A stretch of 64,000 nucleotides of DNA. Source: Planctomycetia bacterium. Its GTDB lineage: Bacteria; Planctomycetota; Phycisphaerae; Phycisphaerales; SM1A02. The DNA lies in contig SXUI01000075.1 in NCBI GenBank assembly GCA_005790605.1, forward strand, positions 1 to 64,000, read 5' to 3'. Shown piece by piece: positions 1 to 64,000 of this stretch; position 1 is the first letter of the stretch; each line of letters begins with the position of its first letter. Made by a program: the position numbers and the translations under genes. The notes under the pieces were generated by a model. That model was not told the origin of the DNA. It worked only from the letters and a program-made list of their open reading frames with translations, and made no database searches.

Positions 1-1
1 C

Positions 2-1243
2 GAGATGTTTGTCGGCGTCGGCGCATCACGCGTGCGCGACCTCTTCAAGATCGCGAAGGAGAAGTCGCCATGCATCATCTTTCTTGACGAAATCGACGCG
101 GTCGGTCGACGGCGCGGCGGTGGCTATAGCGGCGGCGGTGGACATGACGAACGCGAACAAACGCTCAATGCGATTCTCGTCGAGATGGATGGTTTCGAGG
201 CCAATGATCAAGTCATCGTGATCGCGTCGACGAACCGTGCGGATGTGCTTGATCCTGCGCTGACTCGTCCGGGTCGATTCGATCGTCAAGTCTCGGTGAA
301 CCTCCCCGATCTCGTGGGCCGTCGCCAGATTCTTGCGGTGCACGCGAAGAAGGTGAAACTCGCTGCGGATGTTGAACTCGAACGACTTGCGCGCGGCACG
401 CCGATGTTTAGTGGTGCAGAGCTCGCGGCGCTGATCAACGAGGCCGCGATCATCGCTACGCTCGGCGACAAAGATTCTGTCGAGATGGCGGATCTTGAGG
501 AGGCACGCGACAAGGTTCGATTCGGTCGCGCGAACCGCAGTCGCCGTATCGAGCAGCAAGAGCGCGTTGCGACGGCGTACCACGAGGCAGGTCACGCGGT
601 CCTGCAAGTGTTGCTCCCCGATAGCGACCCACTGCATAAGGTCACCATCATTCCTCGCGGACAAGCGCTCGGCGTCACCTTCTCCTTGCCGGAGAAGGAC
701 CGCTACGGCTACGGCCGAAAGTGGTTGCTCGCGACCATGCGCGTGCTCTGTGGCGGTCGCATCGCCGAGGAGATGAAGACCGGCGAAGTGAGTTCAGGCG
801 CATCCATGGACATTCAGATGGCCACGCGCTACGCGAAGGCGATGATTCTCCAGTGGGGCATGTCCGCACGACTTGGATTCGTCGACTACTCCGGCAGCGA
901 CCAACGCGATCAACTTATCTCCGAGAAGGACTACAGCCCAGAAACGGCGCGCGTCATCGACGAAGAGATTCGTGCATTGATCGATCATGCGTATGAAGAA
1001 GCCACACGCCTCGTGCGCGAACACTGGGAACAAATCACCGCGGTCGCGGATGCGCTGCTGCGCTTTGAAACGCTGCAACGCGACGATGTCGAGCGCTTGA
1101 TGCGCGGGGAACTACTCGCGAAACCAACCGTTTCCGACTTGCTCTCTGCCGCAGAAGCGACGCGAGCCACGAAGGCGCCCCCCGCCGTGACTGCCGAAGA
1201 TCCGCCGCCGGCCATCGGCGGAACGATGCCGAGCCCGGCGTGA
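2..1243 (+). CDS. ftsH: ATP-dependent zinc metalloprotease FtsH, 3' part (5' end outside window)
   Basis: The gene is open at the left edge, so the N-terminal membrane anchor and Walker A are missing here. The visible 413 residues run in the FtsH order. Walker B is IIFLDEID, followed by the second region of homology ([19 protein letters not shown]) and the AAA lid. The M41 zinc protease site HEAGH is at nt 581-595, and the downstream GGRIAEE and [14 protein letters not shown] segments supply the further acidic ligand region. The family is an inner-membrane hexamer that unfolds and degrades membrane and regulatory proteins. HflK/HflC-like proteins, the classic FtsH modulators, are encoded at 38.6-41 kb but are not adjacent. 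The gene ends 12 bp before the converging DUF167 gene. The C-terminal tail is Ala/Pro rich, as in many FtsH proteins. Confidence 0.97.
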
Positions 1244-1255
1244 TCCGCGCGCGAC

Positions 1256-1561
1256 TCAAGCGATCAAGAGTGATGCAAGTTTATCCATGCGCGCCGCCGC
1301 GCCGTGCAGCGTGATCGTCTTCTGCGCGCTTGATGCGCCCTGCGTCACTTCCACATCTCGCGCTCGCATTGCAAGTCGACTAGCAATGAGCGCGCAAATC
1401 GCAGCGTTCGCCTTTCCACCCTCCGGCGGGGCGGCCACGCGAACCTTGAGTCGATCGCCGAGCAGTCCAACGATCTCTTCGCGTTTCGCACCTGGAATGG
1501 CCTTCACGCGAACTTCGACATCCGCGCCGCGAAGCACGAGAAAAGAAGGCAATGCACTCAC
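1256..1561 (-). CDS. DUF167 (YggU) family protein
   Basis: This 101-residue protein matches the small DUF167/YggU family. A first beta strand (VEVRVKAIPGAKRE) is followed by LKVRVAAPPEGGKANAA, the conserved core of the family, and a terminal part with VTQGASSAQKTITLHG. The biochemical function of the family is not established. The start codon is GTG and overlaps the uvrC stop as GTGA, so the two genes are almost certainly co-transcribed and probably translationally coupled. The gene converges on ftsH. Confidence 0.9.
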   Translation of the reverse strand: MSALPSFLVLRGADVEVRVKAIPGAKREEIVGLLGDRLKVRVAAPPEGGKANAAICALIASRLAMRARDVEVTQGASSAQKTITLHGAAARMDKLASLLIA

Positions 1562-3126
1562 GGCGCATCCTTGCGTTTGCGCTTCGCTCGCGCCGTTTTC
1601 GCCGCGTCACCCATCAGCGCGCGCTCTCGTAGTCGATGGTGATAGTGCTGCGCGAATCGATGCGCTTCGTCGCGGATCGCTTGACACAACTTCAGCCCCG
1701 GATGCTCACGACCAAGTTTGATTGGCTCAGAGGCGTCCATGCGATAGATCAGTTCTTCCTTCTTCGCGAGCGCGATCACAAACGGCGGCTGCACGGCGAG
1801 CTCGCGAAAGGCCTCCATCGCTGCGTGCAATTGCCCGAGTCCACCGTCGATCAGAATGAGATCGGGATAGAGCTCTTGTCCGTCACCCGCATCGCGATAT
1901 CGACGACTCACGACTTCACGAATCGCGCTGTAATCGTCGTTTGAAACGGAACGCACTCGGAAGCGGCGATAGCCATCTTTGAAGGGGCGACCATCCATGA
2001 ACGCCACCTTCGAGCCCACTGTTTCACCACCCTGCAAGTGCGCGATATCGATCGCCTCCATGCACCGAATCGGAGACTCGATACCGAGTGCTCGCTGCAG
2101 ACTGCGCACGCCCGCCATCGGATCTTGCACGAACTGGGTGACCTCTGGTTGCCAGTCGAAGTCACTGTCGTCGTTGCGCATCTCGCGCTCGTCGAGTCGC
2201 GCGATCGCCTTGAGTTGATCCCGCAGGGTTGCTGCGCGCTCAAAGTCAAGCGCTTTCGACGCCTCATGCATCTCTGTCTCAAGTTCGCGAAGCATGGTCG
2301 TGCGCTTCGAAACGAAGAAGCGGAGAAATCGGTCAACGTCCTCGCGATACGCGGCTTTGGAGATGCGTGCCGCGCACGGTGCGGTGCACTGTCCGATCGC
2401 GTGCAGCAGACAAGGGCGGAACCGTGGGAGCTTCGGATCTCCATCCTCAATCGTGAGATCACAGGTACGAAAACGGAAGACCCGCTGCAAGAGCTGCACC
2501 GCTTGGCGAAGGCTTGGACCACTCACAAACGGGCCGAACAATCGAGCGCCCTTTAATCGTGGGTCAGCCGGGTGGCGTGTGATCATCACCGTTGGAAAGT
2601 CTTCGCGCGTCGTCACCGCGAGGTACGGAAATGTCTTGTCATCTTTCAGTGCGGCGTTGAAGGGCGGATGAATGTCCTTCACCAATCGCGATTCAACAAA
2701 CAACGCCTCCCACTCGCTCTCGCATGGCACGGTGTCAAAGTCGACCACGCGATCAAGCATGGGCTGCTTTCGCGCGCCGAGGTCGGTCGACGGGACGAAG
2801 TAACTTGAAACACGATCGCAGAGGCGGAGCGCCTTCCCCACGTAGAGCACCCGACCAAGGGCGTCTTTCATCAGGTAGACGCCGGAAGTCTCCGGAAGCG
2901 CGCGTGCCTTCTCCGACAGCCCACGGAGCCGCCGCGCGCGAGTCTCGAGGTCTTCGACGAGCGGCACGAAGTCCTTCTGCCTCACACTCGCCTCGACGGA
3001 TGACTCTTCGGCTTGCAGCTCGAATGGAAGATCCGGACGGTCTGGGTTGGATTCCTGCGGCACTTGCTCCACAACTTTTGAGGATATTCGGAATCCGAAG
3101 GGCAAAAAAGGCAAGAACCCGTTCAA
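1558..3126 (-). CDS. uvrC: UvrABC excinuclease subunit C, lacking the C-terminal HhH domain
   Basis: UvrC makes both incisions in nucleotide excision repair. The GIY-YIG nuclease is at about residues 82-160 (SGVYLMKD...LYVGKA). The Cys cluster CLLHAIGQCTAPC follows, and the UVR domain that binds UvrB is at about 278-312. The RNase H-like endonuclease domain keeps the acidic set: Asp360 in EAIDIAH, Asp398 in NDDYS, Asp427 in LILIDGG and His489 in RDEAHRF. Only 33 residues follow His489, ending in a basic tail, whereas typical UvrC (about 600 aa) continues into tandem helix-hairpin-helix motifs. The listed start is a TTG at 3126, with about 80 residues before GIY. That extension is unlike the family, so the true start may be a downstream GTG. 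uvrA and uvrB are at the other end of the window. Confidence 0.95.
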   Translation of the reverse strand: MNGFLPFLPFGFRISSKVVEQVPQESNPDRPDLPFELQAEESSVEASVRQKDFVPLVEDLETRARRLRGLSEKARALPETSGVYLMKDALGRVLYVGKALRLCDRVSSYFVPSTDLGARKQPMLDRVVDFDTVPCESEWEALFVESRLVKDIHPPFNAALKDDKTFPYLAVTTREDFPTVMITRHPADPRLKGARLFGPFVSGPSLRQAVQLLQRVFRFRTCDLTIEDGDPKLPRFRPCLLHAIGQCTAPCAARISKAAYREDVDRFLRFFVSKRTTMLRELETEMHEASKALDFERAATLRDQLKAIARLDEREMRNDDSDFDWQPEVTQFVQDPMAGVRSLQRALGIESPIRCMEAIDIAHLQGGETVGSKVAFMDGRPFKDGYRRFRVRSVSNDDYSAIREVVSRRYRDAGDGQELYPDLILIDGGLGQLHAAMEAFRELAVQPPFVIALAKKEELIYRMDASEPIKLGREHPGLKLCQAIRDEAHRFAQHYHHRLRERALMGDAAKTARAKRKRKDAP

Positions 3127-3261
3127 CCCGAGGGAGGGAGCTCTGTATCCTTACCTCTCTATCGACGAAACGCCGATAGTCCGGACCTGACTCATTTCGA
3201 GGTGACCCTCGGCTCCGTGTGGGGCCAGCCTCGAAGTCACCATTTGAAAGGAGCCACCTCT

Positions 3262-3582
3262 ATGAAGACTCTTACGACCCTCGCTTGCCTCTCCCTCGTC
3301 GCCTTCCTCGGCGCATGCAGCTCGACCAACAAGACCAGCGCCCCAGGCTCTGTGTCCGGTTCGTCCGCTTGCTGCGCAACTGAGAAGAAGGCTGCGTGCT
3401 GCCCAGCAGCCGCTGCAACCGCTGCCCCAGGCGCTGTCGCTGGCAAGTCCGGCTGCTGCGCTGCGAAGGCCGCTGAATGCACGGCTGCGAAGGAAGCTGC
3501 TCCAGCCGCTTCTGCTCCTGGCGCTGTCTCCGGCAAGACCGGCTGCTGCGCAGGCAAGACTGGCTGCGGCGCTGCGAAGTAA
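3262..3582 (+). CDS. Small Cys-rich repeat lipoprotein
   Basis: This is a 106-residue predicted lipoprotein. The signal peptide starts MKTLTTLACLSLVAFLGAC, with lipobox LGAC and lipidated Cys19. A strong ribosome site, GAAAGGAG at 3246-3253, fixes this start over an upstream in-frame ATG at 3202. The mature part is almost only Ala, Gly, Lys, Cys, Ser, Thr and Pro, with ten Cys mostly as CC pairs. It holds three 13-residue repeats of the form APG-x-V-x-G-x-x-x-CCA at residues 27-39, 55-67 and 85-97, then a terminal GKTGCG. CC pairs could bind metal or form disulfides; this is inference. I do not recognise the family. It is divergent from uvrC and appears to be a single-gene unit. Confidence 0.8.
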   Translation: MKTLTTLACLSLVAFLGACSSTNKTSAPGSVSGSSACCATEKKAACCPAAAATAAPGAVAGKSGCCAAKAAECTAAKEAAPAASAPGAVSGKTGCCAGKTGCGAAK

Positions 3583-3602
3583 GTGAGGTTCGCCCTCAGA
3601 GC

Positions 3603-3623
3603 CATGACGCGTCACGCGTTATG
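3603..3623 (+). terminator. Possible terminator hairpin after the Cys-rich lipoprotein gene
   Basis: CATGACGCG-TCA-CGCGTTATG folds as a 9-bp stem with one G-T wobble, 20 nt after the stop codon. No T-run follows, so termination is only a possibility. The embedded palindrome TGACGCGTCA could instead be a protein site. Confidence 0.35.
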
Positions 3624-3716
3624 ACTCGCCACAACGCTGGCTTCGGCCGGCACTCGAGTGGAACGCGCGCTTTGCACGCTCAAACTTGAGTTCGCTTCGA
3701 TCTCGTATCGAAACCC

Positions 3717-3813
3717 AACCGCCCCGAGTTTCTCGGGGCGGTTGTCATTCCCCCACCGTTCGGAGTTTCTTCGAACGGTGGGCTTCTCCATGCGCCTGGA
3801 GTTTCTCCGGGCG
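3717..3813 (+). repeat. Three tandem hairpins sharing a GAG-TTT-CTC cap
   Basis: Three consecutive stem-loops lie between the lipoprotein gene and the DUF4920 gene. Hairpin 1 (3717-3743) has a perfect 12-bp stem, AACCGCCCCGAG with its complement, and loop TTT. Hairpin 2 (3752-3782) has a 14-bp stem starting CCCACCGTTCG and loop TTT. Hairpin 3 (3793-3813) has a 9-bp stem, CGCCTGGAG, and loop TTT, and is followed by TTTTT at 3821-3825. The stems differ in sequence, but all are closed by GAG-TTT-CTC or CTT. They could be stacked transcription terminators insulating the promoter at 3865, or an amplified structured repeat. They lie upstream of the likely pyrC-operon promoter, so they are not part of that transcript. 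Confidence 0.75.
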
Positions 3814-3864
3814 ATTGTCCTTTTTGCGCCCTTCCACTCGATTCCCTGCGCGTCTCCATTCTCC

Positions 3865-3870
3865 TACCAT
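3865..3870 (+). promoter_or_regulatory. TACCAT, probable -10 element for DUF4920-pyrC
   Basis: TACCAT is followed by 9 nt and then the ATG at 3880. The same hexamer sits 9-10 nt before gcvH, uvrB and uvrA in this window. The spacing fits a TANNNT -10 box of a leaderless or nearly leaderless mRNA. No Shine-Dalgarno sequence precedes the ATG. No good -35 hexamer was seen. Confidence 0.5.
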
Positions 3871-3879
3871 CTCGCATCC

Positions 3880-4482
3880 ATGAGCACCCTGCTCCGAGTT
3901 GTGGCAGCCGTCTTCCTACCCTGCGCTTTGCAATCACCCGGCTGCACCTATCCGACGAGCGCGACCTACGACGCCGCGCATGGATGGGGGATCTATGGAA
4001 GTTTCCAGCCCACCGTACGAGCGGAAACGCCGGAGATTTCGCCTGACGCGCTGCTCGCCCACGCCGATCAGTTCGTTGGGACGGGTGAACTCCTCGTGCT
4101 CGACGGACATGTATCTGAAGTTTGCAAGACCATGGGATGCTGGCTTGAAGTGCGGGGCCGCGAAGGAAGCACAGTCCTGGTGATGAACAAAGATCACGCA
4201 TTCTTCGTGCCGCGCAACTGTCGCGGTCGTGAGGTGCATGCAACGGGTCATGCAGAGTGGCAGGTGCAAACCGTTGAATTCCTCCAACACCTTGCTGCGG
4301 ACGCTGGAAAAACGAGTGAAGAAATCGCGCTGATCACAGAGGAAGTTCGACGAGTCGTCTTCATCGCCGACTCGGTGATCATGCCAGCGCAAGGTCTCGA
4401 AGAACCAGCCGCACCCCTTCCCGCAGAAACTGTTGCGCAGCCAGAAGTCGGTGGAATGACACCAACAGGAGCATCACGATGA
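3880..4482 (+). CDS. DUF4920-type predicted lipoprotein
   Basis: This 200-residue exported protein has a hydrophobic N-terminus ending in LQSPGC, so Cys22 may be lipidated, although the lipobox is not ideal. The core reads GELLVLDGHVSEVCKTMGCW, then VMNKDHAFFVPRNCRGREVHATG. This is the pattern of DUF4920 proteins, small OB-like periplasmic domains with a conserved CKxxGCW motif whose two Cys may bind metal. The function is unknown. The start was set by TACCAT 9 nt upstream and by the signal peptide; an in-frame extension to 3658 reads through the hairpin repeat and looks non-coding. The stop overlaps the pyrC start as ATGA. Confidence 0.8.
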   Translation: MSTLLRVVAAVFLPCALQSPGCTYPTSATYDAAHGWGIYGSFQPTVRAETPEISPDALLAHADQFVGTGELLVLDGHVSEVCKTMGCWLEVRGREGSTVLVMNKDHAFFVPRNCRGREVHATGHAEWQVQTVEFLQHLAADAGKTSEEIALITEEVRRVVFIADSVIMPAQGLEEPAAPLPAETVAQPEVGGMTPTGASR

Positions 4483-5852
4483 CCGCACATCGAGCATTGC
4501 ACTTCCGAGGAGCGCGTCTCATTGATCCACGCACGCAGCGCGACGAAACCGGGGAACTGCTCGTCGTCGATGATCGCATTCAGTCCATTGCGTTTGGCGG
4601 TCGAGTGGATGCTCCGAAACACGCGGAAGTCATCGATTGTTCTGGCGCGATTCTCTGCCCAGGCTTGATCGATCCGCATGTGCACCTTCGCGAACCGGGC
4701 GGCGAAGCGAAGGAAACAATCTTGACTGGCACCCAGAGTGCTGCCGCGGGCGGATTCACAACCGTCTGCTGCATGCCCAACACGACTCCGTGCCTCGACA
4801 CGGCCATGGCAGTGCGATTCGTCGAAGGACGCGCGGCGGAAGCTGCGAACTCGCGGGTGTTCGTGGTCGGCGCGGCAACGGTTGGACGCAAAGGCGAGCA
4901 GTTAGCACCGATGGCATCGATGTCGCATGCGGGTGCCGTCGCGTTCTCTGACGACGGCGACGGCATCGCGTCCGCAGGCATGATGCGGCGAGTTCTTGAG
5001 GTGTGTAAGACGCTCGATCGCGCATTCATGCAGCACTGTCAGGATCCCACGCTCTCCGAAGGCGGCTTAGTGAACGAAGGTCCGGTTGCGACGCGACTTG
5101 GTCTTCCGCCTTGGCCTCGCGATGCGGAAGAAGTCATGCTTGAGCGCGACCTGCGACTCAATGCACGCATCGACGCTCGCTATCACGCGCAACATCTCTC
5201 AAGCGGCGGCAGCGCGCGCATTCTTCGTGAGGCTCGAGCGCGAGTTGGGTGCGATCGCGCACATCGAATCTCCGGCGAGGCGTCGCCGCATCATCTGTTG
5301 ATGACTTGCGATGCGTGTGAGGGCTACAACACCGGCGCGAAGATGAATCCACCGCTTCGCACGAAGTGGGACATCAGTGAACTCAAACTCGCGATCGCTG
5401 ATGGATCAATTGATGTCCTCGCGACCGATCACGCACCGCACACCGCAGCAGAGAAAGCGCGTGATTTCGCAAGTGCGCCGTTTGGGATCATCGGACTGGA
5501 GTGCGCGCTCGCGCTCTACGCGAAGGCACTGGTGCACGACGGCGTGATCGAATGGCCGCGACTGATTGAACTCCTCACGCTGCAACCCGCGAAACTGTGC
5601 GGTCTCGATCGCAAGGTCGAAGGCATCGGCACGCTGACGGTCGGCGGCGTCGCGGACCTCACCCTCATCGACCCCGAGCACAACTGGACGATTCGTGTCG
5701 ATGCATTCCGCTCGAAGTCGCGAAACTGCCCCTTTGACGGCATGACAGTGCGCGGCAAGGCGATCATGACGATTCGAGCGGGTGAGGTGCTGTTCACGGA
5801 CGACTGCGTGGCAACGCATCTGAGCGCGTCCCAGGCGACATCCGCGCGATAA
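4479..5852 (+). CDS. pyrC: Dihydroorotase
   Basis: This enzyme cyclises N-carbamoyl-aspartate to dihydroorotate in de novo pyrimidine synthesis. The 457 residues match multifunctional-type (class I) dihydroorotases. The metal motif GLIDPHVHLREPGGE has His67 and His69. FTTVCCMPNTTP follows, further metal His lie in FMQHCQD and GEASPHHLLMTCD, and the catalytic Asp segment is VLATDHAPHT. The C-terminal composite beta-sandwich contains the usual VGGVADLTLIDP. The start codon overlaps the DUF4920 stop as ATGA, so the two genes form an operon. No other pyrimidine gene is nearby. The internal GTEELLV-type N-terminal strands (RGARLIDPRTQRDETGELLV) support the chosen start. Confidence 0.96.
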   Translation: MTAHRALHFRGARLIDPRTQRDETGELLVVDDRIQSIAFGGRVDAPKHAEVIDCSGAILCPGLIDPHVHLREPGGEAKETILTGTQSAAAGGFTTVCCMPNTTPCLDTAMAVRFVEGRAAEAANSRVFVVGAATVGRKGEQLAPMASMSHAGAVAFSDDGDGIASAGMMRRVLEVCKTLDRAFMQHCQDPTLSEGGLVNEGPVATRLGLPPWPRDAEEVMLERDLRLNARIDARYHAQHLSSGGSARILREARARVGCDRAHRISGEASPHHLLMTCDACEGYNTGAKMNPPLRTKWDISELKLAIADGSIDVLATDHAPHTAAEKARDFASAPFGIIGLECALALYAKALVHDGVIEWPRLIELLTLQPAKLCGLDRKVEGIGTLTVGGVADLTLIDPEHNWTIRVDAFRSKSRNCPFDGMTVRGKAIMTIRAGEVLFTDDCVATHLSASQATSAR

Positions 5853-5950
5853 GCGCGCGGAATCTTGGGAATTGGAAACGATGGCAGTACTTCGCGGCAG
5901 AATCAGCGCACACTTGGAATGTGCGCACCCGACACCAATCCATCGCCCCT

Positions 5951-8536
5951 ATGCACCGCATCTATGGCGTGCTTCTGGCGGCGCTTCTGCCGAGTGGAGT
6001 CGCACTCGGTCAGGATGCCAATGGAAACGCGCTGCGCGACTCCATTGACCTTCGCAACGGGACAAGCTTGGATTGCAACCACAATGGAGTTCCCGATGAG
6101 GCAGACATCGCGAAGCCAGACTTTCGAGCGGCGATCGAACACTTCGGAGATGCGGCAACACTGAACAATGTCTCCGGCACATGGCCGCTCGATGTCGACC
6201 ACGATCTAGACCTCGACCTCGTCGTCGCATCCTCTTCGGGACCGAGCAATTCCAATCTCACGATTTGGCGCAATGACGGCGGCGCGGGCCTTGTGTACTC
6301 GACCCGCACGACCCTGCTCAACTCCGTCTGTAGCACGGTTCGCACGGGAGATCTCAATGGCGATGGTTGGACGGATGTCGTGGCGGCGGACAGCGGATTC
6401 CCTCAAGTCATTGTCATGCTCGCCACAGGCGCGGGGACCTTCTCGACGCCTGTTCGTCTCGTTGCCGCGTCGCGCGGGACTGGACTCGCGATTGCCGATC
6501 TTGACAACGACGGCGACATCGACATCGCGATGCCTGGGTTTGCATCCAACGCGGTGGATGTGTTTCGAAACAACGGGACCGGTGGGTTTGGGCCGAAGCA
6601 GACATTCGCGTGTGGAGCCCAGCCCGTTGCGGTGAGCGCCGCCGACTTCAATGGGGACGGATTGCGCGACCTCGCCGTCGCCAATTCCTTCATTTCATCT
6701 CCAGGCGTTGGGACGGTCTCGTTGCTGCGAAACACTGGGAATGCAGCGTTTGTCACGCACTCCACACTCACCATTCTGGGGCACGCGGAAACTGCAACCA
6801 GCTCGAGGCCGCACGACCTCGTGCTCGCGGACGTTGACTCGGACAGCGATGCAGACCTGCTCGTGTGCGCGAAGAGCAGCAACTCCATTCGCATCTACAG
6901 CAATGATGGCCTCGGCGCGTTCACGAATACGCAGACGCTCGGTCCTCTCGAGTCAGTGGGAGGCATCGCCGATCGATTCATCTGCGAGAACCTCGACAGC
7001 GACACCGCGCCTGAACTCGCATGGTGCGATTCCGCCGCGCGTGCGGTCCGGCTCTACGACAATGCCGCTGGGACATTCGTGTACAGCCAGGCGTACGGCG
7101 CAGGCACCGAGGGACCGATTGCCGTATCTGCGGGCGATCTGACTGGCGATGGTTTGCCCGAAATCGTGACCGCAGGCAACGCCAGCAACGCCTTCTCAAC
7201 CTTCAAGAATGAGGGAGAACTCAACTTTGATGCCGTAGGGCACATTCGTCGACTCGACTCAAACTTCTATCCGCGACTCGGCGAGTTCACGGGCGACCTG
7301 CTCACAGACATCCTCACCTATTCGACCTTCGATAATCCAGCGTCGATTCGAATCGCACCGGGCGTCGGCGATGCCCGATTCGGAACGACGACAACAATCC
7401 CACTCTCAACTTCTGGCACGATTCTGCCGCGTGACCTCAATCATGACGGACATCTCGATCTGCTCTCGATCGGCGGCCACTGTTTCGTGAAGTTCAGCAA
7501 TGGCGACGGAACATTCGGGCCGGAGATCTCATCGAATGTCTATGTCTACGCCAACGCGATCACTGCCGATGTCAACAGCGATGGCAATCTTGACCTGCTC
7601 TGGCAGTACGCCGTGAGTCCCAATGAGCCGTCATGGGTCCGCATCAGCCTTGGGAACTCCAAGGGATTGTTCGCGCCTTTTTACGAAGTTGACACACCGC
7701 GGTTTCTTGGAAGCATCTGGACGGGCGATCTTTCGGGCGACGGCGCGCCTGAACTCTTCGTCGGGCTCGGTGGCGGCGCGATTGGAGATCCCGCGATGGA
7801 AACCTTCATCGTGTATCCCAATCTCGGCGATGGAACATTTGGCCCGTACTCCGTGTATGCCAACGAACTGAACCCAAACTTCTCCGGTGGTGTCGGAGGA
7901 TTCGCATGGGTTGATATCGATGGCGATGGCGACAATGATCTCCTCGGACAGTCAACGCGAACTTGGCTCTTCCGAAACAACAAGCATCAGCTCGCAACGC
8001 CCGTGATGCTCGGGGGGTTCGCAAACTACGCGTGGACGGACTACGGCGCTGCGATCTTTGACGCAGACGGCGATGGTGATCTCGATTTCTACGGGGCGCG
8101 CTCCGTCAGCGGCATCTCATCCCCCGCGATTTTCTTCAATGATGGCAATGGCGGATTCGGTGAGGGTGATGTCGGGCCGTGCCTCGCAGTGATGCGATAT
8201 CGCGCGAGTCCGGATGTCTTGCTCTTCGGTGACGCCGACAACAACGGTCGCGTCGACATCTTGGCGAAACCAAACGGCTATGCGGACTGGTATCTGCACC
8301 TCAACCTGCCGCAAGCGAGTTCCGACTGCGACGGGGACAGCGTGCCAAACGAGTGTGACGCCGACGCATGCTCAAGCGGGAATCCAAGCGATCTCAACCT
8401 TGATGGCGTCGTGAACGCGGCCGATCTCGCGATCCTGCTGAGCGCGTGGGAGACCCCCGACGCTGCTGCAGACATCAACCGAGATGGCATTGTCAATGCG
8501 GCAGATCTCAGCGTACTTCTCTCGAGCTGGAGTTAA
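5951..8536 (+). CDS. Secreted FG-GAP/VCBS-repeat protein with dockerin-like tail
   Basis: The predicted signal peptide is MHRIYGVLLAALLPSGVALG, cleaved before QDANGN. The body is a long run of FG-GAP/VCBS-type repeats recognised by D-x-D-x-D-G-x-x-D calcium loops such as DLNGDGWTDVV, DLDNDGDIDIA, DFNGDGLRDLA and DIDGDGDNDLL. These are expected to form one or more beta-propellers. Near the end, CDGDSVPNECDADAC resembles a thrombospondin type-3 loop. Two dockerin-like EF-hand helices (DLNLDGVVNAADLAILLSAW and DINRDGIVNAADLSVLLSSW) end the protein. It is probably an extracellular or surface protein of unknown substrate. The start at 5951 is preferred over 5921 because it begins the signal peptide directly. 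GCGCACA-loop-TGTGCGC (5906-5926) is a small hairpin upstream. Confidence 0.88.
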   Translation: MHRIYGVLLAALLPSGVALGQDANGNALRDSIDLRNGTSLDCNHNGVPDEADIAKPDFRAAIEHFGDAATLNNVSGTWPLDVDHDLDLDLVVASSSGPSNSNLTIWRNDGGAGLVYSTRTTLLNSVCSTVRTGDLNGDGWTDVVAADSGFPQVIVMLATGAGTFSTPVRLVAASRGTGLAIADLDNDGDIDIAMPGFASNAVDVFRNNGTGGFGPKQTFACGAQPVAVSAADFNGDGLRDLAVANSFISSPGVGTVSLLRNTGNAAFVTHSTLTILGHAETATSSRPHDLVLADVDSDSDADLLVCAKSSNSIRIYSNDGLGAFTNTQTLGPLESVGGIADRFICENLDSDTAPELAWCDSAARAVRLYDNAAGTFVYSQAYGAGTEGPIAVSAGDLTGDGLPEIVTAGNASNAFSTFKNEGELNFDAVGHIRRLDSNFYPRLGEFTGDLLTDILTYSTFDNPASIRIAPGVGDARFGTTTTIPLSTSGTILPRDLNHDGHLDLLSIGGHCFVKFSNGDGTFGPEISSNVYVYANAITADVNSDGNLDLLWQYAVSPNEPSWVRISLGNSKGLFAPFYEVDTPRFLGSIWTGDLSGDGAPELFVGLGGGAIGDPAMETFIVYPNLGDGTFGPYSVYANELNPNFSGGVGGFAWVDIDGDGDNDLLGQSTRTWLFRNNKHQLATPVMLGGFANYAWTDYGAAIFDADGDGDLDFYGARSVSGISSPAIFFNDGNGGFGEGDVGPCLAVMRYRASPDVLLFGDADNNGRVDILAKPNGYADWYLHLNLPQASSDCDGDSVPNECDADACSSGNPSDLNLDGVVNAADLAILLSAWETPDAAADINRDGIVNAADLSVLLSSWS

Positions 8537-8560
8537 CCCTAAGACCGTGCGCTTCTTTGA

Positions 8561-10588
8561 TTACGGACAAACTCCCCACGCGGAGAGCAGTTGCGCGAGG
8601 TCGGGCGCGTCGACGATGCCGTTGCTGTCGAGATCCGCGCTTGCGTTTGCCGTGCCCCACATCGAAAGCATGGTCGTGAGATCGGCCGCTTCGACCGCGC
8701 CGTTGAGATCGATGTCGCCTTCGCAACTCGTGAGGGTCGCATTCCAATACTGCGGCGCACGAGCGAGCGCTCGCAAGCCCACTTGATCGCCAGCGATGCG
8801 ACCTGGGAAGTCGTCGAATGAGGGATGGATTCCTCCAAAGAGTCTCGAGAGACCAGACTGATCGCTCGCGTCGAAGTAGGTCGCCCACTGGAATGTCACG
8901 GTCTCACTCGGGCCGTCCTCGAACACGAGATAGGCATTCTGCGGACAAACAAACTCCCCGACGCCGCTTGGGAAAAACTCACTGCCAGTCAAGCCAGTCA
9001 TCACTCTCGCGCCCGCTCGACTAAAGGTCGAGTGCCCACTCATGTAGCCCGCGAAAGGCGGCGTCACGAAGGTTGGCCGTTGATACGGAACCCAATCCGT
9101 GCCAAGCATCCACACCACGCCGCTGTATTGCGTCGCGGGAAGAAGTGGCGAGCCTGGCCAGCCCTTGATCGCAATTTTGCCTTCGTTTCCTGCGAGATCC
9201 GCGTGCCGCTGCCCAGGCGCGCTCGACGCGGCGGTGATGACTTCAATCACGCCGGGAATGAGATGAATGCCGCTGGGGCTGTAGCTCGGTTGCGCCGCAT
9301 CGCTGCACTGACCCCGATGCGCCATGTATCGCACAGCGGTGATTGGTCGCGAACTGTCGTAATGCCCCTTATGCCCCCACGCAGTGATCGCTGCATCATG
9401 AAGCGCACCGTTGAGCATCATGTACGCCTTCACTTCGTACTCAAGTTCGCCAAGCACAGCGCCCTTGCCAAACAACTTTCGCTCAAACGACGGATGCGAC
9501 ATGACTGTGTTCAGGAGCGTGTTCCAGTGACCCGGAGGCGTCTCGCTCGTCGGACCATCCGCCCAAAACTCAGCGAGGCATCGCGCCCAGTCGCCGCGCT
9601 TCACAAGATTCGATGGATAGGGCTTTCCAGTCGCTGGATTGGTGGCGTGACCAGTCCCTGCATTCGTCCCTAGCGGATTGTTCCCAAGCACACTCGGTGA
9701 GATGTCGATCATCACGCCGTCATCAGGCGTGAGCATGGAGGAAAGAACAACGACATCCTCATGCGCGGTGCGATAGAGCAGATCGCTCTCGGTAAACATC
9801 TTCGCCGGGGTCCCTTGGTCGAGATACACACCAGGATTCGTCGCGCTGAGGTCGCTCGCAGTCAAGCCGAAAGGCTTCACAAACCCCCAGAATGGCGCTA
9901 GTTTCGCTGGATATCCGCCGGGAATCACATTGCCCGCCTGATCGACATAGTACGAAAGCGCGAGCGGTTGATAGCGATTCGGATCGATCGTCAATGGGTC
10001 GCCGCCGACTGCGACGACCAATGGCGGATTCACATTTGGGTATGTGCCTGGGTAACTTGCGTAACCGATCTCTTCGTGCGCGCCGTCACCAAGCCCGTAT
10101 GCGATGTACTGCGCTGCGATGCGATTGCCGACTGCTGCAGGCGAGTTGCCTACTGTGGTCGTGATGCTCTCGTCGTATCCCGCGCTCACCATCGCCGCCA
10201 TGAGAATCGGCGTGATGACGGCCGCGTTCGGACTTCCCGCAAACCGCGACCGAAGAATTCGATAGGACGCATAGGAGATCGCTTCCTTGCGCGCCGCTTC
10301 CACTTGCTTCGCCGTCAACTTCTCGCGAAACAGATAGCCCAGCGCTGTTGCGTCATACGCAGCCCATGCGTCATACATCGCGCTCGACAAGTGGAACAAG
10401 TTGCGCGCTTGCCGAGGTGGATGCACGATGTCTTTGCGAATCGATGCAAGCAGCGCCTCATCCCAGTGCCGCGCGATAGAGCCAGTGGCTTCGACGCCCG
10501 ACGCAATAAACCCAACGCTCGCAATGGCGGAGCAAAGAGCAATGGATCGAGCAAGCCCGATGAAACGAGAAGGAGTTGCATTTCGCAT
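8561..10588 (-). CDS. Secreted vanadium-haloperoxidase/PAP2-fold protein with dockerin-like tail
   Basis: The three phosphate/vanadate-binding motifs of the vanadium haloperoxidase-acid phosphatase superfamily are present in order. KGHYDSSRP fits K-x6-RP. GYMSGHSTFS corresponds to PSGH, with Met replacing Pro. SRLFGGIHPSFD fits SR-x5-H-x3-D exactly. Members either oxidise halides with H2O2 or hydrolyse phosphoesters, and sequence alone does not decide which. The N-terminus MRNATPSRFIGLARSIALCS... is a signal peptide; a longer start at 10630 is possible. An SD-like GCGAGG precedes 10588. The C-terminus carries two Ca-binding repeats (DIDLNGAVEAADLTTMLSMW and DLDSNGIVDAPDLAQLLSAW), so the enzyme is probably exported and anchored. 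It converges on the FG-GAP gene with a 24-bp gap. Confidence 0.88.
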   Translation of the reverse strand: MRNATPSRFIGLARSIALCSAIASVGFIASGVEATGSIARHWDEALLASIRKDIVHPPRQARNLFHLSSAMYDAWAAYDATALGYLFREKLTAKQVEAARKEAISYASYRILRSRFAGSPNAAVITPILMAAMVSAGYDESITTTVGNSPAAVGNRIAAQYIAYGLGDGAHEEIGYASYPGTYPNVNPPLVVAVGGDPLTIDPNRYQPLALSYYVDQAGNVIPGGYPAKLAPFWGFVKPFGLTASDLSATNPGVYLDQGTPAKMFTESDLLYRTAHEDVVVLSSMLTPDDGVMIDISPSVLGNNPLGTNAGTGHATNPATGKPYPSNLVKRGDWARCLAEFWADGPTSETPPGHWNTLLNTVMSHPSFERKLFGKGAVLGELEYEVKAYMMLNGALHDAAITAWGHKGHYDSSRPITAVRYMAHRGQCSDAAQPSYSPSGIHLIPGVIEVITAASSAPGQRHADLAGNEGKIAIKGWPGSPLLPATQYSGVVWMLGTDWVPYQRPTFVTPPFAGYMSGHSTFSRAGARVMTGLTGSEFFPSGVGEFVCPQNAYLVFEDGPSETVTFQWATYFDASDQSGLSRLFGGIHPSFDDFPGRIAGDQVGLRALARAPQYWNATLTSCEGDIDLNGAVEAADLTTMLSMWGTANASADLDSNGIVDAPDLAQLLSAWGVCP

Positions 10589-10764
10589 TTGCGTTTGAAA
10601 CCTCGCAGTGAAGCCTGAACTCTCTGCCAAGTCTGCCCGCGAATCGACCTAGAACAATCAAAGCCACGCACGCGGTGGGAAGTTTTCGAGACTCCCAATG
10701 CGCGCCGATCGAGTCCGAGAAGCAGCACGGATCGCCAATCGTTCGCCTGATTCAGGCTCGCCGC

Positions 10765-12882
10765 TCAGTCGTCCGTCTCCATCCGTGGTTCAACCCCATC
10801 CGGCAGTGCCGCGAGGAAGAGTCGCCCATAGTTTTTCGTCACGATGCGAGGGTCGAGCACCACAACGCGACCGGTGTCCTCTGCGCTGCGGATGAGCCTC
10901 CCCACTCCCTGCTTGAACCGCAGGATCGCTCGCGGCAGCTGGTCGTCGCGGAATGCGCTTCCTCCAGCTGCCTCGATGCGCTCGTGCCGCGCTTGCACGA
11001 GTGGGTGATCAGGAACATCGAAGGGCAGCTTCGTGATGATGACATTGCGCAGCGCGGAGCCGCGCACATCGACTCCCTCCCAGAAACTCGAAGTTCCGAA
11101 AAGCACTGAGTTGTCTCGCTCGCGGAATGCGCGCAGCATTTGCGAGCGTTCGCCGTCTTGGCCGTGAATGAGTACTTGGTACCCCCGCGCACGAAGCATC
11201 GGCGCACAGCGCGCGGCGGTCTCTTGGAGCGCTCGAAAACTGGTGAACAGGACAAACGCGCCGCCACCCGTCGCATGAATGTGCTCAAGGATTTTCGGAG
11301 TCCACGCATCCACTGCATCGGGAGCATCTGGCGCTGGCATCCCGCGTTCGATGTAGAAGTCCATCTGACGCGCGAACTGAAACGGGCTACCGAGGCGAAG
11401 CGTGTCCGCGCCTTCACACCCCAATCGCGCAATCGTGTGCTCAAAGCCGCTCGGCGCAGCATCACGATCTCCGTCACGCTCAACACTCACCGTCGCGAGC
11501 GTCGCGCTTGTCATCGTGACCGAGACCTGCTGCCCGAAGAGTTGCGCGCGGAGCACAGGGCCAACATCGATCGTCGCGCAGCACAGCACGATGCTTCTGC
11601 GTGCATGCCCGCCAAATGCTGGTTTCGCCGTCTCAATCCAGTACACGCACCCCTCAACCGATTGCTGAAGGAACGCCTCGACTTCCATCGCCAATTCTGC
11701 AATGCGGGTTGCTGCACTCGCGATTTCGAACTGCGCGTCTTCGTCATGCAACGCCTCTTTCAGCAGGCGCAATCGCTCAACGATGCGATGCAAACTTGGC
11801 GACAGCGAATCGGCGACCGGGCACGGTCCCTTCAAACGACCATCGCGGCCGCCCATTTTCTCGTGCAGGCGGAAGCAATCGTGAAAGAACCCCTCCGCAT
11901 CATCGGACGCTTCGAGCACCGCTCGCGTGCAATCGTCGACCTCCGAGATTCCCGCGCCGAGTGGTTGCACGGAGGCGAGTATTCCCCGACCGGTCGCGGC
12001 GTGATACAGCGTGCGCAGGACATGCTTCACGCGCGATTCAGAAATGCGCAATCCAAAGTGAGAGCTCGCGACATCCTCAACATGGTGGGCTTCATCAAGG
12101 ATCACATGTTGATAGGCCGGAAGGAAGCCACTGCCATGCCGACGGAGTGCAAGATCGGAGAAGAACAAGGCATGGTTGCAGACGAGAATCTGGCCGTGCT
12201 CCATGCGACGGCGCGCAGCCTGATAGAAGCACTTTTCAAAAGTTGGGCAGCGACGCCCCATGCAGTTTCCCGCATCACTCTCCGCGTGCTCCCACACGGC
12301 ACCTCGCGGGAGAATGGGGAGCGAGGCCTTCGTGCCATCAGTCGTCTGGTACGCCCAATCCTCAAGTTGATGCAGAGCGTGCACATCGCTCTCGTTCGAA
12401 AAGAGCTTGCTCTGTCGTTCGCTCGCGATCCTCAATCGGCGCAGCGAAAGGTAGTTGCCTCGGCCCTTCACCAGCACGCTCGAAAACTCTTCCGGAATGA
12501 TCGCGTTGAGCAGTGGAATGTCCTTGTCCATCAGCTGCTCTTGCAACGAAATGGTGTTCGTGCAGATCACCACTCGTTCACCGTGCTCGACGACACGCTG
12601 GATCGCCGGAATGAGATACGCGAAGCTCTTTCCGACGCCTGTTCCGGCTTCGACGATCAATCGGCCTCGCGAGGCCATGCACTTCGCGACCGCATTCGCC
12701 ATCGCCTGCTGCTGCGGTCGAATCTCGAACCCCGAGAGCCGACGCGCGAGCGGGCTTTCTGAACCTAGAAGTTGCGAGAGGGCTTGCAGCAACGCGCGTC
12801 GATCGTATGCGTGCGACGCGGATTCTTGCGCGGCTCTCGCGAAAACTCGCAACATCCGGCGCACGGATCCTTCTGCTATCAT
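10765..12882 (-). CDS. dinG: DinG/XPD-type ATP-dependent DNA helicase
   Basis: The 705 residues carry superfamily 2 motifs. Walker A is AGTGVGKSFAYLIP, preceded by the Q-like FEIRPQQQAMA. Motif II is LDEAHHVED, and the C-terminal motif V/VI region is SFWEGVDVRGSALRNV followed by GVGRLIRS. Four Cys between motifs I and II (GNCMGRRCPTFEKCFYQAARR and ILVCNHALFF) match the Fe-S cluster of DinG/XPD helicases, which unwind D-loops, R-loops and related structures 5' to 3'. The listed start is MIAEGSV; MLRVFARAAQ at 12855 is an alternative and has AGAAGGA upstream. The start lies 35 nt from tRNA-Ser(GCT) on the other strand, so the two share a divergent promoter region. Confidence 0.93.
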   Translation of the reverse strand: MIAEGSVRRMLRVFARAAQESASHAYDRRALLQALSQLLGSESPLARRLSGFEIRPQQQAMANAVAKCMASRGRLIVEAGTGVGKSFAYLIPAIQRVVEHGERVVICTNTISLQEQLMDKDIPLLNAIIPEEFSSVLVKGRGNYLSLRRLRIASERQSKLFSNESDVHALHQLEDWAYQTTDGTKASLPILPRGAVWEHAESDAGNCMGRRCPTFEKCFYQAARRRMEHGQILVCNHALFFSDLALRRHGSGFLPAYQHVILDEAHHVEDVASSHFGLRISESRVKHVLRTLYHAATGRGILASVQPLGAGISEVDDCTRAVLEASDDAEGFFHDCFRLHEKMGGRDGRLKGPCPVADSLSPSLHRIVERLRLLKEALHDEDAQFEIASAATRIAELAMEVEAFLQQSVEGCVYWIETAKPAFGGHARRSIVLCCATIDVGPVLRAQLFGQQVSVTMTSATLATVSVERDGDRDAAPSGFEHTIARLGCEGADTLRLGSPFQFARQMDFYIERGMPAPDAPDAVDAWTPKILEHIHATGGGAFVLFTSFRALQETAARCAPMLRARGYQVLIHGQDGERSQMLRAFRERDNSVLFGTSSFWEGVDVRGSALRNVIITKLPFDVPDHPLVQARHERIEAAGGSAFRDDQLPRAILRFKQGVGRLIRSAEDTGRVVVLDPRIVTKNYGRLFLAALPDGVEPRMETDD

Positions 12883-12916
12883 CCCGCCCTTCGATCAACG
12901 ATCGATGATGACTGCT

Positions 12917-13007
12917 GGACAGGTGGCCGAGCGGCTGAAGGCGTCGGTTTGCTAAACCGGTATAGGAGTTAATACTCTTATCGCGGGTTCGAATCCCGCC
13001 CTGTCCG
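12917..13007 (+). tRNA. tRNA-Ser(GCT)
   Basis: The 91-nt class II tRNA has acceptor stem GGACAGG paired with CCTGTCC and discriminator G at 13007. The D arm is present. The anticodon loop is TTGCTAA with GCT at 12951-12953, which reads AGC and AGU. A long variable arm (TATAGGAGTTAATACTCTTA) follows, and the T loop is GTTCGAATC. No CCA is encoded. A possible -10 box TATCAT lies at 12877-12882 without a convincing -35. Confidence 0.96.
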
Positions 13008-13102
13008 TTTTTTTGTCGCGAGCGAAGGAGCGCGCTGCGACTGTGAGTCCTCGCCCCGCTCACCCACGATGCGGATGCTGCGCGGCGGGTGGAGGAGCGG
13101 AG

Positions 13103-13108
13103 TAGAAT
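13103..13108 (+). promoter_or_regulatory. TAGAAT, possible -10 of sucC
   Basis: TAGAAT lies 23 nt before the sucC ATG, which would give a leader of about 16 nt. The intervening CCTCCTCCCC is pyrimidine rich, and no ribosome-binding site is seen. Confidence 0.35.
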
Positions 13109-13131
13109 CCTCCTCCCCATAAGCCACCCCT

Positions 13132-14352
13132 ATGAAGATCCATGAATATCAAGCGCGAGAACTCCTCGCAGGTGCCGGCATCCCTGTTCCAGCCGGAGCG
13201 ATGGTCGAGTCTGTCGATGCAGCGGTTGCGGAGACGAAGCGCATTCTCGCGAGTGGCACGCCTGAAGTCGTGGTGAAGGGCCAAGTGCACGCTGGCGGTC
13301 GCGGGAAAGCGGGCTTCGTCAAGCTCGTCAAGAGTGCCGAGGACGCGCGCGTCGCGGCGAGTTTCATGCTCTCGAATCGAATGGTGAGTGTCCAGACGGG
13401 GCCCGAGGGACTTGATGTACGAAAGTTGCTTGTTGCTGCTGCCACCGACATCGCGAAGGAGTACTACCTCGCCATCACCGTCGATCGCATGCGCAAGTGC
13501 AATGTGCTCATCGCGTCTGCTGAAGGTGGCGTGGAAATCGAGGCTGTCGCCGAGCGCAACCCCGCCGCGATTCTCAAACTTCCCATTCATCCAACGCTTG
13601 GCCTTCAGCCCTACGAGGCGCGCGACATGGCGTTTCGTCTCGGATTCAAAGGCAAACAGGTAGGTCAAGCGGCCGACTTGATGATGCGCCTCTTCGCGCT
13701 TTTCTGCGCGAAGGATGCGTCCATGGTTGAGATCAATCCGCTCGTCGTGACGCCCCCAAGCGCAACCCACCCCGATGGCCGCGTCGTCGCACTCGATGCG
13801 AAGTTTCAGTTCGACGACAACGCGCTCTTCCGACACAAGGAACTTGAGTCGCTCGCGGACCCGTCTGAGGAGAACCAAGCCGAGTTGCGTGCACAAGAGT
13901 TCGGACTTTCCTACATCGCGCTTGACGGCAGCATCGGTTGCCTCGTCAACGGCGCTGGCTTGGCGATGTCGACGATGGATATCGTCAAACTGCACGGAGG
14001 CGAGCCCGCAAACTTTCTTGATGTCGGCGGAAGCGCATCGGAAGAAGCGGTCACGGAAGCGTTCCGCATCATCCTCTCGGACTCGCGCGTCGAAGGCATC
14101 CTCGTCAACATTTTCGGCGGCATCATGCAATGCGATCGCATCGCGCGCGCCATCGTCACAAGCGCGAAACAAGTTGGGTTTACCGTGCCGCTCGTCGTGC
14201 GTCTCGAAGGAACCAATGTCGTCGAGGCTCGCCGAATTCTGCAAGACGCACGAGCAGAACTCCCAACGATGCAGGTTGCGACCGACCTCACTGATGCAGC
14301 CCAGAAGATCTGCGCCGCGGTGCGAGAGCGATCCGCGTTGAGCGCGCGCTGA
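13132..14352 (+). CDS. sucC: Succinate-CoA ligase, beta subunit
   Basis: SucC is the ATP-grasp subunit that converts succinyl-CoA and ADP plus phosphate to succinate and ATP in the TCA cycle. The 406 residues begin with the family signature MKIHEYQARELLAGAGIPVP. They contain the glycine-rich GGRGKAGFVKL loop and the acidic Mg-binding segment SMVEINPLVV. The C-terminal flavodoxin-like half (NFLDVGGSASEEAV and NIFGGIMQCD) contacts the alpha subunit. The usual partner sucD is not downstream; a HAD phosphatase follows after 8 bp. The alpha subunit is presumably elsewhere in the genome. Confidence 0.96.
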   Translation: MKIHEYQARELLAGAGIPVPAGAMVESVDAAVAETKRILASGTPEVVVKGQVHAGGRGKAGFVKLVKSAEDARVAASFMLSNRMVSVQTGPEGLDVRKLLVAAATDIAKEYYLAITVDRMRKCNVLIASAEGGVEIEAVAERNPAAILKLPIHPTLGLQPYEARDMAFRLGFKGKQVGQAADLMMRLFALFCAKDASMVEINPLVVTPPSATHPDGRVVALDAKFQFDDNALFRHKELESLADPSEENQAELRAQEFGLSYIALDGSIGCLVNGAGLAMSTMDIVKLHGGEPANFLDVGGSASEEAVTEAFRIILSDSRVEGILVNIFGGIMQCDRIARAIVTSAKQVGFTVPLVVRLEGTNVVEARRILQDARAELPTMQVATDLTDAAQKICAAVRERSALSAR

Positions 14353-14360
14353 ATTCTGTC

Positions 14361-15053
14361 ATGCTCGTACTCTTTGATATCGATGGCACCCTACTTCGCA
14401 CCGAGGGCGCGGGGGTTCGTGCAATGGTCGCGACTTTTCGCGAGCTTCACGGAGATCTCGGGTTCTCGCTCGAAGGCGTGCAGATGGCCGGCGGGCTCGA
14501 CCGCCTGATCTGGCGAGATGTGTGTGCGCGCCACGGGCTTGATGCATCGAATGCGGCACATGCGAGATTTCGCGAGGCGTATGGCGTTCGATTACAGACC
14601 GACCTCACGCATGCTCAAACCCGCGCAATGCCAGGAGCGGCTGCGCTCGTGCACGCAGCTCACGCGAGCGGCGCAGGTGTTGGCTTGCTCACAGGGAACT
14701 ACGAGCACACCGCGCACATCAAGGTCGATCGAGCAGGCATCGCGCCGCGGTACTTTCCGTTCGGAGCATTTGGAGATGAAGGCGCGACACGACGCGATCT
14801 TCCACCGCTGGCGATGGATCGCGCGAGAGCGCACTATGGTCGCGAGTTCACGCCGTCGCAGACCATCGTAATTGGCGACACAGTGCTCGATATCGATTGC
14901 GCAAAGGCGAACGGTTGCGTCGCGCTTGGCGTTGCAACCGGCGCGACGAGCACAGAGGTGCTGATGGATTCGGGCGCGGATCTCGCGGTCGAAACACTTG
15001 CGGATACGCAGTCCATCTTGGCGTGGATGCAACGCGTAACCGCGCGCGCCTAG
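14361..15053 (+). CDS. HAD-superfamily phosphatase, phosphoglycolate phosphatase-like
   Basis: The 230 residues show the four HAD motifs. Motif I is VLFDIDGTLL with the nucleophilic Asp. Motif II is GVGLLTGN. A Lys follows in HIKVDRAG, and motif IV is IVIGDTVLDIDCA. A helical cap of the PGP/beta-phosphoglucomutase type lies between motifs I and II. These enzymes dephosphorylate small metabolites such as 2-phosphoglycolate; the exact substrate cannot be read from the sequence. The gene begins 8 bp after sucC on the same strand and may be co-transcribed. GAATTCTGTC immediately precedes the ATG and no clear ribosome-binding site is visible. Confidence 0.88.
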   Translation: MLVLFDIDGTLLRTEGAGVRAMVATFRELHGDLGFSLEGVQMAGGLDRLIWRDVCARHGLDASNAAHARFREAYGVRLQTDLTHAQTRAMPGAAALVHAAHASGAGVGLLTGNYEHTAHIKVDRAGIAPRYFPFGAFGDEGATRRDLPPLAMDRARAHYGREFTPSQTIVIGDTVLDIDCAKANGCVALGVATGATSTEVLMDSGADLAVETLADTQSILAWMQRVTARA

Positions 15054-15090
15054 TTTCACGCAGGGCGGCAACGAGACCCACTTTCGTCCA

Positions 15091-15096
15091 TACTGT
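15091..15096 (+). promoter_or_regulatory. TACTGT, possible -10 of the secretin-like gene
   Basis: TACTGT lies 5 nt before the ATG at 15102. It is another TANNNT box directly abutting a start codon that has no ribosome-binding site, compatible with a leaderless transcript. One site alone is weak evidence. Confidence 0.3.
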
Positions 15097-15101
15097 CGGG
15101 C

Positions 15102-16217
15102 ATGCACCCGCTCGCTTTCCCGTGCCTTTTCTTGCAACTCGCACTCGGAATCAGTCCAGTCGACCCCCCGGCTCCCGCGCCTCAGCCGACTCCCCCCGCA
15201 CCCGCAGCCACCGATGAGAGGCTCCAGCACGCGCTCGCGCTCCTCGACCGACTTGACGAGAAGGTCTCGCTCGGGGAAGTCGACGCACTCACGATTGGAA
15301 ATGTCCCGACTTGGCTTCGCCTGCGAGGATTTCCGGTGCAAGTCGATTCCGCACGACTCACGCCTCGAGCAGACATGACTGCGTTTGAGGAACGGGTACC
15401 AGTTGGAGAGACAACCTACGGCGCGCTGCTCGGCGCGTTTGCGCGGGCAGCGGGAACAGAGTTTGATCCGTGGTCCGTCGACTCGGATGGCTTCACACTT
15501 CTTCTCCTGCCAGAGAGCGGACGCGATCGACTCGCGCTTACTGCGATCTACGATGTCTCCCTTCTTGCGCAGCACCGCGCTTCGCGAGAAGTTCCGCAAG
15601 GCGACACAACGGCCGCGGTACAGCAGCAGATGGGCACGATTGTCGACCTTCTTCACGAACATGTCGTACCCGATGGATGGACGGAGATGGGCGGCAAACT
15701 CGTCTCGCTCCGCGAGGACGGCTTCGATCTCATCATCACGGGCGCGCCTGCGGTGCATCGGAGTATTCGAGAGCTGCTGCGCCAATTCGAAATCGCGTCC
15801 GGTTTACAACAGGTACTCGTTGCCGCTGAAGTGATTGAGTTTCCCACCGGCGCGCTCCAGAGTGCGTCATTGACAAGTGCGGCGCTCGATGCATGCATCG
15901 ACGCTGGAAGCGCGAAGATCATCTCGGCACCGAAACTGCACTGCCTTCCAACGGGTGTTGCACGAGTCACCGTGAGTTCAGGCGAAGAGAGCGTAAGCTT
16001 GGTCCTCCAAGTTGAACCTGGCGCGGGTGAAAGCGCGTGGAGTTGCGATGCGTCGATTGATCGACCATCCTTCAAGGGTCAATTCCGCATTCCATTCTTG
16101 ATTGGCGCTGCACCAACATGCGCGATGATGACGAGCGCCAACGGCGAGCGCTGCATTGCCCTTCGATTGCGCGCGACTGCGCTTGCGACCGCGCCAAGCC
16201 TCGAACCTGCGAAGTGA
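15102..16217 (+). CDS. Exported protein with lone secretin-like domain
   Basis: A short hydrophobic N-terminus (MHPLAFPCLFLQLALGI) and a Pro/Ala linker precede the body, suggesting export. Residues about 165-225 read GTIVDLLHEHVVPDGW, then GGKLVSLREDGFDLIITG and a HRSIRELLRQFE helix. This is the N-domain pattern seen in secretins and in planctomycete secretin-like proteins. A beta-rich part follows (VLVAAEVIEFP, IISAPKLHCLPTG, VTVSSGEESVSLVL), resembling the start of the secretin barrel. With 371 aa it is shorter than a pore-forming secretin, and no pilus or type II secretion genes are nearby. A partial secretin-fold protein of unknown role is the best call. Confidence 0.65.
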   Translation: MHPLAFPCLFLQLALGISPVDPPAPAPQPTPPAPAATDERLQHALALLDRLDEKVSLGEVDALTIGNVPTWLRLRGFPVQVDSARLTPRADMTAFEERVPVGETTYGALLGAFARAAGTEFDPWSVDSDGFTLLLLPESGRDRLALTAIYDVSLLAQHRASREVPQGDTTAAVQQQMGTIVDLLHEHVVPDGWTEMGGKLVSLREDGFDLIITGAPAVHRSIRELLRQFEIASGLQQVLVAAEVIEFPTGALQSASLTSAALDACIDAGSAKIISAPKLHCLPTGVARVTVSSGEESVSLVLQVEPGAGESAWSCDASIDRPSFKGQFRIPFLIGAAPTCAMMTSANGERCIALRLRATALATAPSLEPAK

Positions 16218-16232
16218 TCACGCAAAAGAAGA

Positions 16233-16261
16233 ACAAGGCACTCCGCGTTGGAGTGCCTTGT
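16233..16261. terminator. Bidirectional terminator hairpin
   Basis: ACAAGGCACTCC-GCGTT-GGAGTGCCTTGT is a perfect 12-bp stem with a 5-nt loop, between converging genes. On the minus strand it is followed by TCTTCTTTT, a good U-tract for ending the 16282-16599 transcript. On the plus strand ACTTTGATGTTTGG follows, which is weaker. Confidence 0.8.
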
Positions 16262-16281
16262 ACTTTGATGTTTGGTTGAAC

Positions 16282-16599
16282 TCAGGCGATCTTGAGGTAT
16301 TCCGAGATGCTCTCGACATCCTTGAAGATCTGCGGCGTCATCGCGATCGTGAAGCTTTGGCCAGCTTCAGCGCGAGCGACGCGCGAGCATGTCTCGCGAT
16401 CGATCCAGATGCGGCCGCCGCGATTCGTGTCCTTGTTCAGTGTGGTCACGCGGGCGTGACGCAACTTCTTCAGGATGCGACGGGTCGACGCTTGCAGACG
16501 CATGATCCGGAAAAGCGTCTTGCGCCCACCTTCCGTGCGGGGCACAGCGGTGACGGTGAAAGTGACGGTTCCGGTCGTTGGGATGGTCAAAGTGGCCAT
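16282..16599 (-). CDS. Small basic protein of unknown function
   Basis: This 105-residue protein begins MATLTIPTTGTVTFTVTAVP, a beta-rich Thr/Val segment. A strongly basic helix-like part follows (RKTLFRIMRLQASTRRILKKL), then VTTLNKDTNRGGRIWIDRE and a C-terminal IFKDVESISEYLKIA. I do not recognise a family. The basic middle could bind nucleic acid, but this is inference. The start at 16599 is preferred over 16755 because the upstream part reads as non-coding and a TACAGT -10-like box and GAGGAC lie just before it. A strong terminator follows the stop, so it is probably expressed as a discrete short transcript. Confidence 0.7.
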   Translation of the reverse strand: MATLTIPTTGTVTFTVTAVPRTEGGRKTLFRIMRLQASTRRILKKLRHARVTTLNKDTNRGGRIWIDRETCSRVARAEAGQSFTIAMTPQIFKDVESISEYLKIA

Positions 16600-16705
16600 G
16601 AGAGGTGTCCTCAGTCGAGCCGCGTACTGTAGCAAGGCAACCGATGATTGGAAAGCCCTTTGGAAGCCCAGTTTGGGATCTGGCTCGTCCCCTCCCAACC
16701 ACGAT

Positions 16706-17578
16706 TCAGCCGTGGAGGAGGACCGCAGCCTGGGTCCCCTTGCGGCCATGCCCACCCGCCAAGAGGTCCTCGTAACAGCCCAAGGCGCGTTTCACCATAA
16801 CGAGGTCAAGACCTAGGTCGGAAGCCGCCGCATTCGCCAATCGCAGGTCTTTCGCAAGGTGCTCGATGAAGAACCCCGGCGCGAGGTCCCCCCGAAGGAC
16901 GCGGGGCGCGAGATTCGCAAGTGCCCAACTCGCTGCAGCTCCAGGGCCGATGCAGTCGAGCACTGCTTGGGGATCAAGCCCGGCCCGCTGCGCGAGCACG
17001 ATCGCTTCGCACATGCCGAGCGTATTCATGGCGACGCAGACTTGATTGACGAGCTTGGTGGTTTGCCCTGCGCCGGAATCCCCTTGCCTGACAATGCGCG
17101 TGCCGAGTTTTTCGAAGAGCGGTTGCGCGTTGACGCATGTGTCGGCATCGCCTCCCATCATGATCGAGAGCGTTGCATTTCGCGCGCCGACATCGCCGCC
17201 AGAAACAGGCGCATCGAGTGCACGAGAACCTCGCGTTCGCGCAGCCTCATCGACGCGCCGAGCGAACGCCGGCTCGCTTGTGGACATATCGATGATCGTG
17301 GCTGGACATCGATTCGCCGCAAACACGCCCGACGGACCGAAGAAGACTTCTTCATTCTCCGACGGCATTCCAACCATAGAAAAGAGCACATCGCAGGACT
17401 GGGCGACCTCCTGCGGGGACGCGCACCAGGTCGCGCCCTCTTGCACAATTCCTTCAGCCTTCGATTTCGTCCGTGTATGCACGAACACGGGGTGGAGCGC
17501 CGCGAGAAGGTGCCGCGCCATAGGGAGCCCCATGACGCCGAGACCGATCCAACCGATACGAATGTCATGGCGTTGCAT
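16706..17578 (-). CDS. NAD(P)-dependent beta-hydroxyacid dehydrogenase (3-hydroxyisobutyrate dehydrogenase family)
   Basis: The 290 residues match the beta-hydroxyacid dehydrogenase family. The Rossmann signature is IGWIGLGVMGLPMARHLL. The substrate loop is DAPVSGGDVGARNATLSIM. The catalytic Lys lies in GAGQTTKLVNQ, and the C-terminal helical domain ends with KDLRLANAAASDLGLDLVMV. Members oxidise 3-hydroxyisobutyrate or reduce tartronate semialdehyde or glyoxylate-type substrates, and neighbours do not distinguish these. The gene lies upstream of the small basic protein on the same strand with a 106-bp gap. It is divergent from moxR. Confidence 0.9.
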   Translation of the reverse strand: MQRHDIRIGWIGLGVMGLPMARHLLAALHPVFVHTRTKSKAEGIVQEGATWCASPQEVAQSCDVLFSMVGMPSENEEVFFGPSGVFAANRCPATIIDMSTSEPAFARRVDEAARTRGSRALDAPVSGGDVGARNATLSIMMGGDADTCVNAQPLFEKLGTRIVRQGDSGAGQTTKLVNQVCVAMNTLGMCEAIVLAQRAGLDPQAVLDCIGPGAAASWALANLAPRVLRGDLAPGFFIEHLAKDLRLANAAASDLGLDLVMVKRALGCYEDLLAGGHGRKGTQAAVLLHG

Positions 17579-17657
17579 GCGTCTTGAGGAGAGCTGTAAG
17601 GGGCTGTGTTGCGCGAACGAGATGCGAATCGAAGGGGTGAGAATACGTCAATTTCTC

Positions 17658-17663
17658 TATAAT
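17658..17663 (+). promoter_or_regulatory. TATAAT, likely -10 of the moxR-bat operon
   Basis: A perfect TATAAT lies 109 nt before the moxR ATG in the divergent intergenic region. No consensus -35 stands at 17 bp (GGGTGA there). The leader that would result contains a small GCAGG-GTC-CCTGC hairpin and the moxR ribosome site. Confidence 0.55.
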
Positions 17664-17772
17664 CACGGCTTCAACTCCTCGAGGTGCCTGAACCAATGCA
17701 AGGGATAGGCGTAGTACATCCCCGCAGGGTCCCTGCACCGCGCCGGACTTGACGATTGAGGAACGACTTCCA

Positions 17773-18777
17773 ATGACCACCCCCACCATTTCCGCAGACA
17801 TTCAAGAAATCGAGCGCCAGGTGACGGCGCACAGCCGACCGTTTCGCGCGCTCAAGGAGCAAATGCAGCGCGTCATCGTCGGACAAGAAGAACTGCTCGA
17901 CGGGCTTCTGATGGCCCTGCTCGCCAATGGCCATGTGCTCATCGAGGGCGTGCCGGGCCTCGCGAAAACGACTGCTGTGAGTTGTCTTGCAAGCGGCTTG
18001 CGCACGGCGTTTCAACGAATCCAGTTCACGCCCGATCTGCTCCCTGCGGACCTCATCGGAACGCTCATCTATCGACCGGGCACTGGCGACTTCGCCGTGA
18101 AGCGCGGACCAATCTTTACCAACATCGTGCTCGCGGACGAAATCAACCGCGCACCTGCGAAGGTGCAATCAGCGCTCCTCGAGGCAATGCAGGAACGGCA
18201 AGTCACCATCGGCGCCGAGACCTTTCCGATGGCGGATCCATTCCTCGTGCTCGCGACGCAGAATCCAGTGGAACAGGAAGGCACCTATCCACTTCCCGAG
18301 GCGCAAGTCGATCGCTTTCTGTTCAAGATTGTTGTGCGCTATCCAACCCCGCGCCAAGAGCGGCAGATTCTTGACCGCATGTCGAAGTCGAACGCGGTCA
18401 TCACGATCGATCCCGTCATGCGCCCTGAAGACATCGCCTCCGCGCGCGCATGCTGCGATGAGATCGCGATGGATGAGAGGCTGAAGGACTACATCGTCAA
18501 CCTCGTGACTGCGACGCGCGATCCCGCACAATTCCGTGTGCCGATTGCAGGACTCATTCAATACGGCGCAAGTCCACGAGCCACACTCGCCCTCGCGAAG
18601 GCTGCGCGCGCTCGTGCGTTCCTTGATGGACGAGGATTCGTGCTCCCTCAAGATGTGAAGGACATCGCACCACTTGTGCTTCGACATCGATTGATTCTGA
18701 GTTATGAAGCCGAAGCGGAAGAGAAGACGGGTGACGATCTCGTGCGCACGCTGCTTGAGCATGTGCCAGTTCCTTGA
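17773..18777 (+). CDS. moxR: MoxR-family AAA+ ATPase
   Basis: The 334-residue AAA+ ATPase has Walker A GVPGLAKTT, Walker B IVLADEINRAP, sensor 1 LATQNPVEQEGTYPLPEAQ and the lid helices of the MoxR/RavA clade. These proteins are thought to act as chaperones that mature or activate partners through von Willebrand factor A proteins, two of which follow in the same operon. The start at 17773 is chosen because GAGGA at 17758-17762 is well placed for it; an in-frame ATG 24 nt upstream overlaps that site. It is the first gene of the chain moxR, DUF58, BatX-like, batA, batB, batC, batD, batE. Confidence 0.95.
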   Translation: MTTPTISADIQEIERQVTAHSRPFRALKEQMQRVIVGQEELLDGLLMALLANGHVLIEGVPGLAKTTAVSCLASGLRTAFQRIQFTPDLLPADLIGTLIYRPGTGDFAVKRGPIFTNIVLADEINRAPAKVQSALLEAMQERQVTIGAETFPMADPFLVLATQNPVEQEGTYPLPEAQVDRFLFKIVVRYPTPRQERQILDRMSKSNAVITIDPVMRPEDIASARACCDEIAMDERLKDYIVNLVTATRDPAQFRVPIAGLIQYGASPRATLALAKAARARAFLDGRGFVLPQDVKDIAPLVLRHRLILSYEAEAEEKTGDDLVRTLLEHVPVP

Positions 18778-18813
18778 TCGCGTTTGCATCGTCGTCGAGG
18801 CTGAGATTCCGTC

Positions 18814-19731
18814 ATGCTCTCTCCTGAATCACTCAAGAACATTCGAAGGCTGCAGATCCGGACGAGCCGGCGGGTGAGCGAAGCACTCGCTGGCCAGTAT
18901 CGGAGCGCGTTTCGCGGGCGTGGCATGGAGTTCGAAGAGGTGCGCCCCTATCTCATCGGCGACGATGTGCGCAGCATCGATTGGAATGTCTCCGCTCGGG
19001 TTGGCGATCCTCATGTGAAGATCTTCCGTGAAGAGCGAGAGCTAACCGTCATCCTCGCAGTGGACCTCAGCGCGTCGCTCGCGTTTGGAACGCAAGGCAA
19101 ACTGAAGCGAGAGCTCGCCGCGGAAATCGCGGGGACTCTCGCGTTTAGCGCCACTCGATCCAACGACAAAGTAGGACTTCTGCTCTTCACCGATCGCATC
19201 GAACGGTTCGTTCCTCCGAAGAAGGGCGCGCGACATGTGCTTCGGATTGCACGCGACCTCCTTGCATTCGAACCGACCGGTCGCGCAACCGACCTCCCTG
19301 GTGCGCTTGATGAACTCAACCGCGTCCAACGACGGCACGCCGTGATTTGTGTCCTCAGCGACTTCGATGGCACAGGCTGGGAACGACCATTGGCGCTGCT
19401 GAAACGACGACACGATCTGATCCCCATCGTTGTGGGCGACCGAGCCGAGCGCGCACTGCCCAATGTCGGCCTCACGATGCTCGAGGACCTCGAAACCGGC
19501 GAACGACGCGTGATCGACACTGGCTCTCGCGCGGTGCGCGCCGCATACGCGGCGAAGGCCTCCGAGCGGGCCGCAGCGATCGACCGATCCTTTCGACGGA
19601 TCAACATCGAGCCTGTTCTCGTCGAGACGGGCGAGGACTTCGTGCCCCCGCTGCTCGCGTGCTTCCGCAAGCGCGAAGGTCGCCACGGCGCCGCCGCTTC
19701 GCGCGCCTCTGTTGTGGGAGGCGCTCGATGA
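18814..19731 (+). CDS. DUF58 domain protein of the Bat operon
   Basis: The 305 residues contain the DUF58 signature RGMEFEEVRPYLIGDDVRSI followed by DWNVSARVGDPHVKIFREER. A vWA-like fold follows, beginning ILAVDLSASLAFG, in which the MIDAS-like D-x-S-x-S is present. DUF58 proteins are regular partners of MoxR ATPases and lie directly downstream of moxR in most Bat operons. There is no signal peptide or membrane segment, so the protein is probably cytoplasmic or peripheral. The stop overlaps the next start as ATGA. Confidence 0.93.
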   Translation: MLSPESLKNIRRLQIRTSRRVSEALAGQYRSAFRGRGMEFEEVRPYLIGDDVRSIDWNVSARVGDPHVKIFREERELTVILAVDLSASLAFGTQGKLKRELAAEIAGTLAFSATRSNDKVGLLLFTDRIERFVPPKKGARHVLRIARDLLAFEPTGRATDLPGALDELNRVQRRHAVICVLSDFDGTGWERPLALLKRRHDLIPIVVGDRAERALPNVGLTMLEDLETGERRVIDTGSRAVRAAYAAKASERAAAIDRSFRRINIEPVLVETGEDFVPPLLACFRKREGRHGAAASRASVVGGAR

Positions 19732-20705
19732 ACAAGTCACTCGCGAGTTTGCTCGTCTTCCTCCTTGCACTCGTGTGGAGTGGAACCGCGCACGCACAGT
19801 CCGCGCCGCCAATTCCTGTGAAGACGGAGCTTCAAGGACTCACCGTCGAAACAACAGTGGATCGAGAAAGCCTCGAGGTTGGTGAAGTGCTCGTCGTACG
19901 CGTCGCATGGACGGGGCTCGGAAGTGCTTCCGCGCGACTCTCATCTGCATCAAGTGCGGAGGGAAGCAACCAAGCAACGATCGGCGAGTGGGACCTTCTG
20001 TCGGTGAAGCCTTCCTACACACCTTCGGGTGCTCGCAACGGACTCGAACTGAAACTCTCCACGCTCGATGCAAGCGCCGCGCTCCCTTCGATTCCGCTCG
20101 CGTGGGAGGCAGATGGATCACAAACGGGCTCGGCACTCGTGCAAGCAGTGACCGTGCGATCTATCGTCGGCGAGGAGGCAGATCCAGCCTCGTTCCGAGA
20201 CATCGCTGGCGCCGTCGAGGTTCGCGATGGGCGACTTTCAACCAAGGCGCTCATCATCGCGGTCGTCGTCGCGATCGTTGCTGCGCTGCTCGCTGGATAC
20301 CTTCTTCGCGGACGAAGGCCACCTCGCATCGAACTCCCGCATGAACGAGCGCTGCGCGAGCTTGAAGAACTTGAACGCGCAGGCCTCTCCCTTTCCGGCG
20401 GCTCTCATGCGTTTTACATCGCACTGACCAATACGGTGCGCCGCTATGTCACGGATCGATTTTCGATCGGCGCAACGCGCTGGACAACGCGAGAGTTCAC
20501 GACCCACGCGCGCGCCTCGGGCGACTTTTCCGACGCGCAGGTTGATCGGCTGACGGCTCTCCTGAGGCTTGCGGACTTCGTGAAGTTTGCCGGAGCACAG
20601 GCGGATGCGCATCGTGCCGGCGACGATGTGGCCGCTGCTCGCGCGTTTGTCACGGAGACGATCCCAGTCCTTGAGGCGAAATCCGCTGGAGGAACCCAGC
20701 GATGA
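19728..20705 (+). CDS. Exported membrane protein of the Bat operon (BatX-like)
   Basis: The start at 19728 overlaps the DUF58 stop and begins a signal peptide, MNKSLASLLVFLLALVWSG. The mature N-terminal part is a beta-sandwich-like domain (VETTVDRESLEVGEVLVVRV) like the Oxygen-tolerance/BatD fold in miniature. A single transmembrane helix (LIIAVVVAIVAALLAGYLL) leads to a cytoplasmic helical tail with ERALRELEELERAGLS and VRRYVTDRFSIGATRWTTREF. That tail is typical of the DUF4381-like component between DUF58 and BatA in such operons. Its function is unknown. Translation upstream of 19728 in this frame is antisense-like noise inside DUF58. Confidence 0.82.
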   Translation: MNKSLASLLVFLLALVWSGTAHAQSAPPIPVKTELQGLTVETTVDRESLEVGEVLVVRVAWTGLGSASARLSSASSAEGSNQATIGEWDLLSVKPSYTPSGARNGLELKLSTLDASAALPSIPLAWEADGSQTGSALVQAVTVRSIVGEEADPASFRDIAGAVEVRDGRLSTKALIIAVVVAIVAALLAGYLLRGRRPPRIELPHERALRELEELERAGLSLSGGSHAFYIALTNTVRRYVTDRFSIGATRWTTREFTTHARASGDFSDAQVDRLTALLRLADFVKFAGAQADAHRAGDDVAAARAFVTETIPVLEAKSAGGTQR

Positions 20706-21784
20706 CTTTCCATCCATCAAGCGCTTGGTTTCTCCTGCTCCTCCCTCTCGCAGTGCTCGCGTGGTGGTCGTGGTTGCGACCGCGTGAACGCGCGGCGCTC
20801 TCCTTCTCATCGGTGCGACGATTTGACCACATCCCGGCAAGTTTTTGGAGCCGCATGCGTCCGCTCGTGCCGACACTTCGCACGCTCGTCCTCGCATTGG
20901 TCATTCTCGCGATTGCACGACCTGTGAAATCGAATGAGTCCACCAAGACTTTCGTCGAAGGCGTTGCGATTGAGATGGTGCTCGACCGATCTGGATCCAT
21001 GCGCGCGCACGACTTCAAGATCAATGGCAAAGATGTGGAGCGCCTCGTCGCTCTCCGCGCGGTTGCTGAGCAATTCGTTGAAGGCGGCGAGGACCTCGGT
21101 GGCCGCAAGAATGATCTTGTTGGCGTCGTCACATTCGCAGGATTCGCAGACGCACTCGTTCCACTCACTCTTGACCATGCGGTCGTGCTCGACGCGCTGG
21201 GTCAACTGCGCACCGCGCAGCAAGACGAGGATGGCACCGCCATCGGTGACGCGATTGCGCTCGGTGTGGAGAAACTCAAGGACGCCGCAGATCGCGCGAA
21301 CGCCGATGGGGAGATGCGCATCCGATCGAAAGTTCTCCTGCTCCTGACCGATGGCGAGAACAACGCCGGCGAACTTGAACCTTCCGACGCGGCTGAGCTT
21401 GCTGCGGCATGCGGCGTGAAGATCTACTCTATTGGCATGGGAACCAAAGGTCTCGCGCCCTTCCCGATGGAGACACCATTCGGGACACAGTTCGTGCAGC
21501 AGCCCGTCAACATCGACGAGGAGTTGATGACGAAACTCAGTGAGAAGACCGGAGGGAAGTACTTCCGCGCCACGGACACCGATAGCCTGCTGCGCATTTA
21601 CGAGACGATTGACCAGCTCGAGAAGAGCAAGGTCGAAGAGCAGAAGCTCGTTCGCTACCGAGACTACGCAGTCGAGCCATTCACCTTCGCTGGATTCTCT
21701 GTCCCACCCGTTCTCGCCATCGCGCTGATCGCCCTCTGCGCAGAGCTCTTGCTCTCCTCCACGCGATTGCGCGTCCTCCCGTAA
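20702..21784 (+). CDS. batA: BatA-like von Willebrand factor A membrane protein
   Basis: Two N-terminal membrane helices (SAWFLLLLPLAVLAWWSWL and LVLALVILAIARPV) precede a vWA domain with MIDAS residues in MVLDRSGSM, the TFAGFADALVPLT segment and LLLLTDGENN. A C-terminal membrane helix is VPPVLAIALIALCAELLL. This is the BatA topology, with the metal-binding domain in the periplasm between helices. The Bat system is linked in other bacteria to oxidative-stress tolerance and envelope integrity. The start overlaps the preceding stop as ATGA, and a second vWA gene follows after 14 bp. Confidence 0.92.
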   Translation: MTFHPSSAWFLLLLPLAVLAWWSWLRPRERAALSFSSVRRFDHIPASFWSRMRPLVPTLRTLVLALVILAIARPVKSNESTKTFVEGVAIEMVLDRSGSMRAHDFKINGKDVERLVALRAVAEQFVEGGEDLGGRKNDLVGVVTFAGFADALVPLTLDHAVVLDALGQLRTAQQDEDGTAIGDAIALGVEKLKDAADRANADGEMRIRSKVLLLLTDGENNAGELEPSDAAELAAACGVKIYSIGMGTKGLAPFPMETPFGTQFVQQPVNIDEELMTKLSEKTGGKYFRATDTDSLLRIYETIDQLEKSKVEEQKLVRYRDYAVEPFTFAGFSVPPVLAIALIALCAELLLSSTRLRVLP

Positions 21785-21798
21785 CCGACGATCCAATC

Positions 21799-22848
21799 AT
21801 GCAACCGACCGACCTCGGCTTCTCTTTCACGCAACCTGCTGCACTCAGCTGGTTGTGGATTGCATTGCCGATTGTGGGAATTCTGTTGTGGAGCACAGCA
21901 GGCCGAAACCGCGCCCTTGCTCGATTTGCGCAGCCACATCTCTTACACGCGCTCGTTGGTCAATCGAGTTCGCTCCGACCTCTGTTGCGCACGGCGCTGC
22001 TCTGCGCTGCGATCACGACCCTCGTGCTCGCCTTGCTCGACCCTCGGTGGGGCGGCCGCATCGAGCGCGTTTCTCAAGATGGATTCGACTGTGTCATCGT
22101 CATGGATGTCAGCCGAAGCATGCTCGCGAACGACGCAACGCCCAATCGTCTCGACCGCGCGAAACAGTTCGCCAGTGACCTCGTGGAACAACTCGGTGGC
22201 GATCGAGTCGGACTCGTCGCATTCGCGGGTGTCCCGAGCGTGCAATGTCCGCTCACCTTCAATCACCGCACCTTCCTCGATCAGCTGCGAGCGCTCACGC
22301 CGCAATCCACGACGCGTGGAGGCTCGATGCTTGGCGACGCAATTCGCATGGCCGCGACTGGATTTGGAGAAACCGACGGCGGACGCGCGATCGTCGTTCT
22401 CTCCGATGGCGAGGACATGGAGAGTTTTCCAGTCGAGGCGGCAGCCGAGGCATTCGAGAAACATGGCGCACGGACGTACGCGATCGGGATTGGCGATGCG
22501 AAGGAAGGTGCTCGTATCCCCATTGAGACACCCAACGGCACCGCATTTCAGCTCTTCGAAGGCCAAGAAGTTTGGACGAAAATGGATCCAGAAACACTCG
22601 CGAATGTCGCCGCAGCAGGTCGCGGTTTCTTCGTCGGTGCTGGGACGGCGCAGGTCGACATGCGAGAGTTTCACGCGAAAGCATCCACAGATATTGAACG
22701 CACAACGCGCGATGGCGCGGACATCGCCGTTCGCGACCCGCAGTTTCAGTGGCTCGCTGGATTGGCGCTCGTTCTCCTCCTCGCCGAGAGCTTCGTGGGC
22801 GATGGGCGACAACTTCGGAGCATCGCGAGCATGGAGGTCTCCAAGTGA
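21799..22848 (+). CDS. batB: BatB-like von Willebrand factor A membrane protein
   Basis: The 349 residues have the same plan as BatA. An N-terminal helix (WLWIALPIVGILLW) and a second (RTALLCAAITTLVLALL) precede a vWA domain with MIDAS motif VMDVSRSM, VAFAGVPSVQCPLT and VVLSDGEDME. A terminal helix contains WLAGLALVLLLAESF. BatA and BatB are paralogues expected to work together on the periplasmic side. The stop overlaps the next gene, which starts with GTG, as GTGA. Confidence 0.92.
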   Translation: MQPTDLGFSFTQPAALSWLWIALPIVGILLWSTAGRNRALARFAQPHLLHALVGQSSSLRPLLRTALLCAAITTLVLALLDPRWGGRIERVSQDGFDCVIVMDVSRSMLANDATPNRLDRAKQFASDLVEQLGGDRVGLVAFAGVPSVQCPLTFNHRTFLDQLRALTPQSTTRGGSMLGDAIRMAATGFGETDGGRAIVVLSDGEDMESFPVEAAAEAFEKHGARTYAIGIGDAKEGARIPIETPNGTAFQLFEGQEVWTKMDPETLANVAAAGRGFFVGAGTAQVDMREFHAKASTDIERTTRDGADIAVRDPQFQWLAGLALVLLLAESFVGDGRQLRSIASMEVSK

Positions 22849-23909
22849 GTCGGACCAAACTGCACCTCGCAGCGACGCTCATCATCTTCAGCCTCACGGC
22901 TCTCGCTGCTGCGCAACAAAGCAGTGCTCCCTCGATCGACGCAGGATTAGCGCAATCCCTGTCTGACGCGGAGCGCATGGTCACGAAGGACCCGTCACGA
23001 GCGGAACACCTCTACAACCTCGGCGTCTTGCAGTATCGCGCAGGTCAACTCACGCAAGCAGGCGAGAGTTTCCGACTCGCTGCGGAACGGCTGAACAACA
23101 ACCTCGCGGCAAGATCTACATACAACCGCGGTACGACTCGGTATCGCGAGGCGCTCGAAGCCTTGCAAAGTGCGCAACAGAGTGGCGCGACTCCAGTGCT
23201 GCCGCAGGACCCGACGCAGCCCGGCACTGATGCTGCGACGGATCCTCAGACCCAAGCGATTGCGTCACTCGAGGAATCACTGCAGCAGTTGAAGGACTCT
23301 ATTCGCGCCAATCCATCAAGCAGCGACAATGTCGACGCTCGTGCGAATGCTGAGCTCGCGCATCGCCTCCTGAAGAAACTCAAGGAGCAACAGAAGCAAG
23401 AGCAGCAGAATCAACAGAGTCAGGATCCGAAGGATGGCGAGAAGCGCGAAGAGCAGAAGTCGCAAGACTCCAACGAGCAGAAGAACCAGGATGGAGAGTC
23501 ATCCGATGGACAACCGAAAGACTCATCTCAACAAGAGTCGGGCAAGAGCGACCCCAAGAGCGATGGGAAGCCAGACGATGCGCAGCAGCAGCCATCGCAA
23601 GCACCGCCCAAACCACAGGACGGCGACCAACAGAAGCCGGATCCATCCCAAGCTGAAGAAAAACCTTCCGGAGAACCTGAACCAAGTCCTGAAGGAAAGC
23701 CCGAAGCCAATCAGCCACAACCGAGTGATGCCAAGGACGGACCGCAGGCGCAGCAATCCAAGGGTGAACAAGAACCGCCGCGCGAGAGCATGAGTACGCA
23801 AGAAATCGAGCAGCTGCTGCAGAAGATCCGTGATCGCGAGCAGATTCGACGCGCGCAAAAACTCGCCGCGCAGCGACAGCGTACAACTCCTGCCCGCAAA
23901 GACTGGTGA
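22845..23909 (+). CDS. batC: BatC-like TPR protein with long charged low-complexity tail
   Basis: The start is a GTG at 22845 overlapping the batB stop, with GGAGG at 22833-22837 as ribosome site. A signal peptide (SRTKLHLAATLIIFSLTALAAAQQ) leads into TPR-like helices (HLYNLGVLQYRAGQLTQAGE). From about residue 175 the protein becomes a tract of Gln, Lys, Glu, Asp, Ser and Pro. This runs for some 160 residues, ending in EIEQLLQKIRDREQIRRAQ. The arrangement of TPR followed by a disordered polar region is typical of BatC. Its role is unclear; TPRs suggest protein binding in the periplasm. Confidence 0.85.
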   Translation: MSRTKLHLAATLIIFSLTALAAAQQSSAPSIDAGLAQSLSDAERMVTKDPSRAEHLYNLGVLQYRAGQLTQAGESFRLAAERLNNNLAARSTYNRGTTRYREALEALQSAQQSGATPVLPQDPTQPGTDAATDPQTQAIASLEESLQQLKDSIRANPSSSDNVDARANAELAHRLLKKLKEQQKQEQQNQQSQDPKDGEKREEQKSQDSNEQKNQDGESSDGQPKDSSQQESGKSDPKSDGKPDDAQQQPSQAPPKPQDGDQQKPDPSQAEEKPSGEPEPSPEGKPEANQPQPSDAKDGPQAQQSKGEQEPPRESMSTQEIEQLLQKIRDREQIRRAQKLAAQRQRTTPARKDW

Positions 23910-23922
23910 TTGAGACGGACGC

Positions 23923-25785
23923 ATGGACCATCGACTCTCTCAACTTCGATTCGCAAAGAGCGCGTGGAATCAAACGATTCCAATGCTCCTTGCGCTCATC
24001 GCGCTTCTCTGCGCAGGCTTCGCCCTTGCAGACGGAGTTTCGATTCGCATGGAGACGCAGCAGATTCAGGTCGGCGAGTTCGTGCGACTCGTCGTCGATG
24101 TCGAAGGCGAAAACGGGTTCGAGTCCATTACGGAACCGAAGGTGGACGGCCTCGTCTTTCGTCGACTCCCAGGCCAACAGACACAAACGAGTGTCTCGAT
24201 CGTGAACGGACAGAGTCGAAAGCGCATGACATCGAGTGCAACCTACGAGCTCATCGCAACCCGGGATGGCTCCTACAACATTCCACCGTTCGTCGCGATG
24301 ATCGGCGGGCGCGCGTACAAGTCCGCTCCGATTCCACTCTCCGTCAAGCCTGGCAACGATGCGCCGGTGCTTGAAGTCTCTGTCGAGGGAGTGCCGTCGA
24401 GTGTGTACCTCGGGCAGAAGTGCCAGATTCGACTTGAGATTTTGATCAAGCCATTTCGCTCAAAGGAGTTCAGCTATGTGATGGGCGAGGAAGATTCTTG
24501 GAACATCATTCAGGGCGATCTCGAGCAATCCGAACTCGGACCATTCAAACAGGAACTCCTCCGACTTCGCCGAGAAGGACAAAGACCCGCGGGCGAGCGC
24601 GTCTTGGTCGCAGGCGAGGAGTACTACCGATTCAGAATTGAACGCGAGTACGAGCCGATTCAGCCGGGCACGCCGGATTTTGGCTTGATTCGCATCGATC
24701 TGCACTACCCCGCATCACTCAGCCGACGCCGAGACATCTTCGGCATGGGATCGCAACTCCAAGTTGCGTCGAGTCGGTTCGTCAGCGCAACGGCCGCGGT
24801 ACCCAACATGAGCGTGCACGCTGTACCCACTGTGGATCAGCCCGCAGGGTACTCGGGTGCGGTTGGATCGTTCACGATTCGCGCGAGCGTGGCACCGACT
24901 ACCGCTGCGGTTGGCGATCCCATGACGCTCTCGTTGGAGATCACCGATCGCGATGGACACGCCGACCTCGGCGCACTTCAAGCACCTGACCTGAGTCTCG
25001 ATCCGGCTCTCAACGGCGCATTCAAGATTCCAGCCGAGCGCGCCGCAGGACGAGTCGATGGCAATCGCAAAGTGTTCACGCAGACGCTTCGTCCGCTGCA
25101 TGATCGCGTCCGAGAGATCCCCGCGATCTCGTTCAGCGCGTTCGATCCGACGACACAGCGATTCGAGACAATGACGACCGATGCTGTTCCGATCACGGTG
25201 CACGCGAGCAAGCGAGTTCGACTTGCCGATGCATCGATGCAGAGTTTCGATGAAGCACAGCAACCGAAGGCGAAAGCCGGTGGACTGCTCGCGAACGCCA
25301 CGCCGAGTGAAGCCGCAGGGATCGGCTCGACTTTCCAAGTCACCGCCCTGAGCGTGGCGGCGGTCGCGATTCCCCCACTCGCTGCCGGAGTCCTGTTTCT
25401 GACTCGACGACGCGCCGCGTCGGCCGCACGAGATCCGCTTCGCCATCGACGCCTTCGCGCTGCGACGCGCGCGCGAGAACGGCTTGTCGCCGCAACAGCG
25501 GCGAGCGAGCGGCAGAGCGCCCTGCTCGACTTCGTTTCCGACCGCGCGGGGCTGCCCGCTGGCGCACTCACGCGAAGCGACGCAGTACGAGTGATTGCGT
25601 CTGTCGGTGCCTCTGACTTCATCTCAGAGTCATTCGATCGCGCGCTCCTGGCTGCAGAGCAAGCGTCGTACGGCGGCGCAGCACGAGATACAGATCGCGA
25701 CGGCGCCATCGCAAAGGAAGCGCTCGAAGCGCTTGCCACCGCGAAGCTCGATTGGGCCAAGGCGCGCCTCGGAGAGAACGCATGA
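23923..25785 (+). CDS. batD: BatD-like oxygen-tolerance protein
   Basis: This 620-residue exported membrane protein has an N-terminal helix (PMLLALIALLCAGFALA). Repeated beta-sandwich domains of the BatD family follow, with the recurrent pattern IQVGEFVRLVVDVEG, TYELIATRDGSYNIPP and VGDPMTLSLEITDRDG. A C-terminal helix (TALSVAAVAIPPLAAGVLFL) leads to a basic cytoplasmic tail with helices. BatD usually lies with BatA, BatB and BatC and is assumed to form a membrane complex with them. The gene starts 13 bp after batC and its stop overlaps the next start as ATGA. Confidence 0.9.
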   Translation: MDHRLSQLRFAKSAWNQTIPMLLALIALLCAGFALADGVSIRMETQQIQVGEFVRLVVDVEGENGFESITEPKVDGLVFRRLPGQQTQTSVSIVNGQSRKRMTSSATYELIATRDGSYNIPPFVAMIGGRAYKSAPIPLSVKPGNDAPVLEVSVEGVPSSVYLGQKCQIRLEILIKPFRSKEFSYVMGEEDSWNIIQGDLEQSELGPFKQELLRLRREGQRPAGERVLVAGEEYYRFRIEREYEPIQPGTPDFGLIRIDLHYPASLSRRRDIFGMGSQLQVASSRFVSATAAVPNMSVHAVPTVDQPAGYSGAVGSFTIRASVAPTTAAVGDPMTLSLEITDRDGHADLGALQAPDLSLDPALNGAFKIPAERAAGRVDGNRKVFTQTLRPLHDRVREIPAISFSAFDPTTQRFETMTTDAVPITVHASKRVRLADASMQSFDEAQQPKAKAGGLLANATPSEAAGIGSTFQVTALSVAAVAIPPLAAGVLFLTRRRAASAARDPLRHRRLRAATRARERLVAATAASERQSALLDFVSDRAGLPAGALTRSDAVRVIASVGASDFISESFDRALLAAEQASYGGAARDTDRDGAIAKEALEALATAKLDWAKARLGENA

Positions 25786-26597
25786 ACACGCGAAACTTCT
25801 TTTCGAGAGTTTGCATCGTCGCCTGCGTCAGCATGGCGACGAGCGCAACGCTTGCGCGTGAAGAAGCGACGCACGCACAGACGCTCTTTGAAGAAGCGAT
25901 GCGAGCGTCGCAACAGGGTTCGCAACAAGATGCGAAGTCGCTCTTCGCCAAGAGCGCCGATGCCTTCGAGAGCGAAGCCCGCACGGAAGCGAGCGCAGGG
26001 CGCTGGTACAACGCTGGGAACGCCAGACTGCAAGCAGGCGAGACCGGACGCGCCATCGCCGCATATCTTCGCGCGCAAGCGCTCGCCCCAGCGGACACTT
26101 CGATCGCCGCAAACCTCGACGAAGCGCGGCGCACTCGCGAAGTGATGACTGCGCCGATGGAGCCGCGCGGAATCGCGCGCGTCGCGCCGCACTGGCGCTT
26201 CGTCGATGAATCCATTCGCGCCTATGTCGCGATCGTTGGATGGGCCGTCCTCTGGTGTGGCGTCTGTGCGCTGCTCATGCTTGATGCGGCTCGAGAACGC
26301 GCGCGCGGCATGTGGAAAGTCGCGGTGACCGTGGGCGGAGTGCTCGCATGCGTCGCAGGTTTGACGATCGTTGGTGATCGCGTCGCGCGAAGTGCAGATT
26401 CGCGTGCGGTGATCACAGCGGGCGAGGTGCTTCCGCGAAAGGGAAATGGCGAGAGCTTCGCCGCCGCAACGGAGGAGCCGCTGCGAGCGGGCGCGGACTG
26501 TGCAGTCATCGCAACTCGCCCGGATTGGACGGAAATCTCACTCGCCGGCGAAATCCGAGGTTGGGTACCGAGCAGCAGCCTTGAACGATTGTGGTGA
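25782..26597 (+). CDS. batE: BatE-like TPR protein with C-terminal SH3-type domain
   Basis: The start overlaps the batD stop. A signal-like N-terminus (FFSRVCIVACVSMATSATLA) is followed by TPR helices (YNAGNARLQAGETGRAIAAY). Two membrane helices come next (AYVAIVGWAVLWCGVCALLM and VAVTVGGVLACVAGLTIVG). The C-terminal bacterial SH3-like module ends in DWTEISLAGEIRGWVPSSSL. The TPR, double helix and SH3 order is that of BatE. It is the last gene of the operon; tRNA-Ser(CGA) with its own promoter follows 72 bp on. Confidence 0.87.
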   Translation: MNTRNFFSRVCIVACVSMATSATLAREEATHAQTLFEEAMRASQQGSQQDAKSLFAKSADAFESEARTEASAGRWYNAGNARLQAGETGRAIAAYLRAQALAPADTSIAANLDEARRTREVMTAPMEPRGIARVAPHWRFVDESIRAYVAIVGWAVLWCGVCALLMLDAARERARGMWKVAVTVGGVLACVAGLTIVGDRVARSADSRAVITAGEVLPRKGNGESFAAATEEPLRAGADCAVIATRPDWTEISLAGEIRGWVPSSSLERLW

Positions 26598-26628
26598 ATC
26601 CGGTCCGTTTCCGAGTGATCGAGGCAAG

Positions 26629-26657
26629 TTGACCGCCGAGGCAACCGATGCCACAAT
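26629..26657 (+). promoter_or_regulatory. Promoter of tRNA-Ser(CGA)
   Basis: TTGACC (26629-26634), a 17-nt spacer and CACAAT (26652-26657) form a near-consensus housekeeping promoter. The -10 ends 12 nt before the tRNA. This is the best classical promoter seen in the window. Confidence 0.65.
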
Positions 26658-26669
26658 CCGCGCCCCACT

Positions 26670-26757
26670 GGAGAGGTGGCAGAGTGGTTGAACGCGCTGG
26701 TTTCGAAAACCAGTATGGGTCATTGGCTCATCGGGAGTTCGAATCTCCCCCTCTCCG
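26670..26757 (+). tRNA. tRNA-Ser(CGA)
   Basis: The 88-nt class II tRNA has acceptor GGAGAGG paired with CCTCTCC and discriminator G at 26757. The anticodon stem is CTGGT/ACCAG with loop TTCGAAA and anticodon CGA at 26704-26706, which reads UCG. A long variable arm is present. No CCA is encoded. It is one of two serine tRNAs in the window. Confidence 0.96.
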
Positions 26758-26769
26758 CTTGCACGAAAA

Positions 26770-26805
26770 ACGCGCAGCTCTCGCTTGAATGCGGGAGCTG
26801 CGCGT
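26770..26805. terminator. Bidirectional terminator after tRNA-Ser(CGA)
   Basis: ACGCGCAGCTCTCGC pairs with GCGGGAGCTGCGCGT as a 15-bp stem with one wobble and loop TTGAAT. On the minus strand it is followed by TTTTTCG, an intrinsic-terminator tract for the 26850-28376 gene. On the plus strand TCTGCTTTCT follows, ending the tRNA transcript. Confidence 0.85.
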
Positions 26806-26849
26806 TCTGCTTTCTAGAAATGATGAACTCGAGTGAGCGGCGCGTGAAC

Positions 26850-28376
26850 TTAGAAGTTCCACGCGTTCAACAGAATGGCGAGATCTGGCGCGCCAACAAC
26901 CCCATCGTGATCGAGGTCAGCAGCAGCATTTGAAGTCTGCCAGACATTCAACAAGATCGCGAGATCAGCAGCGTTCACCGCACCGTCGTTGTTGAGATCC
27001 GCGGGGTTTCCTTCGCAGGCGTCCGCTTGACCATTGCCATTGCTATCAACGCACGTCGTTCCGGGTCCCTGCCATGACGCGCCAGCAGCGAGCGCCTGCG
27101 ACTCGGTGAGCACGAGGCAGAATCCGGTTGAGAAGCACGCTGCGCCCGTCGGCTGTGGGCAGACCGTCGTGGCGCAACTGGTGTTGTTTCCCTTGAAAAC
27201 ACCGCCGACTGCTGCGCAGTCACCAGGGCTCACCGGTCCAATGCATGCGCCGTTCGCGAGGCAGCACGCGCCTTGAGGGAAGCACACATACCCGGTGCAA
27301 GTCTGCCCATCAGGGCCGGGCACGCCGCCCGCTGAGATACATGACGCGGCGGGCAGCGTGAGGCAACCGCCGGTCGATTGGAAGCAGCACGGTCCTTGCC
27401 CCTGCAAGCAAGTGGAACCGGCACAAATCACGCCCTCACCGTGGAACACACCGGCCTGATTCGCGCAGTCTGTCGCGGTGAGCATCGCGCACGAACCGTT
27501 CGGCAAGCAGCAGGCACCAGGAGAAGTGCAATTGAATGGCGTCCAAGTGCAACGCATCACCCAGTCGCCCGATGGACGACAGATGGAAGGGATGCTTGAG
27601 AAGGTTGTCCAACCACTCGCACACCCGAAGGCGCCGCAATCGAGCGCCCACAGCCAGTTCTTCGTTGGATTCTGCAAACCACCGACATCCGTCGTTGGAA
27701 ATGCATTGGAGTTGGTGGGTGGTCCGACGAAGCAAGGATTCTGCGTCTGATTGTTGTGATCATCGATGCGATACGCCATCGTGAACTGATGCGAGCCGTT
27801 GTCCTGCAGAATGATTTGTTCAGGATCGCCAGGATCCACACTCACTTGGACATTCACGCCGTTGGTGCCTGGAGGAATGACAATGTGCGGAAGGATCTTG
27901 CCGTCTGACGAGAAGGTGGCAACGAGATTGCCCGTGGTAGGCAGGCCTTCATAGAACAGAATCGACCACTTCGTCGTGGTGGTCACTGTTGAAGCGCTCG
28001 TCGCGAAAATCATTTCCGCGAGGTCAATCTTGATCGGAAAGTCTGCGGCGGTCGCGGTGTAGGTCGCGCCCGCCATCTCAAGTTCGCCGAATCCGGCTTG
28101 CACCACAAACTGACCGCCACTGAAATCTGCATTCGTCAGCGACGAGAGCACAGGCGTGCACGCGCCGGCAACTCCACCTTCAGGAAGCTCGGCGCCACCG
28201 ATGGGCTGCACCTTCACATTGAGCTTCGGCATCTTCTTGATTTTCACGTCGATCGGAGTGAATCGTCCACCAGTTGGACGATCATCGCGCTGCGCAGATG
28301 CGTGTGACGGCAGGAGAAAGCACAAAGTCGCAGCGGCAGCCACGACAACACGATGCTTGATGAACAGTGAACGCAT
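26850..28376 (-). CDS. Secreted Cys-repeat protein with dockerin-like tail
   Basis: The signal peptide covers about MRSLFIKHRVVVAAAATLCF and ends at HASAQ. The first half is an unrecognised beta-rich domain. The second half carries four Cys-rich repeats of about 38 residues with the plan G-x-CC-x4-G-x-C, then DC or SC, GG, and C-x4-C (GACCLPNGSC, GPCCFQSTGGC, GACCLANGAC and a degenerate GAACFSTGFC). A CVDSNGNGQADACEG loop leads to two Ca-binding dockerin-like repeats, DLNNDGAVNAADLAILLNVW and DLDHDGVVGAPDLAILLNAW. It is probably an extracellular protein with disulfide-stabilised modules; the function is unknown. GAGGG precedes the start, and a strong terminator follows the stop. Confidence 0.85.
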   Translation of the reverse strand: MRSLFIKHRVVVAAAATLCFLLPSHASAQRDDRPTGGRFTPIDVKIKKMPKLNVKVQPIGGAELPEGGVAGACTPVLSSLTNADFSGGQFVVQAGFGELEMAGATYTATAADFPIKIDLAEMIFATSASTVTTTTKWSILFYEGLPTTGNLVATFSSDGKILPHIVIPPGTNGVNVQVSVDPGDPEQIILQDNGSHQFTMAYRIDDHNNQTQNPCFVGPPTNSNAFPTTDVGGLQNPTKNWLWALDCGAFGCASGWTTFSSIPSICRPSGDWVMRCTWTPFNCTSPGACCLPNGSCAMLTATDCANQAGVFHGEGVICAGSTCLQGQGPCCFQSTGGCLTLPAASCISAGGVPGPDGQTCTGYVCFPQGACCLANGACIGPVSPGDCAAVGGVFKGNNTSCATTVCPQPTGAACFSTGFCLVLTESQALAAGASWQGPGTTCVDSNGNGQADACEGNPADLNNDGAVNAADLAILLNVWQTSNAAADLDHDGVVGAPDLAILLNAWNF

Positions 28377-28566
28377 GATCGATGGCCCTCAGAAGAAGGA
28401 GTCCGGAAAGGCATGACGCAGCCCTGCACACAACCCGCGAAGCCGTGAGACCTCGCGTGAACCACGATAGAGTGAATGCTTTCAGCACAGAATCAAGGGC
28501 TTACCGGACAATTCCCCCGGAACTGTCTCAAAGTCTCTGCGGTCGCGCAAAAAGGAACGTTCTCGA
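28377..28566. other. Intergenic region without recognised gene
   Basis: The 190-bp stretch lies between the start of the Cys-repeat protein gene and the end of coaC. It should hold the promoter of the former, with SD-like GAGGGCC just upstream of the ATG. I see no convincing hairpin terminator for coaC. Confidence 0.6.
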
Positions 28567-29151
28567 TCAGCCGCGGACCGCATCGACGATGGCGTCTACG
28601 AGATCGTCCGGCTCTGGCAATCGACCCTCACCCATCGTCCGGCACGCCTGCCAGCCCGTCGGAGGCGAAAGCACTGTGAAGCCGTCTGACACAAGCTGCG
28701 CAAGATTTCGCTGCGTCGCCGGCTGCTTCCACATCGTCTCATTCATGGATGGCGCCAACAGAACCGGCACGGCCGCTCGCGAGGTTGATGCGACCAGAAG
28801 TGAAACCACTTCATCTGCGCGCCCAGTCGCCAATCGTGCGAGCATGTCCATGCTGCAGGGCGCGACGAGGAGCACCCGCACGCTCTTCCCAAGCCGAATG
28901 TGATTGACCTCGCCTCGGTCCGGACTCTCCCAGGCACTCAGATGCACGGCGCGGCCCGCGAGGGACTCAAAGGTGAGTGGCGATACGAACTTTGTCGCTT
29001 CCTGCGTCATCGCGACATGCACGATGGCTCCCGCTTGCGCGAGCGTCGAAACGACAGAACACACTTTGAATGCAGCAATTCCACCGGTCACGCACACACC
29101 AACATCCACCCCACGGAGTGCGGCGAGATTGGCTGGGTCACGCTGGTACAT
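28567..29151 (-). CDS. coaC: Flavoprotein, phosphopantothenoylcysteine decarboxylase domain only
   Basis: CoaC decarboxylates 4'-phosphopantothenoylcysteine in coenzyme A synthesis using FMN. The sequence has the flavoprotein fold signature VGVCVTGGIAAFKVC, a catalytic His in the segment EVNHIRLGKSVRVLLVAP, the PxMNxxM motif as LAPSMNETMW, and a Cys in the GWQACRTMGEGRLP flap. Only this domain is present in 194 residues, whereas many bacteria fuse it to the ligase CoaB. A CoaB gene is not in the window. The gene follows rpoZ on the same strand, matching the common rpoZ-coaBC order. An upstream in-frame start at 29193 is possible. Confidence 0.88.
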   Translation of the reverse strand: MYQRDPANLAALRGVDVGVCVTGGIAAFKVCSVVSTLAQAGAIVHVAMTQEATKFVSPLTFESLAGRAVHLSAWESPDRGEVNHIRLGKSVRVLLVAPCSMDMLARLATGRADEVVSLLVASTSRAAVPVLLAPSMNETMWKQPATQRNLAQLVSDGFTVLSPPTGWQACRTMGEGRLPEPDDLVDAIVDAVRG

Positions 29152-29226
29152 AGAATGAGCCGCCGATGAAGGAACTATTGTGCGACGCGCCACGCGAGCT
29201 TGCGCCCGAGGCAGTGCGACGCCGCG

Positions 29227-29469
29227 TCAACGACTGCGCTTGGCAGGCGTGCCTTGCATGCGCTTGATCTCGCTCGCGTCAATCTCGAGCGTGATCTTGT
29301 CTTGCATGATTTCTTCGATCACGACCTCAAGATCGGATCGACCTTCGCGTTCGACGAGCGGACGAGCGCCATCGACGATTTCAAGCAGGCGTCGCTGAAT
29401 GAGCGCCGTCAGCTTGAACCGACCGCCAAGTTTCTCAACAATTTCATCGCTCTTCAGTGCGTCAATCAT
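29227..29469 (-). CDS. rpoZ: DNA-directed RNA polymerase omega subunit
   Basis: The 80 residues begin MIDALKSDEIVEKLGGRFKL and continue LTALIQRRLLEIVDGARPLVE, then VVIEEIMQDKITLE. This fits the omega core, in which a conserved N/GRF-x-L segment and a basic helix are followed by an acidic-basic amphipathic helix. Omega helps fold the RNA polymerase beta-prime subunit. Position supports the call because rpoZ is commonly followed by coaBC. gmk, often upstream of rpoZ, is absent; the next gene upstream is the divergent CLC transporter. The start at 29469 is chosen because the upstream extension has no omega similarity. Confidence 0.82.
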   Translation of the reverse strand: MIDALKSDEIVEKLGGRFKLTALIQRRLLEIVDGARPLVEREGRSDLEVVIEEIMQDKITLEIDASEIKRMQGTPAKRSR

Positions 29470-29679
29470 GGCTTGATTCTGGCTAGGGTGTGCAAGGCGC
29501 AGCGGGATGAGAAACCCACCATTGGATACCCGATGGGGGGTACCCGTGAACGATTCACTCTCGGGGAGGGCGAACATCATAGCCCAAGTCCGCCTTGCAA
29601 GCGCACTTGGGAATCAGAAACCGAATCCTCTGAAAGCGACGATAATCCGCCGTCGCAGCCCGTTCCGACCTCACGCGAA

Positions 29680-31596
29680 ATGTCCACCTCCCCGCCTCAC
29701 CCCCCCCCGCTCCATCGTCACAGCGCGAAGGAACTCGCCGACAAGTCAGGGAGCGCGGGAGTTTCGCTTGGAATCCGCGTTCGCCGCCTCGCTACCGCCG
29801 TCGGGCTCGACCGCGAGCGGCGACTCCTCGTCATAGCGGCGATCACGGGGATTCTGGTTGCGCTCGTTGCTCTCGGATTCATTCTTCCGATCCACTGGGC
29901 GGAGCGGCAGATCTCGCACTTTGGCGCCGAAGATGCGTTCACGCGCATGCTGCTTGTCGGCGCGCTCCCGATCCTTGGCGCAATGCTCTGCGGCGTCGTA
30001 CTGCGCATGATTCCGGTTCAGGTGAAGGCACACGGGATTTCGAGCGTGCTCTACGCCATCCACCGCAAGCGCGCACACCTCCCGATGATGCTCGCAGTGC
30101 GCACCTGGATTGGCGCGAGCGCAACGATCATCTCTGGTGGATCAGCAGGACCAGAAGGTCCCATCGTCACGATCGGATCGACTCTGGCGAGCGGCCTAGG
30201 ACGATTTCTTCGACTCGATCCAGCGCGCATCACGATGCTGCTCGGTTGCGGATCTGCGGCGGGTATCGCGGCGGTGTTCAACGCGCCACTCACCGGCATT
30301 TTCTTCACACTTGAAGTCATTCTGCGAGAACTCTCACTTCGCAGTTTCATACCGATCGTCATCGCTGCGGTGTTCGCTGCGGCCACCGTGCAGAGCGTGC
30401 TCGGGTCATCGACTCCGCTCTTCGGAAGCGCTGCCGAACTCGCGATGTTGCAGCCGACCATGATGAATATCGCCGCACTGCCGGCACTCGCCCTGCTCGG
30501 CGTCGTGTGCGGAGCTGTTTCGGTCGCGTTCATCCGTGCGCTCCAATCGACAGAGCATGCGTTCGCGCAGTTTCGCGCTCCTCCGATGTGGAAACCCGCG
30601 CTCGGGGCTGGCCTCCTCGTCTGCATGGGTATTGGATACGCGCTCTTCGCGAGCGAAGCGATGCCGAATCTGCAGTCGGACACCGCACAATCTCCGTCGC
30701 TCACCCCACCGTTTTACGGAACGGGATACAGCGTCGCGAGAAGTGCGATGAACCCGTTGTTCTACGAATCAGGTCAATTCGCAACGCTCGCACTCCTCCT
30801 GCTTGTGCTTGTCGTGCTGAAACTTCTCGCGACATGCGTCACGCTCGGTTCAGGTTCGATCGGAGGCCTGTTCGCGCCAAGTCTGCTGATTGGCGCGTTG
30901 CTTGGCGGAAGTTTCGGCGCGTGCGTGACGGATCTCCCCGTGATCGGCGCAATCGCTCCAGCAACCTGCGCGCTCGCCGGCATGGCAGGCGTTGTCGCTG
31001 CAACAACGCACGCACCTCTGGCCGGCGCGATGCTTGTCTATGAACTCACGCAGGAACCTCGCGTTCTCCTCCCGGTTGTGCTCGTCGCCGCTCTCGCGAC
31101 TGTCACCTGTCGCATGTTCGAACGGCACAGCCTCTACACGGCAGAACTCGCTGCGCTTGGTGTTCGGCTTGGGTCACCCGCGGATGCAACGGCGCTGCGC
31201 CAGCTTCGCGTACATGATGCGGGTCTCGTTGAAGCGTGCACTGTGCAACCATCCGAGGGTGCCCAGCGTCTTGTAGAACTCTCGCAGTCGACGCGGCACG
31301 AGCACTTCGTTGCAGTCACGCCAGGCGGCGCTTTTCGTGGCGTGGTGAGCGCGCAAGATCTGAAGTTCGCTCTCATGCACAGCGCTTCACTTCCGGCGCT
31401 CAGTGTGAGTGATCTCTTCGCGCAACGCGTGAAACCGCTTCGGCGGGATGAATCCCTCGAGCACGCAGTCGATGCGTTTTCGCACACGGAAGTCGATTCG
31501 CTTCCGGTTGTCGATCATGCGGGTATCTTTCTTGGACTCGTCACTCGCAAGAGCGTGATGCGATGCTGGCGCAAAGCACTGGAACGCGACGCATGA
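29680..31596 (+). CDS. CLC-family chloride channel/transporter with CBS domains
   Basis: The 638-residue membrane protein shows the CLC selectivity motifs. GGSAGPEGPIVTIGS is equivalent to the GSGIP and G(R/K)EGP region and keeps the gating Glu. FFTLEVILRELSL follows, and GSGSIGGLFAPSLLIGA is the G-x-F-x-P motif. A Pro/His-rich N-terminus precedes the first helix. The cytosolic C-terminus holds a pair of CBS-like domains (AVTPGGAFRGVVSAQDL and VVDHAGIFLGLVTRKSV) that commonly sense nucleotides. It may be a Cl-/H+ exchanger or a channel, which is not decidable here. The start at 29680 was chosen because the long upstream in-frame stretch overlaps rpoZ and its promoter. The stop overlaps rnpA as ATGA. 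Confidence 0.92.
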   Translation: MSTSPPHPPPLHRHSAKELADKSGSAGVSLGIRVRRLATAVGLDRERRLLVIAAITGILVALVALGFILPIHWAERQISHFGAEDAFTRMLLVGALPILGAMLCGVVLRMIPVQVKAHGISSVLYAIHRKRAHLPMMLAVRTWIGASATIISGGSAGPEGPIVTIGSTLASGLGRFLRLDPARITMLLGCGSAAGIAAVFNAPLTGIFFTLEVILRELSLRSFIPIVIAAVFAAATVQSVLGSSTPLFGSAAELAMLQPTMMNIAALPALALLGVVCGAVSVAFIRALQSTEHAFAQFRAPPMWKPALGAGLLVCMGIGYALFASEAMPNLQSDTAQSPSLTPPFYGTGYSVARSAMNPLFYESGQFATLALLLLVLVVLKLLATCVTLGSGSIGGLFAPSLLIGALLGGSFGACVTDLPVIGAIAPATCALAGMAGVVAATTHAPLAGAMLVYELTQEPRVLLPVVLVAALATVTCRMFERHSLYTAELAALGVRLGSPADATALRQLRVHDAGLVEACTVQPSEGAQRLVELSQSTRHEHFVAVTPGGAFRGVVSAQDLKFALMHSASLPALSVSDLFAQRVKPLRRDESLEHAVDAFSHTEVDSLPVVDHAGIFLGLVTRKSVMRCWRKALERDA

Positions 31597-32048
31597 CTTC
31601 CACCGATCGACGCACCGCGAACAACGCAGATGAAGGCCGGGGTCCCAAGCCCGTGCCTCGCGCGTTTGCGTTCGGGCGATCGCGACGGCTGACAGGCGAT
31701 GGCACATTCGGCGCGATCATGGCCGCGCGCGCGAAGTGCGTGCATGAACTCTTCGCGGTGTACACGCAACCGAATGACCGCACTTCTTCGCGACTCGGCA
31801 TCAGCATCTCCCGAAAGGTTGGGAACGCGACGGTTCGCAATCACATCAAGCGCCTTGTGCGCGAGGCATTCCGACTGAGGTCTCCAAGTTGGGGCGAGTC
31901 GTACGATGTCGTGCTCGTCGTGAAACCCCACGCAGCGGTCGTGCTGACGGAGTATCAAACAGCGCTCGACGCATCGGTCGCGACGCTGCATGCACTCTGG
32001 ATCAAGCGAGGACAACGCAAGCAGCGAAAGTCGGGAGAGGAGCCATGA
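31593..32048 (+). CDS. rnpA: Ribonuclease P protein component
   Basis: RnpA is the small basic protein that, with the RNase P RNA, removes 5' leaders from pre-tRNAs. The 151 residues contain the RNR motif region SISRKVGNATVRNHIKRL followed by VREAFRLRSP, and the strands GESYDVVLVVKPHA. The N-terminal extension of about 40 residues is Thr/Asn/Arg rich. The gene usually follows rpmH; here it overlaps the CLC gene stop as ATGA and in turn overlaps yidD as ATGA. No rpmH is visible upstream. Confidence 0.92.
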   Translation: MTSTDRRTANNADEGRGPKPVPRAFAFGRSRRLTGDGTFGAIMAARAKCVHELFAVYTQPNDRTSSRLGISISRKVGNATVRNHIKRLVREAFRLRSPSWGESYDVVLVVKPHAAVVLTEYQTALDASVATLHALWIKRGQRKQRKSGEEP

Positions 32049-32296
32049 CTGCGCGACCGTCGTTCGCAGCGCGCGCGCTGATCAAAGGGGTGCGTGGATA
32101 CCAGATCATTCTTGGACCGGTCTTAGGAGGCTCCTGTCGCTTCCATCCGAGTTGCTCTTTCTACGCACTCGACGCGCTGCGCATCCACGGTGCATGGCGC
32201 GGTTCCTGCCTCACGATCAAGCGGCTGATGCGCTGCCATCCCTGGGGCGGGGACGGCGTGGATGAGGTTCCAGCGCCGTCGCGCGATTCGGCATGA
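32045..32296 (+). CDS. yidD: Membrane protein insertion efficiency factor YidD
   Basis: The 83 residues match YidD: ARALIKGVRGYQIILGPVLG, then CRFHPSCSFYALDALRIHG, then CLTIKRLMRCHPWGGDGVDE. The conserved Cys and the HPWGxGGxDxVP-like end are present. YidD is a short membrane-associated protein that helps YidC insert proteins. The start overlaps the rnpA stop. yidC, which normally follows, is not here; a converging FAH-family gene begins after 34 bp. Confidence 0.93.
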   Translation: MTARPSFAARALIKGVRGYQIILGPVLGGSCRFHPSCSFYALDALRIHGAWRGSCLTIKRLMRCHPWGGDGVDEVPAPSRDSA

Positions 32297-32330
32297 AGCG
32301 CTGCGCGAAACCCCGGCCCTCGATCGGGGC

Positions 32331-32987
32331 TCACTCTTTCACGGTGTTTCGCAGCACGCCAACGCGCTCGATTTCGACTTCAACCTGATCGCCATCCTTC
32401 AGAAACACCGGTGGCTTTCGCGCCGCGCCGACGCCGCTGGGTGTTCCAGTGAGGATGTAGGTGCCAGCGAGCAATGTCATGCCACGTGAAAGTTCGGCAA
32501 TCAGGAAGCGGATCGGAAACACCATGAGCGATGTGCTCGATGACTGCATCGTCACGCCGTTGAGTCGGGTTTCGATCTTGAGCGCCTGCGCGTCGCCGAC
32601 GAGTTCTGCTCGTACGAGATCACTCACTGGGCAAAAGGTGTCGAAGCTTTTCCCGCGACAGAACTGGCCACCTGAGCCATCCTTCTGCCACCAGCGCGCG
32701 GACACATCGTTCGCCACGCGATATCCGCGCACGAATTCGAGCGCGTGCTCCAAGGAGACATCGCGGCAGTCGCGGTCGATCTCGACGCACAGTTCACCTT
32801 CATAGTCGACCTGCGGACCATGTTCGCGGCAGATGGGCGGAATCCGAATGACATCACCATGTCTGCAGACGCATGCCGGATTCTTCATGAACACCATGGG
32901 GCGCTCATCGGTGACGCCACCCATCTCTGCGGCGTGATCGCTGTAGTTTCGTCCGATGGCAAGAATGGCTGGCGGGCGGCTGTGCAT
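32331..32987 (-). CDS. Fumarylacetoacetate hydrolase family protein
   Basis: The 218 residues are a single FAH domain. The N-terminal AIGRNYSDHAAEMG precedes the metal-binding acidic set in VDYEGELCVEIDRDCRD. RGYRVANDVSARWWQ follows with the Lys in the next loop (CRGKSFDTFCP), and the end is GTYILTGTPSGVGAARKPP. The family hydrolyses or decarboxylates beta-diketo acids such as acylpyruvates or oxaloacetate; the substrate is not evident from the neighbours. GAGGAG stands upstream of the ATG as ribosome site. It lies 32 bp downstream of the end of the SPFH-ABC operon on the same strand but has its own ribosome site. Confidence 0.92.
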   Translation of the reverse strand: MHSRPPAILAIGRNYSDHAAEMGGVTDERPMVFMKNPACVCRHGDVIRIPPICREHGPQVDYEGELCVEIDRDCRDVSLEHALEFVRGYRVANDVSARWWQKDGSGGQFCRGKSFDTFCPVSDLVRAELVGDAQALKIETRLNGVTMQSSSTSLMVFPIRFLIAELSRGMTLLAGTYILTGTPSGVGAARKPPVFLKDGDQVEVEIERVGVLRNTVKE

Positions 32988-33019
32988 AAAGGCTCCTCAA
33001 ATTCTGGAAGTCGCGTCGA

Positions 33020-35245
33020 CTACTTCTGCTGCGCGGCACTCCGCTCCGCGTTGTTGCGCTCGGCTTCGCGTGCAGCCGCGCGTGCCGCCGCTGCGCGACG
33101 GAACTCTTCAAGACCGGGCGGTTCGGGGAGCACGCGATCCACGGTCAAGTTGCCATTTGCAAGTTGACTCCCCGCAAACTCCACTTCGAGCTGCGGCTTC
33201 ACGCGGTCGTAGACCGACGCGCGCAAGTCCTCCGGAGACTTGCCATAGATCACGAATCGATCGAGCAGTGGCGTGCTCGTGTCAGTCAGGACCTTCGCGA
33301 GCACTGCGGGAACGCTCTCGTCGAGACCGCCAAGAAGTTCCTTCATGCGGCCCTCACCAAACTTGTTCACAAAGTCATTCCAGCGCGCTTCGCGGAAGTA
33401 GGTCGTCAACTCCCGCGCGAATCGAAGTGCGTCTTGCAAGACCTCCGTGCGATCGAGCAGCAGCCCTTCTCGGAATCCTCGCTCGAGCGCCGCGTAGACA
33501 TCGCTTCGGGCCGTCTCTGGGACCTGCTCATACTCGCCGTACGTCACATTTCGCACGAAGGTATCAAGTGGAATCGCGTAACCCTCGTGCGGCACAACGC
33601 CGCCTCGACCGTACAGACCATCGAGTTCGTCGAGAATCCCTTGCGCGCCCTGCACATCACCTGAGCGATAGAGTTCGCGAATGGCTGACTTCATGAAGTT
33701 CTCATGGAAGTCGGTAAATGAGTCCGAGCCACTCCCTCGAGTCCCGTAGTACTGGTCGTAGAGTCGACGGAACTTCCGGTCGATCACCTTGATCCAACGG
33801 GGATCGTTCAAGCGCGTCACATTGTCGCCACTGAACGGGTCGTAACCGACGAGGCCAGAGCGCGCGAGCGCCTGCATCGACTGAATCTCAATACGACTGT
33901 TGTTGATCGCCTTGTAGATGTCGTTGCCCTTTTCGACACGATCTTGGCCGAACTGCTCTCCGCGCCGCGCCCAATACAACGCGTGTGCTTGCGGGTGCCG
34001 CCAATCGAGCGGCCCCGTATCGCGCGTGAACTCGTACATGAGGCGCGGATCCATGTTGTAGTCATCGAGCAACACTTTGCGTCGCATGTATGCGAGCAAC
34101 TCAGCCGCTTGCTTCTCGTTGGCGGCGTTGCCAAAGGTCGCGTCGAGCGCAGCAATGCCCGCAGCCGCTTCCTCGCTCGGGCGCATACCGAGCAGCCTCG
34201 CGTAGGCGCTGGTCCGACGGGAGTCCCACTCGCCATGCAGCGACAAGAATCGCTTGAAGTCTCCCTTGGGATCAAATCGATACCGCGGAGCTAACACCTT
34301 CGTCTGCGCAACAAGCGTGTCGAGGAACGCGCGCATGGCGGGATCGGATGCCTCAAGCTCAGTGAGCGTCACCGGCGCGTCGGCGATCTTCTTGATCCAA
34401 GCTTTTCGCTGGTCATAGTCATACGGTGGCGTGCCAAGCACGAATTGCCATTCCCTCGCAAACTGCCGCTTGTAATGCAGGTGCGCATCGTCAGCGACGC
34501 CGTCGAGTTTGTGCGCGAACCAGAAGCCAAGTTCCTTGTGAAGGACGAGGTCATTCGGGTTGTATCGAATCCCGCGATTGCGCACTAGATCAATGCCCGC
34601 GTTCACCCAAGCCCATCGCTCCTGCGGCGTGTTGGTCACCACAGAGATGTTGTAGGCCATGTTGTGACCGTGAAACGCCCAAACCTCAGGGAAGCGCGGT
34701 TGCAATCTCGTGATGAGATCGGCATCTGCCATCACTTCGTAGAAGAGCCCCTTCTCCTTCATCCAAGTGACTTTGAGCCACAAGTAATCGACGATCAACC
34801 CACGAAGCGCGCCGAGTGCTGTTCCGAGCGCGACAATCGGAGGCGCACCTGCAACCGCTTCATCGGTGTAGCGCAATCCAAAGCCGCCGCGGCCGTCGAG
34901 CCGAGCCGTGCCAACTTCTTCACCATTACTCGTACGCCATGAGAGCTTGACGGTGTCGCCAATACGGCCCTCCCAGTTACGCAACCCACCGTCGTATCCA
35001 ACAGTGATCTTCTCGCCTTGCTCGACGGCGCTGACCGTTTCCATCGCGTAAATTTTCGCGATGGGAATGCGTCGTTCCACGACACCGAGGGCAGAGGCAT
35101 CCGTTGGCGCCTCGACCGAAAGTCGAAGATAGGTCTCGCCCGCGAGGTCGTTCATGGGCGCGAGAAGCCTGCCGCTCCACCAAAAACTCACGGCGGCAAT
35201 GACGAGGCAGAGGATTTGAATGATGCGTTCCAGTTGCATCGTCAA
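33020..35245 (-). CDS. Membrane-anchored helical protein of the SPFH-ABC operon, unknown function
   Basis: The 741 residues begin with one membrane helix (IQILCLVIAAVSFWWSG), then a beta-rich stretch (KITVGYDGGLRNWEGRIGD). A long helical, TPR-like body follows, with the phrase LRGLIVDYLWLKVTWMKEKG and RLQPRFPEVWAFHGHNMAYN. From memory this phrase recurs in large planctomycete proteins; I know no assigned function. The C-terminus is a charged Arg/Glu/Ala helix. The listed start is a TTG overlapping the permease stop as TTGA; an in-frame ATG two codons later is an equal candidate. As the last gene of the operon it may be a periplasmic partner of the exporter encoded just upstream. Confidence 0.78.
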   Translation of the reverse strand: MTMQLERIIQILCLVIAAVSFWWSGRLLAPMNDLAGETYLRLSVEAPTDASALGVVERRIPIAKIYAMETVSAVEQGEKITVGYDGGLRNWEGRIGDTVKLSWRTSNGEEVGTARLDGRGGFGLRYTDEAVAGAPPIVALGTALGALRGLIVDYLWLKVTWMKEKGLFYEVMADADLITRLQPRFPEVWAFHGHNMAYNISVVTNTPQERWAWVNAGIDLVRNRGIRYNPNDLVLHKELGFWFAHKLDGVADDAHLHYKRQFAREWQFVLGTPPYDYDQRKAWIKKIADAPVTLTELEASDPAMRAFLDTLVAQTKVLAPRYRFDPKGDFKRFLSLHGEWDSRRTSAYARLLGMRPSEEAAAGIAALDATFGNAANEKQAAELLAYMRRKVLLDDYNMDPRLMYEFTRDTGPLDWRHPQAHALYWARRGEQFGQDRVEKGNDIYKAINNSRIEIQSMQALARSGLVGYDPFSGDNVTRLNDPRWIKVIDRKFRRLYDQYYGTRGSGSDSFTDFHENFMKSAIRELYRSGDVQGAQGILDELDGLYGRGGVVPHEGYAIPLDTFVRNVTYGEYEQVPETARSDVYAALERGFREGLLLDRTEVLQDALRFARELTTYFREARWNDFVNKFGEGRMKELLGGLDESVPAVLAKVLTDTSTPLLDRFVIYGKSPEDLRASVYDRVKPQLEVEFAGSQLANGNLTVDRVLPEPPGLEEFRRAAAARAAAREAERNNAERSAAQQK

Positions 35246-37293
35246 CCTCCCTGCCCGCTATAGATCGCGAGCTCTTTCCGCCGAAATGCGGCGAGACCTG
35301 CGATGAACGCCAGAAGCGACCAGCCCACTCCAATCAGCGCGAAGGCACGCGCCACCGAACCCCATGACACGAGTCTTCCTTCTACTAACGATGCCGTTGA
35401 TACGGCTTGGCCGAAGGGCCGAAGCATGAACTCGACGATCGTTGAGATCGTTCGAATGACAGCTTCGAACGCGTTGGGAGCCCAGTCCTCCGTGCGAATG
35501 TTGTACTCCGCGATGCTCACGGCGAGAAACGGCGCGATACTGCCTGAAGCAAAGATGCTGAAGCACACCAGTGCTGCCACAGGAAACGAAAGGATGCTCG
35601 CAGCGCAGACGGCGAGTACGGCAAGGAATGCGAGCTTGCACAGATTCACCAATTGCGCGCGAAGAAGGTTCGATTCGAACCCACCGACTTGGTGCATCAA
35701 CTCAAGACCATCCGCGTCAAACATGATGGTTGAGCCGCCATCGAAGAACGCGCCACTTTCGCCAACATCAGGATCAAACCCCGCGTTCTGAATCCGGAGC
35801 TTCAGTGTGCCATCCGCAGTTATCGCTTTCGCTGGTACCGGAAGCACATTCGTCTGCGCCGCGATGAACTTGCTATCCGTCCAACCAACCTCGCCATCGA
35901 AAATGAACACGACAGGATAGGTTTCGTGCGCGTCACTCGTACCCGAGTAAAACTTGTAGCGCAACGCAAGCGCACCAGTCGTGCGGCTCACGCTTCCAAG
36001 ACCTGTGAATGTGTATTCGAGTATCGCGCCTGGGGCGATCGACCGCTGTTGCTTCAACCACTCGCCTTGATACTGCCGCGCGAGGTCACGCTTCACATCG
36101 ATCTCTCGTCGAATGTTGTTGTCGAGATCCTCACGAATCGCGGGATCCGTGGCGATGGCCTTCTCCACCATCTCACGAAGCCGATCACTCGCCATGGGCT
36201 CGTACTCCGGAAAGGTTCCCACGCGCGCCACGAGCACTTCTTCGCTGACGGCAACAGCGTCGAAAATGTCTTGCGCGGGACGCGTGCGAATCTCGAGTAA
36301 GCAGGCGTACGCTGCGAGCGTCGCGACCAAGAGAAACACGGCATCGATGGCAAAGATGCCAAGGCACTTCCCTAGCAGCCATCGACCGCGCGAGATCGGC
36401 TTGACCATCGTCATCCACGCTTGACGATCTCGAATCTCAAAGGCAACGGTCGCACAACCCAACAACAGCGTCATCACTGCCGTCACGCCAAACGAAACCC
36501 CGAGGCTCGTCGAGAGAAATGTCTGCACCTGATATCGAAGCGGTGCAGTCTCATCAAGCGTCATGGGAAGAATTGGAATCACGCCAATGGCCACGAAGGC
36601 GAAGGCGATCGCAATGCGTTGCGACATCGCTTCTCGAATCACCGTGCTCGCAACCGCGAGCATCCCGATTCGTCGATCGAATGCGACGAGCACGATGCGA
36701 ATCGCCAGAAAGAACGCGAGCATCGCGAGTGGAACTCCGAGAAGCGCGATCGACAAGTTGCGCTCACCCGCGTACCACGCGAAACCTCCCGCCACACCCG
36801 CGAGCAGAATCGTCACGAGACCTTGGAAGAAAAGCCCGCTCCAGATAAGCAGATTGAGAAAGACGACGACTCCGACCGAGGCCCAGATCGTGGCTTGAGG
36901 ATCATCGATGAAAAGTCCCGGCAACCACGCTGGAATTCTCGTGGAGAGGAGCATCGCTGCCACCTCGGTCACCCGTTCGATGCGCCCACTCTCCGCAAAC
37001 GCAGCTTTCCACTGCGGTGCGAGCTCCGCGCTGCCATACGCGCGCCCGCTGACCGTGACGGTCCCCTGCTCGAGCAACTCGTTCGTCACGGCGTTCTTCT
37101 CGATAACGCTCGCCTGCGCGAGTGCATCGACGAGAAGCTCTCCATCGTGATGCAGCGTGGACGCGGTGCGGGAAGCCGCGATGCCGATGGACATCACGGC
37201 AATCGTGATCAGCGCCGAGAGAGCCGCGCACCATGTACGACTCCGTTGGAACCCGTCGAGTCGGGCGTAGATTCGGGAGAAGAGACGACTCAC
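35242..37293 (-). CDS. ABC-2 type permease with large extracytoplasmic domain
   Basis: The 683 residues have an N-terminal helix (WCAALSALITIAVMSIGIA), a soluble stretch, and membrane helices around residues 130-330, including LLIWSGLFFQGLVTILLAG. The amphipathic coupling segment is AFEIRDRQAWMTMVKPISRG. A large beta-rich extracytoplasmic domain of about 270 residues follows, then four or more C-terminal helices. The coupling segment resembles IDNRTVLTVISKPVPRP in the permease at 43370-44401, so the two are related. The start is GTG overlapping the ATPase stop as GTGA. It presumably pairs with that ATPase as an exporter of unknown substrate. Confidence 0.85.
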   Translation of the reverse strand: MSRLFSRIYARLDGFQRSRTWCAALSALITIAVMSIGIAASRTASTLHHDGELLVDALAQASVIEKNAVTNELLEQGTVTVSGRAYGSAELAPQWKAAFAESGRIERVTEVAAMLLSTRIPAWLPGLFIDDPQATIWASVGVVVFLNLLIWSGLFFQGLVTILLAGVAGGFAWYAGERNLSIALLGVPLAMLAFFLAIRIVLVAFDRRIGMLAVASTVIREAMSQRIAIAFAFVAIGVIPILPMTLDETAPLRYQVQTFLSTSLGVSFGVTAVMTLLLGCATVAFEIRDRQAWMTMVKPISRGRWLLGKCLGIFAIDAVFLLVATLAAYACLLEIRTRPAQDIFDAVAVSEEVLVARVGTFPEYEPMASDRLREMVEKAIATDPAIREDLDNNIRREIDVKRDLARQYQGEWLKQQRSIAPGAILEYTFTGLGSVSRTTGALALRYKFYSGTSDAHETYPVVFIFDGEVGWTDSKFIAAQTNVLPVPAKAITADGTLKLRIQNAGFDPDVGESGAFFDGGSTIMFDADGLELMHQVGGFESNLLRAQLVNLCKLAFLAVLAVCAASILSFPVAALVCFSIFASGSIAPFLAVSIAEYNIRTEDWAPNAFEAVIRTISTIVEFMLRPFGQAVSTASLVEGRLVSWGSVARAFALIGVGWSLLAFIAGLAAFRRKELAIYSGQGG

Positions 37294-38513
37294 GCGTCGC
37301 GCGCTCCATCACGACGATCGGATGCGGACGGAGCACCGAGAAGTCCATCGATGAGCGACTGGTCCACATTCGCGGGGGAGCCTGCTTGCGTCGCCGGAAC
37401 GCTCTTGGGCGCATCGGACCCTAATGGCTTGGCCCCACTGCTCGCGGGCTGTTGAAGGAGTTCGCGCAACACACTGTCTTGCACAGGCGCGCTCGCAGTC
37501 GTTGGTGACGCCTTCGGAGCTGTGCTCACTGTTGAAACTTGCGGCGCACTCACGAGTGCGTCGACGAGCGCGGCACCGCTCCCCGCTTCATTCTCCTCAC
37601 GAAGGAACGATGCGATGTTGCCGCCCGAACGCGCGCCGGAAGTCTCGAGTTGCTCAAGCCGCGCTTTTTCGACGATCTCCAGAAAGAGTGCCTCGAGCGT
37701 CTGTCTTGGCGCTTGCACGCTTTCAAGAGCGATGCCTTCCCGTTCGTGCAGCAGTGCATCGATCGCCTGCACCGTTTCATGCTTGAGCCGTCGCGTTCGG
37801 AGCACCGTGTGTGTCGTGTCTGCGAGCAGTTGTTCGCCGGTGCCTTCCGCTCGCACGCGACCTCCATACAAAATCACCATGCGGTGACAGACATCTTCGA
37901 CATCCGCAAGAAGGTGCGAAGACAAGAGGATCGTTTTTCCACGGCGGCCGAGTTCAAGTAAGAGATCCTTGACCTGCTTGGTCCCGAGTGGATCAAGACC
38001 GCTCGTCGGTTCGTCGAGAATGAGAAGTTCTGGATCATTCACCAGCGCCTGCGCGAGCCCGAGTCGGCGCGCCATGCCCTTGCTGAACTCGCCCATCGGT
38101 CGATGCGCAACTTGCGTAAGACCAACCATGTCGAGCAATTCGTCGGTACGGCGGCGGCGCGTGCGTCGATCGAGCCCGAACAGTTTCCCGTAGTAATCGA
38201 GGGTTTCGACGGGATTCAAGAATCGATAGAGGTAGGTCTCTTCGGGGAGATATCCAATCTTGGCCTTCACTGCCGTGTCCGATGGATCGCGGCCGAAGAC
38301 AAGCAATCGACCGCGCGACTTTCGCAAGAGGCCGAGGATCATCTTGATGGTCGTGCTCTTGCCACTGCCGTTAGGGCCGAGCAAACCGAAGATCTCGTGC
38401 CGACGAATCTCAAAGTCGATCCCATCCACAGCGCGGGCGCGCGCACGCATCCAAAAGTCCGTGAAGGTCTTCTCGAGGCCTGCCGCTTCAACGATGAGTT
38501 CAGATTCAGCCAC
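37290..38513 (-). CDS. ABC transporter ATP-binding protein with disordered C-terminal tail
   Basis: Residues 1-240 form an ABC-2 type ATPase. Walker A is GPNGSGKS at 46-53, the signature is FSKGMARR at 143-150 (not LSGGQ), Walker B is LLILDEPTSGLD at 163-174, and the H-loop is SSHLLADVEDV. A DUF4162-like part follows. The last 105 residues are Ala/Ser/Pro rich and look disordered, yet contain three spaced hydrophobic motifs, ALVDALVSAP (315-324), SVLRELLQQP (347-356) and SLIDGLLGAP (386-395). They could be docking motifs for a partner. The start lies 45 bp after the hflK-like stop; the stop overlaps the permease start as GTGA. Confidence 0.92.
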   Translation of the reverse strand: MAESELIVEAAGLEKTFTDFWMRARARAVDGIDFEIRRHEIFGLLGPNGSGKSTTIKMILGLLRKSRGRLLVFGRDPSDTAVKAKIGYLPEETYLYRFLNPVETLDYYGKLFGLDRRTRRRRTDELLDMVGLTQVAHRPMGEFSKGMARRLGLAQALVNDPELLILDEPTSGLDPLGTKQVKDLLLELGRRGKTILLSSHLLADVEDVCHRMVILYGGRVRAEGTGEQLLADTTHTVLRTRRLKHETVQAIDALLHEREGIALESVQAPRQTLEALFLEIVEKARLEQLETSGARSGGNIASFLREENEAGSGAALVDALVSAPQVSTVSTAPKASPTTASAPVQDSVLRELLQQPASSGAKPLGSDAPKSVPATQAGSPANVDQSLIDGLLGAPSASDRRDGARDA

Positions 38514-38558
38514 AGCAATAACTCCAGATGGAGGTCAGCACACGACTTCGGAGAACGA

Positions 38559-39995
38559 TCAACGCGAGAAGCCCTTCGACGCATCGCGCTCGAGCCGGCG
38601 CCCTGGCGCGTCATACATAATCTGGCGCGCACTCGGATTGAACTGACCCTTTGCAAATCCCTGTGCCTCGGCGCTCTGTTTCTCTGACTCCAACTGCGCG
38701 TCGCGGCGTTGTTGCATCAACTTCTCGCTGCTCGTGATGCGCAGATTGAAATCAGCAAGGGAAGGCGGGACGGAAAACACTTCCGCATACGGTTGGCTCA
38801 AGACATCCCGCACCGCCGCAAGCCACAGTTGGCGAACGACCTGCTCGGGTTGCTCCGCAAATGCCGGTGCGAGGCCGCGAAGGCGTTGGAGTTCTCGCGT
38901 GAGCTTGCCCTCGAGGGCGCCGTGCGCCGCCTTTGCTCGATTGATGATCATCGCGGACTCACCACCGATGTCAGCCGCTTCGAATCGCGCGCCGATTGCT
39001 AGCAGCGTCGCTTCAGCCTTCACGCGATCCTGCGCGGTCAACGCGGTGTCGTACTCGCCGACGAGCCGAACAAGGTCTGCATACGCCTTTTCGCCGGCGA
39101 TGGAAGTGAGTCGCGTCGCGGCTTCCTGGCGTGCGCGCTCGACCGCGGCCTTGACATTTTCTCTCGCCGTCTGCGCCTCGAGGAATCGATTGCGCACCGC
39201 AAACGGATAGCTCCGCTCAGGCGCCTTCACATCGACGATGCTGACGCCAAGTTGCATCCCCTGAAGAATCGCGTTCGCGCGCTCCCGCACCGGGTCTCCA
39301 AGGAAGTCACGCTGCGTGTCGACGAGTTCCGCAAGCGTCAGCGCGCCCGCCGCCTCGACCGTCGCTTGCATGAGCACATGCTTGACGATGTCGTCCATGC
39401 GCGCACGATCCGCCGCCTCAAGCAATTGCACGATGTCTTCGACGACATAACTCGCTTCGACTTTCGCGTGTGCGAGGTCCCCGTCGCGCGTGAGCAATGA
39501 ACCATCGGAGCCCGGCCGCAACGGATCCGTCAGCGTTGCACTCTCGATTTGTTCTTCGACGGTCTTCAGATTTGGCTTCACGACCGGCCAAAACTCTCGA
39601 TCAAGTCGCACGGTCCGGCGTGACTCGATGGAAACGACATCACCCACGGGGTACGGCCAGGTCGCATGAAGTCCAGGCTCGAGTTGACGATCAAGACCTT
39701 CGCCTTCGATCTTCCCGAAGAGCGTTTTCACACCCATGAAACCCTCCTCCACCTGCTGAAAACCAGAGAAGAGGAAGGTCACGACGAGCGCGAGGACTCC
39801 AAGTTGGAGAATGCGGTACGAGAGTTTGAGCGCCTCACCGAGCGACTGATTCGCTGGATCGAGGGCATCGCGCATGTCTCCCTCATTCGCCCCGCTCGCA
39901 CCACTGCCAAGCACAGCGCTCGCAGCGCGGCGTGGCGCATCCTCGACCTCGAGTGGCAGCGGATCAGGAGAGTCTGCGTTGTTCGATCCAGCCAT
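38559..39995 (-). CDS. hflK: HflK-like SPFH/Band 7 membrane protein
   Basis: The 478 residues have an acidic N-terminus containing DPANQSLGEALKLSYRIL and one membrane helix (LGVLALVVTFLFSGF). An SPFH domain beginning QVEEGFMGVKTLFGKI follows, then the Ala/Glu/Arg-rich coiled coil AVERARQEAATRL. Known HflK and HflC form a cage over FtsH in the inner membrane and restrain its proteolysis. The C-terminus (KGQFNPSARQIMYDAPGRRL) is basic. It follows the hflC-like gene directly (TAAATG), the reverse of the usual hflK-hflC order in Escherichia coli. Confidence 0.87.
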   Translation of the reverse strand: MAGSNNADSPDPLPLEVEDAPRRAASAVLGSGASGANEGDMRDALDPANQSLGEALKLSYRILQLGVLALVVTFLFSGFQQVEEGFMGVKTLFGKIEGEGLDRQLEPGLHATWPYPVGDVVSIESRRTVRLDREFWPVVKPNLKTVEEQIESATLTDPLRPGSDGSLLTRDGDLAHAKVEASYVVEDIVQLLEAADRARMDDIVKHVLMQATVEAAGALTLAELVDTQRDFLGDPVRERANAILQGMQLGVSIVDVKAPERSYPFAVRNRFLEAQTARENVKAAVERARQEAATRLTSIAGEKAYADLVRLVGEYDTALTAQDRVKAEATLLAIGARFEAADIGGESAMIINRAKAAHGALEGKLTRELQRLRGLAPAFAEQPEQVVRQLWLAAVRDVLSQPYAEVFSVPPSLADFNLRITSSEKLMQQRRDAQLESEKQSAEAQGFAKGQFNPSARQIMYDAPGRRLERDASKGFSR

Positions 39996-40976
39996 TTAGG
40001 GCTTCGCCTTTCCATCGAGCGCTGATTCGGTCGTGGCCGAGGCGCCTTCCGACTCCGCAGCATGCATCGTTGGAGTCGGAATGCCCTTCGCGTCAACATT
40101 CGAGTCGAGGTTGAGGAGGTGGAACGGCGCCTTCGTCGTGTCAGTCACGAAAGTCGTCGAACCGCGGAGACCAGATTTCAACGCATCGAGCCATGCCAAG
40201 AACATGGCAAGGTCGGCATGCTTGTTCATCTCTTCATAACTTGCCGCGGCCTCTTCATTGCCGCGCGCTTCGATGCGCGCAGCCCACTGCTCGGCGAAAT
40301 GTCGGATGAGATCCGCTTGACTCGTCGCTTGACTCGTGATCGCTGAAGCTTCGCTGCTTCCTCGCGCCTCCTCAAGTTTCGCAAGCGTGTTCTGCACTTC
40401 CGCCATGCGACTGAGCACGGAGATCGTCGTCTTGGGAGGAAGCACAACTTGCGAGATGCCAACGCGCACGGGTTCGACACCAACCTTGCCCGATCCTTGC
40501 ACGCCCTTCAAGATCCGAGCTTCCGCTTCTGTCAATTGACTCTGCGGACCAACGAGTTGATCGAACCGGAATCCACCAATCTCGCTGATGGCGCCATCGA
40601 GCGCGCTCGCGAGTTGCGCGGAAGCCTGATCGATGCTTCCGCCGTAACTCGTGAAGAACGCAAGCGCCTTCTCGTCTCCATCGCCGACCTTCCACAGAAG
40701 GTAGGCCTGCACGAGGAGCTGCTGGCCATCTTTGGTCTGGATCGTCTTGAGCGGACTTTCGACGAGCTGCAAGCGCTTGTCGAACTTCGCGACCGACGCG
40801 AAGACGAACGGCAGCTTGAAGTGCAGCCCTGCGTCCCGCACGACCTCCGAGTCGCCATCGATGCGTGTGCGAATCGCAAACTCATTGAAGCGAACGGTGT
40901 AAGTCGCGCTGTAGAGGAGCAGCACGCCCACAAGGAGCGCTGCGAATCCAACGAGAAGTGTTGCCTTGTTCTTCAT
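39996..40976 (-). CDS. hflC: HflC-like SPFH/Band 7 membrane protein
   Basis: The 326 residues begin with a membrane helix (LLVGFAALLVGVLLLYSATY) directly followed by the SPFH core (VRFNEFAIRTRID and LHFKLPFVFASVAKFDKR). A helical part follows with VEVQNTLAKLEEARGSSEAS-like composition. The end is helical and Ala/Glu rich. It is expected to assemble with the HflK-like protein. The start at 40976 (MKNKATLLVG) is preferred over 41021 because it places the helix at the N-terminus. It follows the large SPFH gene after 62 bp. Confidence 0.87.
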   Translation of the reverse strand: MKNKATLLVGFAALLVGVLLLYSATYTVRFNEFAIRTRIDGDSEVVRDAGLHFKLPFVFASVAKFDKRLQLVESPLKTIQTKDGQQLLVQAYLLWKVGDGDEKALAFFTSYGGSIDQASAQLASALDGAISEIGGFRFDQLVGPQSQLTEAEARILKGVQGSGKVGVEPVRVGISQVVLPPKTTISVLSRMAEVQNTLAKLEEARGSSEASAITSQATSQADLIRHFAEQWAARIEARGNEEAAASYEEMNKHADLAMFLAWLDALKSGLRGSTTFVTDTTKAPFHLLNLDSNVDAKGIPTPTMHAAESEGASATTESALDGKAKP

Positions 40977-41038
40977 GACGGTCTTTCTTCGAGGCGGGCT
41001 CGCGCGTCCCTCGACGCACACGCCAAACTCGTTCGTAC

Positions 41039-43165
41039 TTACTCGAGAGTCTTCTTCTCCATGTAATCGGCGAGGTTGAGGCCGGACGCGGCCTCCTTCA
41101 TCTCTGCGTCAACACGCACGCGATCGGGGTCGGTCCCGAGGATGTACTTCACTCGAACCATCGCGAGCGCTTCCGCAAGCGCTTCCATCGTTCGACGCTG
41201 TTCGTAGAGTTCCGGCGAAGTAGCCCACGAGGCACTCTGGCCGAGGACCTCCGCCGCTTGACGCTTCGCATCCATCAGAAGTTCCCAGCGCTTCGCTTTG
41301 GCGCTGCTGATGACACTCGCGGTCTGCGCACGGGCGTCAAGCAACATCGTCTCGACCTTGGCGCGCATCTGGGCCGTCGCGACTGCATCCGCCGCCGAAC
41401 GCTCCATCTCGCGCAACTCCTCGATCGCCTTCACGATCTCCGCCGCGCGCCCTGCGTCACCGATCAGCAGTGACATCGTCGTATTGACCGTGCTACGCGC
41501 CGATTCCACGACGCGGCGAGCATTTTGGGCCGAGACAGAAAGTTCTTCGAAACGACCGGCGTAATCGCCCGTGGAGATTGGAGGTCGCAATTGTGGAATC
41601 GCAATGCCGACCAACTCCACGCCAGTCTCATGCAAGTCAAAGGTCTTTTGCACTCGCTCGCTGAGGCCTTCAAGGAGCGACTGCCCTTGCGGCGAGAACA
41701 CCTCTTCGAGTGGCTTTGTCGACAGGAACTGCGTTGCCTCGCGCAATGCGATGGCGCGCAGCGTGCGCGTTCGCATATCCATCGTGCTTCGACGAGTTCG
41801 AGCATCGCTTGTGAAGTTCAACCACTTGTCGAGTTCGCGGTCTCGCACGCGATACTGCAGCACGATCTCCGCTTCCACGACCGCGAACTCATCGGCGATC
41901 GCGTTACTTGCGGCACCGTCGCCAATGAGCGCTGCCACACCGCTCGAACGAACCTTCTCTTCGACGACTGCGGACTGGGTTCCCGCAGCGACGAGGAAGA
42001 CATTCGCGAAGCTGTCGTCGCCGCCCTTCGTCGACCACAGCTCGGTTGAACCCGTTCGACGCGTCGAGATTCCCAGCGGCAACTCTCGCACGCGAGAGAC
42101 ATCGTCGATGACGGCCGTATCAATGGGCCATGGGAGTTTGAACATGGGCTCCCCTTGGAGCACCGTTCCAACCACCGCGCCGAAACGAAGTCGCATCGCC
42201 TGTTCGCCTGGTCCGACGATGACAAGCGTCGTGAGCGCGAGGATGATGACAAGCCCGAACACGCTGAGGCGCACCGCATTGCGGAGCAAGAGTTGATAGC
42301 CCCACGAGCTTGAGATCTCGAACCCGAACTGGTAGTTCACTGCCTCGTTGATCGAGCGCACGATCGAGTCAGGCGCCGCAAACAAAGAGAGCACACGCGA
42401 ATCAAACGCTGGTCGAGGTACCTCGTTCGCTCGTCGCGGGCGATAGATGTTGAGAATGAGCCCAAACACCGTCTCCACAGCCACCGCGATCATGAAGATC
42501 GCCATGCCCTGGCAGATTCCCTCGAGGAAGGTTGGCTTGTCGAGCATCGCGAGCACAGCGCCAACCGCTGCCGCGAGAAGCATCAGCGCGTTGCCGACCA
42601 TGATGCCCGCGCCGCCGCGCAGATTCGCCCAAGCCGCGTGCAGCGCCATCCCCGCGATCCAACGCGAGAAGATGAATGCCAGCACCGCGAAGCCCATCGC
42701 GGTCGCGAGTTGCCAACCCAGTGCATCACCAACATTGAACTTGCCGACATCGGCGTTGACATCGTCGAGCTTTCCGAACCACCGCAGCGTGTACCAACCG
42801 AATGCGACAAGCAGGAGGCTGTAGAGCACACTTGCCGTTGGCATGAGCCACGCGTGCATCCACTTCAACCGCTTCGCAGCGATGCGCGCATCTTCTGTAC
42901 TGAAAATTCTTCCGTCTTCGCCGATGCCTGCCGTGTCGTCGAACTCGAGTGCTTCAAGCCGCTCCAGTCGATGCTGATGAAAGACGATGACCAGGGCGAG
43001 CCAAGCAATGATGCCTGGGAACATCCACGCGGCGATGGTTGTGAGGACGGTGACTTCACCGAGCCATCCCCAGAGGAGCAACCCAATGCCGAGAGCTGCC
43101 TGCCCGAGCAATCCGTAACTCGCGACGCGGGTCGCCTGTTGATATGCGTGGTGGTCAGTTCTCAT
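41039..43165 (-). CDS. Seven-helix membrane protein with C-terminal SPFH domain
   Basis: This 708-residue protein is the first gene of the operon. Membrane helices are predicted at about residues 13-34, 36-62, 106-128, 150-178, 185-207, 216-240 and 298-320. The last leads into an SPFH/HflK-like domain (TTLVIVGPGEQAMRLRFGAV and AEIVLQYRVRDRELDKWLNF). A coiled-coil follows with AKVETMLLDARAQTASVISS and the end NLADYMEKKTLE. Three SPFH proteins in a row therefore belong to this operon, this one with an unusual polytopic N-terminal half. The start at 43165 is chosen because the upstream in-frame extension reads through the divergent promoter region and overlaps the neighbouring gene. Confidence 0.85.
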   Translation of the reverse strand: MRTDHHAYQQATRVASYGLLGQAALGIGLLLWGWLGEVTVLTTIAAWMFPGIIAWLALVIVFHQHRLERLEALEFDDTAGIGEDGRIFSTEDARIAAKRLKWMHAWLMPTASVLYSLLLVAFGWYTLRWFGKLDDVNADVGKFNVGDALGWQLATAMGFAVLAFIFSRWIAGMALHAAWANLRGGAGIMVGNALMLLAAAVGAVLAMLDKPTFLEGICQGMAIFMIAVAVETVFGLILNIYRPRRANEVPRPAFDSRVLSLFAAPDSIVRSINEAVNYQFGFEISSSWGYQLLLRNAVRLSVFGLVIILALTTLVIVGPGEQAMRLRFGAVVGTVLQGEPMFKLPWPIDTAVIDDVSRVRELPLGISTRRTGSTELWSTKGGDDSFANVFLVAAGTQSAVVEEKVRSSGVAALIGDGAASNAIADEFAVVEAEIVLQYRVRDRELDKWLNFTSDARTRRSTMDMRTRTLRAIALREATQFLSTKPLEEVFSPQGQSLLEGLSERVQKTFDLHETGVELVGIAIPQLRPPISTGDYAGRFEELSVSAQNARRVVESARSTVNTTMSLLIGDAGRAAEIVKAIEELREMERSAADAVATAQMRAKVETMLLDARAQTASVISSAKAKRWELLMDAKRQAAEVLGQSASWATSPELYEQRRTMEALAEALAMVRVKYILGTDPDRVRVDAEMKEAASGLNLADYMEKKTLE

Positions 43166-43369
43166 CGCTGAGGAAGTTTCTCGTGTCGGACGAAGATGGT
43201 GACTGCAGAACGAGGAGGTCGCCGGGAGAAATGACGAACGGGGGGCGCCCTCGTGGAACCCAAGAAGGCCTTCAGCCTTCAGGGAAACCATCGGATACTG
43301 TAGGGCAAAGCTGCCGTCACGGGTTGCATCCCGCGCCGCGAAGCCGGTCTTCAAACGACTGATTTTCTT
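43166..43369. promoter_or_regulatory. Divergent promoter region of the SPFH-ABC operon and the second permease
   Basis: The 204-bp gap separates divergent starts. TACTGTA at 43296-43302 offers TANNNT boxes on both strands (TACTGT plus, TACAGT minus). GAAGGC-CTTCA-GCCTTC is a short hairpin. The spacing suggests joint control of both transcription units. Confidence 0.4.
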
Positions 43370-44401
43370 ATGGCGATCTTCGAACAACTTTGGGCAATCG
43401 CGCGTAACACCTACCTCGAGAGCGTGCGACAGCCAGTCGTGCTCGTCATCATCACCTTTGGCATCTTGCTCACCATTCTCTGCAATCCATTTGCGGGTTG
43501 GACCATGCAAGATGACCAACGCATGTTCGTTGACATCGGCCTCTCGACCGTGTTCGTCTCCACCGCCCTGCTCGCTGCGTTCATCGCGACAAATGCCATC
43601 TCGCGCGAGATCGACAACCGCACTGTCCTCACGGTCATTTCCAAACCCGTCCCGCGCCCGATCTTTGTTGTCGGGAAGTACCTCGGCGTCTCCATCACGA
43701 TGCTCATGTCACTCGCGGTGCTCGCGCTCGTGTTCATGCTCGTCGAGGTACACGGCACGATTCAGACTGTTCGCACCCCCTACCACTGGCCGGTCATCAT
43801 CCTTGGATCGACGGCCATCCTTACGAGCGTCGGTGTCGGGGCGTGGATGAATTTTCTGTATGGGAAGAACTTCGCGGCGTCATGCATCACGATTTCGATT
43901 CCACTCCTCCTGCTTGCGTATGTCACCGCGCTGTTCTTTGATGGGCACTGGGTCTCTGTTCCGGCAAGTTCGCAGTTTGAGGGAGAAATCTGGAAGTCGA
44001 TCGGCATGCTCGCATTGGCGACAATGGTGCTCAACGCCGTTGCGATCGCCGCGAGTACGCGACTTGGTCAAGTCCTCACACTCGTTGTTGTGCTTGGGAC
44101 GCTGATGCTCGGCTTGCTCTCCGACTGGTTTTTCGGGAGAACCGCCGCGCGCCTCGCGGATGAATTCACGCGTCTTGGCAGCACAACCCCGCCGCTCCAA
44201 GACCGATTGCTCTATTGGACATGCGAAACGCTCGCGTCGATCGTGCCGAACTTCCAAGTCTTCTGGACCGCGGACGCACTAACACAGAAGAAGTCGATTC
44301 CGCTCGACTACATCCTCTACGCACTTCCGTACTCCGCGCTCCTCGTTGTCGCGCTGCTCGCGCTCGCCACCGCGTTGTTCCAGCGGCGTGAAGTTGGATG
44401 A
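43370..44401 (+). CDS. ABC-2 type permease, divergent from the SPFH operon
   Basis: This 343-residue polytopic protein has an N-terminal amphipathic segment (LWAIARNTYLESVRQPVVLV), a first helix (VIITFGILLTIL), then IATNAISREIDNRTVLTVIS with KPVPRPIFVVGKYLGV. This last stretch is the cytoplasmic coupling element of ABC-2 permeases and resembles the element of the 35242-37293 permease. Further helices follow, ending in YSALLVVALLALATALFQRR. No ATPase gene accompanies it on this strand, so it may use the ATPase at 37290-38513. A 10-bp hairpin lies just after the stop. Confidence 0.86.
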   Translation: MAIFEQLWAIARNTYLESVRQPVVLVIITFGILLTILCNPFAGWTMQDDQRMFVDIGLSTVFVSTALLAAFIATNAISREIDNRTVLTVISKPVPRPIFVVGKYLGVSITMLMSLAVLALVFMLVEVHGTIQTVRTPYHWPVIILGSTAILTSVGVGAWMNFLYGKNFAASCITISIPLLLLAYVTALFFDGHWVSVPASSQFEGEIWKSIGMLALATMVLNAVAIAASTRLGQVLTLVVVLGTLMLGLLSDWFFGRTAARLADEFTRLGSTTPPLQDRLLYWTCETLASIVPNFQVFWTADALTQKKSIPLDYILYALPYSALLVVALLALATALFQRREVG

Positions 44402-44406
44402 TCGGA

Positions 44407-44430
44407 ATCCTCCCTTGAGGAAGGGAGGAT
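44407..44430. terminator. Hairpin between converging genes
   Basis: ATCCTCCCTT-GAGG-AAGGGAGGAT is a perfect 10-bp stem placed between two stop codons 33 bp apart. No T-run follows on either strand, so it may act as a weak bidirectional or factor-assisted terminator. Confidence 0.55.
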
Positions 44431-44433
44431 CGA

Positions 44434-45087
44434 TCACGCACTCGGCGCGTTGAGACCCCAAGAGGCGATCTCCGCGTTTCGTTTCTTACTCGTGAGCAGG
44501 AATCCGACAACGCAGGGAAAGATCGCAAAGCCGAGCGTTGCGAGCACGAGGTTTCGTATGCCATCACTCCGCGCGGTGGCTGGATCAAACTTCGCGAGTT
44601 CACCTTGCATCGCCTTGGCCATGTCTGGATTGGACGAACGCGCCATCGACTCGAGAATTCCTCGGGAATAGTTCACCGACGCATCGACCGTCATCATGCC
44701 CCAGACGAGCCCGATCACGGCCAACAAGACTCGCGCGGCAGCCCAGATCAACACAAGCTTTGCGCCGAGTTTTCGCCGCATGAGCAAGAACACGCCGCCG
44801 ATCGCGAGGATGAAACCAATCGGGACCAGGATCGCGCCTTGCACAGTGGCAGCCAGTGCCATCTCTCGTGGCATCTCAAGGTCAACACCCTGCGCCTTCA
44901 TTATCTGTCCGCCGAAGTTCGCGAACAACAGAGTTGCACCCTGCACGCACATCCCAATCGCGCCGTACGCGAGGCAAAGCGCGCCAATGACGATGGGCCA
45001 GCGCGAGTGCGCTGTTTCCACCGCCCCGTACGGATTCACCGTGACATAAGGATCAGTCGGCGACGCAGTCTGAGGAGTGACATCCAT
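44434..45087 (-). CDS. Four-helix membrane protein of unknown function
   Basis: The 217 residues start MDVTPQTASPTDPYVTVNPY. Predicted helices are WPIVIGALCLAYGAIGMCV, VQGAILVPIGFILAIGGVFL, VLIWAAARVLLAVIGLVWG and NLVLATLGFAIFPCVVGFLL. The loop before the last helix is charged (DPDMAKAMQGELAKFDPATA-like). I do not recognise a family. The start at 45087 avoids a basic, unlikely N-terminal extension to 45150. It converges on the ABC-2 permease gene and is the next gene downstream of the SppA-like pair on the same strand, with an 85-bp gap. Confidence 0.75.
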   Translation of the reverse strand: MDVTPQTASPTDPYVTVNPYGAVETAHSRWPIVIGALCLAYGAIGMCVQGATLLFANFGGQIMKAQGVDLEMPREMALAATVQGAILVPIGFILAIGGVFLLMRRKLGAKLVLIWAAARVLLAVIGLVWGMMTVDASVNYSRGILESMARSSNPDMAKAMQGELAKFDPATARSDGIRNLVLATLGFAIFPCVVGFLLTSKKRNAEIASWGLNAPSA

Positions 45088-45172
45088 ACGCGCATCATGC
45101 AACCGAGCGAACGCGCGCGCAACTTCTCCTCTCGGCGCGTCCTCGATCACGCCTGCGCAGCGCGCGAATGCG

Positions 45173-46531
45173 TCAACGACGCTTCATCTGCGCGAGCGCC
45201 TTCTTGAACTCCGCGAGTTGCTTCTTGAGAATGTCGACATCCTCCGGAAGATTCGGCGCTTCGTAGACCATTCCAGCCTTGCAGCGGTCGTACCAACGGA
45301 TGAGTTCAGTGAGCGCCTTAATGCGAGCGCCCATCATGGCGGCGTCGTCGTTGCCACCTGGATTCTCAAGATCGGCGAGCAACTTCGTCTTCTGCTCGAC
45401 GCAGTCCTTCAGGAGTTTCTGCCAGTTCTCATGGATCTTGCGACCCACATCACTTGCCTCTTTCCACTCCTTCAGTTGCAAGCACACGGCGAGTTCCTCG
45501 ACGGTATCTGCAGTGCCATCAGAGAAACCACAATGCCACGCGTTATCCGCGTTCAGCGTGAGGTTTTCCTTCTCATTCGACAGCGGGTACTTGCCCTGCA
45601 TGGTGTCGTAGAAGATCGCGTCTTGGCGCGTTCCACCCTCAGGGATGTCGTAGCTGAGGAGTTGAGGCGCGGAAACCATCGCGCGTCCAATGAAGGAACT
45701 GCGGCCTCCGATTTCGCTGACTTCACCGACCTTCTTCAACCACGCATCGAGCTCTGCGCCTGAAATCGCAGTCTGACCAGCAAACATGGTGATTGCGCCG
45801 AGTGCACCCACGCGCATGAAGTAGATCTCGTCGCAGTGCAGGCTTGTGAATGCCGCCGCGGAAATCGCGCGCTTGATCCACGCCACGACGCGGTGACGCT
45901 TCTTCAGTTCCTTCATCGTCTCGTGAATGCGATCACCCTCGATCACCAATCCACCAGGACTATCGATGAGCAGCACGATGATTTGACCAGGGCCAATCTT
46001 GTCAGCCTCTTTGCCAATCTGCTCGATCTCCTCGTGACGCATCCCGATGCCAACCGTTCCTTCAAGAGGAAGGACGAAGATGTTCGGAATCGCCGCGGTC
46101 GATGCAGCGCTGACTGGCGCGGTTGATCCCTTCCCTGCTTCGGCCCTCGCCGCCGTGTTTGTCGCAGCAGCAGTCGCCGCACCTGGCACATCGATCGACT
46201 CGACACTGCGCAAGTCAAATGCAAGGATTGTCACATTGCTTGACTTCCCAGCCTTGTCGACCGAGAGCACAAGCATCTTCGAGTCGCCCTTCACAATGGT
46301 CCCCTCGAGCGTGACCTCGGATGCGCCCTGCATGCACTGCACGCGAACGCGCTGACCAACCTCACCCTTGAACTGGGCACCGGACTTCATCTTCACCGTC
46401 ACCGGAGGAGCGATGGGAGCGAGAGGCATCGCGAGCGAACTTGCGGCGACACAAGCGGAGACGATCGAGCCCACAAGGAGTTTCGAAAACGCAGAGCGAG
46501 CCGGGCATGAAGTTCGAGTGATCATGGTCAT
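45173..46531 (-). CDS. Secreted ClpP/SppA-fold (NfeD-like) serine protease homologue
   Basis: A signal-like N-terminus (FSKLLVGSIVSACVAASSLA) precedes a small beta domain (VTVKMKSGAQFKGEVGQRV). The ClpP-fold domain begins IFVLPLEGTVGIGMRHEE. Key motifs are IVLLIDSPGGLVIEGDRI (D190-SPGG) and VVAWIKRAISAAAFTSLHCD, where Ser224 in the SAAA turn is the expected nucleophile. This matches SppA/NfeD-type membrane or periplasmic serine peptidases. A catalytic Lys partner cannot be fixed by eye. The C-terminal 120 residues are helical and charged, ending KKQLAEFKKALAQMKRR. It lies downstream of a related gene (46643-47809) on the same strand, across a 21-bp repeat array. Confidence 0.8.
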   Translation of the reverse strand: MTMITRTSCPARSAFSKLLVGSIVSACVAASSLAMPLAPIAPPVTVKMKSGAQFKGEVGQRVRVQCMQGASEVTLEGTIVKGDSKMLVLSVDKAGKSSNVTILAFDLRSVESIDVPGAATAAATNTAARAEAGKGSTAPVSAASTAAIPNIFVLPLEGTVGIGMRHEEIEQIGKEADKIGPGQIIVLLIDSPGGLVIEGDRIHETMKELKKRHRVVAWIKRAISAAAFTSLHCDEIYFMRVGALGAITMFAGQTAISGAELDAWLKKVGEVSEIGGRSSFIGRAMVSAPQLLSYDIPEGGTRQDAIFYDTMQGKYPLSNEKENLTLNADNAWHCGFSDGTADTVEELAVCLQLKEWKEASDVGRKIHENWQKLLKDCVEQKTKLLADLENPGGNDDAAMMGARIKALTELIRWYDRCKAGMVYEAPNLPEDVDILKKQLAEFKKALAQMKRR

Positions 46532-46569
46532 TGAAGTCCTAACGAGCCTGTCGGAGTTTCCTTGCCCGG

Positions 46570-46654
46570 GGCGCGAGCAACAAAACTTGTGACGCGAGCA
46601 ACCAAACTTGGGGCGCGAGCAACAAAGCTTGTGACGCGAGCATCAAAGCCCGCG
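46570..46654 (-). repeat. Four-copy 21-bp tandem repeat between the two protease-like genes
   Basis: The box CGCGAGCA recurs at 46572, 46593, 46614 and 46635, exactly every 21 bp. It sits in units like CGCGAGCAACAAAACTTGTGA with a few substitutions. The fourth copy overlaps the stop codon and last codons of the upstream gene at 46643. The period equals seven codons. The array fills most of the gap between the two genes. Confidence 0.9.
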
Positions 46655-47809
46655 CTTACCCCCCATACCACCGCCACCAAGTCCACGGCCGCCGCCGCCA
46701 CCACCGCCACCGTTGTTGTTGCCGGTGTTCTTGTTGCGGGCGATTTCCTTCTTGAGGTTGTCAACTTCGATTTCGAGTTGGAGTCGGGTGACGCCCATTT
46801 CGCGCTGCAGGCGACGCTCCACCGCGGGGTATTGCTTCATCGCGCCGATGACCTTCTCGAAGAGCGACTTTCGTTGACCGAGACCCTTCATGCCTTCGTC
46901 GACATTCTGGGAGCTCTCGAGCCACTCAATGCAGCGGTCGTACAACTTGCGCCAGCTGTCGACATAGTCGTTGTAAATCTCTTTGCCCGACTCGGCATTT
47001 TCAAACTCGCGGTACCCGAGCAAGAACATGAGATCATCAAGCGAATCGGCAACGCCATCGGCTAGGCCGGTGTCTTCCGCGGTGGTCGCGTTGAAGTTCA
47101 CGGTTGCCTCTTTGTTGCTATCGACGGTCCAGACGCCTGAGGTGTTCGGAAGCCACGCTGACTCGCGTCCTTCAAACTTCACGCTGAGCGTCTTCTCAGG
47201 CAGGAGCATCGCGTCACCGAGTTCAAGCGGATAGCCGCCCTGCTGAAGAAATCCCTTGCCGATACCCGTCCAAGCCGCGAGCATTTTCGCGGCGACATCT
47301 GGATCGGACCAACCGCCAGCAAGTTTCGCGACATTCTGCAAACCCCAGAGGCGCGCATCGCTCGTCATATACATGTCGGGCCACGCGAACGCCATGAGCG
47401 AACCGAAGCCGACAGAGTCTTGAATCCACATCACCTGCGGCACATCTCGAAGGTCCTCTCGCAAACTCTTCACGAGGTCGCGGTACTCCTCGAGGTGCAC
47501 CTGGCCAGCTTCCTTCTGGTCATCGTTCTTCAGATAAAAGTTGTTGTCGATGTCGGCGCTCTTGAGCTCGATGATGATGATGTCTGGCTTCACCTTCTTC
47601 GCATCCGCGACGATCGCCTTGTAGGGCTGCGGATGAATGTCGGTACCCATCTGTCCGTGCATCGGGATGACATACACCTTCGGGGTTGAAAGAGTCGAAG
47701 GGAACGCCTTTCGATTCACTTCCGAGGCGGTCTGCGCAGTTGCGGCTGCGGAACCGGTTGCAACGGCGACCAACGCAAGAAGGGTGGGAAGACTGCGAAT
47801 CGTCGACAT
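46643..47809 (-). CDS. Secreted ClpP/SppA-fold protein with degenerate active site and Gly-rich tail
   Basis: The signal peptide is within MSTIRSLPTLLALVAVATGS. The ClpP-like domain starts VYVIPMHGQMGTDIHPQ, parallel to the neighbour at 45173. The substrate-loop motif DSPGG is replaced by ELKSA at 81-85. The segment VMWIQDSVGFGSLMAFAWPD aligns with VVAWIKRAISAAAFTSLHCD so that the nucleophile Ser is replaced by Gly134. It may be a non-catalytic paralogue, although Ser132 or Ser137 are nearby. A helical part with coiled-coil character follows, and the C-terminus is poly-Gly with Arg/Asn. TGAGG precedes the ATG. It is probably co-transcribed with the downstream paralogue. Confidence 0.75.
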   Translation of the reverse strand: MSTIRSLPTLLALVAVATGSAAATAQTASEVNRKAFPSTLSTPKVYVIPMHGQMGTDIHPQPYKAIVADAKKVKPDIIIIELKSADIDNNFYLKNDDQKEAGQVHLEEYRDLVKSLREDLRDVPQVMWIQDSVGFGSLMAFAWPDMYMTSDARLWGLQNVAKLAGGWSDPDVAAKMLAAWTGIGKGFLQQGGYPLELGDAMLLPEKTLSVKFEGRESAWLPNTSGVWTVDSNKEATVNFNATTAEDTGLADGVADSLDDLMFLLGYREFENAESGKEIYNDYVDSWRKLYDRCIEWLESSQNVDEGMKGLGQRKSLFEKVIGAMKQYPAVERRLQREMGVTRLQLEIEVDNLKKEIARNKNTGNNNGGGGGGGGRGLGGGGMGGKRGL

Positions 47810-47924
47810 GGAAAAACCTCAGAGGAAGTCAGCATGCGGCGACCCAACCCTGAGCCGCCAAAAAAGTGGACCGATACATCCTACGGGCGGAGAGCCCATT
47901 GGTGGCAGTGGAAAGCCGTCAGAA

Positions 47925-49163
47925 TCAAGCCGGGAAGAGGAAGCGAAAACCCTCTTCTGCGGATGCGATACGCCCTTCGAGTTGTGCGTCCATCGCCCGA
48001 TGCAGGAGTTCCTTGAATTCCTTCCCCGGCCGCATGCCGCGGGAAATCAACAAATCGCCGTCAACGAATGGGGTCGGGAGCGCTCGCGTCGGAAGCAACC
48101 GATCAGCATCGCGTTCGAGCGATGCAGCAAGGTCGGGCGATTCCGCGCGCAACAACGCCAGCGCCTCGGAAAATCCAAATGCGGCGACGACCCTACAGCG
48201 ATCCGCCACACTCAGGAGCTGCCAGTCCGCGGTACATCGCGAACGAAGTTCGAGCGTGGCCTCGAGAGCCGTGACTTCCGCATTGGAGAGCACGAGTCGC
48301 GCGCGAAGTGCTTCGATTGTCGAAAGCGAAACAGAACTCTGCGTCCGTTCGGCTCGATCCAAGATCCAAGCCGCAAGTGCCGTCGTAAACGCATGCGGCT
48401 CAGAGCACTCCACCGCCTGCAGTCGCTGCGCGCCTCCGGCGTCCACATGCGAGCCAAGCACTGGCGCATCGAGGCCGAGTTCTTCAAGCAAGCGTGCGCC
48501 GTACGCACGGCCTGCGTGCCGAAGCAGCGCTCGGAGTTCCTCGCCGACTCGCTCTGGGCTAGTGGAGCGCAACTCCGACGCGTGTGTTTGAATCGCGCTC
48601 GCTGTCTGTCGTTCAATCGTGAATCCGAACCGCGCGGCGAACCGGACTGCGCGAAGCATGCGCAATCGATCCTCTTCGATTCTCGCGACTGGATCCCCAA
48701 TCGCGCGAATCATTTTTTCGTGAAGATCTCGCTTCCCCTGTCCATCGAGAAAATCGACGAGTTGCCCCGTCTCCGGATGCATGAACATGCCGTTGATCGT
48801 GAAGTCGCGGCGTTTCGCATCCACTTCAGCCGTCGAGTACCGAACCTCACTCGGCCTGCGTCCATCGTGATATGCAAGATCCTCGCGGAATGTCGCAACT
48901 TCTATCATCCAACCGCTCTCGCGAACCAACATGACTCCGAACGACTCACCGACGCCCCGCGCCTTTGGGTAAATCTGCGCCACCTGTTCAGGCATCGCCG
49001 CGGTCGCGATGTCAAAGTCCTTGGGTTCATTGCCCATCAGCAGGTCGCGGACACATCCGCCAGCGAAATAGGTTTCGTAGCCTGCTGCGTGAAGACGCAA
49101 CGCGAGGGCCTTCGCTGCTTGTGCGAGTGGAACTCTTGGCGCACGGTCCGTGGAGTGCGTCAT
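47925..49163 (-). CDS. cca: CCA tRNA nucleotidyltransferase / poly(A) polymerase family
   Basis: The 412 residues show the class II nucleotidyltransferase core. FAGGCVRDLLMG leads to the metal site DFDIATAA (D-x-D), then RDFTINGMFMHPETGQLVDF and GDPVARIEEDRLRMLRAVRF, the template region for C and A selection. The window tRNAs lack encoded CCA, so such an enzyme is needed. Some family members are poly(A) polymerases; the distinction is not certain by eye. The start at 49163 overlaps the plsC stop as ATGA. Confidence 0.92.
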   Translation of the reverse strand: MTHSTDRAPRVPLAQAAKALALRLHAAGYETYFAGGCVRDLLMGNEPKDFDIATAAMPEQVAQIYPKARGVGESFGVMLVRESGWMIEVATFREDLAYHDGRRPSEVRYSTAEVDAKRRDFTINGMFMHPETGQLVDFLDGQGKRDLHEKMIRAIGDPVARIEEDRLRMLRAVRFAARFGFTIERQTASAIQTHASELRSTSPERVGEELRALLRHAGRAYGARLLEELGLDAPVLGSHVDAGGAQRLQAVECSEPHAFTTALAAWILDRAERTQSSVSLSTIEALRARLVLSNAEVTALEATLELRSRCTADWQLLSVADRCRVVAAFGFSEALALLRAESPDLAASLERDADRLLPTRALPTPFVDGDLLISRGMRPGKEFKELLHRAMDAQLEGRIASAEEGFRFLFPA

Positions 49164-49846
49164 GGTGCCGCCTCGGGACTCCCACGCCACGCGAGCGCAA
49201 GGTCATATTGCGTACGGACAGCCTGTTCAAGCACCGCGAGCGCCTCGTCAGGCGGCATGGCCGCGATCAACGCTCCATCGAGCGGTTCCCCTACTGTCAC
49301 GCGCAACTTCCCTAGAAAACGAGGCAGTTTGCGTGATCGAGGCCAGACGGAGTAGCTGCCTGCGATGCCCATCGGAACGATCTTCGGCTTCGCCTTGCGG
49401 ATGAGGAGGAGTAACCCGCGTCGAAATGGTTGCACGGAACCGTCCGGACTCCGTGAGCCTTCGGGATACATGCATACACATCGACCCGCTTGCAATTCTT
49501 CAATCGAGATCTTGAGCGCTTCTCCATCGCCACCTCGTTCTGAGATTGGCTTCGCGCCAAGTGATTTGATGATCCATCCGAACGGACCGCGAAACAGCCC
49601 TCGCTTCGCGATGATCGTGTACTGACGATCACAAATTGCCGCGCCGTTACAAAGCGGATCGAGGTAACTCTGATGATTCGAAATGAAGAGCACGCTCCCG
49701 CTACGCGGAACGAGTTCCTTTCCTCGGATGCGCAGACCATAGAGCACGACACAAGGCACTCGCATGATGGCTTCTGCGATAGCCCACCACAACACCTGCA
49801 GTCTCGACTTCCCAGGAACGCGATCAGAGAACCTGAACCATCTCAC
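49160..49846 (-). CDS. plsC: 1-acyl-glycerol-3-phosphate acyltransferase (PlsC family)
   Basis: The 228 residues have the PlsC motifs. VLFISNHQSYLDPL fits N-H-x4-D. IAKRGLFRGPFGWIIKSLG follows, and CMYPEGSRSPDGS is the substrate-binding E-G-S/T-R. Such enzymes acylate lysophosphatidate at the inner membrane in phospholipid synthesis. The N-terminal hydrophobic stretch (LWWAIAEAIMRVPCVVLYGL) anchors it. The start is GTG overlapping the cmk stop as GTGA. The cmk-plsC order is common in other bacteria. Confidence 0.92.
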   Translation of the reverse strand: MRWFRFSDRVPGKSRLQVLWWAIAEAIMRVPCVVLYGLRIRGKELVPRSGSVLFISNHQSYLDPLCNGAAICDRQYTIIAKRGLFRGPFGWIIKSLGAKPISERGGDGEALKISIEELQAGRCVCMYPEGSRSPDGSVQPFRRGLLLLIRKAKPKIVPMGIAGSYSVWPRSRKLPRFLGKLRVTVGEPLDGALIAAMPPDEALAVLEQAVRTQYDLALAWRGSPEAAP

Positions 49847-50667
49847 GAAGGACGATCTTTCGAAGAGAGGTCATCGACCAAGCCGTGAGGTGCTCGCGGC
49901 GGAAGCCCGTGCGTTCGTGTCGCGTGCTTCCGCACGATCAACTCGAGGGCATCGACGACGGATTCGACATCCAAATGGCCCGTGTCGACGACATCCGCAC
50001 CAACTGGTCGCACGAGCGGCCCTTCGCTCCGCGCACGATCACTCGCGTCGCGAGACACGATGGATTCAAGAATCGCCGCAGCATCAATGTGGACGCCCTT
50101 GGCTTGCAATTGTTCCGCGCGCCGCTGCGCACGAATCTCCGGCGAAGCGTCAAGGTAAATGCGCACCGTGGCATCAGGAAAGACCGCAGATCCCTGATCT
50201 CTTCCTTCAGTCACGAGGCGAGGATGCGCCGCTGCAATCGCGCGCTGCTGTCGAACCATCGCGCGACGGACATTCGCGTTGCAGGCGATGATCGCAACGG
50301 CTGCGGTTACTGCAGGCGTGCGAATCGACTCGCCACACGGGCGACCGTCGATGAAGAGTTCCGGAGGGTCTGCTTTCCAGTCGAATCGAAGCGTCGAAGC
50401 GAGCGCAAGCGCCGTGATCCGTTCCTCATCGCGTGGATCGATGCCGCTCTCGAGTGCTCGCCACGCAATTGCACGGTACATCGCTCCCGTGTCAAGAAAC
50501 TCAAGACCGAGCCGACGCGCAAGTCCCGACGCGACGGTTGACTTTCCAGTACCCGCTGGTCCGTCGATCGTCACGATGATGGATGCTGCGGCAGTCAAGG
50601 TCATCGTCAGTTGCATGGGTCTTGCTTCTCGCGAAATCGCAGGCAACTCGCCCTGCGTGGCAGTCAC
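49843..50667 (-). CDS. cmk: Cytidylate kinase
   Basis: Cmk phosphorylates CMP and dCMP. The P-loop is VTIDGPAGTGKSTVASGLA, followed by LGLEFLDTGAMYRAIAWRAL. The NMP-binding and lid parts are VTEGRDQGSAVFPDATVRIY and ASDRARSEGPLVRP. The listed GTG start directly abuts the upstream stop (TGAGTG), but it gives a 38-residue extension before the P-loop strand. ATG codons at 50616 or 50604 fit the family length better. The operon order is epimerase-like, cmk, plsC, cca. Confidence 0.93.
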   Translation of the reverse strand: MTATQGELPAISREARPMQLTMTLTAAASIIVTIDGPAGTGKSTVASGLARRLGLEFLDTGAMYRAIAWRALESGIDPRDEERITALALASTLRFDWKADPPELFIDGRPCGESIRTPAVTAAVAIIACNANVRRAMVRQQRAIAAAHPRLVTEGRDQGSAVFPDATVRIYLDASPEIRAQRRAEQLQAKGVHIDAAAILESIVSRDASDRARSEGPLVRPVGADVVDTGHLDVESVVDALELIVRKHATRTHGLPPRAPHGLVDDLSSKDRPS

Positions 50668-51540
50668 TCAATCATGCGACTCATCGTCGCCGCCTTCGAG
50701 CAGCGCCTCAAGCGACTTGAAGTCTTCCGCCTCCAGCTCCGGCGGAGAGGTCAAGGCGCTCAGCATGTCACGCGCGAGCTCAATGTCCTTCACGACATTC
50801 GTCTTCGGTCCAACATTGACAAGATCCACCGCGAGGGTGTTGGAGTAACCGACGGCAAGAATGCTCGTGACGCACTCCTCGAGATCGAAACCAGTGTGTT
50901 TTCCAGCCTTAAACCCACCAATCGAGGCGCTAATCGCTTGCGCGTACGGGGCAAGGCGTCGGAGCGCTTTGCTAATGCCGCCGCTCTTTGCGGCCGCTGC
51001 GAACGATGGGTAACTGCCAATGCGGAATCCACCGATCTTCTTGATGAGTTCGGTCAGCTTCGCTGGGTCGTCAGTCAGTCCTTCGTTGGGAGTGAGTAAC
51101 AAGTTCAACTCGAATCGGTCGAGTTCATGCACACACTGCTTCACGCCCTTCGCAGTCAATTCGAATGCTTCATCCGTGTCGGGCGCCGCGCAACGCACAG
51201 CGAGCGCTGGGCACTGCAGTTTATTAGCGGCGTTGCCGAGGACTTTCAGTCGTTGACGAGTCTGGGCCCATGTCGCGGTTCGATCCGTGAAATCGATGGG
51301 CGTGTCTTCGATGAGGAGAAGCACAGGACAGCCCGCGCGGTCCGCTGAATCGCGCAGCTTGTCGATCTGCTGCACGCCAAATCCCTTCAGCATGTCAGCT
51401 GGAATGTTGAGCCCGCGTAATCGGAGCTGCCGCTCAGTAAACGCCGGCACCGCGAAGATGTCCGGGATGCCAAGCCCTGGTTTTCCAACCAGCGTTCGCA
51501 GCGAACCAGCGGAGAGGGTCAGGAGGATCTCATTCTGCAC
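50668..51540 (-). CDS. TIM-barrel sugar isomerase/epimerase-like protein
   Basis: The 290 residues resemble the xylose isomerase-like TIM-barrel superfamily. N-terminal strands are followed by GLNIPADMLKGFGVQQIDKL, a helix-strand repeat with CPALAVRCAAPDTDEAFELT, LNLLLTPNEGLTDDPAKL, and IGGFRIGSYPSFAAAAKSGG. The C-terminal repeat is YSNTLAVDLVNVG. The usual metal-ligand Glu/Asp/His set cannot be fully assigned, so activity is uncertain. It is the first gene of the operon with cmk, plsC and cca. Confidence 0.7.
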   Translation of the reverse strand: MQNEILLTLSAGSLRTLVGKPGLGIPDIFAVPAFTERQLRLRGLNIPADMLKGFGVQQIDKLRDSADRAGCPVLLLIEDTPIDFTDRTATWAQTRQRLKVLGNAANKLQCPALAVRCAAPDTDEAFELTAKGVKQCVHELDRFELNLLLTPNEGLTDDPAKLTELIKKIGGFRIGSYPSFAAAAKSGGISKALRRLAPYAQAISASIGGFKAGKHTGFDLEECVTSILAVGYSNTLAVDLVNVGPKTNVVKDIELARDMLSALTSPPELEAEDFKSLEALLEGGDDESHD

Positions 51541-51651
51541 AGCTCAGGTTTCCTCAGTAGTTCCACACTCGCGACACGGGACGAACAGACTGCATTCTAA
51601 TGACTTATGTCTCGCGAACAGCACTGCATTCGCGCGGTTGATCGCGCGCGC

Positions 51652-51722
51652 TGAAGTCGTTGATCGCTCAAAGCCTGGGAGCGAAGAAAACGCCGACAGG
51701 ACTTCATGTCGGCGCTTCCCAG
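51652..51722. ncRNA. Candidate structured RNA or leader element
   Basis: An 8-bp stem (CGCCGACA 51691-51698 with TGTCGGCG 51707-51714) sits inside a 7-bp outer stem (CTGGGAG 51675-51681 with TTCCCAG 51716-51722). The loop GACTTCA (51700-51706) is fully complementary to TGAAGTC at 51652-51658, so a pseudoknot is possible. Read on the minus strand, the inner hairpin is followed by TTTTCTTCGC and could be a terminator or attenuator in the leader of the cmk operon. The inverted repeats do not tell which strand is transcribed, and no known riboswitch class was recognised. Confidence 0.35.
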
Positions 51723-51759
51723 AGGGGAGAAAGAAATCGTTGGTCCGATGACCTGAGCC

Positions 51760-51778
51760 CATAATAAGTGGCTAGCCA
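51760..51778. promoter_or_regulatory. CATAAT/TATTAT box beside the palindrome TGGCTAGCCA
   Basis: CATAAT on the plus strand (51760-51765) or TATTAT on the minus strand (51761-51766) could be -10 elements. The perfect 10-bp palindrome TGGCTAGCCA at 51769-51778 lies against them like an operator. On the minus strand it would start a leader of roughly 200 nt for the cmk operon. Confidence 0.35.
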
Positions 51779-51869
51779 GTCCTCCGCAAGGGATATTCGG
51801 AAAAATCTGAAGGATCCGGCGATTCCGCTCGCAGCCGATCTTCCCCCGCTCAAGCGCCCTCGTCGTCGA

Positions 51870-51875
51870 TACCAT
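51870..51875 (+). promoter_or_regulatory. TACCAT, probable -10 element of gcvH
   Basis: TACCAT is followed by CACCCCCCCT and the gcvH ATG at 51886, a 10-nt spacing shared with uvrB and close to the 9 nt at uvrA and DUF4920. No ribosome-binding site fits into the C-run, in line with a leaderless transcript. Confidence 0.5.
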
Positions 51876-51885
51876 CACCCCCCCT

Positions 51886-52263
51886 ATGGCTACCCCCTCC
51901 GACTGTCGCTGCACTGAAACACATGAATGGGTCCGAAGCAACGCCGGTGGCGTGACGATGGGGATTACCCAGCACGCTGCGGACGCATTGACCGACATCA
52001 CCTTCGTCGGGCTGAAGCCAGTGGGTACGAAACTAAATGCCGGCGATTCCATCGGCGAGGTGGAGAGCGTGAAGACGACGAGCGACATCTACAGCGTCGT
52101 TGCGGGCACGATCACCGAGGTCAACGCAGCCGCCGTGAAGGATCCATCGCTGCTCAACAGCGATCCCTACGGCAATGGATGGCTCGTCAAGATTGCCTCC
52201 ACCGACACGGCCGCCGTCATGGGGCTGATGGATGCCGCTGCCTACGACGCGAAGCACCATTGA
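51886..52263 (+). CDS. gcvH: Glycine cleavage system H protein
   Basis: GcvH is the lipoyl carrier that shuttles the aminomethyl group between the P, T and L proteins. The 125 residues include ETHEWVRSNAG, then GITQHAADALTDITFVGLKP, and the lipoylation loop EVESVKTTSDIYS with Lys63. The C-terminal end is SLLNSDPYGNGWLVKIA. No other gcv gene is in the window, so H stands alone here. The preceding bases are a C-run with a TACCAT box and no Shine-Dalgarno sequence. The ABC transporter pair begins 35 bp downstream. Confidence 0.95.
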   Translation: MATPSDCRCTETHEWVRSNAGGVTMGITQHAADALTDITFVGLKPVGTKLNAGDSIGEVESVKTTSDIYSVVAGTITEVNAAAVKDPSLLNSDPYGNGWLVKIASTDTAAVMGLMDAAAYDAKHH

Positions 52264-52298
52264 ACCAGCCCGCGCTGAGAGAATGAAGGCGAGACGCT

Positions 52299-53093
52299 GT
52301 GCATGCCGCTCCACTTGAACGCGACTTGACATTGCGCGCACCTTCACTGCGCGTGCGTCATCTCCATAAGTGTTTTACGCTCGGCACGGGAAGTGCGAAG
52401 CACTCGGTCCCCGCGCTTCGTGGCGTTGACTTTGACATCGAAGGCGCTGGTTTTTTCGCGGTGATGGGCGCGTCCGGCAGCGGCAAGAGCACGCTACTCC
52501 ATCTCCTCGCAGGGCTCGATCGCGTCGACGCTGGCGAGATCGAGGTGCAGGGTTCGCGGGTCGATCAGATGACCGAATCAGAGCTCACGCTCTATCGTCG
52601 GCGCGACATCGGCATCGTTTTTCAACAATTCAATCTCCTGAGCGCGATGACGGCCCTCGAAAATGTGCTTCTTCCGAGCGCATTGGACAACGCCCCGCAA
52701 CCAGCCATGCGAGCGCGAGCAGTCGGACTGCTTGAGGGATTCGGCCTCGGTGCACGCATGCAGCATCGACCCGATGCGCTGAGCGGCGGAGAACAACAAC
52801 GCGTCGCTATTGCACGCGCGATGCTGTTTTCGCCGCCGATCCTCTTCGCTGATGAGCCGACAGGCAGCCTCGATAGCGAACACGGTCAGCGGCTGGCGCA
52901 GCTGCTGCGCACACTCGCGCATGAGCAGCGTGCACTTGTGCTGATGGTGACGCACGAAGCATCGATCGCGATGCATTGCGAAAAAGTCTTCGTCCTGCGA
53001 GACGGCCGTCTTGCGGGCTCCTTTACAACAGAGGGTCTCGATGCGGGCGAGTTGGCGCTTCGCGCACAAGAACTTGGTCGGCCGGCGCAGTAG
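52299..53093 (+). CDS. ABC transporter ATP-binding protein, LolD/MacB type
   Basis: The 264 residues are a full ABC ATPase. Walker A is [18 protein letters not shown], the Q-loop is [15 protein letters not shown], the signature is [16 protein letters not shown], Walker B is [12 protein letters not shown], and the H-loop is [11 protein letters not shown]. The arrangement is that of the LolD/MacB/FtsE group, which couples ATP hydrolysis to periplasmic work such as lipoprotein release. The 3' end overlaps the permease gene by 53 bp in another frame, so the two are translated from one mRNA. Confidence 0.94.
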
Positions 53094-55620
53094 AACGATC
53101 TTGCTCGTCCTCGCCGTCGCGCTCGCGACCGCGCTCGTCGCTGCAGCGACGGCGGCGCTCTCCACTTTGCAATCGAGCTTCGATGCATCCATCAGTCGAG
53201 CGATCGGCGAAGCGGACGCGCGCGTCGTGCATCGCTACGGCGAGCCGTTTGAGCGATCCTGGATTGAAACGATCCGCGGATGGGACAAAGTTGAGGATGC
53301 CACCGGTGGACTCACGGGTTCGCTCACGCTCGCTCAGCAAGGCGCGCCCGAGATCGGACGCGAACTCCGCCGCGCGACGGTGCAAGCGCGGGGCGTCGAT
53401 CCTGTGCGCGATGCTGAGTTCCGTGAAATGGAAATGCGTGACGGGCGGAGACTCCATGCGGATGACGAAATCGTGCTCGATCCATCAAGCGCGAAAACGC
53501 TTGGCTTGAAGGTCGGCGACATCCTGCGCGTCCAAAGGTTCGGCTCGCCTATGGAACTCACCGTCGTGGGCATTTACGAACGCCCGTCACTTGGCGCCTT
53601 GCAGCGGCCGCTGACCTATCTCTCGCTTGCGTCACTCGAGCGGGCCGTACAACGGGACGGCCGCATCACCACACTCGCCATCAAACTTCAAGAGGGAACC
53701 GATGTCGCCGCATGGTGTGAGGCGCGCCGAGAGATGCTTCGAGATCCACTGATCCTCGAGCCAGCGGAACGCGTTCGCACCGGCATCGATCGGCAGCGCA
53801 TCGCCGCGCGCGTTGGGATCTGGATCGGCACCATCATCGGCATGCTCGCATGCGCCGCGATCATTACGGTCGGGATGACGACCGCCCTGCTTGAACAACT
53901 TCGAGAGATGGGAATCGCGCGCGCGATCGGTGCGAGTCGAATGCAGCTCGCGCTCGGGCAACTCCTCACGGGTTTGTGCATCGGAACCATCGGAAGCGCG
54001 CTCGGTGCGCCGCTTGGGCTCGCGATTGCGTGGGGGCTAGCGTTCTATTTCCGCGCAGACCTCCGCGGTCCATTCACTTGGAGTTGGAGCGGAGTGAGCA
54101 TGGCGGTCGTCGGAGCGATCGCCGCAGGTGTAGCGGGCGCGCTGTTTCCAGCGATCTTTGTTTCGCGTATCGCCCCACTCGATGCCCTTGCGATTCGCGC
54201 ACGCGCGGCTAGTCGGCGAGGCTTGCTTCGCGTGGCGGCGCTGGGCTGTCTGTTGATCGTCGCGCAACAGCTTTTGACGATCCCCGATTCGGCGGACACT
54301 CGCTTCTGGCTCTACGCGTCGCTTGGTCTGCCGATGCTTTTCGGAGGTTGGTTTCTCCTCGCGGTCCCACTCACAGTGCTCGCGAGCGGCCTGTGTGGCG
54401 GATTGCTTGAACGGTTCATGCGCATTCCTCGCGGGCTCCTGCGGGGCAATGTCCGCCGCATGCCGTATCGACTTGGATTCACCGCCGGCGCACTCATGGT
54501 TGCCATCGCGGTGCTCGTCAGCACGCAAGCCAATGGCGGATCGATCATCGACAACCTTCGCGAGCGCGTGCGTTTCGCCGATGGATTCGTGCTGTGCACC
54601 AATGGGCTTTCGCCAGCCGAACAGTCACGCATCGCAGCTGTGGAAGGCGTCGTCGCGGCACTTCCGATTGGCTACCTCCCCCTCAAGGTCGTCGATCAAC
54701 AGGTGTTTGGCGTGCAGGGCATTGGGCCGGAGAGCGTGGTCTGCGTTGGATTTCAGCCACGCGAGTTTCTCGCCATGAACAAACTCGATTGGCTCGAAGG
54801 GACACCTGAGCAGGCGATTCCAAAGTTGGAAGCCGGCAACAGCATCCTCGTCGCACCTGAATTCCTGCGAGCGCGAGGCATCGGCGTCGGTGATCACATC
54901 CGACTTGGAAGCGGGAAACACGAGCACGAGTTTGAAATCGTCGGAGTTGTTTCAGCTGCTGGACTCGATCTCGCGACGCAGGTGTATGGACTTCGAAGTG
55001 TCTACCTCGAGCAGGCGGTGAGCTGCGTGTTCATGGATATGCGCGCCGTGGCAGAGAAGTACGACACGCGCTCGGCGTACATGATGCAACTCCGACTTGC
55101 GAACGGAACAACGCCCGAAGATGAAACACGCATGGAGCGCGATGTGAGTGATGCGGTCGCGGGCGCGGTGTTCACGAGTGGGCGAGCCATCAAGGGATTT
55201 GTTGAGGAAATCGGGGGCGCGGTACTTGGGTTGTCGATGGCCGTAGCGTTTTCGGCGCTGCTCCTCGCGTCATTGGGCGTGAGTAGCGTGGTCGCAGCAG
55301 GCGTGCAAGCGCGCTCGAAAGAGTTTGCGGTGCTTCGAGCCATTGGCGGAAGTCCGGGACTGCTGCTCCGTCTCATCCTTGCGGAGACGACAGTGGTTGC
55401 GATCGGAGCCCTCGTCGCAGGCACGCTGCTTGGCCTCTCGCTCGCGTACATGGGCGCCGGCTTCTATCACGACTTCGCGGGACTCGATCTTCCGCTCTAC
55501 GCGCCGTGGAAACCCATCGCGCTTGGGGGTGCTGTGTTGATCACCGTCGCGCTGCTCGCAGCCCTCCCCGCCGCGCTGGGCTTGATGAAGCGGAGCGTTC
55601 GCCAGTTACTCGCCGCGTAG
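53041..55620 (+). CDS. FtsX/MacB-type ABC transporter permease
   Basis: The 859-residue permease has a double FtsX-domain architecture. The N-terminal helix ([20 protein letters not shown]) is followed by a MacB-like periplasmic domain (EFREMEMRDGRRLHADDEIV). A first set of helices follows (WIGTIIGMLACAAIITVGMT), then a long middle with more helices and a second periplasmic domain (FLRARGIGVGDHIRLGSGKH). The C-terminal FtsX set is VSSVVAAGVQARSKEFAVLR followed by AIGGSPGLLLRLIL. Ten or so helices and two soluble domains suggest it works as a single fused permease with the upstream ATPase, like lipoprotein or peptide extrusion systems. The start at 53041 is preferred over 53011. Confidence 0.92.
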   Translation: MRASWRFAHKNLVGRRSRTILLVLAVALATALVAAATAALSTLQSSFDASISRAIGEADARVVHRYGEPFERSWIETIRGWDKVEDATGGLTGSLTLAQQGAPEIGRELRRATVQARGVDPVRDAEFREMEMRDGRRLHADDEIVLDPSSAKTLGLKVGDILRVQRFGSPMELTVVGIYERPSLGALQRPLTYLSLASLERAVQRDGRITTLAIKLQEGTDVAAWCEARREMLRDPLILEPAERVRTGIDRQRIAARVGIWIGTIIGMLACAAIITVGMTTALLEQLREMGIARAIGASRMQLALGQLLTGLCIGTIGSALGAPLGLAIAWGLAFYFRADLRGPFTWSWSGVSMAVVGAIAAGVAGALFPAIFVSRIAPLDALAIRARAASRRGLLRVAALGCLLIVAQQLLTIPDSADTRFWLYASLGLPMLFGGWFLLAVPLTVLASGLCGGLLERFMRIPRGLLRGNVRRMPYRLGFTAGALMVAIAVLVSTQANGGSIIDNLRERVRFADGFVLCTNGLSPAEQSRIAAVEGVVAALPIGYLPLKVVDQQVFGVQGIGPESVVCVGFQPREFLAMNKLDWLEGTPEQAIPKLEAGNSILVAPEFLRARGIGVGDHIRLGSGKHEHEFEIVGVVSAAGLDLATQVYGLRSVYLEQAVSCVFMDMRAVAEKYDTRSAYMMQLRLANGTTPEDETRMERDVSDAVAGAVFTSGRAIKGFVEEIGGAVLGLSMAVAFSALLLASLGVSSVVAAGVQARSKEFAVLRAIGGSPGLLLRLILAETTVVAIGALVAGTLLGLSLAYMGAGFYHDFAGLDLPLYAPWKPIALGGAVLITVALLAALPAALGLMKRSVRQLLAA

Positions 55621-55670
55621 TTGAGCGCTCGCGCGCAGTTTGCCGCGAGGCGCGGCTCTCATCGCTTCCC

Positions 55671-55676
55671 TACCAT
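55671..55676 (+). promoter_or_regulatory. TACCAT, probable -10 element of uvrB
   Basis: TACCAT lies 10 nt before the ATG at 55687. It overlaps an earlier in-frame ATG (55675) that has been a plausible start only because of its reading frame. Comparison with the identical boxes before gcvH, uvrA and DUF4920 favours 55687. Confidence 0.5.
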
Positions 55677-55686
55677 GAGTGCACCG

Positions 55687-57825
55687 ATGCCATTTGAGCT
55701 CGTCTCACCATTTCAACCCAAGGGCGATCAACCGACGGCGATCGATGAACTCGCCAAAGGCGTGACGGACGGGCGGCGTCACCAAGTCTTGCTTGGAGCA
55801 ACTGGCACGGGCAAGACCTTCACCATCGCCAATGTGATCGCGCGCACCGGTCGACCTACGCTGCTCGTGAGCCACAATAAGACCCTCGCCGCGCAGCTCT
55901 ATGAAGAGATGAAGGAACTCTTCCCGCACAACGCGGTGAGTTACTTCGTGAGTTTTTACGACTACTACCAACCTGAGGCGTACATCCCGTCTCGGGACAT
56001 CTATATCGAGAAGGAGACGCAGCGCAACGAGGATCTCGATCGACTCCGCCTCGCGGCAACGAGCAATCTCGTCAGCCGTGAGGACTGCATCATCGTCGCG
56101 AGCGTTTCGTGCCTCTACGGACTGGGTTCGCCAGACGAGTTTCGCAATCGAGTGGTCATGATCGAACGAGGTATGCACCTTGAACGGCGCGCGTTCTTGC
56201 TGCAACTCTCCTCGATGCAATACAAGCGAGACGACATCGATCCAACCCGCGGCACCTACCGAGTGCGTGGAGATTGCATCGAGATCTATCCAGCCTCCGA
56301 GCAGCACGCAATCCGCATTGACTTCTTTGGCGATGTCATCGATTCCATCCAACTCTTCGCGCCACTCACGGGCGAACACCTTGCGGACGAGACACGCGCG
56401 TTTCTATTCCCCGCGGTGCACTATGTGATGCCGGAAGAGCGCAAACACGCGGCGCTCGCTTCGATTCGCGCGGAGCTCGACGCACAAGTCCTCGCGCTTC
56501 GCAGCGAAGGCAAACTCCTTGAAGCACAGCGGCTCATCGCGCGAACCAAGCATGACCTTGAGATGCTCGCGGAGGTTGGATTCTGCAACGGCATTGAGAA
56601 TTACTCGCGACACTTTGATGGCCGCGCCGCGGGCGAACGCGCATGGACGCTGCTCGATTACTTCCGCGCGGTGCCCAATCGAACGCCCGACGATTGGCTC
56701 GTCGTTGTAGATGAGTCACATGTCACGATGCCGCAGATTCGCGGCATGTACTTTGGCGATCGCGCGCGCAAACAAACCTTGGTCGATCATGGATTCCGAC
56801 TACCAAGTGCGCTCGACAATCGACCATTGAAGTTCGATGAGTTCTGCGAGATATGCCCACAGACGATCTTCGTGAGCGCGACGCCAGCGCCGTGGGAACT
56901 TGAACTCACCAATGGCGTGGTTGTGGAACAAGTCATCCGTCCCACAGGCCTCGTTGATCCGCCCATCGAAGTGCGCGCCGCTCGCAATCAGGTGCCTGAC
57001 TTGCTCATCGAGTGCCGCAAACGCGCGGATCGAGGCGAACGCACGCTCGTCACCGCGCTCACCAAGCGATTGTGCGAAGAATTGACGACCTACCTCGACG
57101 CGCAAGGGCTTCGCGTGCGCTATCTCCACAGCGAGATTGAGACGCTCGAACGACTCGAACTCCTGCGCGACTTGCGCGAGGGCGCCTTCGATGTCCTCGT
57201 GGGCGTCAATCTCTTGCGCGAAGGACTCGATCTGCCCGAGGTCTCGCTCGTGTGCATTCTCGACGCGGACAAAGAAGGCTTCCTCCGCAGCCAATCCTCA
57301 CTCATTCAAACCATGGGTCGCGCGGCGCGGCACGCCAACGCCAACGCGATCCTCTACGCCGATGCCATGACCGAGAGCATGCAACGCGCGATCACGGAAG
57401 TCGAACGCCGCCGACAGAAACAGCTCGCGTACAACAAAGAGCACAACCTCACGCCGAAGACGATTGAGAAGGCGATCCGTTCAGGCATTGCGCAAGAACT
57501 TGCAGCCGGTCGCGCTGCCAAGCGACGCATGCAGGAGAGCGAGCACCACGAGGACTTCGACGAAGACGACGGTGCTCCATCGACGCCGGAGGAGCTCACT
57601 GCGGACCGCGAGCGACTGCTCGATGAGCTTCGCGCGTCGATGCTCGAAGCGGCCGAACGACTCGACTTCGAAACGGCCGCGCGACTGCGCGACGACGTGC
57701 AATTAGTGGAGTCCCTTCCTGCCATGACCCGCCGCGGCATCGCCAAGAAGAAGCAGGAAACACAACAGCGCACCGAAGCCGGAAAACCTGGGTCACGGGC
57801 ACGGAAGAAAAAGTGGAAGAGTTAG
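55687..57825 (+). CDS. uvrB: UvrABC excinuclease subunit B
   Basis: UvrB is the damage-verifying helicase-like subunit. The protein begins MPFELVSPFQPKGDQPTAID, which is the usual UvrB start. It continues with Walker A GATGTGKTFTIA, the beta-hairpin region FVSFYDYYQPEAYIPSRDIY, DESHVTMPQIRGMY in motif II, and LREGLDLPEVSLV with IQTMGRAARH in motifs V and VI. The C-terminal UVR domain (DELRASMLEAAERLDFETAA) contacts UvrC. Length is about 712 aa. The TACCAT box 10 nt upstream supports 55687 over 55675. uvrA follows after a 592-bp gap. Confidence 0.96.
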   Translation: MPFELVSPFQPKGDQPTAIDELAKGVTDGRRHQVLLGATGTGKTFTIANVIARTGRPTLLVSHNKTLAAQLYEEMKELFPHNAVSYFVSFYDYYQPEAYIPSRDIYIEKETQRNEDLDRLRLAATSNLVSREDCIIVASVSCLYGLGSPDEFRNRVVMIERGMHLERRAFLLQLSSMQYKRDDIDPTRGTYRVRGDCIEIYPASEQHAIRIDFFGDVIDSIQLFAPLTGEHLADETRAFLFPAVHYVMPEERKHAALASIRAELDAQVLALRSEGKLLEAQRLIARTKHDLEMLAEVGFCNGIENYSRHFDGRAAGERAWTLLDYFRAVPNRTPDDWLVVVDESHVTMPQIRGMYFGDRARKQTLVDHGFRLPSALDNRPLKFDEFCEICPQTIFVSATPAPWELELTNGVVVEQVIRPTGLVDPPIEVRAARNQVPDLLIECRKRADRGERTLVTALTKRLCEELTTYLDAQGLRVRYLHSEIETLERLELLRDLREGAFDVLVGVNLLREGLDLPEVSLVCILDADKEGFLRSQSSLIQTMGRAARHANANAILYADAMTESMQRAITEVERRRQKQLAYNKEHNLTPKTIEKAIRSGIAQELAAGRAAKRRMQESEHHEDFDEDDGAPSTPEELTADRERLLDELRASMLEAAERLDFETAARLRDDVQLVESLPAMTRRGIAKKKQETQQRTEAGKPGSRARKKKWKS

Positions 57826-58402
57826 CGCGGGCCAAACCGCAGACGGGAGGCGCGAGCCTCAACCGCGCGCCACTCGGCGCTGTTCAGGGCGATGGTCGGC
57901 GGGACCGTCGAGGATGGCTGTAAAGCAACAGGGCTCGAACTGTTGTTCGAACCCTGGGTTCCGTCTGATGGAATGTTGTTCGTGACTGGCTTCGTCGTAA
58001 GTGTCGTGTTCGTGCGAACCGCACACATCGTTGATGCCCCGGTCCACGACCAGACAACCGATGCGCCGCCTCGCATCGCGTAGCTCGGATGCGTTGGGCA
58101 GTCCAAGGCCGCACCCAAGGAATACCCAAGGGCGTAACCGTGCGTTGGATGGATGATTGGACGCGATGCGACGCTCATACGAGAAAACGATCGGCAGGAA
58201 ACCAAACAGGAAACTGATGGGATGTGTCACGAAGAAAACGCGGAGGGACACTCCCTTGTTCGTCGCAATTGAGGCTAAGTCTGCACGAAGTATTCCAATC
58301 TGGAAGCAAACCCGCACAAAAACCCGCACGCAGGGCACGCAAGCGCATCAGAAGTGGTTGAGAACCGCGCCGCGCGAGCACGAATGACCTCGCTCCTCCC
58401 CC
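57826..58402. other. 577-bp gap between uvrB and uvrA
   Basis: No gene could be supported. A hairpin, CAGGGCTCGAAC-TGTT-GTTCGAACCCTG (57929-57956, one mismatch), lies about 100 nt after uvrB and may end its transcript or be a remnant. Short overlapping readings on the minus strand (57822-58205 and 57859-58338) lack family signals. The part near 58200-58330 is visibly less GC-rich than its surroundings and holds the direct repeat AAACCCGCAC twice at about 58305-58330. Confidence 0.55.
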
Positions 58403-58408
58403 TACCAT
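58403..58408 (+). promoter_or_regulatory. TACCAT, probable -10 element of uvrA
   Basis: TACCAT is followed by CCGCTCCGC (9 nt) and the uvrA ATG at 58418. A C/T-rich tract precedes it (CTCCTCCCCC). This is the same arrangement as before DUF4920, with no Shine-Dalgarno sequence. Confidence 0.5.
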
Positions 58409-58417
58409 CCGCTCCGC

Positions 58418-61381
58418 ATGTCTGCCGCCACCCCCCCGCCTTCCGCGCGTGTCATTCGAGTCACCGGCGCCCGCGAACACAACCTCAAAGGCATCTCGGT
58501 CTCCCTGCCGCGCGATCAGTTCGTCGTCATTACGGGCGTGAGCGGTTCGGGGAAGAGTTCTCTCGCCTTCGACACAATCTTCGCGGAAGGTCAGCGCAAG
58601 TACATGGAGTCGCTCTCCTCCTACGCGCGGCAATTCCTCGATCAGATGGGAAAGCCAGATGTCGAGTCGATCGAGGGCTTGCCTCCCACCATCGCGATCG
58701 AACAGCGCAGTGGTGGCCATTCCCCCCGCTCGACGGTCGCGACGACGACGGAAATCTGGGACTACCTCCGCTTGCTCTACGCGCGGTGCGGCTCTCCGAC
58801 CTGCTGGCATGAAGAAGTCCGCGGAAAGAAGACCCATCGGTGCGGAAATCCCATCCAAGCGACCAGTGCGAGCCAGATCGTCACCAATCTGCTCGCGAAG
58901 TTTCCCGGCAAGCGCGCCATGCTCTGCGCGTGCGTGATTCGCGGAAAGAAGGGCTTTCACAAGGATGTACTCGAGTCGCTTCAGAAGCAAGGACTTGTCC
59001 GAGCCCGCGTGAACGGCAAGGTGATCGACATCCGTGAGACGCTGAAGATCGGCGGCGAGAATCCGCTCGCTCTCGGTCGGTATGAGATGCACGACATCGA
59101 TGCCGTCGTGGACCGCATCGCGATTGAGGCGCCGAGTCGTCAGAGAGTTACGGAGAGTGTCGAGACGGCTCTTCGCCTTGCGCAAGGATCGCTCACGGTC
59201 TTGATCGAAGACGCGGCCGCAATCGATGGATGGATCGAGCATCGCTTTAGTGAAAAGCTCGCGTGCTCGACCCACGCTGAGTGCGCGATCGACGAGCTCG
59301 CGCCTCGGTTGTTCTCATTCAACTCACCGCACGGTGCATGTCCTGCGTGTGCCGGGCTTGGAACCGTGAACGAGTTTTCCGAAGCCCTCGTCGTGCCTGA
59401 CCAGAGTGCTGTCGCACTCAAAGCATTCGCGCCGTTTCTGAAGAACGGTCCACGGATGAACAATCGCTACGCGCGACAAATGCGCGTCGTGCTCAAGGCG
59501 CTCGGCATCGATCCTGCGACGGTGTATTCCAAACTCACCGAGTCGCAACGGACCACACTGCTCCATGGGACTGGTGAACGCCGAAAGGAACTCGGCTTCA
59601 AGTTTGCCGGCGTGCTCCCGAGCCTGCGCGAGCGCTACAACGAAACGGAGAGTGACGCGGTCAAAGAGCGCCTGCACACCTTCATGAGCAGCGCGGAATG
59701 CCCGGCTTGCAACGGAAAACGCCTCCGCAAGGAAGCGCTCGCGGTGCAACTCCACAGCGGCGCACTCGCGCTTTCGATCGCGGATGTGGCCGCGCTTACC
59801 GTCACTCGCGCGATCGGATTTTTTAGCACGCTTTCACTCACGACCGAACAGCAGGCAATCGCCGCGCCGATTCTCAAGGAAGTGCATGCGAGACTCGGCT
59901 TTCTCGCGTCGGTCGGTCTTGAATACCTCTCGCTCGACCGCCGAAGCGCGACACTGAGCGGCGGCGAAGCCCAGCGCATTCGACTCGCGACGCAAGTTGG
60001 AAGTGGTCTCGTTGGTGTGTGCTATGTCCTCGATGAGCCCACGATCGGCCTCCATCAACGCGACAACGATCGACTGCTTCGCACACTCCGCAACCTCTGT
60101 CACCTCGGGAACTCCGTGCTCGTTGTCGAGCATGACGAAGATGTCATCCGCTCTGCCGACTGGCTCGTCGACATCGGCCCGGGGCCTGGCCGCCACGGCG
60201 GCGAAGTCGTCGCGCAGGGCAAGCCGGACGAGGTCGCGCTCCACCCCACAAGTCTGACGGGCGACTACCTCGCGCTTCGTCGCGTCATTCCCATTCCTGA
60301 AAAGCGCCGAGCTCTTTCGGTTGATCGCGCGATCACCGTCAAAGGAGCGCGAGCCAACAATCTGCAGTCCGTCGACGCAGTCTTTCCACTCGGCGGCATC
60401 ATTTGCGTCACGGGCGTTTCAGGAAGCGGAAAATCTACGCTCGTCAACGACATCCTGCGCAAGGCACTCCAGCGCTCACTCTCGCAAGGCCAAGAGACAC
60501 CAGGCGCGCATTCGACCGTGACGGGCATTGGCGCGATTGATCGCATTGTCGAGGTGGACCAAGCCCCCATCGGGCGCACACCTCGATCCAATCCTGCGAC
60601 ATACACAGGCATTTTCGACGACATCCGGAAGATCTGGGCCATGCTTCCGGAGTCGAAAATCCGAGGCTACGAACCTGGTCGATTCTCCTTCAATGTCAAG
60701 GGCGGTCGTTGCGAAGCGTGCCAGGGTCAAGGCGTGAAGCGCATTGAGATGCACTTCCTGCCCGATGTGTTTGTGGCGTGCGAAGTCTGCAGCGGCAAGC
60801 GGTACTCGCACGAGACGCTTGAGATCAAGTTCAAAGGGAAAAACATCGCGGATCTCCTCGCAACCACCATCGAGGATGCGGTGTCGTTCTTCGAAGCGCA
60901 CCCGCGAACAGCCAAGATGCTCGCATGCCTGAACGATGTTGGACTTGGGTACCTCGAACTCGGCCAAGCATCGACCACACTCTCTGGCGGCGAGGCGCAG
61001 CGCATCAAGCTTGCGACGGAGCTCGGCACCGCTGCCACCGGCGGACGGACGCTCTACATCCTTGACGAACCGACGACCGGATTGCACTTCGCGGATGTCG
61101 ATCGACTTCTCACCGTGCTGAGCCGCCTCGCTGATGCTGGCAACACGCTTGTCATCATTGAGCATCATCTCGATGTCATCAAGTGCGCCGATTGGATCAT
61201 CGATCTTGGACCGGAAGGCGGCGACCGCGGTGGGCAGATCGTCTGCGCAGGAACACCCGAAGAAGTCGCGATGCACCCAACTTCGTGGACTGCGAAGTGG
61301 CTCAAACCACTGCTGGCGCGGCGGGGTGTTGCACCGGCACCTGCGACGAAGCCGAAGCGGCTCTCGAAGGTCCGGAACTGA
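58418..61381 (+). CDS. uvrA: UvrABC excinuclease subunit A
   Basis: UvrA is the damage-sensing ABC ATPase dimer that loads UvrB. The 987 residues have Walker A GVSGSGKSSLAFDTIFAEGQ near the start and the UvrB-binding region with RSGGHSPRSTVATTTEIWDY. A Zn-binding Cys/His cluster follows (CSTHAEC, then SFNSPHGACPACAGLG), and a second lies at ECPACNGKRL. The first signature is LSGGEAQRIRLATQ. The second ATPase half has [35 protein letters not shown] with CEVCSGKRY, and LSGGEAQRIKLATELG. The 3' 80 bp overlap the converging glycosyltransferase gene on the other strand. Confidence 0.97.
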   Translation: MSAATPPPSARVIRVTGAREHNLKGISVSLPRDQFVVITGVSGSGKSSLAFDTIFAEGQRKYMESLSSYARQFLDQMGKPDVESIEGLPPTIAIEQRSGGHSPRSTVATTTEIWDYLRLLYARCGSPTCWHEEVRGKKTHRCGNPIQATSASQIVTNLLAKFPGKRAMLCACVIRGKKGFHKDVLESLQKQGLVRARVNGKVIDIRETLKIGGENPLALGRYEMHDIDAVVDRIAIEAPSRQRVTESVETALRLAQGSLTVLIEDAAAIDGWIEHRFSEKLACSTHAECAIDELAPRLFSFNSPHGACPACAGLGTVNEFSEALVVPDQSAVALKAFAPFLKNGPRMNNRYARQMRVVLKALGIDPATVYSKLTESQRTTLLHGTGERRKELGFKFAGVLPSLRERYNETESDAVKERLHTFMSSAECPACNGKRLRKEALAVQLHSGALALSIADVAALTVTRAIGFFSTLSLTTEQQAIAAPILKEVHARLGFLASVGLEYLSLDRRSATLSGGEAQRIRLATQVGSGLVGVCYVLDEPTIGLHQRDNDRLLRTLRNLCHLGNSVLVVEHDEDVIRSADWLVDIGPGPGRHGGEVVAQGKPDEVALHPTSLTGDYLALRRVIPIPEKRRALSVDRAITVKGARANNLQSVDAVFPLGGIICVTGVSGSGKSTLVNDILRKALQRSLSQGQETPGAHSTVTGIGAIDRIVEVDQAPIGRTPRSNPATYTGIFDDIRKIWAMLPESKIRGYEPGRFSFNVKGGRCEACQGQGVKRIEMHFLPDVFVACEVCSGKRYSHETLEIKFKGKNIADLLATTIEDAVSFFEAHPRTAKMLACLNDVGLGYLELGQASTTLSGGEAQRIKLATELGTAATGGRTLYILDEPTTGLHFADVDRLLTVLSRLADAGNTLVIIEHHLDVIKCADWIIDLGPEGGDRGGQIVCAGTPEEVAMHPTSWTAKWLKPLLARRGVAPAPATKPKRLSKVRN

Positions 61382-62867
61382 AGTAGCCGCGACCCTTCGT
61401 CGACGCGCCATGCGTGAGTGCGACTTCAAGCGTGCCGGAGATTTCAAAGTACTGCGCCTCGCCGACGAGTGCGAATCGACCAACATGCTGCAGGAGATCG
61501 CGCAACTCCGTAACGGTGAAGCGATGCATCTCATCGGCAGCAGCGTCGCCCTCCCACACATCATCGGGGCGCACTTCAGTCCGAATGGTGAGCAGTCCAT
61601 CGGGCGCGAGAACACGCTGGAGCTCTCGCAGAAAACCGACGGGATTCCAGAATCTCTCGAGCACGCCCGTCACGAGCACGCAGTGTTGCGATGCATCCTC
61701 GAAGGGCAGCGACGCAAAGTCCTCGACCGCGCGAACAAAGTGGCTCGCGGCACCCAGCAATGTCTTCGCGAGTTCGCAGGCCTCGCCCTCCTGCTCTACC
61801 GCAGTGCAGCGCACCCCCTTCGTGGCGAGCGCTCGAGGGAGAAGGCCAACTCCGCATCCGATGAGAAGGAGTTCGCTCGCGCCTCGCGCCTTTGTCACGC
61901 GAACCGCAGCGGCGATTTCTTCCGCAAGCCGCGCTTGCAACCTTCGGTCATTGGAGAGTTGGGCTGCTTGGTAGGTTGAAATCTCGATAGTCCCGATCTT
62001 CGAGTCGCGCCAGAGCATCGGCGTTCCGCGCGCGGACGCAAGCACTTCCTCGAGATCCGGTGCGAGTCGATCGAAGCCATGCTTCGCGCGAAAGCGTTCC
62101 AACATGCCATCCAAAGCAATCGAGGCGTCAGCTGCGTTCGCCCGACGATGTCGTTCCATGTGCCAGTGTTCGAACGCGATGGCTTTGGTCGCGATGACCT
62201 TCCATCCAGCCTTGCGAACCCGCACGCCGTACTCCTCCGTTTGCCCACGAAGAAACGACTCGTCGTAGATGCCTGCGGTTGCTTCGACTTCACGCCGCGT
62301 GCAGTAGAAGCAACCCATCGCGTGATCAACTTCGAGCGTGGCAGGCAGCGCTCCGATCGGCACTCCGCGGCCGATGTGTCGATACCCGCGAGGACCAAAG
62401 AGGTCGTCGCCAAACGCGTGCACCTTGCCGTTTGAGAGAAGTTGCACGCCGGTCACGACGCCAATCTTGGCATCACTCTCAAAGTGCGCGACAAGCGCCG
62501 TCAACCAATCGCGCGTCTTGAGCACGATGTCGCCGTCGAGCCGCGCGACATACTTGCCCTTCGCTTCGGCGAGGAGACGATTGAGCACGGTCGAGAGCAC
62601 TCCGCAATGCGCGAGTTCGATCAAGCGGAGAAACGGTCGACCGTCGCTGTGGCACTTCTGCACCCACGCACGAGCGGTTGCGAGGCTGTCATCGGTCGAG
62701 CCGTCATCAGCGACGAGAATCTCATACGACACGGTTTCCGTCGCGAGCGTTGATTCGAGACTCGTCAGAAGTGCGCCGAGAAAATCACGCGCGCCATCAT
62801 GTGCGTTGGCGCGACCGTTGTTGAAATTCGGGATGATGATGCTGACGGTTGGCATGGCAGAGAGCAC
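61302..62867 (-). CDS. Glycosyltransferase family 2 fused to a SAM-dependent methyltransferase
   Basis: Residues about 5-290 are a GT-A fold family 2 glycosyltransferase. VSIIIPNFNNG is followed by ILVADDGSTDDS, the metal-binding VARLDGDIVL, and AMGCFYCTRREV with EEYGVRVRKAGWKVIATKAI. Residues about 335-480 are a class I methyltransferase with SAM-binding LLLIGCGVGLLPRALATKGV and acidic AVEQEGEACELAKTL. The tail after 490 is Ser/Ala/Pro rich and is coded by DNA antisense to the uvrA end. Fusions of this type occur in polysaccharide or glycan modification; acceptors are unknown. The listed start is 62867; MPTVSII at 62855 is an alternative. Confidence 0.87.
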   Translation of the reverse strand: MLSAMPTVSIIIPNFNNGRANAHDGARDFLGALLTSLESTLATETVSYEILVADDGSTDDSLATARAWVQKCHSDGRPFLRLIELAHCGVLSTVLNRLLAEAKGKYVARLDGDIVLKTRDWLTALVAHFESDAKIGVVTGVQLLSNGKVHAFGDDLFGPRGYRHIGRGVPIGALPATLEVDHAMGCFYCTRREVEATAGIYDESFLRGQTEEYGVRVRKAGWKVIATKAIAFEHWHMERHRRANAADASIALDGMLERFRAKHGFDRLAPDLEEVLASARGTPMLWRDSKIGTIEISTYQAAQLSNDRRLQARLAEEIAAAVRVTKARGASELLLIGCGVGLLPRALATKGVRCTAVEQEGEACELAKTLLGAASHFVRAVEDFASLPFEDASQHCVLVTGVLERFWNPVGFLRELQRVLAPDGLLTIRTEVRPDDVWEGDAAADEMHRFTVTELRDLLQHVGRFALVGEAQYFEISGTLEVALTHGASTKGRGYFSSGPSRAASASSQVPVQHPAAPAVV

Positions 62868-63006
62868 CGCGCCGAGGGCGCGTGTGGAGAAGATCGGCGC
62901 GAAGGTGGATTTGGTTCAGCAATTCCGAGAACAACTGCACTTCACCGGGAAGCAGCCAAGCCTGCGCGGTTGCGAAGGCGCGTTATTCGCCCGATGATGC
63001 GCACGC

Positions 63007-63432
63007 ATGCCTGCCGATCCTGAAACCCCTTGGTCCCTCGCGCTCCGCAGTATCACCCAGCCGAGTGATGGCAATCACCAAGGCTCGGTGTTCGGCGGCG
63101 TAATCATGTCGATGATCGATCAGGCGAGTTATGTCGAAGCTCGGCGCCACGGCGTCCATCGATGGCTCACCGTCGCGATTGAAAAGATCGAGTTTCAAGC
63201 GCCCGTCTGGATGGGTGACATGGTGACATGTTGGACACGGGTTTCCCGCTTTGGAACCACGAGCGTCACGGTTGAAGTGCGCGTGGAGGCGGAACGATTT
63301 ACGACTGGCGACGCGATCAATGTGACCACGGCAACCGTGACGATGGTCGCGACGAACGCCGCTGGAAAGCCGATCCCCTTCCGATCACCGCCATCGATGC
63401 CCATCGCGGCTTCCGGGCCGAAACCCCATTGA
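63007..63432 (+). CDS. Acyl-CoA thioesterase, hotdog fold
   Basis: The 141 residues match the YciA/BFIT-type acyl-CoA hydrolase family. DGNHQGSVFGGVIMSMID contains the N-x-x-G-x-x-x-GG motif and the catalytic Asp. KIEFQAPVWMGDMVTCWTRV follows, then TSVTVEVRVEAE. These cytoplasmic enzymes hydrolyse acyl-CoA; chain-length preference is not evident. The gene follows a small intergenic space after the divergent glycosyltransferase gene, and purN begins one base after its stop, so they are probably co-transcribed. Confidence 0.88.
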   Translation: MPADPETPWSLALRSITQPSDGNHQGSVFGGVIMSMIDQASYVEARRHGVHRWLTVAIEKIEFQAPVWMGDMVTCWTRVSRFGTTSVTVEVRVEAERFTTGDAINVTTATVTMVATNAAGKPIPFRSPPSMPIAASGPKPH

Positions 63433-63433
63433 T

Positions 63434-64000
63434 ATGACAACTGCGAACTCCGCTCCGACTTCGCCGCGCGTCGCGCTGCTTCTCTCCGGAGGCGGTCGCT
63501 CGGCATTGAATCTCGCGCGAGCCTTTGCTGAGGGCCGACCCAGCGCAACGACAGCGCTCATCCTCGCGCACAATCCAAGTCATCCTGGCGTTGCGCTCTG
63601 TGAACGCGCGGGGCTCGAGGTCACCATCATCCCCCGTGACGATCCCAAACTCGATGACGCAATTGATCACGCCCTCGATGCCGCACGAATCGACCTCGTT
63701 TGCCTCGCTGGCTATCTCAGAAAGTTCCGCGTCGGCACCCGGTGGAAGGGGCGCGTGCTCAACATCCACCCTGCTCTCCTGCCAGACTTTGGAGGCGTCG
63801 GTATGTTTGGTTTGCATGTGCATTCCAAAGTCCTCGAGGAAGGCCGCGCCGAGAGCGGTTGCACAGTGCACCTCGTCGATGATGAGTACGACCACGGCGA
63901 AACGCTCTTCCAGCGACGCGTGCCGGTCCTCGCACACGACACGCCACAATCGCTCGCGGATCGCGTGTTCGCGGAGGAGTGTGTGACGTACCCCGAAGCC
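63434..64000 (+). CDS. purN: Phosphoribosylglycinamide formyltransferase, 5' part (3' end outside window)
   Basis: PurN transfers the formyl group from 10-formyl-THF to GAR in purine synthesis. The gene runs off the right edge with 189 codons visible and no stop. The N-terminus ALLLSGGGRSALNLA is the nucleotide-like loop. The catalytic Asn and His are in VLNIHPALLPDFGGVGMFG. The third key Asp is in GCTVHLVDDEYDHGETLFQ, where the usual VDEGVDTG is VDDEYDHG. The ATG is one base after the thioesterase stop. About 189 residues is close to the family length, so little is missing. Confidence 0.9.
   Translation, partial: MTTANSAPTSPRVALLLSGGGRSALNLARAFAEGRPSATTALILAHNPSHPGVALCERAGLEVTIIPRDDPKLDDAIDHALDAARIDLVCLAGYLRKFRVGTRWKGRVLNIHPALLPDFGGVGMFGLHVHSKVLEEGRAESGCTVHLVDDEYDHGETLFQRRVPVLAHDTPQSLADRVFAEECVTYPEA

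Follow-up and report, generated by a model that had tools for sequence, protein, structure and literature searches.

The window analysed, a 64,000-nt stretch of DNA, belongs to a genome of 3.03 Mb that is assembled in 80 contigs (G000, the own genome). On its plus strand, a gene for a small, Cys-rich, lipoprotein-like protein of 106 aa (positions 3262-3582), for which no Pfam family was matched, is followed by a gene for a DUF4920 protein (PF16267; 3880-4482, plus strand). The stop codon of the latter overlaps the start of pyrC, which encodes dihydroorotase (4479-5852, plus strand). Between the lipoprotein-like and DUF4920 genes lies an array of three terminator hairpins, separated from the first gene by the remaining 3' untranslated region (3583-3715, plus strand) with four further small hairpins. 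Downstream of the array, TACCAT at 3865-3870 (plus strand) is the likely -10 box of the DUF4920 gene, with the ATG 9 nt further on; an earlier note on this DNA had placed the TACCAT promoter of the pyrC operon directly after the hairpins, and the box is indeed there. TACCAT followed by ATG after 7 to 11 nt was counted at 24 places in the own genome, where the reversed control gave one, and at 79 against 7 over four genomes of the genus. Given this strong excess, TACCAT probably represents a near-leaderless promoter in common use. Of 15 orthologous loci from one other genus, 14 had TATCAT as the box behind the terminator, or TATGAT as the first match (G118, G112 and G120).

The four small hairpins of the 3' untranslated region (3585-3597, 3599-3627, 3636-3651 and 3696-3712, plus strand) are kept in the four genus genomes. 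Three pairs of the hairpin at 3599-3627 and two pairs of that at 3636-3651 were changed on both sides, with covariation of 0.247 compared with 0.122, from four sequences only. A model of this region matched in the genus at E ≤ 3e-35 only here, where its four source sequences lie; the next best match was in G035 (E 6e-7). The upstream hairpin TTCGAT-N5-ATCGAA was considered as a dispersed binding site and rejected: with any spacer, the arms occurred at four places in the own genome and at three, one and two in the congeners, and the sites elsewhere carried other spacers than the conserved hairpin. In a different genus of the family, locus L204 (G077:C40, about 7145-7330) contained three tandem copies of about 56 nt, each with CTTCGATC-CGAATCGAATC, a repeat that resembles the conserved hairpin at 3696-3712.

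Copy 1 of the array (3716-3744, plus strand) has a complete stem of 13 pairs with a TTT loop, folds at -25.7 kcal/mol and is followed by the T-poor tail TCATTCCC. Copy 2 (3752-3782, plus strand) has a 14-pair stem including one G-U, a TTT loop, a folding energy of -24.0 kcal/mol and the likewise T-poor tail CTTCTCCA. In copy 3 (3789-3817, plus strand; -17.4 kcal/mol, TTT loop), a 13-pair frame that includes two mismatches encloses a core of nine pairs (3793-3813). Its tail, TCCTTTTT (3818-3825, plus strand), is the best T-tract surviving in the array and contains the five T reported earlier behind the third hairpin. In all three, the TTT loop is closed by a G-C, an A-T and then a G-C pair (G-T in copy 2), and both the sequence and the folds confirmed hairpins at the place first described, closing on GAG-TTT-CTC (GAG-TTT-CTT in copy 2).

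The array hairpins have the stable GC-rich stem and small loop of intrinsic terminators. Copies 1 and 2 combine full stems with poor T-tracts and so lack the good U-tract that is a classical feature of terminators; copy 3 has kept its five T on a weaker stem. The first 8 bases past the 13-pair frame contain three, three and six T in copies 1, 2 and 3, and six in each of the three congeners, whose hairpins fold at -23.9 to -24.2 kcal/mol. Copy 1 falls below the rule used for the orthologues (at least four T in 9 bases). By the scanner's definition, terminator-like sites were not commoner in 3000-6000 than in shuffled sequence (2 against 2.4). Terminators on the opposite strand were rejected, the minus-strand T run after the stem being at most TTT (copy 1) and absent for copies 2 and 3.

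Orthologous loci were collected from DUF4920 relatives at E values up to 1e-40, which were present in 18 other genomes among 181 of the family: three in the genus (congeners G001, G002 and G003) and 15 in the one other genus. A further 17 distant DUF4920 loci beyond the genus lie outside this count. The 400 nt before each DUF4920 match (297 nt in G120) were scanned for terminators. All 18 loci had one hairpin of 11 to 14 pairs (12 or 13 in the congeners) followed by at least four T in 9 bases; the tail started CTTTTT in 10 of them, and the weakest was TTTCATGAC (G114). Five loci had one additional hairpin of 8 or 9 pairs that lacked a T-rich tail, and none of these resembled the terminator of its locus. 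A second match in G112 was not counted, being a chance inverted repeat that spans the -10 box and the start codon. No second terminator copy was found within 400 nt upstream of DUF4920 in any orthologous locus. The best other 35-mer agreed with the locus's own terminator at 15 to 20 of 35 positions in 17 loci and at 28 in the window; that of G116 reached 23/35 and lay inside the Cys-rich coding sequence.

In 17 of the 18 loci, a similar Cys-rich gene precedes the terminator (in G120 the contig is too short to show it), and the position at a gene end is thus kept in the relatives. A terminator-like element at a gene end, one of the earlier readings, is upheld by a single terminator-like hairpin at the same place in 18/18 loci. 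The relatives suggest that the lipoprotein transcript of the window would end at the array. The same gene pair and terminator were present in JASGCF010000013.1 (L149, G119), a record titled Limnohabitans sp.; its name looks wrong, since the contig belongs to this genome family. The terminator of G001 reads CAGTCGCTCGGAG-TTT-CTCCGAGCGACTG-CTTTTTTA, with the GAG-TTT-CTC tip of the window, that of G003 CACTCGTCCGGAG-CTC-CTCCGGACGAGTG-CTTTTTTA and that of G002 CAGTCGCCCGGA-ATCT-TCCGGGCGACTG-CTTTTTTG. From terminator to TACCAT the distance is 21 nt in G001, 46 nt in G003 and 57 nt in G002; in the window, TACCAT follows copy 3 at 47 nt. By these distances, copy 3 occupies the position of the single terminator, which leaves copies 1 and 2 as the additional ones.

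The three copies form a gap-free direct repeat of 35 nt, spaced by 37 and 36 nt, with 66% (copy 2) and 80% (copy 3) identity to copy 1. On both strands of the window, no 35-mer outside the array matched copy 1 or copy 2 at 22 or more of 35 positions, and a single one, at position 47481, matched copy 3 at 22/35. Because the repeat is in register and such 35-mers are this scarce, the outer stems have to be regarded as diverged and not, as the earlier note had it, as unrelated. At the outer 20 stem positions, 12 (copies 1 and 2), 14 (copies 1 and 3) and 10 (copies 2 and 3) matched; simulated hairpins, with an assumed 70% GC, reached this agreement with probabilities of 0.04, 0.009 and 0.13, respectively. 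This comparison is weak alone, and the case for duplication is carried by the register and by the relatives: the copies can be aligned in register, and the relatives are single-copy.

The array is best read as a real triplication of an ordinary terminator, so far seen in this genome alone. We consider it very probable that the three hairpins are tandem, diverged duplicates of one intrinsic terminator that would end the lipoprotein gene, the duplicated unit being 36 to 37 nt long and containing hairpin and tail. The GAG-TTT-CTC cap common to the copies is most simply ancestral and derived from duplication of one terminator, since a single T-tailed hairpin is present in 18/18 loci and one congener has the same tip. 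That the cap should have arisen independently three times had been thought unlikely from the outset; this judgement is supported, and duplication is the likeliest reason. Judging by titles, no paper on duplicated intrinsic terminators was among the open-licence papers listed.

As far as can be predicted from sequence, the most likely role of the array is to stop the upstream transcript and to insulate the DUF4920-pyrC promoter; termination at the array is itself inferred. RNA polymerase leaving the lipoprotein gene would meet two strong hairpins with weak U-tracts, at which it might pause or be partially released. The third hairpin, followed by UUUUU, would then release most of the remaining complexes, and read-through would be kept off the near-leaderless TACCAT promoter of DUF4920-pyrC. 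Copies 1 and 2 may later protect the 3' end of the RNA.

A possible, though on balance unlikely, extension of this last step is that the extra hairpins act post-transcriptionally, keeping exonucleases from the lipoprotein mRNA by stabilising its 3' end, while copy 3 alone terminates. This would account for the retention of whole stems by copies 1 and 2 without a good T-tract, and conserved hairpins are also present in the 3' region upstream of the array. Against it, the single orthologues are plain terminators with T-rich tails, from which the ancestral role was probably termination, although the copies could do both. Stabilisation is compatible with an origin by duplication, and its likelihood overlaps with that of the duplicated-terminator reading. 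More tentatively, and with some doubt, we propose that triplication was followed by a splitting of the terminator into halves, copies 1 and 2 keeping the stem without the U-tract and copy 3 the U-tract with only part of the stem, so that nothing short of the full array would do the work of the ancestral single terminator; template switching during replication may have kept the stems paired.

We infer that the duplication took place in this lineage, after its split from the three sequenced congeners. Counted over 13 pairs, differences amounted to 4-7 between copies, 3-6 between a copy and a congener and 1-3 between congeners. Relaxed constraint on duplicates would give such copies, which have drifted further than single terminators. 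The copies differ from one another at least as much as from the congeners, which makes a recent date less secure. It is also what would be seen if the array were ancestral to the genus and copies had been lost in the three congeners, perhaps in the other genus too; this history is improbable, as it requires several losses in place of one gain and a single copy was present in 18/18 loci.

The three hairpins could instead be part of a compact structured RNA, an sRNA or a riboregulator, and not terminators at all. For 3700-3840, the folding energy is -71.5 kcal/mol, far below the mean of -40.6 kcal/mol in shuffled sequence (z -9.04; 0/200 shuffles as good). Such an RNA would suit the longer stretch 3580-3840, which folds at z -9.49. 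We regard it as very unlikely, because each hairpin folds independently, the number of hairpins is not conserved in the relatives, and no Rfam family reached its gathering threshold. The only two Rfam matches up to E 5 scored well below it, at 20.2 bits (threshold 45) and 15.5 bits (threshold 60).

The window contains the 9-mer GAGTTTCTC four times, where 0.68 occurrences were expected; none of 100 shuffles reached four. Of 61 genomes searched in the order, 53 had it more often than its reversed control. That this genome favours GAG-TTT-CTC as a terminator cap and acquired it three times independently is scarcely credible: the 9-mer does outnumber the reversed control 2.5-fold (116 against 46), but among 99 of the 116 sites, 92 had 0-2 further pairs, five had 3, and only copy 1 (10) and copy 3 (6) had at least 4, and the outer stems align as well. 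The genome-wide excess therefore does not come from hairpins. The search for the cap within inverted repeats that had been proposed with the first description thus returned, among these 99 sites, array copies 1 and 3 only. With 2/99 sites in hairpins, neither the strongly favoured terminator loop put forward there nor a REP-like dispersed palindromic repeat was recovered, and a loop favoured throughout the genome was rejected on the same count.

A dispersed terminator family was also rejected. With covariance model R1, built from the three copies and the three congener hairpins, four matches at E < 1e-4 were obtained in the own genome (150 of 703 first-look candidates scored), all in the array and one of them being copy 1 on the other strand; matches elsewhere in this genome were weak (best E 0.058). 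The best eight matches in the four genus genomes were all at this locus; as six are training sequences and two are other-strand hairpins, this says no more than that a better copy is absent from the rest of these genomes. Two congeners have single similar hairpins at other places (G001:C3, E 9.9e-5; G003:C77, E 9.2e-4).

Covariation was measured in two alignments, with statistics that ignore relatedness. The genus alignment comprised six hairpins, the three window copies and those of the three congeners; 97.4% of its cells pair, and 6 of 13 pairs were changed on both sides. Its covariation was 0.462 against 0.197 in shuffles (sd 0.042; 0/500), relatedness being ignored and three of the six rows being copies. 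The larger alignment (A3) comprised 20 hairpins: to the three copies were added those of 17 orthologues, the 18th (G111) being omitted for its 11-nt loop. Here 99.1% of cells pair, 8 of 11 pairs were changed on both sides, and covariation was 0.527 against 0.155 in shuffles (0/500), again with relatedness ignored. The number of pair types was not outstanding, the observed value being reached by 197 and 43 of 500 shuffles. When the partners were slid by 1 to 3 columns, pairing fell to 28-49% in both alignments.

Diverging stems can be kept paired by selection on the hairpins or by template switching at the palindrome. Template switching has been described as creating and maintaining RNA hairpins, with RNA genes such as rRNA among the cases treated in that account (PMC8794818). 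As in the template-switch hairpins described there, several stem pairs of the array have both partners replaced with pairing and loop retained (PMC8794818). In the window, selection explains the pattern equally well.

The array offers a natural case of the origin of tandem terminators, in which the single form, the duplication unit and the divergence can be seen side by side. It would mark the border at which the lipoprotein transcript gives way to the transcription unit of pyrC, and it illustrates that a common hairpin cap may record ancestry rather than function. With intrinsic (Rho-independent) terminators it shares the GC-rich stem, the small loop and the position at a gene end, together with the T-tract behind copy 3 and the T-rich tails behind the 18 orthologues; it departs from them in copies 1 and 2, which are without a good T-tract. 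Terminators without a U-trail make up the I-shaped class of WebGeSTer, and copies 1 and 2, known from sequence alone, resemble these in being strong stems without a U-tract. Tandem terminators are represented by T1-T2 of rrnB. In Escherichia coli, galM is described as being followed by a Rho-independent and then a Rho-dependent terminator in tandem (PMC9927376). Like the galM pair, the array would place serial stop signals behind one gene; unlike that pair, as it is described there, its members are recognisable as duplicates of one another (PMC9927376).
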